A stretch of DNA of 26,146 nt, from the IMG/VR virus record IMGVR_UViG_3300032048_000013, positions 1-26,146 of that record; one strand, given 5' to 3'. This document shows positions 1-26,146 of this stretch, piece after piece; position 1 is the stretch's first letter, and each line of letters begins with the position of its first letter. The notes under the pieces were generated by a model. That model did not search any database, was not told the origin of the DNA, and saw nothing but the letters and a program-made list of their open reading frames with translations. The DNA is from a virus. A program made the translations under genes and the position numbers.

Positions 1-2
1 AG

Positions 3-311
3 GTTTATGACGGTGGGGCACGTTTCCCAGAAACATTGTGTGCCCCTGCTGATATCGGTGACATCACTCTTACCCGTCATTATGAAACGACGCGAGATGG
101 CGCTCCATTGGCTGTTCTTCGTCCTCTTGTGGGTGAGGCGTATTACAACATCACTATTGTCGAACTTGATTGCGATCTTGCCAACCCGGCATCACAGCGG
201 CTTTATACGGATGCCCTTTGCGTTGGGATGACTGAGACTGACGGCGATGCCTCTTCGGGCGCTCCGGCGGTTTACAGCCTGACCTTCTCAATCGGTCCTC
301 TGGCTGCTTAA
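3..311 (+). CDS. C-terminal part of a probable tail tube (major tail) protein, start outside window
   Basis: The reading frame is open from the left edge of the window and stops at 309-311, so only the last ~102 residues are seen. An internal TTG at 36 could be mistaken for a start, but coding-like sequence (YDGGARFPETLCAPADIG) continues upstream of it. The visible part is beta-rich, with a segment YYNITIVELDCDLANP and a serine/alanine/glycine-rich end. I do not recognise a family motif with certainty. The tail tube call rests mainly on position: it lies directly before a G/GT-type chaperone gene and the tape measure gene, where major tail or tube proteins usually lie. It could also be another small structural tail protein. 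Confidence 0.5.
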   Translation, partial: VYDGGARFPETLCAPADIGDITLTRHYETTRDGAPLAVLRPLVGEAYYNITIVELDCDLANPASQRLYTDALCVGMTETDGDASSGAPAVYSLTFSIGPLAA

Positions 312-362
312 TCTAATAACCAAATAACTTAAACTTGAAATGCCCTTTAAACGGGGTGTATT

Positions 363-379
363 ATTCGGTTGATCCGAAT
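363..379 (+). other. Small perfect hairpin upstream of the tail chaperone gene
   Basis: ATTCGG at 363-368 pairs exactly with CCGAAT at 374-379 around a 5-base loop, in the 89-base gap between the probable tube gene and the chaperone gene. No T-run follows, so it is not a convincing rho-independent terminator. It could be a transcript-processing or mRNA-stability element that separates a highly expressed tube gene from the next gene. Function is inferred only. Confidence 0.3.
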
Positions 380-387
380 GTCCTATC

Positions 388-392
388 AGGAG
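388..392 (+). promoter_or_regulatory. Ribosome binding site of the tail chaperone gene
   Basis: AGGAG lies 8 bases before the ATG at 401. It is one of the clearest Shine-Dalgarno sites in the window and fixes the start of the chaperone gene. Confidence 0.7.
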
Positions 393-400
393 TGTGAATA

Positions 401-916
401 ATGGCAGAATCCGCCGACGTTAAAGAAACTATTACTATGGACTCTGGGTTGGAGGATAAAAAGTCCAAACCCACCGTTCTTGAGCAATTGCGGGCAGAGG
501 TCAGCAAAAAGGTTGAACGTCCGGAAATCGAAATTGATGTTCTAGAACGACCGGGGGTGTCCGTTCGTTTCTCTCCGAATATCACTCAGAATCAGTTGCG
601 TGCTTGGCGAAAGAATTCCGGCGAGGATTCCAAGGATGGCTTTGATCCGTTGAAGTTTGCTTGTTATGTGGTCGGTACTTGCTGCAAGTCCATCCTGATT
701 AAGAATCAGGTTGTTCAAGACCAGAATGGTATTGATGTGACTTTTGCTTCTCCTGAGATTCTAGAAATGACAAACGATCTTCGTCCCATTCCGGATGGCA
801 TTCGTAGGTTCTATGGAATTGATCCCCACCTTGAGTCCACGGCGCTGGCTATTTTGGATCATGCTGGGTACGGCGATGAGGTAGCAACACAGGAAAACCC
901 TACGACCGGATCATAG
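401..916 (+). CDS. Tail assembly chaperone, G-like product (zero frame)
   Basis: This 171-residue soluble, charged protein lies between the tube gene and the tape measure gene, the invariant place of the lambda G/GT-type chaperones that coat the tape measure protein during tail assembly. The first ~45 residues are acidic and lysine-rich and probably disordered. A folded region follows (RFSPNITQNQLRAWRKNS) that resembles the chaperone N-terminal domain in style only. The start is fixed by AGGAG 8 bases upstream. A heptamer A AAC CCT at 895-901, just before the TAG stop at 914-916, would allow a -1 shift into the frame that ends at 1107, giving a ~235-residue GT-like product. The function comes from position and frameshift architecture rather than a recognised motif. 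Confidence 0.75.
   Translation: MAESADVKETITMDSGLEDKKSKPTVLEQLRAEVSKKVERPEIEIDVLERPGVSVRFSPNITQNQLRAWRKNSGEDSKDGFDPLKFACYVVGTCCKSILIKNQVVQDQNGIDVTFASPEILEMTNDLRPIPDGIRRFYGIDPHLESTALAILDHAGYGDEVATQENPTTGS
895..901 (+). promoter_or_regulatory. Programmed -1 ribosomal frameshift site (A AAC CCT)
   Basis: The heptamer AAACCCT fits the X XXY YYZ rule exactly in the zero frame: codons AAC and CCT can re-pair as AAA and CCC after a one-base slip. It lies inside the short region (880-913) where the -1 frame is open and the zero frame has not yet stopped, so it is placed as needed to make a fused chaperone. After the slip the -1 frame reads YDRIIEELQESPM, which looks coding although it is upstream of the first ATG of that frame. 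I see no strong downstream stem-loop or pseudoknot, so efficiency is unknown. Confidence 0.72.
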
Positions 917-1107
917 AAGAATTACAGGAATCTCCTATGATTCAAACTGCGGCTAATTTGGGAGAGGTGTTTGGAACTGATCCTTTGAAATTGCTGGATG
1001 TTACTGAAGAAGAGTGGGCCATTCGGGTAGCATGTGGTGCAGTAATAGCCCAACAACGTGCAGATCAATTGGATGCACAAAGGCAGGCTAGTGGTACGAA
1101 ACGTTAG
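901..1107 (+). CDS. T-like extension of the tail assembly chaperone (-1 frame)
   Basis: The -1 frame is open from 880 to the TAG at 1105-1107. If the ribosome slips at 895-901, 68 residues are added to the first 167 residues of the chaperone, giving ~235 residues. In lambda the T portion of GT recruits tail tube subunits while the G part binds the tape measure protein. The segment has a helical, acidic look (EEEWAIRVACGAVIAQQRADQ). An alternative is an independent 56-residue gene starting at ATG 937, which has AGGA at 926-929 some 7 bases upstream. The coding-like residues before 937 favour the frameshift. Both modes could operate. Confidence 0.7.
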   Translation, partial: YDRIIEELQESPMIQTAANLGEVFGTDPLKLLDVTEEEWAIRVACGAVIAQQRADQLDAQRQASGTKR

Positions 1108-1135
1108 ATTGATATAATTAGTAAAGGCCCGTGAT

Positions 1136-4100
1136 ATGGCGGTTGAGCAGAAAGTAGTTATTAGGGTCGAAATAGACCCAGATTTGGGCAAAGCCGCTGC
1201 TGTCAATGCTGCTCTTTTAGGGTTTGATAAGAATGCCAAAAGGGCAAATAGAAGTCTTAGTAAAGTTACCAATCGTTTAGATAAAGATTTTCAGCGGGCT
1301 TTAGGCAGAGTGGCATCAAAGTTGGGGGACTTTGGGGCCAAATTAATCAAGATCAATCTCAAAGCCTTTGGTGTAGAACTGTTTGCCGTGGTCGCTGGGC
1401 TGGTGGCCATGAAGGCGGCTTTGGCAGCCGGTCAAATGGTTATGCGCGCATGGCATTCCACTATTTCTTTTATGAAAGTAGGCGTTGCTGGCCTGACAGC
1501 GGGCATTATCGGTCTTGTTTCAACAATCGCAGCAGCCAACAGGCAGTTTGCTCAGGTGCAATTAGCACCGTTTGTGGGTGGCTTACAGGCGGCTCGTACC
1601 GCTATGAGTGGGATGCGGATGGGTTCGACGGCGCAGATGGGGATTCAAAACCTCACCTTGCTTGCGAACACACTGTCTCGTGGTGGTGTTGATTCCAGAA
1701 ATGTCGGCATGTTGACACGGGCGTTTGGAAACTTTACTGGTGGGGATGTAAAAGCCACTCAAGGCATGGCTCAGGCTTGGACGCAGATGACGCAAACAGG
1801 CAACAAGTCGGTCATGGTCGATCAGATGAAGAGCATGGGTCCGGCTTACAAGGAAGCGACTAAAGCGTTTCAGGCATATGAAGGTGACGATTTGGTCGGG
1901 GCGATGATTCGGGGAGAGTTCACCCCGGACGCCATGAAGGGTTCTCTTGACAAACTTGATGACACCGTTATGGGTGGCTTCAAGGGAATGATCACCACGC
2001 TTTACAATCAACTTGCTGATATTGGTTCTGTGTTTCTAGTTCCGTTGCGTGATGCCATGAATGATGTAGAGAGGATTCTTCGTGGTGGACTGTTGCGTGT
2101 TACGGGTATTTTGCAGTCGTATGGTTTGGGAACTTTTATGCCCGCTTTGGTCAGGGGTATGGAGAGGGCAACTGACTTTTTTGTCAAGTTGATTCTTGAG
2201 GATCTTCCGCGTTTCACAGAGGTGATGGGAAAGATTGCCAATTGGTGGCGGGATTTCAAATCCGGTACTAGCAGGTTCTTTGGTGATCTTGGCGACAGCA
2301 TGAGACAGTTTTCTGATTCAGGCGATCATGCGTGGCAATTCTTGAAGAATATGTTCGGTTCGGGAGGCATTGGCGGTTTCATTTCTGATCGAATGAAGGC
2401 GTGGAACGACATGATCGTACAAAATGCAGCCGAATTTGAATTGTTCGGTGAGCGTATAGGTGGAGCAATCAAGGGTTTGCTTGAAGTCATTACGGCGACA
2501 AAAGATGAGTTCTTTAATATTCTTCCGCAACTCAATGATTTCCTTTTGTTCTTGACGAATGAAGTTTTCCCTGTAATGCAAGATTTTGTTACTCAGTTCG
2601 TGAAAGCGTTCAAGCAGGCGCTGCCGGTTATCAGGAATGTTGTTTCAGCGTTTTTGCCTTTGTTGAGGGTTATGAATAGTTTGATCGGCGTTCTCGCTAC
2701 GATGCCCGGTGGGCTGGGCGGTCTGGCCGTGTTGGGTATGGGCTGGTTGGGTATGACCAGAGGTGGTCGTGCTTCCATGGGTTACATGAGGGCTGGTGCG
2801 ACGGGCGGTGCCCGACCATCTGGTGCATTCGCTGGTATCGGCTATGGCGTGGGGCAAGCCGGGTCGAATTTTTCGACGTACAGACAGGTTCTTAGGGCAG
2901 AAGGCGCTGGGAAAGTAGCGGCGACGACTGGCGCTGCGAAAGCAGCCTTTGGACAACAAGGGTTGACGGGCGGCGGGATGATGATAGCGGGCATGGTGCT
3001 TGGACAGAGCGGGAACGCGATCTTGGCCGGGTTGGGGCAAAGTCTCATGATGGGTGGCATGGGCTACATGATGGGTGGCACAAAGATGGGTATGGCTGCT
3101 ATGGGCATGTCGGGTTTGATGGGCGCTTACAACGCACAAACTGCGACCGGGGGTGCCGTGTCGGGCGCGATGGGCGGTGGCCTGATGGCCGGTAGTCTGG
3201 GGCTGCTGGCGGTTGGGGCGGGGGTAATGACCGGGGGTGCAGCATTTGCAGTCGCGGGTCTGGCGGCACTCGGCGCTGGAGCATTGGGGTGGTGGAAGGG
3301 CGGCAAGAACGAGGATGAAAAGAATGCTCTGACAGAAACGGGGATGCGAGTTTTCGGTGAGGACGCTATGGCCGAATTTGCCGAAGGTGGCAGGGCTTCG
3401 ATGACGGCGGATCTGAAAGATTTCAATGAGATCTTTTTGGATGATGACAAGTTCAAGGCTTGGGCACGGACGCAGGGTTTTGATGAGGATGAGGCGTTAA
3501 AACATCGGGCTGGAATCGCGGGTGGGGTCGCTGATTCGTTTAGAGAAAATCTGGCGTCCTTGGATCGGGCCGTAGGAACGATTGCCGAACGAACCGGTAT
3601 GCACGCTGAGGATATTGAAATAGCGGCGGACAGAATGGGTATCGCTTTACGAGACACCAAGAGTTCTCTTCAAGATTTTTATATGGGCCTGTACGAGCAG
3701 TACGAAACCAAGGACATGGCCTCAGGCATCCGCATGTACGCGGATCAAATTAATAAGTCTTTTGCAGATGTTGTTTTTGGTAGTCGTTTCCACAAGGGTG
3801 CCCGTGTAGATGAGGCTTTGGGTCAATCCAAGGCTGCTAACAATGTGATGTTGCAAGAGTTGTTAACTACTGGCACCATCAGTAATGATTCTGCTGCTGC
3901 TGGTATTGATGCTGCCATCGCTCAGGGACAGGCTCTTGGTTTTTCGGGATATGAACTGGTTCAGTTTGTTGAAAGATTCGGGGAGGGGTGGCAAGCCGAT
4001 ATGGAGAAACGAGGACTGGGGAAAGGGGCTAAAAAATTCACTAACGAAATCGCAGCCTTCTCAGAGCGAACTTTTAACGATTTTGTAGACAGCGAATCTG

Positions 4101-4546
4101 TTAAGCAACTTCAAATCATGAATGAGGTGTGGGATCGTCCGCAACTCACTCGTGCAGGGTTGAGGGAGATGTGGACGGAGGGCGACATAGAGCAAGAGTT
4201 GGCTAAGGCTAATATGGAAGTTTGGAAGTTGGCACGGGAAGCGAAGAAAGCAGAGACTGATGCTGTTGTAGCCGCTACGACGGCAATGTACACATTGGAG
4301 CGAGCGGCACTTGCCGCAGCGGCAGCGGAAAGTGCGGAACTGAGAGCGGAAGCAGAAACCGATGATCCGATTTTGATTGATATCAGAAACAACGGTGGCC
4401 AAGTAATAGATGGCGGCGTAGTGGGTCCGGGGGGTCTTACCCCCTCTGAACGCGCAGCAGCCGACGGTGCCAAAAGTTTGTCTGACTGGCTGGCGTCTGC
4501 ACAGTCGTCGGGATACACACCATCACAAATAGCAGGGGGGCCGTGA
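1136..4546 (+). CDS. Tape measure protein
   Basis: At 1136 residues this is the longest gene in the window and directly follows the G/GT-type chaperone. It sets tail length and probably helps pass DNA across the cell envelope. The N-terminus is basic and helical (~1-70). Two hydrophobic helices follow at ~77-105 and ~112-135. A very long glycine/methionine/alanine-rich hydrophobic stretch spans ~610-720, including GGMGYMMGGTKMGMAAMGMS, and could insert in a membrane. The C-terminal ~400 residues are helical and charged, with an alanine/glutamate-rich segment near 1050-1085. From the known relation of about 1.5 angstrom per residue, the tail should be roughly 150-170 nm (inference). ATG 1136 is preceded by AAAGG at 1123-1127. 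No lysozyme or peptidase motif was noticed. Confidence 0.92.
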   Translation: MAVEQKVVIRVEIDPDLGKAAAVNAALLGFDKNAKRANRSLSKVTNRLDKDFQRALGRVASKLGDFGAKLIKINLKAFGVELFAVVAGLVAMKAALAAGQMVMRAWHSTISFMKVGVAGLTAGIIGLVSTIAAANRQFAQVQLAPFVGGLQAARTAMSGMRMGSTAQMGIQNLTLLANTLSRGGVDSRNVGMLTRAFGNFTGGDVKATQGMAQAWTQMTQTGNKSVMVDQMKSMGPAYKEATKAFQAYEGDDLVGAMIRGEFTPDAMKGSLDKLDDTVMGGFKGMITTLYNQLADIGSVFLVPLRDAMNDVERILRGGLLRVTGILQSYGLGTFMPALVRGMERATDFFVKLILEDLPRFTEVMGKIANWWRDFKSGTSRFFGDLGDSMRQFSDSGDHAWQFLKNMFGSGGIGGFISDRMKAWNDMIVQNAAEFELFGERIGGAIKGLLEVITATKDEFFNILPQLNDFLLFLTNEVFPVMQDFVTQFVKAFKQALPVIRNVVSAFLPLLRVMNSLIGVLATMPGGLGGLAVLGMGWLGMTRGGRASMGYMRAGATGGARPSGAFAGIGYGVGQAGSNFSTYRQVLRAEGAGKVAATTGAAKAAFGQQGLTGGGMMIAGMVLGQSGNAILAGLGQSLMMGGMGYMMGGTKMGMAAMGMSGLMGAYNAQTATGGAVSGAMGGGLMAGSLGLLAVGAGVMTGGAAFAVAGLAALGAGALGWWKGGKNEDEKNALTETGMRVFGEDAMAEFAEGGRASMTADLKDFNEIFLDDDKFKAWARTQGFDEDEALKHRAGIAGGVADSFRENLASLDRAVGTIAERTGMHAEDIEIAADRMGIALRDTKSSLQDFYMGLYEQYETKDMASGIRMYADQINKSFADVVFGSRFHKGARVDEALGQSKAANNVMLQELLTTGTISNDSAAAGIDAAIAQGQALGFSGYELVQFVERFGEGWQADMEKRGLGKGAKKFTNEIAAFSERTFNDFVDSESVKQLQIMNEVWDRPQLTRAGLREMWTEGDIEQELAKANMEVWKLAREAKKAETDAVVAATTAMYTLERAALAAAAAESAELRAEAETDDPILIDIRNNGGQVIDGGVVGPGGLTPSERAAADGAKSLSDWLASAQSSGYTPSQIAGGP

Positions 4547-4549
4547 TAA

Positions 4550-5356
4550 ATGGCTGGTACAGCGAAGTTTTATATTTCTCTCACTGATGGTGAATCTAGA
4601 GGCTCCCTAGTTGCTCAACGCTTGGCGTTGTCAAAGCGTTTGACGTTGCGTCAAATGCCGAAAGGTGAAGTCGCTAAGAAGTCTCCGGAGTATTTCAACG
4701 ACGCGATAGGGCTTTATATTCCGGGGTTTGAATTCGATCCGGAGAGCGAAGTGATATTGAAGACGTTTGAGTTTCCCTATGGGCCAAAAAATATGACTTA
4801 TGGCGGGAGTGAACTGGCATACACGGAGATTCAGCGTCCCAGTAGAAAGCCTTTGCTGCGTTCTGTTGCGCCCAAGAACAGAAAGATTGAGTTGTCTTGT
4901 GTGTTGGCGGATCGGCCAAGTCGGGGAAAGCAATCCATTGAGAGCGAAATAGCGTCTCTTGAGGAAATCGCTGGTGACGATCAGGATTTACTACTTCAAT
5001 ATGGTGGGGTTATTATTCCTTATCGTTTGCGTATGACAGCGTTATCTATTACATCGACGGATAAGAGTTTGAACGGTGAGACGATTCGTGCAAGGGCTTC
5101 TATGGCTTTCGTGGAGTCGCATCCTTTGAACACGGAAATTATTCATTTGAAGGCAGTTCTGTTTGAACCAGAAGTTCCCGCTGAGACTGCCGACGAGGAC
5201 GAAGAAGATGATGAGGCCGAAGACGCCGCTCACTACGGTGGTTATAACAATAGTGGCCTACATACTGAGGATCACCCAATACTCAATCCGGCTGCTGAAC
5301 GATCGGTAGGTTCGGACACCGTGGCTCAGAGATATGCCCAATTGGGTGTGAGTTAA
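4550..5356 (+). CDS. Baseplate hub-adaptor-like tail protein with acidic C-terminal tail
   Basis: This 268-residue protein starts 3 bases after the tape measure stop. The middle, about residues 60-190, has the pattern of proteins encoded between the tape measure and hub genes in many myoviruses: a FEFPYGP segment, then TEIQRPSRKPLLR, a helix SIESEIASLEEIAG and a strand-rich end ALSITSTDKS. That suggests a hub or adaptor role joining the tube to the spike complex (XkdP/LysM-adaptor type), although I see no clear LysM domain. Residues ~213-228 are almost all Asp, Glu and Ala (ADEDEEDDEAEDAA), followed by a flexible glycine, asparagine and histidine tail. The acidic stretch may bind divalent metal or act as a spacer. 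The exact family is not certain. Confidence 0.65.
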   Translation: MAGTAKFYISLTDGESRGSLVAQRLALSKRLTLRQMPKGEVAKKSPEYFNDAIGLYIPGFEFDPESEVILKTFEFPYGPKNMTYGGSELAYTEIQRPSRKPLLRSVAPKNRKIELSCVLADRPSRGKQSIESEIASLEEIAGDDQDLLLQYGGVIIPYRLRMTALSITSTDKSLNGETIRARASMAFVESHPLNTEIIHLKAVLFEPEVPAETADEDEEDDEAEDAAHYGGYNNSGLHTEDHPILNPAAERSVGSDTVAQRYAQLGVS

Positions 5357-5365
5357 AGTATTACC

Positions 5366-6907
5366 ATGGAAGACTTAGGAAAGTTACGCTTCGGAGAAAT
5401 TGGAACTGCCCGAACTGCTGAGATAACAGAAAGCGTAACCGATTTAGGTGTTGATTTAACGTCTAACATGACATCTGAAATGTCAATACAAGTTTATGAT
5501 CCGGGTTTCAAAATGTTTAAGGCCGATTATTTTCAGATGCGTCGGCCCGTTACTTATCGGGGACAATCTTATGAGATCGCACAAGCATCTGTCCAGCGGC
5601 ATCCCAATGGACCGGATGCGGTGCAGGTTAAATGTCGGTCGGCTCCGATTCAAAGAATGAGACGGGATAAAGGTGCAGAAAATTGGAATACTTCTGCTGC
5701 CGGTTTTGCAAAACAAATGGCTGAGAAATTTGGGTTGCAAGCATTTATTCAATCCACTCCCGACAGAATCAATATTACTCGTCAATCTGGTGATAATGCT
5801 GATGAGTCCTCATGGGATGTTTTGCAGCGTTTGGCAAGCGATTTGGATTATTTGGTTTTTGAATCTTACGGGGTTTTGTATTTTTCATCTGAGGAGTTTT
5901 TGGTTGAGCGTCAACCGGGGATTGTTGTAGATGTAGACGCTCCTGAAAATGATGCATGGTTTCCTTTCGGTTGGTCTTTCGCTACCAGTGATGACGATTG
6001 GAGGGGCAGTCAAGCGACGGTTTTGGTTCCACGAGACAATGGGAAGAAACTTCGACCGGGGATGACGGTAGCGTTTAAAAACGTGGGCAAGTTCGGTCCT
6101 AGTGAAACTACACACCCAGAGGATACGCAAAACTTGGAAACTGCGGATGCTGTTGCCACAACTCGTAAATATCTGATTACGAATGTGAGTTGGAAAGAAG
6201 GCGGTAATAACCCTGTTCAAATAAAAGCACGCACGCTTGTGGAAACTGATGACACTGTGGCGGATTCTTCTGTTGGTCTTGGTGTTATTCCATATGGGTC
6301 TAGAGAGTTGTGTAAGGGCGCTACCGGAACCGATGTTAAGCGATTACAGATGGCTGTTGGCATGGCGGAAAAAGACCAAGACGGCGTTTTTGGTCCGATA
6401 ACCGAAGGATATGTAAAGACATGGCAGCAACGAAACACATTGGGTGTTAGAACAGTAACGTTGATAGGCGATCTTGATCCGGCTGACCGTTCATTCTTTG
6501 GGGATCGTGAGCAGTTTGTGACTTATATAGGTGATGGGTGTATCAATGATGATGATTGGGCTGTGCTTTTGGCTATGCCCGGTTCTACTTTTCCTTTGAT
6601 GGTGGCTGCCACGGAGGCTGAAGACCCAGCCGATATCAAATTTTTTGAAAGAGCCAGAATTTTGGCAGAGGAGAACGCGAAGAAAAATCTGAAGGCAGCG
6701 ACAGAGGCTGAAGACGACGCCGATCGAAAGTTTTTCGATAGTTCTTATCAGCCGGATCCTTACGACGTAGAAGGCAGGGAAGGTGTCGAAGAAACGAAAG
6801 GTATCGAATCAACTATAGATCCAGCAGATCTTAAATTCTTTAGTGGCTTGTATTCCAACCCAAAGAAGCCTGAGCCGAATCATCCGATGTATGGGTACCA
6901 CGGCTAA
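5366..6907 (+). CDS. Baseplate hub protein (gp27/gpD-like) with PG-binding domain and DPADxKFF repeats
   Basis: This 513-residue protein has a gpD/gp27/XkdQ-like tail hub in its N-terminal ~300 residues. The typical segment SSWDVLQRLASDLDYLVFES is present, followed by strands. This trimeric ring links the tail tube to the spike. Residues ~312-365 form a PG_binding_1-type domain (LCKGATGTDVKRLQMAVG, then DGVFGPITEGYVKTWQQRN), which would touch peptidoglycan during infection. The C-terminal ~145 residues look unfolded and carry four copies of a DPADxKFF-like motif, starting at residues 371 (DPADRSFF), 420 (DPADIKFF), 450 (DDADRKFF) and 485 (DPADLKFF). It overlaps the spike gene by 1 base (TAATG). 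Hub function is well supported; the motif's function is unknown. Confidence 0.8.
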   Translation: MEDLGKLRFGEIGTARTAEITESVTDLGVDLTSNMTSEMSIQVYDPGFKMFKADYFQMRRPVTYRGQSYEIAQASVQRHPNGPDAVQVKCRSAPIQRMRRDKGAENWNTSAAGFAKQMAEKFGLQAFIQSTPDRINITRQSGDNADESSWDVLQRLASDLDYLVFESYGVLYFSSEEFLVERQPGIVVDVDAPENDAWFPFGWSFATSDDDWRGSQATVLVPRDNGKKLRPGMTVAFKNVGKFGPSETTHPEDTQNLETADAVATTRKYLITNVSWKEGGNNPVQIKARTLVETDDTVADSSVGLGVIPYGSRELCKGATGTDVKRLQMAVGMAEKDQDGVFGPITEGYVKTWQQRNTLGVRTVTLIGDLDPADRSFFGDREQFVTYIGDGCINDDDWAVLLAMPGSTFPLMVAATEAEDPADIKFFERARILAEENAKKNLKAATEAEDDADRKFFDSSYQPDPYDVEGREGVEETKGIESTIDPADLKFFSGLYSNPKKPEPNHPMYGYHG

Positions 6908-8070
6908 TGGCTAAAAAAGGTGCAAGTTCGTATAAGGGTTCTGGTTACAACCGTAAGCGTCCTACCAAGGCGTATTCGCCCGGACAGCCCATATCTGATG
7001 GATTTCATGAAGGTGAAGTAACTGAGGTTGTTACTTCCACTACGGACCCATACACGATCAAAGTTTCTGTTAATTCGTTGGGCCACAATAACGTTCCAGC
7101 ACTGTTCTATATAGGGTCTCCCCCAAGAAAGGGAGACAAAGTAATGGTTAGTTTTATTGCTAACCGTCCAGATGACTTGTTGGTTATCAATCCGCAGCAT
7201 CAATTAGGTGATGGCACTGCATCGGGGGTTGTTCGTTTCGGTGGACAGACCTCACAGTGGGGGCACACGCTGAGGATCGACCCCACGGAGTATGTCGGAT
7301 CTAATCGTGCATCCATCATGTTGGATAACACGACCATGGGAACAGATGGTTCTGGGATTGGAACGGAGGGAGACTGGTTCGTTTTTGATGAGAAGAATGA
7401 CTCATACAATCTGCACCACACCGGGCATGACGAGAAGGTCGATGGTGGGTTAACTGTTAGAGCGTCGGGGACACATACCACCCCGGCGGGCACGTTTGAG
7501 CGGTACATCGCCTTCGCCCCAAGTTACGACTGGGGGGGAACCGAACGTGGCAGTTTCTTCACCAATAATACCTACACTGACTTCTCATTCCATGGAACGA
7601 CATATCAGTACGGCTGTCATCCATTAGCAAATAATCAATACTCGCTTGGCTACGAGGGAGTGCGATGGAGCGAACTATTTTGCTCCAATGGAACGATAAA
7701 TACGTCCGATCAAAATGAGAAAACAGATATTGCTGATTCTGATCTGGGGTTGGATTTTCTCAAAGCCTTACGACCCGTGAAGTTCAAATGGATTGAAACT
7801 GAAGGTAGGGCAGGAGTCAGGACACACTACGGGCTGCTAGGGCAGGAGGTCGAAACAGTATTGGGGGATGCTGCTTCTGATACAGCCATCTGGACTAACG
7901 CACTGATCGAAGCACACCCTGAATTACCGGCTGACCCCGAACACAATGTTCGTGCCGTTCCTGCTGTGGAAGAACATCACGAGCAAGGACTTCGGTATAC
8001 GGAACTGATTGGACCGATTATCAAGGCTATTCAAGAATTAGAAGTTCGCATTGCGGCCTTGGAGAGTTGA
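6907..8070 (+). CDS. Baseplate spike protein with OB-fold and C-terminal Peptidase_S74 chaperone domain
   Basis: This 387-residue protein begins with a basic, unstructured stretch. An OB-fold domain of the gpV/gp5 type follows (~30-95: FHEGEVTEVVTSTTDPYTIK, then RKGDKVMVSFIANRPDDLLV), as in central spikes. The middle (~100-260) is glycine, threonine and asparagine-rich with short strands, including YSLGYEGVRWSELFCSNG, typical of the region just before an S74 domain in fibres and spikes. The C-terminus (267-387) is an intramolecular chaperone. S267-D268 with K272 matches the Ser/Lys dyad of endosialidase-type self-cleavage, and the domain ends in a coiled-coil-like helix GPIIKAIQELEVRIAALES. 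It therefore probably trimerises and cuts itself off before S267. An S74 domain fused to an OB-fold spike is less usual than one on a fibre. Confidence 0.8.
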   Translation: MAKKGASSYKGSGYNRKRPTKAYSPGQPISDGFHEGEVTEVVTSTTDPYTIKVSVNSLGHNNVPALFYIGSPPRKGDKVMVSFIANRPDDLLVINPQHQLGDGTASGVVRFGGQTSQWGHTLRIDPTEYVGSNRASIMLDNTTMGTDGSGIGTEGDWFVFDEKNDSYNLHHTGHDEKVDGGLTVRASGTHTTPAGTFERYIAFAPSYDWGGTERGSFFTNNTYTDFSFHGTTYQYGCHPLANNQYSLGYEGVRWSELFCSNGTINTSDQNEKTDIADSDLGLDFLKALRPVKFKWIETEGRAGVRTHYGLLGQEVETVLGDAASDTAIWTNALIEAHPELPADPEHNVRAVPAVEEHHEQGLRYTELIGPIIKAIQELEVRIAALES

Positions 8071-8142
8071 TAGTTCTATACTAATAGATGGTTGAAGAGT
8101 GGAATACATAAGCCGACCCGGCCTGTACGGCCAAGGTAAGAA

Positions 8143-8892
8143 ATGTCCATCCCCGCCAAACGAGGGGTCGATCTCTCGTTGCTTCATCCACGTTTCATAA
8201 AGAGGTTAGAAGCCTTCTTCAATGACCCGCGTATCAGCGGACGAGTTCAAATAACTAGTGGATGTCGTACTTATGCGAAACAAAAATATTTCTATGATGG
8301 CTATAAAAAGCGTAAGGCTGGATTCAATTTAGCCGCTAATCCCGACAGACGATTTGGACCTAAAGCCTTAAATGGTATTGGGATTTGGAGAGGAAGTTGG
8401 CACATGGAACAGGACGACGGATTTTGCTATGCGGTCGATTTCGGTCTATGTGGTAACGGAATAAAAAAGTGGGAAGTAAACAACATTGCTAAAGAGTATG
8501 GGATGCATCCCACGGTTCGTGGAGAGTGGTGGCATCACCAGCCTCGTGCTTCAACTGAATGGTTTGATGCTCCCGCTTTGACTGGTGTGGGGGTTAAGGA
8601 AGAAACAAAAGAACCAGTTATGGATTGGGGGGCATTGTTGCGATATCACGCTGCTCTTACTGCTGAAATCAGGACAAATCCGATTCGCAGAAAAGAACGT
8701 TCAGATCGGGTGAAGGTCTTGCAACGGCGGTTAGGTGCTTTGGGTATTGATTGCGGAAAGATTGATGGGATCTTTGGTTGGGGAACCAAGAGGAAAGTTA
8801 AGCAGTTTCAGCGGATCAATCGTCTGACTAGAGATGGAATCGTTGGTCCGGGCACTTGGAGTGAAATGTGGGGGGATGAACCTCTCTCGTAG
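8143..8892 (+). CDS. M15-type (VanY-like) peptidoglycan peptidase with PG-binding domain
   Basis: This 249-residue enzyme should cut peptide cross-links in peptidoglycan. The zinc-site pattern of the M15 family is visible: H87 in GSWHMEQ, D99 in YAVDFG, and the ExWH motif E128-W-W-H131. An SGCRTYAKQ segment upstream is typical of the fold. Residues ~189-245 form a PG_binding_1 domain (VKVLQRRLGALGIDCGKIDG and DGIVGPGTW). No signal peptide is seen, and no holin or spanin gene lies next to it. Its place between the spike and gp25-like genes suggests it may be carried on the baseplate and help entry, but it could equally be the endolysin used for release. The 72 bases upstream hold no gene; a TATACT sequence at ~8078 is too weak to call a promoter. 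Confidence 0.85.
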   Translation: MSIPAKRGVDLSLLHPRFIKRLEAFFNDPRISGRVQITSGCRTYAKQKYFYDGYKKRKAGFNLAANPDRRFGPKALNGIGIWRGSWHMEQDDGFCYAVDFGLCGNGIKKWEVNNIAKEYGMHPTVRGEWWHHQPRASTEWFDAPALTGVGVKEETKEPVMDWGALLRYHAALTAEIRTNPIRRKERSDRVKVLQRRLGALGIDCGKIDGIFGWGTKRKVKQFQRINRLTRDGIVGPGTWSEMWGDEPLS

Positions 8893-8903
8893 GTTTGTTT
8901 CGT

Positions 8904-8921
8904 CCCCGCTGCCGCAGGGGG
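8904..8921 (+). other. Weak GC-rich hairpin after the peptidase gene
   Basis: CCCC then CTG (one base bulged) pairs with CAG then GGGG around a CCG loop, in the 68-base gap between the peptidase and gp25-like genes. It is followed by more G and then TAAAATCC, without a T-run. It could lower read-through or be an mRNA processing site. I give it little weight. Confidence 0.25.
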
Positions 8922-8960
8922 GGTAAAATCCTATCGTTGTTGATGCTAAAGTAGGATGTT

Positions 8961-9254
8961 ATGGACGTACTTTCTATACCTCTCCGGTTTACTAATACCG
9001 GAGACTTTGTAAAGGTAGATGATTCTTCTAATTCTTATAAGGCTGAACAGATACATGCGTTTATGTCAACCCATAAGGACGAGCGAAAGTTGTTTCCGAC
9101 TTTTGGAGTAGACGATCCGACGTTTGGGGAGTTTGATCCCGCCCAACTACTGGGTGAATTCATTCAGTTTTATGGAGACACAATAAGACTAGAAAATGTA
9201 GATGTGATCAAACAGCGAGGCGCGTTAGATACTATCGAAGTCAACTTTACTTAG
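8961..9254 (+). CDS. gp25-like baseplate wedge protein
   Basis: This 97-residue protein has the length and pattern of the gp25/W-like baseplate subunit. It has an N-terminal strand region, a helix (KAEQIHAFMSTHKDERKLFP), the FPTFGVDDPTFGEF loop with its characteristic turn, and a C-terminal strand region ending EVNFT. In contractile-tailed viruses this subunit joins the J-like wedge protein to the sheath initiation site, so its presence is the best evidence here that the tail is contractile. An AGGA lies at 8953-8956 just before the ATG. The J-like gene follows after 9 bases, the usual order. Confidence 0.85.
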   Translation: MDVLSIPLRFTNTGDFVKVDDSSNSYKAEQIHAFMSTHKDERKLFPTFGVDDPTFGEFDPAQLLGEFIQFYGDTIRLENVDVIKQRGALDTIEVNFT

Positions 9255-9263
9255 GGGTAGATT

Positions 9264-10892
9264 ATGGTTTCACCAGACTGGTCTTCATATGTAGACCTAA
9301 CTCCATTCGATAAGGCTACTAGTGCTATTTTAGAGGAAAGCCTCACACAAGCAAGAGCCTTGATGCCTCATTGGACTCCTCGTGTCGGACAGATCGAAAC
9401 GACAATGATGGAGGCCACGGCGTTTCAGACCGCCAATTTGGTCAATGCTGCGAACCGGCTTCCTGCATCCACCGTTGAAACATTACTGAAGTTATATGGG
9501 ATCAACAGATCGAATGGTGTCAAGGCAACTGCGACGGTAACGATTACGTTTACCGACACGGCTGGGTATACGATCCCGGCCAATACGGCAATGGCTTATT
9601 ACGGATCTGATGGATCTGTGTTTGTGTACACCCTTGACGATGCTGCGATAGTAGCGTCTGGGTCGGCGTCTTTAACTTCCGTGGCGGTTACCGCTCAGGC
9701 GGTTGGAATTGGATTTAACACCCCGTCCAATGGCAGCAGCCTTCAATTGCTGGCCACAGTTCCGTATGTTTCTAGCACGGTTTTGAGTTCTAAGCCTTCT
9801 GGCGGTTTGGACATGGAAACAGATACGGAGTATTTCACGAGGGCGACCACGACGTTGGCTGGCTATTCTTCCGTTATGGTTACTCAAGATCAGTTGAAAT
9901 CGTATGTGTTAACAAATTATACCGGAACGGTTTATCGTGCTAAAGCGTACAACATGCGACGTTTCTCTGACCGAAATATGGTCACGGGCGGAGGTTCATA
10001 CGCTGGTTATGTCCTTCTTGTTGTTGCCGGTGAAAACGTTAACGGTTATTCCCGGTCTATCGAAGATGCGACTATCAGTGCTGCCGATATTGCAACTATT
10101 AGTACGGCGATTACGGCAAAAACCGCTACGGGTGTGACGGTAGAAGTTCATAATGCGGAACTTGTCGGGATTGGCGTTACGGCGGTAGTTGCTAAAACCG
10201 CTTCGGCAGCGTCAGGAACTGTTATGACCGCTGTTCAAAGTGGGCTTCAAGCATATCTAGATAGCGATTATTGGGTGTTGAATACGGAAAATGACCGTGT
10301 GGTTCGTGTCAATGAAATTGTGAGTCTTTTAGACGGTATCGCTGGTGTTGAGTATGTGACTTCAGTTGTGTTGACTTTGCCGGAAGAGTCCGTGTCATGT
10401 GCCACGACGGCAAATTTGTCTGCGGCTTATGACAATGGAACTCTTGGGGTTGGGGCGGCTTTGACGAACTCTGGTTCACAGGCGGCGTTTGCCGTTGATG
10501 GGGTAACCCCGTCTGTGGAGGATCGGGTTTTGGTCAAAGATCAAACAGCAGCATTGCAGAATGGGATTTATACTGTCACGGTTGCGGGCGACGGGTCAAC
10601 AAATTGGGTATTGACTAGGGCACTAGATGCCGATACGACAAATGAGATGGTAGTCGATAGGTTTGTTTGGTGTAGTGCTGGAAGTACCAATATTAATAAG
10701 GGTTTTTCGTGTGGTGCAGCGGGAACAATCGGTACGGGCGATATTTCATTTACTCAAACTTCTTCAGCGGTAAGGGCGGAAGTTTTGGGTTCTAACGCCA
10801 CTGACGGCACGGGTGCTTTGAGCGGAGATATCAGAATGAACCATTTAGGAATGTTGACCTATCCAAGCACTCTAACTATTACGGTAAATTAA
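9264..10892 (+). CDS. Baseplate J-like wedge protein with an inserted fibre-type module
   Basis: This 542-residue protein follows gp25 as expected. The N-terminal ~375 residues have the Baseplate_J pattern: an early helix MEATAFQTANLVNAANRLP, a strand repeat around ATATVTITFTDTAGYTIPAN, GGLDMETDTEYFTR, and the conserved DGIAGVEYVTSVVLTL near 370. The J domain normally closes directly with a segment like IRMNHLGMLTYPSTLTITV, here the last ~22 residues. About 125 residues (~376-502) are inserted between these two parts. They contain VEDRVLVKDQTAALQNGIYT and WVLTRALDAD, a module that appears twice more in fibre genes of this window. AGGGG precedes the ATG. The next gene starts 1 base after the stop. 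Confidence 0.85.
   Translation: MVSPDWSSYVDLTPFDKATSAILEESLTQARALMPHWTPRVGQIETTMMEATAFQTANLVNAANRLPASTVETLLKLYGINRSNGVKATATVTITFTDTAGYTIPANTAMAYYGSDGSVFVYTLDDAAIVASGSASLTSVAVTAQAVGIGFNTPSNGSSLQLLATVPYVSSTVLSSKPSGGLDMETDTEYFTRATTTLAGYSSVMVTQDQLKSYVLTNYTGTVYRAKAYNMRRFSDRNMVTGGGSYAGYVLLVVAGENVNGYSRSIEDATISAADIATISTAITAKTATGVTVEVHNAELVGIGVTAVVAKTASAASGTVMTAVQSGLQAYLDSDYWVLNTENDRVVRVNEIVSLLDGIAGVEYVTSVVLTLPEESVSCATTANLSAAYDNGTLGVGAALTNSGSQAAFAVDGVTPSVEDRVLVKDQTAALQNGIYTVTVAGDGSTNWVLTRALDADTTNEMVVDRFVWCSAGSTNINKGFSCGAAGTIGTGDISFTQTSSAVRAEVLGSNATDGTGALSGDIRMNHLGMLTYPSTLTITVN
10391..10775 (+). repeat. Shared fibre module, copy 1 (inside the J-like gene)
   Basis: The region encodes a ~125-residue module with the marks ATTANLSAAYDNGTLGVGA, RVLVKDQ, NGIYTV and W-x-LTR. 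The same marks occur at about 23840-24185 and 25765-26125. The module is common in phage fibres and probably forms a beta-sandwich that contacts surface glycans (inference). Limits are approximate. Confidence 0.7.
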
Positions 10893-10893
10893 A

Positions 10894-13800
10894 ATGCCAG
10901 CATCCACCACGGCAGTGGACTCCATTAATCTAATATCGAAAGACGGAGTCGTATTCGATTCTGCGAGATGGACGTTTGGTAACTCGTCTCTTCGGGCATT
11001 GCCTAATATTGGTCTTCAGGAATCTTCTCTTGGCAGCGGGATTGGAAAGACTGGGTTTCTTGTTACTTCTCTAGCCGCTGGTGAGGTCTTAGCAAAGTCG
11101 CCACTGTTTCCTGTTGTCTCTGATGAGAGTTATCAAGTTAGCGGCATTGTTCATGTCGGTACAGATCTGGCCGCTACAACAGTCAAAATCAAGATCGAAT
11201 ATTTTGATGTGAGTTCTGGTGTTGCCTCTCCTTTGGAATACGCGGGAGAAACCGAATCGGACGGGGCGTGGGTTGCTTCGACACATACACATGAACAAGA
11301 ATTTCTCATAGACCCAAGTACGACTTCTGCCGCTCCGGCTCTTATTCCTTTGGTGCAGGTGGTCTTTCCGTTTGGTTATCAGAAAGGGACACCCATAGCC
11401 GGGGCAAAGCGGAACTGGGTTCCCGCCTCAGCGAACTATGCAAGGGTTGTGTTTACTTGTGATTCCGCTACGGCAGCAGATCAATCATACTTTTTGACAG
11501 ATGTGTTTGCAATCAATCAATCAACAGTATTGAATAATCCAACATTGAATAATACTTACAGGCTATTGCCAGAATATATTCGTGCATTGGATCAAAGAAG
11601 TGATATCTCTGGACTTTTGGGATTTAATCTAATAGCAAAACGTCTGCTTGCTGCGACATATGGATATGGAGTAATCATTGGGGAAGAACTTCGGTCTTGG
11701 GCGTATACGAGAAGTACGGATTCAGCAACTGACACAGAAACCAAATCTTCTTTAACGGATCCTTTAAAGATCGAAGAGAGTTCTTTGAGGTGGTTGGCTC
11801 AACTGGTGGGTGTGGAGTTGAATAATCCATACACGGGATTGGCCATGTGGCTGTCGCTGCCAGATTGGAACTTGTCGTCGGATTCTACGAACTGGCAGGC
11901 GATTGATCTTTTGGATGCCGAATCAGTTGAAGATTCAGTTACTTGGGCTGCGGCTCGTTCTTCAAGTTATGAAAACATAGACGCTTATCGACAACAAATT
12001 TTGTATGGGTTTAATGGGCTTAATGCTGGGAAACCAGAAGCGATGAACTCGTATCTTGGAACAGTTTTAGACACGGATACGCCTGCGAGTTATTTCACTA
12101 GAATTAAGAAGCATTACAGGGAATCTCCGTTTCTTGTTAAATATGTTTTTGATGCAGATGTCGATCCCGATATTGGTGGGACGCTGGTTCAAACAGAGAT
12201 GGAACCGACCCTCGCTGTGGGAACAATAGGGAGTCAATCCAACAAGGCACGAGATGCCGCACAGTTCGCTTATGAGGCGAAAGATATTTTAGAAGCCAAC
12301 GTTCCGGGCGCAGGAGTAATTGCTAACGATGAGAGTGTTTTCAAATTCGGGAACGACGCCTGTTCTGCCATACCTGACGTTACGGGTTCGGGCCGTCACA
12401 TCAATCTGTTTGACGATTCACTTTCTGATCCGAAGGCTTCACGTTACGGGATTATCGCTGGGGCTAGGTACAACACAGGGTTTGCGTTTTATCCGTCCGG
12501 GGTGAGTGGGTCGGAGGCTTACATACAAGCAGCGACAGTGTCAACGGGTCTGTCTGCAACAGCCACGGATTACATATTCCATGTTTCGGATATCAGTTTT
12601 GGAAGTGGTTCCAATATTACCTTGTTCAAACAGGGCACCAGTTCTGCTGCCGACCATTGCGAGTGCGAAATCTATCAAACTGGCACACTCCGATATCACA
12701 GGGGATCTAGTAGTTCCGGTGTGAGTACCGCATACGATTCTGCGATACATGATGCATCGTATGACTTCAGCGTAACGGGCGATAGGTGGATACGGTTTGC
12801 TACCACTACTACGGGCGGCGACTACAGCAACGGAACGATTAGTTTCTATGTTGCTCCAACATTGCACGGGGTGTGCCATCCCACGGATTATTTGATTAAT
12901 ACACTCAATAATACGGCGGCTTTCAATCGTTACGACAACACAGCAACGGCTGAGTTTTTCCATGTAACTGATGGGGACAATGGGGTTGTTGGCTATAGGG
13001 CAGTTATTGCCGATGGAACGATGGATAGTTCTCTATCGGGCTTTTCAAATACCATGTCCGCAGTAGTAGACCTGAATTTGACAACTTCCACTTCTTATAC
13101 GACAACCCCAGCCCTTTACGACGGGGTTGATACTTTCACCCAGAGTTGTGCAAAAAACACCGACGTTGCATACACAATCGAATACGAGACAAGTCCTCTT
13201 ACGATAGGAAATTGGATTGGTTTACCACACACGGGAACTGACTATTTGTATTTAGGAAATCAAAGTAGTTCTGGTGACAGCCTTGTTGTCTCTGGAATGG
13301 ATAATGGCACCTACAACTGGACAGTTACTTATATGGATGGGGCTACAGCCACGGGTACAGGAACGGGTGTAACTACGATTACTTGGGCTGCTGGCACTTA
13401 TGGTGGGAAACAAATCGAAAAGGTTGTAGTAGCAGGAGTAGAAACATATACGTTCCTTCCAAGCACCATTACAGCCCATACTATTACAGCAAGCACTGGT
13501 ACAAATCTTACAGGTGAAACATGGACGATCAATCGTGCGTGGGAGGACGCTGACGCATACGAGCATTCTTCGATTATTGACAGGGATCTATTTCAGTTGA
13601 ATCGGGAGGGTGGTTCTTGTTCTCCCCAACTATCAATAGGTCGGGATGTGCCCATTTCTCTGTCGATTAATTATCGGCGCTTGAAAACGGATTTCGGTTA
13701 CGACGATTACGTTTTCAAGCATCCCAATTTCCAAATGAAATTCAGTAGTAGTGGGGTGACTTTTACTGTCACGGACGCGTTCGACAAGTCGGCCACAGCA

Positions 13801-14100
13801 TTCAACACGGCTTCGCTGACTTGGAATGACACTTCCCGTATCGGAGAATGGAATCATGTCGGTCTAGTTCGCGATGTGGCAAATAACAAGATTTTGTTGT
13901 ATGCGAATGGAACAGCAATATCGAATGCAACAGACACCACAACTAAGGGATTAGCCACCCGAACGGGAAGTTCTACGGATGCAAATGTTACATTTCATTC
14001 CAATAACAAACCGGGTTGGCAGTTTAATCATTTCGCAATCTTTAATGAAGCATTATCCACGGCGGATATGGAAAGAGTAAGGCAGACACTGCCCACTTAA
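10894..14100 (+). CDS. Tail protein I-like baseplate protein extended with laminin-G/concanavalin-like domains
   Basis: At 1068 residues this is far longer than a P2 gpI-like protein (about 180-200 residues). Residues ~216-428 carry the I-like part: TYRLLPEYIRALDQRSDISG, SSLRWLAQLVGVELNNPYTG, then a helix-rich region with NAGKPEAMNSYLG. An N-terminal beta domain (1-210) precedes it. After ~470 the protein is beta-rich and fibre-like. Region ~477-655 resembles a laminin-G sandwich (GDRWIRFATTTTGG followed by NGTISFYV). Region ~890-1068 is a clearer one (EWNHVGLVRDVANNKILLYA then HFAIFNEALSTADMERVRQT), as in many glycan-binding phage proteins. It may thus combine the wedge-tip role of gpI with receptor contact. 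It starts 1 base after the J-like stop. Confidence 0.75.
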   Translation: MPASTTAVDSINLISKDGVVFDSARWTFGNSSLRALPNIGLQESSLGSGIGKTGFLVTSLAAGEVLAKSPLFPVVSDESYQVSGIVHVGTDLAATTVKIKIEYFDVSSGVASPLEYAGETESDGAWVASTHTHEQEFLIDPSTTSAAPALIPLVQVVFPFGYQKGTPIAGAKRNWVPASANYARVVFTCDSATAADQSYFLTDVFAINQSTVLNNPTLNNTYRLLPEYIRALDQRSDISGLLGFNLIAKRLLAATYGYGVIIGEELRSWAYTRSTDSATDTETKSSLTDPLKIEESSLRWLAQLVGVELNNPYTGLAMWLSLPDWNLSSDSTNWQAIDLLDAESVEDSVTWAAARSSSYENIDAYRQQILYGFNGLNAGKPEAMNSYLGTVLDTDTPASYFTRIKKHYRESPFLVKYVFDADVDPDIGGTLVQTEMEPTLAVGTIGSQSNKARDAAQFAYEAKDILEANVPGAGVIANDESVFKFGNDACSAIPDVTGSGRHINLFDDSLSDPKASRYGIIAGARYNTGFAFYPSGVSGSEAYIQAATVSTGLSATATDYIFHVSDISFGSGSNITLFKQGTSSAADHCECEIYQTGTLRYHRGSSSSGVSTAYDSAIHDASYDFSVTGDRWIRFATTTTGGDYSNGTISFYVAPTLHGVCHPTDYLINTLNNTAAFNRYDNTATAEFFHVTDGDNGVVGYRAVIADGTMDSSLSGFSNTMSAVVDLNLTTSTSYTTTPALYDGVDTFTQSCAKNTDVAYTIEYETSPLTIGNWIGLPHTGTDYLYLGNQSSSGDSLVVSGMDNGTYNWTVTYMDGATATGTGTGVTTITWAAGTYGGKQIEKVVVAGVETYTFLPSTITAHTITASTGTNLTGETWTINRAWEDADAYEHSSIIDRDLFQLNREGGSCSPQLSIGRDVPISLSINYRRLKTDFGYDDYVFKHPNFQMKFSSSGVTFTVTDAFDKSATAFNTASLTWNDTSRIGEWNHVGLVRDVANNKILLYANGTAISNATDTTTKGLATRTGSSTDANVTFHSNNKPGWQFNHFAIFNEALSTADMERVRQTLPT

Positions 14101-14116
14101 AGTGTAGTATTTATTT

Positions 14117-14121
14117 AGGAG
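14117..14121 (+). promoter_or_regulatory. Ribosome binding site of the first fibre gene
   Basis: AGGAG lies 7 bases before ATG 14129, in a 28-base A/T-rich gap. It is a strong site, in contrast with the coupled starts downstream. Confidence 0.65.
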
Positions 14122-14128
14122 CGTCATT

Positions 14129-15436
14129 ATGGCCATAACACCCGGATCTAGATTTACTTCGTTGATCAACTGGTCAACCAGTTTGGATTCGTTCAGTCGC
14201 GTCCAGTTTAATGACGCCTTTTCTCAGTTGGATTCTAAGGCTGCGGGATGGACGGAAAGCAACAGTGCTGCGTCTGGTGAACTTAGCGGATATTTCCATT
14301 ACAACACGGCTGATACCACTTTGAAGGTTCAAGTCGGAGGGCCGGGTGGTGCATGGGTTTTGGTGAATGATGGCGATGAGATGCGGGCGTCCACGATTGA
14401 CGCCAAGGGCGATCTTCTTGGCGGAACAGCGGATAATACTGTAGGAAGACTTGCTGTAGGCACCAACAATCAAGCACTTGTTGCTAATTCCTCCGCTGGA
14501 ACCGGACTGGCGTGGGCGAGCATCGTTAACAGTCTTACTGGAACGGCCAATGAGGTTGAAGTAGACGCTTCAACCGGGAGTATTACCATTGGCCTTCCCA
14601 GTGCTGTAACAATTGGCACTCTAACTATCGACAGTGTCGCGATTTCTACAGTTCAAACAGGTTCAGAATCGTTTGTTGATAATGACACTTCGGTGATGAC
14701 ATCTGCTGCGGTTCAGGACAAGATCCTCGCGTATGCGTATGCAACAGCCGCAGGAACTATTCCCATTTCACTTATCGACGCCAAAGGCGATCTCCTTGTT
14801 GGGAGTGCGGATGACACCGCCGTCAAGGTCGGGGTTGGTGCTGATGGTCGGGTTTTGTCGGCTGATGCTTCTCAGGCGTCAGGCATGGTATGGAATACAA
14901 CGGTTTCATCTCTGACGGGTACGGCTGCTCAGATTTCGGTGTCGGCATCTTCGGGTGCTATCGCTATTGGTCTTCCGAACGATGTGACGATTGCTGGAAC
15001 ACTCACTGTGGACAGCGTGGGGATTGCTGCGGTTCAAACCTCCGCTGAATCCTTTGCGGACAACAACACTTCGATCATGACTTCTGGGGCTATCGCAGAC
15101 AAGATCGAAGATTATGGTTACGTCACTTCTGCTGCTGCTATTTCTTCGGTTACCGGTACCGCAAATGAGGTGGAGGCATTCACTAGTTTGGGAGCAGTCA
15201 CGGTCGGTCTTCCCAATGATGTGACAATCACTGGAACTCTGACTGTGGACAGTGTTGGGATCTCCAATGTGGATTCCGGATCAAGTTTTACAGATAACGA
15301 CGTTTCGCTTATGACTTCAGGGGCAATTAAGGACAAGATTGAGAATTATGGTTATGCGAGTGTTGCCCAGTTGAACGCGTTCCAAACTACTATTGACGAT
15401 GTAGAAACACAGTTCTACATGGAGGTTATGGTCTAA
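14129..15436 (+). CDS. Tail fibre protein built from repeated modules
   Basis: This 435-residue low-complexity beta-rich protein is typical of trimeric fibre shafts. The N-terminus (1-80) looks like an attachment domain. Two kinds of module then alternate. Module A (~46 residues, IDAKGDLLGGTADNTVGRLA then VGTNNQALVANSS) occurs near 14394 and again near 14776. Module B (~75 residues, SLTGTANEVEVDASTGSITI then GTLTIDSV and SVMTSAAVQDKI) occurs three times, at about 14530, 14908 and 15148. Module A recurs in the last gene of the window. The C-terminus ends in a coiled-coil-like stretch (QLNAFQTTIDDVETQFYMEV) without a recognised receptor-binding tip, so the next genes may supply it. It overlaps the next gene by 1 base (TAATG). 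Confidence 0.8.
   Translation: MAITPGSRFTSLINWSTSLDSFSRVQFNDAFSQLDSKAAGWTESNSAASGELSGYFHYNTADTTLKVQVGGPGGAWVLVNDGDEMRASTIDAKGDLLGGTADNTVGRLAVGTNNQALVANSSAGTGLAWASIVNSLTGTANEVEVDASTGSITIGLPSAVTIGTLTIDSVAISTVQTGSESFVDNDTSVMTSAAVQDKILAYAYATAAGTIPISLIDAKGDLLVGSADDTAVKVGVGADGRVLSADASQASGMVWNTTVSSLTGTAAQISVSASSGAIAIGLPNDVTIAGTLTVDSVGIAAVQTSAESFADNNTSIMTSGAIADKIEDYGYVTSAAAISSVTGTANEVEAFTSLGAVTVGLPNDVTITGTLTVDSVGISNVDSGSSFTDNDVSLMTSGAIKDKIENYGYASVAQLNAFQTTIDDVETQFYMEVMV
14530..15365 (+). repeat. Three tandem-related copies of a ~225-base fibre module (module B)
   Basis: Copies start near 14530, 14908 and 15148. All encode a TGTA segment, then IGLP or VGLP, then GTLT(I/V)DSV, then a DN(D/N)xSxMTSxAxxDKI stretch and a tyrosine-rich end. 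The third repeats the second closely at protein level. One copy of module A separates the first from the second. Repetition suggests that fibre length changes by duplication and deletion. Confidence 0.75.
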
Positions 15437-15768
15437 TGGCAATGACTCATACGAAACTACATGCGCCTACACAGTTGGGAACGTCGCCTTCGACGTTGTA
15501 TACCGTGCCAGCGTCTACTACGACAATTGTGAAGCAGATCGCTTTATGTAATACCGCTGCTGCCAATAGGACTGTTTCTGTTTATCTAGTTCCTAGTGGC
15601 GGATCTGCTAGTGCTACTAATGCAGTTCTTTATGATGTAAGTGTTGATTCAAAGTCAACAACTTTTGTCAACTTGTCGGCTGTCATGGCGACTGGTGATT
15701 TTATTCAGGCTTCTGCGTCGGTCGTTAGTTCGGTTTCGATTCATTCATTTGGCATTCAGGAGGCGTAA
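15436..15768 (+). CDS. Small beta-sandwich fibre-associated protein
   Basis: This 110-residue protein has an almost entirely beta pattern with many Thr, Ser, Ala and Val. The segment STLYTVPASTTTIVKQIALC followed by NTAAANRTVSVYLVPSGG is a pattern I recognise from small accessory proteins in phage fibre clusters. The role of those proteins is usually unknown; they may decorate or cap a fibre. No signal peptide or membrane segment is seen. It overlaps both neighbours by a single base, so all three are probably translated in a coupled way. Confidence 0.6.
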   Translation: MAMTHTKLHAPTQLGTSPSTLYTVPASTTTIVKQIALCNTAAANRTVSVYLVPSGGSASATNAVLYDVSVDSKSTTFVNLSAVMATGDFIQASASVVSSVSIHSFGIQEA

Positions 15769-16427
15769 TGGCTGGGCGGCTTGTCCGAATAGGCGCTCCT
15801 GACGCTTTAGCGGATTTCTATGATTCGCCATCACACATCTTCGGGAGTGGAGAAGACGGCGTTGTTACCATCAGCGCGAACACAACTCTGACTGAAGATA
15901 AGTATTATCTTGATTTGACGGTTGATGCCACGAAAACTTTGAATACTGCGGGTTATCGGGTGTTTGTTCAACGCAATTTGTTCCTGTGGGGAACAATCGG
16001 GATGACAGCCGGACCTAGTTCTCAAGGATCCTTGGGGATCGGAACACAAAATACGAATGCAACCAATTCGTTGGGTGGTGCTTCTGCTTCTTACACGGTG
16101 ACTGCCCCTACCGCTGCTTTGGGTGGAACGAAGTGGTACAAGAATCCTTTGAATGTTGTTGATGGTTATTCGTTTGATCCCAGTAATGGCACTATCAATC
16201 TTCTCAAGGGTGGAGCAGGAGATGGAACAAATTATGGCGGTGGTGTGGTAATCGTTACTGCTCGTTATCTTTTCGGAGATGGAAACATTTCGGCAGCAGC
16301 ATCTGGAAATGCGGGTGGCGGTGTGATGTTCTTAATTTCCTCAGATAAAAGCCATTCGTACACGCTGAGTGCGGCTGGTTCAGGAACTGGATCAGCGGGG
16401 AATACTTATTTCTTAGAGGCTGACTGA
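15768..16427 (+). CDS. Glycine-rich fibre/adhesin protein, short paralogue
   Basis: This 219-residue protein begins with a beta domain (~25-85: FGSGEDGVVTISANTTLTED, then YYLDLTVDATKTLNTAGYRV) that matches the start of the next protein almost position by position. The C-terminal half is glycine-rich with a GGGVVIVTARYLFGDGNISA pattern, a style common in phage fibre tips and gp38-like adhesins, where poly-glycine II helices may form. A short loop (SGNA) sits where the neighbouring paralogue carries its 250-residue His-rich insert. It probably contributes to receptor binding. Both ends overlap their neighbours by 1 base. Confidence 0.65.
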   Translation: MAGRLVRIGAPDALADFYDSPSHIFGSGEDGVVTISANTTLTEDKYYLDLTVDATKTLNTAGYRVFVQRNLFLWGTIGMTAGPSSQGSLGIGTQNTNATNSLGGASASYTVTAPTAALGGTKWYKNPLNVVDGYSFDPSNGTINLLKGGAGDGTNYGGGVVIVTARYLFGDGNISAAASGNAGGGVMFLISSDKSHSYTLSAAGSGTGSAGNTYFLEAD

Positions 16428-18154
16428 TGGCTGATCCGAAATATGATCAGGGTGTCCGCCGAGAAAAGGACTTACTTCCTTATGTAGTTGAAATGCTGCC
16501 TGAGGACGAGTTTGGCGACCTTCAATTCGATGGGGAACTGGTTTTTGGAAGCGGCGAAGACGGTGATGTAACGGTCACCACGAATACCAATCTTTCTGGG
16601 GATATGTATTACAACAATCTCACTGTAAATAGTGGAGTGGTTCTAAATCCGAACGGTTGGAGAGTATTCGTAAAAAACACTTTGAACTTGACGGGCGACT
16701 TGGGGATCAAAGACACAGTTACAAGTGTCGGCACTGGTTCTTTGGAGGGAACCGTAGCCGTTGGGGAGAGTGTCACGGACGGTTTGGGCGGCGCTGGCGA
16801 ACCCGACGACTTTGAGTCTTCGGGGTACACTTTTAGCGGCTCTGGGGCCGTGAACACTTCGGTTGGTGTAGCAGCCAATGATTTTTATGATTTGCGTGAT
16901 GCTATTAACGCTTATAAGCAGCGTGGAACAGACTTTTTTCGTGCGAAGGGTGGTGCTGGTGGGGGTACCGGAGCGGATGGAGTTTCAGGAGCCGGGGTAG
17001 CCGGATCGTGGCCTCCGAGTGCGAACACAGTCGGCGTACCGGGGGGGAAGGGTTCTTCGGGGACTGGTGGCGCTGGGGGAACGGGTGGCCGTGGTGGTGC
17101 CGTAGTTATGGTTTCTGCCCGTCAGATCACTGGTTCAGGTGGTTTGTATTGCGAGGGTGGAACGTCAACTGATGGTGCTGCTGGAACAAGTGGAACGCCC
17201 GCTCCGACGTACACCGACCCGGCGTATAACCATGCTAATCCGGGTCATGGCAATCCGCCTGTCCAAAACCATCACCACACCAGTGGTCACGCGTCAGAAC
17301 AGAATCATCACGGGGTTCAAAACCATCACGGCACACCCCCGACGGCAGAACAGAATCATCACGGGGTTCAAAACCATCACGGCACACCCCCGACGGCAGT
17401 TCAAAACCATCACGGGGTTCAAAACCATCACGGCACAGATCCAACGCCGGGAACGGCCAGCCCGGACCCGACATCGAACCCTGATGCGTCATCGCATCAT
17501 CATGACAGCACATCCGGTACAAATCCTGATACGCCAGTGACGAATCCTCCTGTGCATGTCACGATTCCGGGTAGCGAAAATCCGGGTCACCATAATTTCC
17601 AACCGTTTCCGCATCACAACCCCGGAAACCACAACCCGACAAACCATATGGTGCAACCGGGCAGTCATCATCACAACCCCGGAAACCCGTACACGAACCA
17701 TCATGTGGTTACGAACCATCACGGAACGCCCCCCACGAATTATCCCCCAAATCCACCCGTTGCGAATCCTGATGCATCAGATCATCATAATGCAGCGGCA
17801 CAAAATCATCACACTAACCCTGATGCATCAGATCATCATCACGATTCGGAACAAAATCATCACACGAATCCTGATGCATCAGATCATCATCACGCCCCCA
17901 TGACAAACCATCACATCACACATCATCTCACTCCGGATACTCATGGAACGCCTCCCACTCCTCCGGGTACGGGCCATCAGGCGGCGATTGATTATCCCGG
18001 TGGGGCGGGTGGAACTGGCTATCAGGGGCAGCGAGGCGGTCGCGGTGGAGGCGGTGTTTTGATTGTGGTCACCAGAAATGCTGGTACACCGAGTTATTCT
18101 ATTAACACAGGAGTAAATGGCAGCAGCATTGCCCTTGACACTGCCAACATTTAA
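16427..18154 (+). CDS. Glycine-rich adhesin with a large histidine-rich repeat domain
   Basis: This 575-residue protein has an N-terminal domain (~35-95: FGSGEDGDVTVTTNTNLSGD) shared with the preceding gene. A glycine-rich region follows (~180-260, GGAGGTGGRGGAVVMVSARQ). Between H269 and H517 lie about 53 histidines in 249 residues, mostly as NHH, DHH or HHH. Part of this is arranged as two arrays of 17-residue repeats (EQNHHGVQNHHGTPPTA and NPDASDHHHDSEQNHHT). A second glycine-rich block (~525-550, GGAGGTGYQGQRGGRGGGG) and a beta end close the protein. The His clusters almost certainly bind transition metal ions. T4 gp37 shows that HxH sites in a fibre tip can hold iron, but the fold here is different and unknown. 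The enzyme cassette begins at the base after its stop codon. Confidence 0.75.
   Translation: MADPKYDQGVRREKDLLPYVVEMLPEDEFGDLQFDGELVFGSGEDGDVTVTTNTNLSGDMYYNNLTVNSGVVLNPNGWRVFVKNTLNLTGDLGIKDTVTSVGTGSLEGTVAVGESVTDGLGGAGEPDDFESSGYTFSGSGAVNTSVGVAANDFYDLRDAINAYKQRGTDFFRAKGGAGGGTGADGVSGAGVAGSWPPSANTVGVPGGKGSSGTGGAGGTGGRGGAVVMVSARQITGSGGLYCEGGTSTDGAAGTSGTPAPTYTDPAYNHANPGHGNPPVQNHHHTSGHASEQNHHGVQNHHGTPPTAEQNHHGVQNHHGTPPTAVQNHHGVQNHHGTDPTPGTASPDPTSNPDASSHHHDSTSGTNPDTPVTNPPVHVTIPGSENPGHHNFQPFPHHNPGNHNPTNHMVQPGSHHHNPGNPYTNHHVVTNHHGTPPTNYPPNPPVANPDASDHHNAAAQNHHTNPDASDHHHDSEQNHHTNPDASDHHHAPMTNHHITHHLTPDTHGTPPTPPGTGHQAAIDYPGGAGGTGYQGQRGGRGGGGVLIVVTRNAGTPSYSINTGVNGSSIALDTANI
17295..17447 (+). repeat. 51-base tandem repeat array 1 (three units) encoding His repeats
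   Basis: Units start at 17295, 17346 and 17397, a spacing of exactly 51 bases or 17 codons. Units 1 and 2 are nearly identical in DNA over their whole length. Unit 3 differs at its first codons and its end. The protein unit is EQNHHGVQNHHGTPPTA. The near-identity at silent positions indicates recent duplication. Confidence 0.9.
17765..17917 (+). repeat. 51-base tandem repeat array 2 (three units) encoding His repeats
   Basis: Units start at 17765, 17816 and 17867, again exactly 51 bases apart. The protein unit is NPDASDHHHDSEQNHHT; the third unit is degenerate in its second half. An older, diverged copy of the NPDAS-HHH part lies near 17478. The array has a different sequence from array 1 but the same 17-residue period. 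Confidence 0.88.
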
Positions 18155-18625
18155 ATGAAGACATATTATTACGTTCCTACAGACGAGGAAATAGAGCCGC
18201 ATGTTGCTGAGGCAACAATGTGGGGCATACCGATTGTTCATGGGATACCGGACAAAATCCTTAAAGAACATCCTGATATCACTCCGTCTAAGGCTGAGAT
18301 ATTCAAAGTTCCGGAAATAACCGGTGTAGCGCTGGCTGATAGTGAAATCAATGTGGGTAGCCATCAGGCCGTGATATGGACGAATGAGTTTTTAGATTTA
18401 CGAGGAAAGACTACTATTTCTGTTTTTAATGCTCGTAAGAAAGAAATGGCTCACGAAGATTTGATTCCGGTGTGGTGTGAAAAACATCGGGCACGTTGGG
18501 TGTTTCCTATTTTGAATATTGGAAAGTACGAAGTGTCGCTTCTACATGATGGAGAGGAACTAGCAACGGCGTTATTTTTTGCGTTCAAACGAAAAGCGGC
18601 ATTTCAGGACGGAAACAAAAAGTGA
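18155..18625 (+). CDS. Unknown protein, first gene of the oxygenase/halogenase cassette
   Basis: This 156-residue protein matches no family I recognise. The first ~45 residues (YYYVPTDEEIEPHVAEATMW and GIPDKILKEHPDITPSKAEI) look like a small alpha/beta or adaptor region. The rest is strand-rich with a possible immunoglobulin-like sandwich (GKTTISVFNARKKEMAHEDL, RWVFPILNIGKYEVSLLHDG). No signal peptide, membrane segment or metal motif is visible. The ATG follows the TAA of the His-rich adhesin gene with no gap, and its own TGA overlaps the ATG of the first oxygenase (TGATG). This ties it to both, so it could be a fibre-associated protein, an enzyme partner or a substrate carrier. Confidence 0.6.
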   Translation: MKTYYYVPTDEEIEPHVAEATMWGIPIVHGIPDKILKEHPDITPSKAEIFKVPEITGVALADSEINVGSHQAVIWTNEFLDLRGKTTISVFNARKKEMAHEDLIPVWCEKHRARWVFPILNIGKYEVSLLHDGEELATALFFAFKRKAAFQDGNKK

Positions 18626-19404
18626 TGGAAATACTTTTTCCCGGTATTGGATTGTGGCGTGATGCATTTGAGATTTCAGATGGGTATGCCGATGTTCTTT
18701 GGAAAAATCGGTATGAGATAGAACGCGGGGAATCTTGGGTTGATGATCGGGAAGGACATCGTCACAACTATGAAATAACTGGCCCGATTCGTATCAGGAA
18801 CTTTCCTGAAGATGGATTGGCGGACAGCGAAGATGATAAATATGTTTTCATGCTTCAGGGTGTGATGATGAAATGCTTGTTGGAGTACATGAAGGAGTAC
18901 CCGACCAGTTTTCAGGATATCCAATGGCAGGAGGCACATAGGCTTCTCTATTATTTTCCCGGTGCCAACATGGGTACTCATTCCGACAACACGCCCGGAG
19001 AGCATTTTACCGGTCCTAATCGAACAGGGAAATCGTATAGAGATCTTGTTGCTCCTCAAAGAATTCTATGTGCCCTCCAATTCATGAGTGATTGGGTACC
19101 GGATGACGAACCGGAAGGAGATAGTTTTACCGGAGGGGAAGTTTCGTGGCCGTATGTGGGAGCGACACACGAACCTCAAAAGGGGGATGTTCTCATCTAT
19201 CCGGCAAATTTCATTTATTCTCATAATGTCAGCCCCGTTTTGGCAGGGCACCGAATAGTAAATTTGACTTGCTTCTGTCAGGGGGATATTCCTGATTTTT
19301 CTTCGCATTATGGAATTGAACACCCAATGAATATTTTCCCCGGAAGTAATATGTATTTAGATCTTAATCACGATGAAATTAAGTGGGTGAAACATGCCAG
19401 TTGA
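18625..19404 (+). CDS. 2-oxoglutarate/Fe(II)-dependent oxygenase (prolyl hydroxylase-like), first copy
   Basis: This 259-residue enzyme carries the full iron and co-substrate site of the family. H119-S-D121 in GTHSDN and H200 in YSHNVSP bind Fe(II), and R210, ten residues after the distal His, should bind 2-oxoglutarate. The supporting strand FTGGEVSWP and the PQKGDVLIYPANF turn are typical of prolyl 4-hydroxylase-like enzymes. It should hydroxylate a substrate with O2 and release CO2 and succinate; the substrate cannot be read from the sequence. A ~20-residue stretch after the HxD (HFTGPNRTGKSYRD) is longer than in the compact second copy. ATG 18625 (TGATG overlap) is preferred over GTG 18622. 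It overlaps the second oxygenase gene by 11 bases. Confidence 0.85.
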   Translation: MEILFPGIGLWRDAFEISDGYADVLWKNRYEIERGESWVDDREGHRHNYEITGPIRIRNFPEDGLADSEDDKYVFMLQGVMMKCLLEYMKEYPTSFQDIQWQEAHRLLYYFPGANMGTHSDNTPGEHFTGPNRTGKSYRDLVAPQRILCALQFMSDWVPDDEPEGDSFTGGEVSWPYVGATHEPQKGDVLIYPANFIYSHNVSPVLAGHRIVNLTCFCQGDIPDFSSHYGIEHPMNIFPGSNMYLDLNHDEIKWVKHAS

Positions 19405-19981
19405 AAATCCCGCACCGGGTGTACTGATCCATGAAGGGTGGTACTCCGATGCTGACAAATTACTAGATGAAACACTAAAGGCCGCAGAGTTGGAGTATTC
19501 GGTTACTGCATGGAAGCGATCCATAACAGGCACTCCCGGTAACCATCAGCAAACTGATTACAGAAGCAGCGTGGAAAGCAGCATCAGTGAGGTTTGGGGA
19601 TACAACGATAAAGATTTCATACCCCTAGCAGAAGAACTCAAAAAGTTTAGTAGGGAACTCAATGAAAAAGTAAACAATTTCAGATCTGTTTATGATCTTC
19701 ATCTAAGAAAGGATGAAGGTTTTACGGTCATCCGCTATCAAAACAAAGCGGAATACCACTTCCACCATGACCATGCGGAACAAAATCAGAGAGCCTTAAG
19801 TATGGTGTTTTTCCTTAACGACAACTTCGATGGCGGCGAATTGGAATTTCCCTACTTCGATATAAAGATCACCCCATCGGCAGGAACGTTAGTCTTGTTT
19901 CCTTCCAATTTCCCTTTCGGGCACATCGCCCACCCGGTAGAGGGTGGAACTAAATATTCGCTGGTTACTTGGTATTCGTGA
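19394..19981 (+). CDS. 2-oxoglutarate/Fe(II)-dependent oxygenase (prolyl hydroxylase-like), second copy
   Basis: This compact 195-residue enzyme is of the 2OG-FeII_Oxy_3 type. Iron ligands are H124 and D126 in FHHDHAE and H177 in FGHIAHPV. K187, ten residues further on, should bind 2-oxoglutarate. The core strand MVFFLNDNFDGGELEFPYFD and the GTLVLFPSNFPFGHIAHPVE segment are textbook for prolyl 4-hydroxylase alpha-like domains. A basic N-terminal half (KRSITGTPGNHQQTDYRSS) resembles the family's substrate-side region. It differs strongly from the first copy, so the pair did not arise by a recent duplication and may act on different substrates or positions. The start overlaps the first oxygenase, and the stop lies 2 bases before the halogenase ATG. 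Confidence 0.9.
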   Translation: MPVENPAPGVLIHEGWYSDADKLLDETLKAAELEYSVTAWKRSITGTPGNHQQTDYRSSVESSISEVWGYNDKDFIPLAEELKKFSRELNEKVNNFRSVYDLHLRKDEGFTVIRYQNKAEYHFHHDHAEQNQRALSMVFFLNDNFDGGELEFPYFDIKITPSAGTLVLFPSNFPFGHIAHPVEGGTKYSLVTWYS

Positions 19982-19983
19982 AC

Positions 19984-21462
19984 ATGATTAAAAAAATTGG
20001 AATTGTCGGAGGAGGGAATGCAGGACTAATCAGCGCGCTCATTCTACGTTCTGCTTTCCCAGAACATGAGATAGTGGTTGTCAAGTCTGACATGATCGGA
20101 ACCATAGGGGTGGGGGAAGGCTCCACGGAACATTGGTTGGGATTTATGAATTTCTGTGGGATAGAACCCGCAGAAATGATTGTTGCAGCATTGGCTACCC
20201 ATAAAAAGGGTATTCGTTTTGAAGGATGGACCGATCACACTCCTGACTATTTTCATGTGACTTCTGGATTACCTGATTTTGTTCCGCGGATGTTTGGTTT
20301 CAACGGAGCGTATGCTGGATTTTTGTCTAAAGAATGGTTGTTGACTGAACACACCTGTCATAAAGGATTGTTGGAAAATAAGGTTCCAGCGGATAATCCT
20401 CATAGGAGTGTCAATCAGTTTCATTTTGATACTGAAGAGTTGAATGATTTTCTTAGGATGAAGGTAAGTAATCGAAATATCAAAATCATAGATGGAGAGG
20501 TTCAGAGGGTTGTTGTAAAAGACGATTGGATTGTCAGTGTGGAACTGGATGATCCAACGGCGTCAGCGGATAGGACGATCAGGGCAGACTTTTGGATAGA
20601 TGCCTCTGGTTTCAACAAGGTTTTGATTTCACATCTCTCTAAACAAACGTGGAACTCGTTCGGTGAGTATCTGTTAACGGATTCCGCGATTGCTTTCCGA
20701 ACACCTTCGGATGAAAGTGGAGAGTTGAGGCCATACACCCGTGCGAGGGCATTGGATAGTGGTTGGGCGTGGGAAATCCCGACTCAGGCAGAACGAGGCA
20801 ATGGATATGTTTACTCTTCTTCATTTTGCACAGAAGAAGAAGCGGTTGCCGAAATGGAAGAATTGTTGGATGTCCAAATATCGGATCACCGACATTTCCA
20901 ATTCGATCCGGGGCATTTGGAAGAGCCGTGGGTTGGCAATTGTGTAGCAGTCGGTTTGGCCGGATCTTTTGTAGAACCATTAGAAGCGACTTCCATTGGG
21001 TCTACGATTACTCAGGCAAAGTCTCTAATCGGCTATCTTGCATCTTTTCAAAAGGGCAATGAATGGATTCCGAAAGAATACAACCGACAGTTCAATGGGA
21101 TGATGGCCAATATTCTTGACATGATTCGATTGCACTACGTCAGTGATCGAACCGATACTCCGTTTTGGTCTGCCTTACAGGATATGCCTATTCCGGAAAG
21201 TTTGGAACGACTATTGGGCCTTTGGTCGGAACGTCCGCCACAACAGATGGACTTCAGTCATGGAGAATTGGCGATGTTTGGTTTACCGCATTTTTATCAT
21301 GTGGGACAAGGTCAAGGTGTTTTGAACCCTGATTCAGCCTTTAGGGCGATACAGGCGTTTGTTTGGGAAGATTCGGTTGAGGATGCTATATGGAAAATAC
21401 GAGAAAACCAATCCGCTCACCCAATCATGGATCATCATGAGGCGCTTGAAAACCTTCAGTAA
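19984..21462 (+). CDS. Flavin-dependent tryptophan-halogenase-like enzyme
   Basis: This 492-residue enzyme shows all the key sites of the family. The FAD-binding GxGxxG is G9-G11-G14 in IGIVGGGNAG, and IGVGEGSTEHW follows. K74 in THKKGIRF matches the lysine that carries hypohalous acid (K79 in PrnA). W261-A-W263-E-I-P is the WxWxIP motif that separates halogenases from monooxygenases. E334 in EPLEATSI corresponds to the catalytic glutamate of PrnA. It needs reduced flavin from a reductase, which is not in this window. Substrate may be free tryptophan, another indole or phenol, or a peptide. Cyanophage Syn10 VirX1 is a characterised viral member that prefers iodide. ATG 19984 is preferred; GTG 19978, overlapping the upstream stop, is also possible. 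It overlaps the next gene by 26 bases. Confidence 0.9.
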   Translation: MIKKIGIVGGGNAGLISALILRSAFPEHEIVVVKSDMIGTIGVGEGSTEHWLGFMNFCGIEPAEMIVAALATHKKGIRFEGWTDHTPDYFHVTSGLPDFVPRMFGFNGAYAGFLSKEWLLTEHTCHKGLLENKVPADNPHRSVNQFHFDTEELNDFLRMKVSNRNIKIIDGEVQRVVVKDDWIVSVELDDPTASADRTIRADFWIDASGFNKVLISHLSKQTWNSFGEYLLTDSAIAFRTPSDESGELRPYTRARALDSGWAWEIPTQAERGNGYVYSSSFCTEEEAVAEMEELLDVQISDHRHFQFDPGHLEEPWVGNCVAVGLAGSFVEPLEATSIGSTITQAKSLIGYLASFQKGNEWIPKEYNRQFNGMMANILDMIRLHYVSDRTDTPFWSALQDMPIPESLERLLGLWSERPPQQMDFSHGELAMFGLPHFYHVGQGQGVLNPDSAFRAIQAFVWEDSVEDAIWKIRENQSAHPIMDHHEALENLQ

Positions 21463-22183
21463 AATCCGATCGTATTTGGATTGGCCGAAGGTCAAAAAGG
21501 GAGAGATCCTGATCATCCCTTCTGATAATCGACTGATTGAAAACCCTCCCAAATTGAGCAAGGATGGTTGGCCGGAATGGTACAGGAGTCCAAAGATAGC
21601 GAAACCCGGCACAATAGTTAGTTGTAAGGGTATTCAGGATTATCTATCTATCGGTTTGACGGTTCCCTTGTGGTGTGACATCGAAGTGTTTCAAATGGGC
21701 ATGGACGATGTTCGTGGAAGAACTAGTGATCGTGCTTTCGATGTTGATCATTTTGGTGGGAGTATGGCGGAGGGGTGTCCCATCAGTCGTGGGAGGGCTT
21801 TTGATGAGGCGGGGTTTCCGAAGGTTGTTTCACCGTTTCTGTATAAGACAGCACCGGGATACTCCATGCTGGTTTTGCCCATAGCGTATGAGCCGGATGA
21901 GCGTTATCAGGTTTTACCAGCGATAGTTCATACCGACTTTTATCACAACATTAATGTTGTTTTACGGGTGATGACTAAGGAAACCTTTGTAATTAAAGCC
22001 GGAACACCTATTTATCAGTTGATTCCATTTAAGAGAAGCGACACTATAGGCAAGGTTATTCTTGGTGATGCAGGGATGTATGAAACTGGGAAGTTTCGCG
22101 GTCTTTCTTATGGGGGAATAGGAAAGTTCTCTATGAAGGGTCTTTACCGCAAGCATCAAAGGGATGCTGACGCGGATCTTTGA
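21437..22183 (+). CDS. Uncharacterised protein of a family seen in marine phages (possibly DUF6065)
   Basis: This 248-residue protein carries a pattern I have met in marine viral and some bacterial genes: WPEWYRSPK, then GIQDYLSIGLTVPLWCDIEV, VVSPFLYKTAPGYSMLVLPI, VLPAIVHTDFYHN, and near the end IKAGTPIYQLIPFKR. I believe this is the group catalogued as DUF6065, but I could not check. Its biochemical role is unknown. Such genes occur beside 2OG oxygenase and halogenase genes, so it may bind the shared substrate or be a further enzyme. ATG 21437 is chosen because the longer frame from 21359 would overlap the halogenase by 104 bases and adds a basic, non-conserved stretch. It contains scattered His/Asp pairs but no clear HxD...H iron site. 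Confidence 0.6.
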   Translation: MRRLKTFSKIRSYLDWPKVKKGEILIIPSDNRLIENPPKLSKDGWPEWYRSPKIAKPGTIVSCKGIQDYLSIGLTVPLWCDIEVFQMGMDDVRGRTSDRAFDVDHFGGSMAEGCPISRGRAFDEAGFPKVVSPFLYKTAPGYSMLVLPIAYEPDERYQVLPAIVHTDFYHNINVVLRVMTKETFVIKAGTPIYQLIPFKRSDTIGKVILGDAGMYETGKFRGLSYGGIGKFSMKGLYRKHQRDADADL

Positions 22184-22205
22184 GGCCATGAAGTAGTATC
22201 TGCTG

Positions 22206-22469
22206 ATGGAAGACGATAACTCTAACGATCCCGGCAAACAGATTGTTGATGTCGAAGTTGCCGACAAGTTTGGTGAGGATCTTCCTGTTGTTGTAAAGGA
22301 TTATGTCGTGATCGCAGAGGTCATGACTGACGAGGGGAACACACTTTTGGTATCTACCAGTCCCCAAAGCACCCCGTGGGCTATCTACGGGTTGTTGCAG
22401 TACGGTGAACGATTTTTTGATGATCAGTTTTACAACCCCAACTTTAACCCAGAGATGAACGATGGATGA
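22206..22469 (+). CDS. Small unknown acidic protein between cassette and second fibre block
   Basis: This 87-residue acidic protein has a core DYVVIAEVMTDEGNTLLVST followed by PWAIYGLLQYGERFF. The style recalls small genes of unknown function in tail regions of several phage groups, but I cannot name a family. No signal or membrane segment is seen. It begins 22 bases after the preceding stop, without a clear ribosome binding site, and is followed within a few bases by fibre-type genes. It could be a fibre chaperone or a regulator. It is probably cytoplasmic. Confidence 0.6.
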   Translation: MEDDNSNDPGKQIVDVEVADKFGEDLPVVVKDYVVIAEVMTDEGNTLLVSTSPQSTPWAIYGLLQYGERFFDDQFYNPNFNPEMNDG

Positions 22470-22539
22470 TGTAGACTTTTCTGTGAGGAGATCTGTCAAG
22501 GCAGAGGGCAGATTTTCAAAACTATCTTTACTGAGGTAA
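22462..22539 (+). CDS. Possible 25-residue basic peptide gene
   Basis: An ATG at 22462 overlaps the end of the previous gene and opens a frame to TAA at 22537-22539, giving a peptide with the basic core VRRSVKAEGRFSKLS. It fills an otherwise empty 74-base gap. There is no strong ribosome binding site and no homologue that I recognise, so it may be chance. Confidence 0.25.
   Translation: MDDVDFSVRRSVKAEGRFSKLSLLR
22533..22536 (+). promoter_or_regulatory. Ribosome binding site of the first gene of the second fibre block
   Basis: GAGG lies 7 bases before ATG 22544. It restarts translation independently of the cassette upstream. Confidence 0.55.
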
Positions 22540-22543
22540 TAGT

Positions 22544-22891
22544 ATGCCCGCTGGTATTTATAATTTTACCTGTGATCAGGGCGCTACGTTTGAGCGTGTT
22601 ATAGAAATTACTAACTACGACGACAGTATCGTTGATCTCAGCGGCAAGACAGGTCGTATGCAGGTTCGCAAAGATATTGAATCCGCTTCGGCATTGATCG
22701 AACTGACCACTGAGAACAACAGAATGACGTTTGATAGTAATGCTGGAAGCATAACTTTATTGATTTCTGCTGCCGATACTGCGGCCCTTCAGTTCAGTGG
22801 CATCTATGATTTAGAGGTTGTATCTTCGGATGGGACAGTAGATCGTGTTCTACAAGGTATTTTTGATCTTGATGAGAATGTAACGACATGA
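22544..22891 (+). CDS. Small beta-sandwich tail accessory protein (BppU-like style)
   Basis: This 115-residue protein begins MPAGIYNFTCDQGATFERVI and continues with DLSGKTGRMQVRKDIESASA, TLLISAADTAALQFSGIYDL and a C-terminal VLQGIFDLDENVTT. The layout (GATF, then a Gly-x-x-x-R-M-Q-V-R strand, then a YDLEV strand) is familiar from small virion proteins near baseplates and fibres in many phages, similar to the N-terminal domain of BppU-type proteins that anchor receptor-binding proteins. Its role is therefore probably an adaptor for the next fibre. The stop overlaps the next start (ATGA). Confidence 0.65.
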   Translation: MPAGIYNFTCDQGATFERVIEITNYDDSIVDLSGKTGRMQVRKDIESASALIELTTENNRMTFDSNAGSITLLISAADTAALQFSGIYDLEVVSSDGTVDRVLQGIFDLDENVTT

Positions 22892-23373
22892 GTGACTATA
22901 CGGTAACTGTTACAGAGGTTGTAAATAATATTACGGCAGAGGAATTGCGTAATGTTGTTACTACGACAGCATCTGAACCTAATAAAATTTATGTAAAAGT
23001 AGTTTCTTCTCTTGCTTCTTCGTCGGGAATCATTCTTACTGGAACTATCGCACCGACTGCCGCAACCGGAACCAATGGGAACTGGTACATCTGGCAAATT
23101 ATTGCAAGCGGGGAGGCTCGTTTGTACGGGCCGAAAACAAGTGGGGCATGGCCTGCAACGTATATTACGTTAACTGGGGCTGATCGGCATATCCATACGC
23201 AAGGATCGGCAGCGACAACTTGGATAGTTGCACATACATTAGGGGGTCGTCCTTCAGTAACAGTCGTTGATTCTACCGGTACGGTGGTAATTGGTGATGT
23301 AACATACAACAGTGATACGCAGGTTACCATAACGTTTTCTGCGGCATTTTCAGGGTCGGCTTATTTGACGTAG
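22888..23373 (+). CDS. Short fibre protein with C-terminal beta tip domain
   Basis: This 161-residue protein has a helical start (~1-35), a middle beta part with NGNWYIWQIIASGEARLYGP, and a C-terminal domain (~98-161): HIHTQGSAATTWIVAHTLGG, then PSVTVVDSTGTVVIGDVTYN and TITFSAAFSGSAYL. That domain is a frequent module at phage fibre and baseplate protein ends and recurs, diverged, at the end of the next gene (HGLGSRDIIVQVYDN). It probably trimerises or contacts the host surface. It is translated in a coupled way from the preceding gene through an ATGA overlap. Confidence 0.65.
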   Translation: MSDYTVTVTEVVNNITAEELRNVVTTTASEPNKIYVKVVSSLASSSGIILTGTIAPTAATGTNGNWYIWQIIASGEARLYGPKTSGAWPATYITLTGADRHIHTQGSAATTWIVAHTLGGRPSVTVVDSTGTVVIGDVTYNSDTQVTITFSAAFSGSAYLT

Positions 23374-23386
23374 TTCTGGGGTTAAT

Positions 23387-24937
23387 ATGGCACAAAAGTT
23401 TGTTACTAATCTAAATCTTAATCAGAATGAACTTCAAAACGCGAAGTTGCAGTTCTCCGCAGGCGATCCCGGCTCTGGTGAGTTTGAAGGTTGGACGATC
23501 TATGATTCAACCAATAATATTCTAAAGGTTTATAACGGCTCTGCATGGAAGCAGATTTTGACTGAGGTTTCTTCTGGAACCACAGCGCTCTCTGTTACTT
23601 CGGGATCGGCTGGCGCTCCGGCGTTGGCTATTGCCAATGCCAATGGTTCTACTGATGGGCTTATGCCTACAGCGCATTATACCCTAGTCAACAATGCTAC
23701 AGAGGCTGATACCGCTTCTACGCTTATGAAGCGTGATGGTAGTAACGCTGTCAACATTACGAAAGTCACAGGTTTGGCGGCACCAACTAATGCTGCCGAT
23801 GCGGCAAATAAGGGTTATGTCGATGATCGGGCTGCTGGTCTGGATCCAAAAGAATCAGTTGTGGTAGGAACTACGGCTGCGGCAACTCTTGCTAGTGACT
23901 TTGAAAATGGTGACACCCTTGACGGGATTACTCTCGCAACTGGGAATCGGGTTCTGATCAAAGATCAGGCTGACGCTTCTGAAAATGGTGTTTACACGGT
24001 TAATGCTTCTGGCGCTCCGACACGAGCCGCAGACTTTGATACTTCCGCAGAGGCCACGGCTGGTGCTTTCTTCTTCGTAGAACGAGGTACGGCAAACGCT
24101 AACCGTGGCTACGTTCTTCAGGCCAAGGCGGGCGGCGGGTCTTACACAATCGGCACTGACGATCTAGTTTTCTCACAATTCTCAGGCGCTGGCCAGATCG
24201 ACGCTGGTGCCGGTCTCACTAAGAGCGGCGACACTCTCAATGTTGTTGCTGGGGATGGCATTACTGTAAATGCCAATGATGTCACTCTTGCTACTAGCAC
24301 TGCTGGTGATGGAATCACATACACAAGTGGTGTTCTTTCGATTTCTACTTCTGCTGCGGGTGACGGTCTTGGAATCGCCAGCGGTGTTCTTTCTGTGAAC
24401 ATTGTTGCTGCTGGCGGTCTTGAAACTTCTTCCGACAGTCTTCAGATCAAACTTGATTCGGGTGTGGCTGGTTTGGCTACTACCGGTAGTGGCTTGGCAA
24501 TCAAGTCCGATATCGCAGGCTCCGGCATTACTTTTACTGCTGGTGTTCTTACTTCTGATGCTGCCAATTTGGCAGGAAGCGGTTCAGGCGGAGTTACTGG
24601 GACTCTGCCCATTGCTAATGGTGGTACTGGTACCACGACGGCAGCCAATGCCCGAACCAACACCTTTCTGGCCGTAGGAGACAGTTCTGGCAGTTCGCGG
24701 ACTACCAGTAACCCTGTCTTGGGTCGGACGGTTGCCCAGAGTGTTGGGAATGCATCGGCCACATCGTTCACGATCACCCACGGTTTGGGTAGTCGGGACA
24801 TCATTGTTCAGGTATATGACAACGCTTCTTACGACACAGTGATTGCTGATGTCGTAAGGACTGATACAGATACTTGCACGGTGTCGTTTTCAACGGCCCC
24901 AGCAAGCAGTGCTTATCGGGTTGTTTGTTCCGGTTAA
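23387..24937 (+). CDS. Modular tail fibre protein
   Basis: This 516-residue fibre starts MAQKF, an attachment stretch shared with the next gene (MAQKFKT). A beta part then leads into KVTGLAAPTNAADAANKGYV, a widespread fibre motif. Residues ~153-266 form the shared module (NRVLIKDQADASENGVYTVN), also present in the J-like gene and the last gene. Residues ~277-390 are short shaft repeats of the AGDGITVNAND / GDGLGIASGVLSV type, expected to form a triple beta-helix or spiral. A LPIANGGTGTTTAANARTNT segment, typical of fibre necks, precedes the C-terminal tip domain (~455-516). It is likely a homotrimer with a receptor-binding end. GGGGTTA lies upstream of the ATG. Confidence 0.8.
   Translation: MAQKFVTNLNLNQNELQNAKLQFSAGDPGSGEFEGWTIYDSTNNILKVYNGSAWKQILTEVSSGTTALSVTSGSAGAPALAIANANGSTDGLMPTAHYTLVNNATEADTASTLMKRDGSNAVNITKVTGLAAPTNAADAANKGYVDDRAAGLDPKESVVVGTTAAATLASDFENGDTLDGITLATGNRVLIKDQADASENGVYTVNASGAPTRAADFDTSAEATAGAFFFVERGTANANRGYVLQAKAGGGSYTIGTDDLVFSQFSGAGQIDAGAGLTKSGDTLNVVAGDGITVNANDVTLATSTAGDGITYTSGVLSISTSAAGDGLGIASGVLSVNIVAAGGLETSSDSLQIKLDSGVAGLATTGSGLAIKSDIAGSGITFTAGVLTSDAANLAGSGSGGVTGTLPIANGGTGTTTAANARTNTFLAVGDSSGSSRTTSNPVLGRTVAQSVGNASATSFTITHGLGSRDIIVQVYDNASYDTVIADVVRTDTDTCTVSFSTAPASSAYRVVCSG
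23840..24185 (+). repeat. Shared fibre module, copy 2
   Basis: The region encodes the same module as 10391-10775, with the marks ATLASDFENGDTLDGITLAT, RVLIKDQ, NGVYTV, TRAADFD and a GYVLQ-like end in place of GFSC. Limits are approximate. Confidence 0.7.
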
Positions 24938-24981
24938 AAACTTTAGCCCTGCGGGGTACAGACTAGAAGGCGGTTGAGGCC

Positions 24982-25416
24982 GTGGCTCAGAAATTCAAAA
25001 CTGGCATCAGCGTGGAGGAACTGGCCTCCGTTGCCACTCAGGCAATTGGTGTAAAAGTTGATGGAGATTCTGAGGCACGAGTTAAGATCGACGCTGGTGG
25101 AAAGATCACTTGGGGGTCTGGTTCCGCAACTGGGGACGCTGTCCTATACCGCTCTGCGGCAAATCTTTTGAAGACAGATGATGCTTTGCAGGCTGTTGCA
25201 GGTTTGATCAATCTGACTACCGATGGTACGCCCACAGCGAGTTCTGCTGATGGGACCATCGCTATAGATACAACAAATGATCAGTTTTATTACAGATCCA
25301 GTGGTGTATGGACGGAAGTTGTTTCGCAATCCACCACAGTCGCAGACGGTGGAACCTCTGCGGCTTGGGTCCGCTATCACATCAATGCTGATGGCAAAGA
25401 CTCCGTATCGAACTAG
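24982..25416 (+). CDS. Short fibre protein with shared N-terminal attachment motif
   Basis: This 144-residue protein starts at GTG 24982. The start is supported by the MAQKF beginning shared with the previous fibre gene and by GAGG just upstream. It continues KTGISVEELASVATQAIGVK, a stretch with ITWGSGSATGDAVLYRSAAN, and GTIAIDTTNDQFYYRSSGVW, the common fibre segment in which a residue-by-residue beta ladder ends in an aromatic pair. It lacks a tip domain, so it may be a shaft adaptor for the Mtd-like gene that follows. It is separated from the previous fibre by a 44-base gap with only a 3-bp GC hairpin. Confidence 0.65.
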   Translation: MAQKFKTGISVEELASVATQAIGVKVDGDSEARVKIDAGGKITWGSGSATGDAVLYRSAANLLKTDDALQAVAGLINLTTDGTPTASSADGTIAIDTTNDQFYYRSSGVWTEVVSQSTTVADGGTSAAWVRYHINADGKDSVSN

Positions 25417-25425
25417 GGAATAATC

Positions 25426-26146
25426 ATGGCAGCAATCATTCAATTTCGTAGAGACACCGCAGCCAACTGGACTTCCAATAACCCCACGATGGCTGTCGGG
25501 GAAATTGGGTACGAAACCGATAATCAGAATTACAAGATTGGCGATGGGGTTACCGCATGGACTTCTCTTGGTTACGGCGGTTTGGGGGACATCCATAAGA
25601 CCCTGATCGACGCCAAGGGTGATCTCGTTGTCGGCCTAGCAGACAACTCCGCTGGCCGACTTGCTGTAGGGACCAACGGGCAGATGCTCGTTGCCGACAG
25701 CGACGCTGCTGGCGGTATTTCGTGGGCAGCCAATGACACCATTGTCAACTGGCATGAAGCCGTGAAGTTGGCGTCTGCTGCTGCCATCGCCGCTGCTACC
25801 TCCACTTACGACAATGGGACTTCTGGGGTAGGAGCAACCCTGACGCACACTCCTGCTTCTACGCCATCTGGCTATGCGCGTCTTCAGATTGATGGCACAA
25901 ATGTTACTACTGGTGACAGGATTCTTATTCAAGATCAGGTCGATGCTGCTCATAACGGTATTTATGAGGTAACCGCTCAGGGTGTTGCCGCAACTTCTGC
26001 ATGGGTGCTGACCCGTGGTGATGACTTTGACGGAACACCGACTGGACAAATTAAACAGGGTGAAGCCGTTTATGCTTTGTCAGGTTCCAACAACAGCGGT
26101 CAGGGCTTTACGGTTACTTCGACCAGTGATCCGCATACGGTTGGAA
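25426..26146 (+). CDS. Fibre/receptor-binding protein with Mtd-like N-terminal domain, cut by window end
   Basis: The frame opens at ATG 25426 (AGGGA upstream) and runs off the right edge after 240 codons. The first ~50 residues, IIQFRRDTAANWTSNNPTMA and GEIGYETDNQNYKIGDGVTA, are the major tropism determinant (Mtd) N-terminal type domain, used to attach receptor-binding proteins to tails. Module A follows (LIDAKGDLVVGLADNSAGRL, near 25603), almost the same as in the fibre gene at 14129. The shared beta module comes next (RILIQDQVDAAHNGIYEV, then WVLTRGDDFD). The receptor-binding end lies outside the window, so specificity and full length are unknown. Confidence 0.8.
   Translation, partial: MAAIIQFRRDTAANWTSNNPTMAVGEIGYETDNQNYKIGDGVTAWTSLGYGGLGDIHKTLIDAKGDLVVGLADNSAGRLAVGTNGQMLVADSDAAGGISWAANDTIVNWHEAVKLASAAAIAAATSTYDNGTSGVGATLTHTPASTPSGYARLQIDGTNVTTGDRILIQDQVDAAHNGIYEVTAQGVAATSAWVLTRGDDFDGTPTGQIKQGEAVYALSGSNNSGQGFTVTSTSDPHTVG
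25765..26125 (+). repeat. Shared fibre module, copy 3
   Basis: The region encodes the third copy of the module found at 10391-10775 and 23840-24185, with the marks TSTYDNGTSGVGATLTHT, RILIQDQ, NGIYEV, WVLTR and GFTVTS. It is closer to the J-like copy (YDNGT-GVGA-LT) than to copy 2. Limits are approximate. Confidence 0.7.

Follow-up and report, generated by a model that had tools for sequence, protein, structure and literature searches.

A probable phage tail adhesin with a selected histidine-rich insert, linked to a 2OG-Fe(II) oxygenase and a flavin halogenase in a possible tailoring cassette

What does a protein segment in which one residue in five is histidine do for a virus, and does it matter that predicted Fe(II) enzymes are encoded just beyond it? 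The question is raised by a 26,146-nt stretch of viral DNA (the window, meaning here the whole stretch that was analysed), in which an earlier note had pointed to a phage tail adhesin with ~53 histidines in 249 residues (~21%) and had proposed a multi-metal domain. The adhesin gene, its parts and its immediate upstream neighbour are these:

15768..16427, + strand: short scaffold paralogue lacking the insert, 219 aa, immediately upstream of the adhesin
16427..18154, + strand: probable glycine-rich tail adhesin with a His-rich insert (P0001), 575 aa
16541..16711, + strand: conserved N-terminal beta domain, residues 39-95, from family alignments, AF2 and hhalign
16940..17194, + strand: glycine-rich block 1, residues ~172-256, of the Gly-X-Y type, with a confident AF2 model
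17231..17977, + strand: hypervariable insert with 53 His, residues 269-517
17295..17437, + strand: tandem repeat 1, 51-bp unit, 2.8 copies, 95%, QNHHGVQNHHGTPPTAE
17763..17895, + strand: tandem repeat 2, 51-bp unit, 2.6 copies, 86%, NPDASDHHH..QNHHT
17993..18070, + strand: glycine-rich block 2, residues ~523-548, YPGGAGG..RGGRGGGGVLIVV, conserved among relatives

The count holds: 53 histidines are found in residues 269-517 (249 aa, 21.3%), where 4.2 would be expected (P ~1e-41) at the frequency of the remaining window proteins (7,182 aa, 1.67% His), and all of the histidines of the adhesin fall inside this span. They are grouped as 15 HH, 5 HHH and 8 single residues, and the NHH (12), DHH (3) and HHH (5) clusters do lie between two glycine-rich blocks, as had been described. 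Trp, Lys and Arg are absent from the insert, and Tyr occurs twice. The scaffold around it (the N-terminal 270 and the C-terminal 55 residues) is conserved, with the motif GxGxDGxVTI..DMYYNNLT..VFVKNTL in the N-terminal beta domain, and is modelled confidently by AF2 on either side of the insert (pLDDT ~90 or more for the N-terminal beta domain, up to 97 for glycine-rich block 2), while pLDDT is below 50 over nearly all of residues 273-512; in a prediction for the relative L042 (28 aligned rows) the insert again falls below 50. In the upstream paralogue at 15768-16427 the scaffold is otherwise alike and the insert site is empty. With this empty site and the split in AF2 confidence, the His-rich segment is seen to be a long stretch inserted into a single loop of a glycine-rich adhesin scaffold. 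The insert is hypervariable, its length shifting by 51-bp repeats: the adhesin of a near-identical phage (L004) is 17 aa shorter, which is one repeat unit. Further upstream, positions 14129-15436 encode a tail-fibre-like protein with ~3 internal repeats (SLTGTANEVEV...SFADNDTSIMTSGAI.DKI.NYGY). Scans of the 26,146-nt window for tRNAs and Rfam families found nothing.

As to the nature of the scaffold, relatives were collected from IMG/VR (14 loci from the first query, 50 from the first alignment, and 281 candidates from a wider alignment, 76 of them kept as distinct). The family phrog_13336, which holds a 'putative adhesin' of Hafunaviridae, is matched by 22 of 33 family members. The window adhesin matches it at E 2.9e-5 in the N-terminal domain (GxGxxGxVTI...NLT..SG) with only residues 40-113 of 575 aligned, and because of this limited span we file the protein as a related adhesin that shares one domain with phrog_13336, not as a member. 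By hhalign, the N-terminal domain is recognized in the adhesin of HRTV-15 (97%, E 1.4e-11), itself a match to phrog_13336 over its full length. Comparative genomics and plating have identified the Hafunaviridae adhesins (HRTV-15, HF2, HJTV-1; phrog_13336) as determinants of host range (PMC8651126). Like the window protein, they possess the N-terminal domain, a glycine-rich body, hypervariable segments and adjoining tail fibre genes; unlike it, they come from archaeal viruses, and their loops are Asn/Gly-rich with 0-4 His. Neither a PF13640 oxygenase nor a PF04820 halogenase was found in the three Hafunaviridae genomes searched (HRTV-15, HF2 and HJTV-1).

Another resemblance is to the gp38 adhesins of T-even phages, S16 and PP01 (a beta-helix, a polyglycine-II sandwich and hypervariable loops), in which glycine-rich motifs flank hypervariable receptor loops (PMC12892980). 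This layout is shared in sequence. The solved gp38 structures give no sequence match (an hmmsearch of the family alignment against PDB sequences had no gp38 among its matches up to E 1), and one ~250-aa His-rich insert stands where gp38 has short loops. When the AF2 scaffold was searched against PDB folds, the only match given was 5ke1_B, the passenger domain of IcsA (VIA Z 5.8), which was of no use, and gp38 was not among the matches listed. Structural matches in BFVD were collagen-like proteins and were dismissed for poor superposition; the collagen Pfam is matched by 9 of 33 relatives. Against isolated phages, the whole adhesin gave no tblastn match, and the N-terminal domain alone gave matches in haloarchaeal viruses only. 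Overall, the earlier assignment to a phage tail is supported by the scaffold domain held in common with Hafunaviridae adhesins, by the neighbouring tail genes and by the hypervariability of the insert. The protein is probably a tail adhesin of the glycine-rich, gp38-like type, from an aquatic phage that has not been cultured. Its location at the tail tip is one that we infer, since the family is without an experimentally characterised protein and isolated bacterial phages yielded no member.

Are the histidines themselves of consequence? Among relatives with the same scaffold their number per insert ranges from 0 to 65, and other insert types are Tyr/Asn-rich (L045, L057 and L103) or Cys-rich (L076). 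It could be argued that the His run is a by-product of low complexity, in which 51-bp repeats rich in CAT and CAC slipped neutrally and the histidines have no role; tandem repeats of this unit are indeed present in the insert, and a one-unit length difference separates the near-identical phages. However, many relatives possess a His-rich insert built on other repeats or on none, and drift predicts that His would be replaced as often as Asn, Asp, Tyr or Gln. Within alignable inserts (12 disjoint pairs), His was replaced in 69 of 625 cases (11%), versus 18-43% for Asn, Asp, Tyr and Gln, with a Mantel-Haenszel odds ratio of 0.31 (0.32 with a neutral scoring scheme), and 172 silent CAT/CAC changes were counted at His codons. 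As His is replaced least and its codons have so often changed silently, the insert histidines are under purifying selection; the same two observations rule against neutral slippage as their origin, which we regard as highly improbable. The earlier note had considered that homologues might replace the histidines freely: this is so for whole inserts, which are swapped entire, but not inside alignable inserts. Even if the link to the enzymes discussed below is merely genetic, the family shows a host-recognition loop in which selection favours a high content of histidine rather than one set sequence. Divergent adhesins at L133 (6675-8009) and L160 (6657-8516) carry (Q/R)(S/D)NHHHT-type repeats along with Cys, resembling the QNHHGT repeats of the window protein. 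By eye, a DUF1566/Lcl_C-like module (GGxIFxTPST...DWFLPS..EL) apparently sits on the adhesin N-terminus at L031 (3494-5500) and L037 (4659-6770), and inside the adhesin C-terminus at L160 (6657-8516).

What might be selected for in these histidines? One precedent is the T4 gp37 iron needle, and with it R22Y gp12, in which conserved, spaced HxH motifs occur in a trimeric fibre (PMC11705849), the systems of the Ferrojan or Trojan horse proposals; the earlier note had compared the insert with such iron sites. These proteins and the window protein have in common His in a phage host-recognition protein, but the window histidines come as NHH, DHH and HHH in an unmodelled loop, and HxH (with a non-His residue between) occurs 0 times in residues 269-517, against 8.8 in shuffles. 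The analogy with T4 fails because this motif is missing, and the HxH reading is rejected for the window protein. In a broader metal hypothesis, Zn, Cu, Ni or Fe would be bound by the side chains of His, joined by those of Cys in some relatives, which would cross-link or rigidify the loop or bait metal-uptake receptors, with the neighbouring enzymes unrelated to the histidines. It would fit the enrichment of His and the purifying selection on it, the excess of HH pairs (25 against 11.1 in shuffles, 2.3x), the presence of Cys alongside His in 22 of the 62 distinct inserts that have a linked halogenase (CC and HHH both occur in L190 and L246, for instance), the swap to a Cys-rich insert in L076, and the frequency of HxH above chance in relatives L052, L056 and L044. 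It fits less well with the lack of gp37-type HxH in the window protein, with the swing in His count between relatives sharing a scaffold, or with an insert left unmodelled by AF2 for both the window protein and L042. We consider metal binding by the insert possible, but as an explanation of the locus somewhat doubtful, and it may coexist with the enzymatic modification proposed below. A chemical analogy may be drawn with the His/Pro-rich region of histidine-rich glycoprotein, an unrelated eukaryotic plasma protein with flexible His/Pro/Gly-rich metal-binding segments.

The second part of the question concerns the genes that follow the adhesin, which overlap or abut in this order:

18155..18625, + strand: 156-aa ORF, a cassette member in some relatives, with no PHROG match
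18622..19404, + strand: predicted 2OG-Fe(II) oxygenase 1, 260 aa, HxD...H...R present
19394..19981, + strand: predicted 2OG-Fe(II) oxygenase 2, prolyl-4-hydroxylase-like, 195 aa, HxD...H...K present
19969..21462, + strand: predicted flavin-dependent 'tryptophan' halogenase, 497 aa, GxGxxG, K79 and WxWxIP present

The adhesin had been placed directly upstream of two Fe(II) enzymes; two 2OG-Fe(II) oxygenases do follow, but the 156-aa ORF (18155-18625) lies between. Oxygenase 2 matches PF13640 (E 1.2e-16), retains the HxD...H triad and the 2OG-binding Lys (HxxxPVxxGxK), and has bacterial prolyl 4-hydroxylases as its best PDB matches (E 2.7e-6), and is predicted to be a prolyl-4-hydroxylase-like 2OG-Fe(II) enzyme. 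The halogenase motifs are located at G14/G16/G19, K79 and W266-A-W268-E-I270-P271, and their G, K, W, I and P positions are invariant across 8 relatives.

A PF13640 oxygenase is found 0.4-3.7 kb downstream of the adhesin (mostly ~970 bp), on the same strand, in all 35 contigs of the first set with readable downstream sequence, and likewise at every locus of the second set where the downstream sequence is readable; three bacterial MAG contigs (L074-L076) also carry the linked oxygenase. In contigs of at least 40 kb, the density of PF13640 genes is 0.29/kb downstream of the adhesin versus 0.008/kb elsewhere (~34-fold), a linkage for which the uniform-placement P is nominal only, the contigs being related, and in 12 of the 21 contigs of this size the linked oxygenase is the sole PF13640 gene. 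Other window genes are mostly undetectable in more distant relatives, in which the cassette is retained, so the cassette stays together as the genes around it turn over. Chance, one of the two explanations that had been offered for the Fe(II)-enzyme neighbours, does not account for a linkage so strongly conserved. As to the other, a shared iron theme, the oxygenase is also present next to adhesins with 0-2 His; a His-specific oxygenase link is rejected, and the linkage goes with the scaffold of the adhesin, not with histidines that would bind metal.

The halogenase presents a different pattern. A PF04820 gene was detected in 34 of the 46 records searched, those without it being records that end near the adhesin, the His-poor L045, L057, L058 and L061, the L076 contig and the Hafunaviridae. 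A reverse search starting from the halogenase kept 80 loci, 72 of which had enough upstream sequence; a scaffold adhesin is encoded at most 5 kb upstream at 67 of these (64 His-rich, 3 with fewer His) and at 5 there is none, and the linkage holds at halogenase identities down to 44%. At L190, L237, L241 and L249-L251 the adhesin and the halogenase stay linked where the oxygenase has moved or gone. At L230-L233 an oxygenase and a halogenase occur together without a scaffold adhesin within 5 kb.

Two clades can be recognized: clade A, with the short paralogue followed by the long His-rich adhesin and a halogenase, and clade B, in which the order is reversed (long, then short), the adhesins have 0-13 His and the halogenase is lacking. 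In L098-L142, of clade B, the inserts are rich in Tyr and Asn and contain tandem repeats, for example NNAPTYTYTAG or NYSYPG. The His count has exceptions in both clades (L013 and L075 of clade A, with 8-9 His and a halogenase; L109-L142 of clade B, with 10-13 His and none), and halogenase presence tracks clade more than His count. A strict rule by which His would entail a halogenase is weakened by these clade B members and by the small number of contrasts: in the scaffold tree, low His coincides with lack of a halogenase in no more than two independent events, which agree with expectation in direction but are too few for significance, so the correlation between His and halogenase is suggestive, not proven. 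L076 (870-2630) encodes the window scaffold with an insert of 24 Cys and 4 His; it belongs to the same lineage and has the same flanking genes as the window, with the halogenase, the 156-aa ORF and o21359 cleanly missing. Across the 62 distinct inserts with a linked halogenase, the sole abundant ring residue found in all is His (8-64, median 39.5), Trp is missing from 18, and Tyr is scarce but never zero. Trp as a halogenation target within the insert is rejected on these data, the window insert having none either, and since His and Tyr are present in all 62, possible targets inside the insert would be His or Tyr.

We propose, with a probability of roughly 0.4, that the adhesin, the downstream oxygenase (in all clades) and the halogenase (in clade A) form a tail-adhesin tailoring cassette, with which the phage would modify its adhesin before assembly. 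The conserved beta and Gly-X-Y scaffold would display one long, flexible His/Asn/Pro/Gly-rich loop, acting as the fast-evolving receptor-contact segment at the tail tip, with His as its selected functional residue, and the adhesin would be the head gene of the conserved cassette. The prolyl-4-hydroxylase-like oxygenase would hydroxylate Pro/Asn-type residues of the scaffold and loops ahead of assembly, the flavin halogenase of the His-rich clade would halogenate imidazole or phenol rings of the loop, and both modifications would tune the contact of the adhesin with the host surface. The oxygenase, which occurs in every clade, would more likely act on the Gly-X-Y/Pro/Asn scaffold, and the halogenase, which is restricted to clade A, on the ring residues of the loop. 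Against tailoring, the linkage could be inherited hitchhiking; the clade dependence of the halogenase, the L230-L233 loci, which are exceptions to the cassette, and the usual separation of halogenase and adhesin in cultured cyanophages also speak against it.

It has also to be considered that the oxygenases and the halogenase have an auxiliary role, acting on host metabolites or the host surface during infection, and that their genes are merely located in the host-recognition region, the His loop being an ordinary receptor-binding loop selected for receptor chemistry. Marine phages do keep auxiliary genes in this region, many of them within host-recognition clusters (PMC7029224), phage 2OG oxygenases are usually interpreted as auxiliary genes (PMC9602691), and cultured cyanophages carry both enzymes away from adhesins. 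Against such an arrangement stand single-copy adjacency across deep divergence while other neighbours turn over, the recovery of the adhesin at 67 of 72 loci when searching from the halogenase, and an adhesin-halogenase link that survives loss or relocation of the oxygenase, and we consider it unlikely. The tailoring reading can be taken further, to a dedicated pathway that would produce a tail tip with hydroxylated and halogenated (possibly halo-histidine) side chains and would make the adhesin the natural substrate of a widespread viral halogenase group; in this extended form we hold it to be quite doubtful.

While the glycine-rich, gp38-like type of adhesin is already known, neither the selected His insert and the adhesin-oxygenase-halogenase cassette, nor any His-rich phage adhesin of the window type, nor a phage halogenase or 2OG oxygenase linked to tail adhesins was found described in the literature searched, whose coverage excludes preprints and most subscription papers. 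Aquatic phages commonly encode halogenases and 2OG oxygenases. According to a paper on one oxygenase-rich cyanophage, what such enzymes do for the virus had not been the subject of specific study (PMC9602691). The conserved genetic link to a host-recognition protein provides a concrete candidate substrate; if tailoring occurs, phages would add chemical diversity to that which sequence variation gives their receptor-binding proteins.

Comparison can be made with VirX1, the flavin-dependent halogenase of cyanophage Syn10, for which aromatic and heterocyclic test substrates are listed in a review (PMC8407142). Both are viral flavin-dependent halogenases, but the window group is nearly always linked to a His-rich adhesin, a comparison made with VirX1 by description only. 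In cultured phages, a halogenase beside a His-rich, glycine-rich protein was not found, and the halogenases of cultured cyanophages mostly have no adhesin adjoining them, which counts against a universal rule. In one cultured cyanophage, Synechococcus phage S-SRM01 (L092, 8010-10591), a flavin halogenase immediately precedes a protein annotated as 'gp37-gp38 adhesin tip complex', which has a glycine-rich body with a Cys/Trp-rich loop and no detectable homology to the window adhesin family. Another layout is that of Actinomycetia phage DSL-LC01 (L097, 4088-9557), with a halogenase two genes downstream of two collagen-repeat genes. By analogy, each of these two layouts may be taken as a single supporting case.

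Follow-up and report, generated by a model that had tools for sequence, protein, structure and literature searches.

A candidate module for adhesin modification, with a flavin halogenase and 2OG oxygenases, in the tail operon of an uncultivated phage

The cassette of oxygenase, halogenase and accessory genes found directly downstream of a histidine-rich adhesin gene is probably an exchangeable module for the post-translational modification of that adhesin, a receptor-binding tip protein. It is located in the window, the whole stretch of 26,146 nucleotides analysed from an uncultivated phage, and the comparison is based on hundreds of phages. The neighbouring adhesin is the likely substrate, while histidine is put forward tentatively, at not quite an even chance, as the halogenated residue. 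A broader reading, slightly less probable again, is that phages encode protein-histidine halogenases within exchangeable decoration modules keyed to the residues of the adhesin loops, and that the natural substrate of the cyanophage halogenase VirX1 is its own neighbouring adhesin.

In the proposed mechanism, the adhesin and the cassette would be expressed from one operon. One or both 2OG oxygenases would hydroxylate side chains of the long low-complexity loop of the adhesin, and the FADH2-dependent halogenase would halogenate the same loop, most likely at the imidazoles of its histidines. These modifications would take place before or during virion assembly, and the modified loop could alter the chemistry of the tail tip in terms of hydrophobicity, metal binding, receptor contacts, or stability. 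In related phages, the adhesin scaffold and the core of E and oxygenase are retained, but a GlcNAc transferase or an FkbM methyltransferase takes the place of the halogenase, along with a change in repeat composition.

The cassette and the adhesins upstream

The cassette consists of five open reading frames on the plus strand (18155-22183), where neighbouring genes touch or overlap. The features of the region are the following:

15768-16427, plus strand: short glycine-rich adhesin-like protein, 219 aa, His 0.9%
16427-18154, plus strand: large glycine-rich adhesin, 575 aa, the proposed substrate
17198-17992, plus strand: His/Pro/Asn-rich insert of the large adhesin (residues 258-522)
18155-18625, plus strand: gene A, 156 aa, predicted N-terminal alpha/beta part and Ig/filamin-like beta sandwich
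18622-19404, plus strand: gene B, GTG start, predicted 2OG-Fe(II) oxygenase 1, optional member
19394-19981, plus strand: gene C, predicted 2OG-Fe(II) oxygenase 2, core member
19984-21462, plus strand: gene D, predicted flavin-dependent halogenase, start at ATG 19984 (TTG 19969 possible)
21437-22183, plus strand: gene E, phrog_7084 protein with a weak dUTPase-like barrel
22206-22469, plus strand: conserved gene of 87 aa downstream of the cassette, shared with close relatives that have this backbone

The stop codon of the large adhesin gene (TAA, 18152-18154) abuts the ATG of gene A at 18155, confirming the zero gap between both genes described in a preliminary description of this DNA. The claim made there that the cassette has no visible promoter of its own was also borne out, since a promoter scan gave 6 sigma-70-like sites against 14.9 in shuffled sequences, fewer than expected, and a separate promoter is therefore not indicated. 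RNA families and tRNAs were looked for in the window, and none were found. The 87 aa gene is absent from distant cassette loci and probably belongs to the phage backbone.

The N-terminal domain of the short adhesin is, by alignment, that of the large one. The insert of the large adhesin holds all 53 histidines of the protein, together with 4 Tyr, 0 Trp, and 0 Lys. Sequence searches of the adhesins against solved structures gave no match, and the glycine-rich adhesins of cyanophages match phrog_863, annotated as 'tail fiber assembly'.

Gene D matches PF04820 (E 2e-97) and holds every motif expected of a flavin-dependent halogenase: GxGxxG, the catalytic lysine aligned with K75 of PyrH, WxWxIP, and the active-site glutamate of the PLE motif, all invariant in its relatives. 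This agrees with its previous prediction as a flavin halogenase with intact catalytic residues. Its reduced flavin would have to be provided by a reductase encoded outside the cassette, presumably one of the host. Both B and C, likewise predicted from their sequences to be intact 2OG-Fe(II) oxygenases, carry the HxD...H iron triad, invariant among relatives, and a basic residue for 2OG binding. Gene C matches PF13640 (E 1e-16), with the triad H124/D126/H177 and an equally invariant Lys187. The assignment of gene B relies on phrog_61 (E 1e-14) and on a match to PF13640 below the Pfam gathering cutoff (E 2e-4), with the triad H120/D122/H201 and a basic Arg/Lys.

The two remaining proteins, A and E, are probably substrate-handling or accessory proteins. 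Gene A has no match in Pfam or PHROG, but its structure is predicted with a pLDDT of 95 and is Ig-like by Foldseek; a substrate-recognition or scaffold role is possible. Gene E was considered as a dUTPase and rejected as such, as its match to PF00692 is below cutoff (E 0.014 over ~40 residues) and the fold match is only partial (Foldseek TM 0.3-0.4 of the query). The earlier label of a DUF6065-like protein (PF19541) found hardly any support and was also dropped: the E protein of the window has no match, 2 of 50 relatives match at best with E 0.004, and matches to dUTPase are more frequent. A BLAST search with the window protein against isolates gave no match and one of its relatives gave three weak ones, while a profile search found E in the cyanophage syn9.

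Conservation of the cassette and composition of the adhesin

Window-type halogenases fall into 44 distinct clusters (<80% identity), in 43 of which the pair of short and large adhesins is located upstream; the large adhesin is directly 5' of the cassette in 43/44. C and E are each found in 44/44 clusters, with E immediately 3' of D in 43 of them, and A was detected in 36/44. The presence of B in only 6/44 makes it optional, so that the five-gene cassette previously described stands for its other members, and a fixed unit of five genes is ruled out. Chance is excluded as the cause of this arrangement because the order is kept in dozens of clusters. The cassette is widespread; in cellular genomes it was found in only three MAG contigs of uncertain origin, and therefore no host is assigned. 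Across 141 halogenase clusters, E and a glycine-rich neighbour co-occur (84/90 versus 15/51; Fisher p 1e-15).

An additional gene of ~75 aa is present in many cassette loci and absent from the window. Sets of oxygenases and halogenases are typical of peptide tailoring, and a small cassette gene such as this one could encode the precursor of a peptide natural product. This is so improbable that it was rejected: the 75 aa protein looks helical and has no core-like segment, gene A is confidently modelled as an Ig-like protein, and the cassette includes neither a transporter nor a protease, leaving no plausible precursor among its genes.

Adhesin composition was compared in the matches of two scans (best 80 of 298 and best 80 of 337). 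Among these, one adhesin scaffold is accompanied by mutually exclusive enzymes, namely a halogenase in 58 clusters, an FkbM methyltransferase in 13, and a PF11397 GlcNAc transferase in 8. The repeats are His-rich with the halogenase, Tyr/Asn-rich with the FkbM methyltransferase, and His-free with the GlcNAc transferase. For the same best 80 matches per scan, the median His content of the adhesin is 7.4% in the 58 clusters with a halogenase, against 2.2% (with no value above 2.9%) in 21 clusters with E and other enzymes, and 0% in one further cluster, a difference that separates halogenase-bearing adhesins from the others with an AUC of 0.99. Tyr follows the opposite trend in these best 80 matches, being lower with the halogenase, and Trp is equal, for which reason neither is retained as a common target. 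The suggestion in the preliminary description that Pro or aromatic residues are halogenated is thus unsupported, and composition points instead to His. A conserved WPPNA-like motif was set aside as a target as well, given that halogenase-free adhesins also have it. Two halogenase-bearing adhesins contain only 2-3% His, and the short neighbouring adhesin is His-poor with or without a halogenase.

The His-rich loop could alternatively serve as a metal-binding bait (the 'Ferrojan horse'), the enzymes being unrelated or only tuning metal binding. For HxH motifs of T4 gp37 and of marine tail fibres, iron binding is either known or predicted (PMC11705849), and window-family adhesins hold a median of 7.5 such motifs. 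This account is very improbable, as it leaves unexplained the halogenase, the strict linkage, and the way in which His-poor repeats come with GlcNAc or methyl transferases instead. Metal binding is nevertheless compatible with modification of the adhesin and does not exclude it.

On the adhesin tree, there are only about two switches of the halogenase label. The composition statistics therefore carry few independent events, and the histidine link within this adhesin family rests on about two evolutionary changes. For this reason, the statistics were not taken at face value, and the VirX1 clade and a comparison of strains were used as independent sources of evidence.

VirX1-type halogenases and the comparison of strains

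VirX1 is the flavin-dependent halogenase of cyanophage Syn10 (PDB 6QGM; PMC8407142), and gp42 of syn9 is its near-identical homologue. VirX1-type halogenases form a clade deeply separate from the window type and are linked to another family of glycine-rich adhesins. Their loci follow the order fibre, two or three glycine-rich adhesins with conserved His loops, halogenase, E, and oxygenases. A glycine-rich neighbour is present in 44/48 clusters of this clade, and the adhesin linkage was found in 7/7 isolates inspected, among 20 records with that adhesin. Two observations speak against the proposal: some of these adhesins contain 2-3% His with about 2% Trp, and the halogenase of S-SRM01 adjoins a His-free, Trp/Cys-rich adhesin. 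In two near-identical strains of S-RIM44, the block of fibre, adhesin and enzymes has been exchanged, with a neck-terminase flank 96.6-97.8% identical. Because the fibre gene was exchanged too, this swap ties the enzymes to the tip module and not to the adhesin alone.

A cassette usually found away from structural genes would have spoken against the tailoring system proposed in the preliminary description. Instead, it adjoins the adhesin almost invariably in the window type, and likewise in the second clade. That proposal is upheld in part, through the linkage to the adhesin. A location independent of structural genes, as in auxiliary metabolic genes, is not what was found.

Auxiliary metabolism, or small-molecule tailoring of free tryptophan or another host metabolite by enzymes that merely ride in a hypervariable fibre region, is unlikely for this cassette. 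Such roles, including antibiotic protection and 2OG/nitrogen signalling, have been proposed in the literature for phage prnA and 2OG oxygenases (PMC2984593, PMC9964418, PMC9146016, PMC3037559), VirX1 accepts many small aromatics as substrates in vitro (PMC8407142), and several phage halogenase clades (P-SSM2, Syn1, and HTVC008M-type) have no adhesin linkage. They do not account for the strict order and adhesin coupling, the convergent linkage in two clades, the mutually exclusive enzymes that follow adhesin composition, or the loss of enzymes together with adhesins between strains. It is improbable, too, that the enzymes act not on the His-rich loop but on a different part of the virion or tip (the short adhesin, the shaft of the fibre, or a protein of the baseplate) or on a molecule of the host surface. 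The co-conservation of the short adhesin in 43/44 clusters and the fibre gene swapped in S-RIM44 would fit such a target; however, composition shifts with the enzyme set only in the insert of the large adhesin, and the short one does not gain histidine along with a halogenase.

Comparison with known systems

To see the cassette as a modifier of the adhesin is to differ from the antibiotic-protection and DNA-repair interpretations in the literature. Over 15 years, the halogenases and 2OG oxygenases of phages have been listed under metabolism or repair, with no substrate assigned. Two clades of halogenases, one of them with VirX1, whose structure is solved, are now placed beside a concrete candidate protein substrate. 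VirX1 thereby gains a substrate candidate that can be tested, with mass spectrometry feasible on existing isolates. If the proposal is true, some aquatic phages put hydroxyl and halogen groups on their receptor-binding tips, whose chemistry would then extend past that of the 20 amino acids, adding an extra layer to host recognition and offering a source of protein-halogenating enzymes. No description of protein-histidine halogenation by a flavin enzyme was found in the literature consulted.

VirX1 is, like D, a phage PF04820 protein, and the block of syn9 gp42 similarly comprises glycine-rich adhesins, a halogenase, an E-like protein, and oxygenases. It differs in its halogenase clade and adhesin family, and the literature consulted describes it with small synthetic substrates only, without a link to adhesins. 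The bacterial tryptophan halogenases PyrH, PrnA, and RebH have the fold family and catalytic motifs in common with D. They act on free Trp and belong to biosynthetic clusters, whereas D lies in a tail operon beside a candidate loop without Trp.

The oxygenases of the cassette (PF13640/PF13759) resemble JmjC-type and prolyl-hydroxylase-like 2OG hydroxylases, and the cyanophage versions include JmjC_2 (PF08007). These families include known protein-residue hydroxylases, while the cassette oxygenases are encoded in a virion module and their protein substrate is a candidate only. The adhesins are reminiscent of the T-even gp38 type, whose hallmark is a polyglycine helix sandwich at the fibre tip, in being glycine-rich, tip-like proteins encoded beside tail fibre genes. 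Unlike these, the adhesins of the window and of cyanophages have very long loops, rich in His (or in Tyr/Asn), and are accompanied by a candidate modification cassette.

In phage-encoded glycosylation of virion proteins, a phage enzyme decorates a virion protein, and the PF11397 GlcNAc transferases of the sister cassettes are a direct point of likeness. The difference is that the cassette described here would perform halogenation and hydroxylation, as predicted, and that the type of enzyme is swapped along with the adhesin repeat.

Gene layout of the adhesins and the cassette

The linear 26 kb virus record carries a tail module, and the genes of interest are arranged as follows:

15768-16427, + strand, short glycine-rich adhesin, upstream of the large adhesin
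16427-18154, + strand, large glycine-rich adhesin, directly upstream of gene A
gene A, + strand, 156 aa, first cassette gene
genes B and C, + strand, 2OG-Fe(II) oxygenases
gene D, + strand, flavin halogenase (PF04820, E 2e-97)
gene E, + strand, phrog_7084

The stop codon (TAA) of the large adhesin abuts the ATG of gene A, leaving a spacer of 0, and the five genes downstream all touch or overlap on the + strand. This zero gap, together with a scan that found no excess of promoter-like sites, points to a single operon from which the adhesin and the cassette enzymes would be produced. All 53 His of the large adhesin fall within residues 258-522, a region that contains 4 Tyr but neither Trp nor Lys.

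The catalytic motifs of the cassette enzymes do not vary across relatives. The C-terminal part of the gene A product is predicted with high confidence to be an Ig/filamin-like sandwich (pLDDT 95). Gene E had been described as DUF6065-like, a name that is barely supported: the window protein gives no match, and only 2/50 relatives do so, at E 0.004. Within this family a partial dUTPase match is commoner than one to DUF6065, and the model (pLDDT 85) resembles the dUTPase barrel only in part. At the end of the window (25426-26145) a gene starts that continues in contig L003, where it encodes 1344 aa. Its product carries the Major tropism determinant N-terminal domain (PF18454), which suggests a further receptor-binding protein.

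Linkage and exchange of cassette and adhesin

Scanning IMG/VR with D and E profiles returned well over 100 contigs; their gene order was worked out afresh using profiles made for this analysis. Window-type halogenases were collapsed at 80% identity, and the 44 clusters with enough flanking sequence were counted. The preliminary description placed a five-gene cassette beside adhesin genes, and this neighbourhood is borne out, with a small and a large adhesin upstream in 43/44 clusters. Oxygenase C and E are present in all 44 (E directly after D in 43), A is detectable in 36 and B occurs in only 6. The core is thus adhesin pair-A-C-D-E, and B is an addition rather than a fixed member. The contigs range from <30 kb to 150 kb and their backbones differ, indicating that the cassette moves between phages as a unit. 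E relatives (63% and 49%) also turn up in a single gammaproteobacterial MAG, on its contigs L506 and L507, which are possibly phage contigs binned with their host. Contigs L383 and L385 each hold 4-5 halogenase genes interleaved with oxygenase-sized genes, with no Gly-rich adhesin nearby.

A second linked case is the VirX1 clade, which is distant from the window type and separated from it by adhesin-free halogenase clades; Syn9 gp42 is essentially VirX1 (PDB 6QGM). The block in this clade has a conserved order: the fibre is followed by 2 or 3 Gly-rich adhesins (~283 aa) that bear conserved His loops, then by a protein of ~165 aa, one or more halogenases, E and finally oxygenases. The His content of these adhesins is lower (2-5%), and Trp is present. 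A Gly-rich neighbour is found in 44/48 VirX1-clade clusters and, among 141 halogenase clusters, in 84/90 with E vs 15/51 without (Fisher p 1e-15). The syn9 adhesin matches 20 records of isolated phages; in all seven opened (S-CREM1, S-WAM1, P-TIM40, P-RSM6, Sf-FR1, S-RIM44 and S-SZBM1) a halogenase lies a few genes 3' of the adhesin, along with several oxygenases, JmjC-type among them.

The published S-SZBM1 virion proteome did not detect any long tail fibre protein, although adhesin-like genes are present (PMC9146016); modified peptides would escape a standard search, low abundance being equally possible. In cyanophage S-SRM01 (L025:8010-10591) a halogenase without an oxygenase is flanked on one side by the fibre gene and on the other by an adhesin that has no His and whose loop is rich in Cys and Trp (CNWWGNCWWEASQWTQYRTC). 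At locus L505:20501-24319, 2OG-Fe(II) oxygenases (PF13640, PF08007) bear RefSeq names such as 'DNA endonuclease V' and 'hypothetical protein', which look like propagated misannotation.

Exchange is visible between two S-RIM44 strains with 96.6-97.8% identity from the neck genes through terminase and further. Upstream of the neck genes, Np_42_0711 has E, a pair of halogenases and a series of oxygenase genes in addition to three Gly-rich adhesins. At the corresponding place Np_05_0604 has a single PF13759 oxygenase and a protein that is not Gly-rich (G 12%, H 1%). Since the two strains also differ in the fibre gene, the unit of exchange is the whole tip module.

Enzyme type and adhesin composition

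Adhesins sharing the window N-terminal domain were gathered by domain rather than by cassette and pooled with those of cassette loci, a cluster being halogenase-positive if a halogenase lay within 9 kb. Among the matches listed, median adhesin His is 7.4% (range 2.1-11.6) in 58 clusters with a halogenase, 2.2% (0-2.9) in 21 that have E and lack a halogenase, and 0% in the single cluster with neither. His separates the two classes with an AUC of 0.99, but the halogenase label changes only ~2 times on the adhesin tree, so p-values overstate the independent evidence; the independent support is the VirX1 clade and the S-RIM44 strain swap. Tyr is reversed (3.1% with halogenase vs 6.9% without), Trp does not differ between these clusters, and the adjoining short adhesin is His-poor in both.

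In the halogenase-free clusters other enzymes appear, an FkbM-type methyltransferase in 13/21, with Tyr/Asn-rich adhesin repeats, and a PF11397 GlcNAc transferase in 8/21, with almost His-free repeats; neither occurs in any halogenase cluster examined. The FkbM sister cassette (L241:11257-17396 and relatives) has the methyltransferase, two oxygenases, two E copies and a 274 aa protein, ends in a small ferredoxin-like protein, and accompanies repeats such as NNYSYGYSYPGNN. Its GlcNAc counterpart (L244:9328-12573 and relatives), located like it behind the adhesin scaffold found in the window, combines the transferase with an oxygenase and two copies of E, next to nearly His-free adhesins with NAPTYTYTAG-type repeats.

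Proposed loop modification and known systems

Linkage, exchange and covariation suggest the exposed adhesin loop as the substrate, in which oxygenases and halogenase would modify residues with the assistance of A and E, forming a tip of halogenated, hydroxylated loops. FADH2 would have to come from a reductase encoded outside the cassette. Composition points to His as the modified residue, an assignment less firm than that of the substrate given the lower His and the Trp of VirX1-clade adhesins.

Published readings ascribe antibiotic protection to phage prnA, and DNA repair or 2OG/nitrogen signalling to phage oxygenases (PMC2984593, PMC9964418, PMC9146016, PMC3037559). VirX1 has been reviewed as accepting small synthetic substrates in a large open active site (PMC8407142). 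Adhesin modification is not proposed in the literature covered on halogenases and tail fibres or adhesins, where coverage of subscription journals was thin. HxH motifs of tail fibres bind iron or are predicted to do so (PMC11705849). Iron binding by such motifs is a compatible alternative role for the adhesin loop. For the proposed loop modification, the nearest working analogue is the glycosylation of virion proteins by phage-encoded enzymes; a true histidine halogenase acting on the virion would, if real, lie further from known systems than this analogue suggests.
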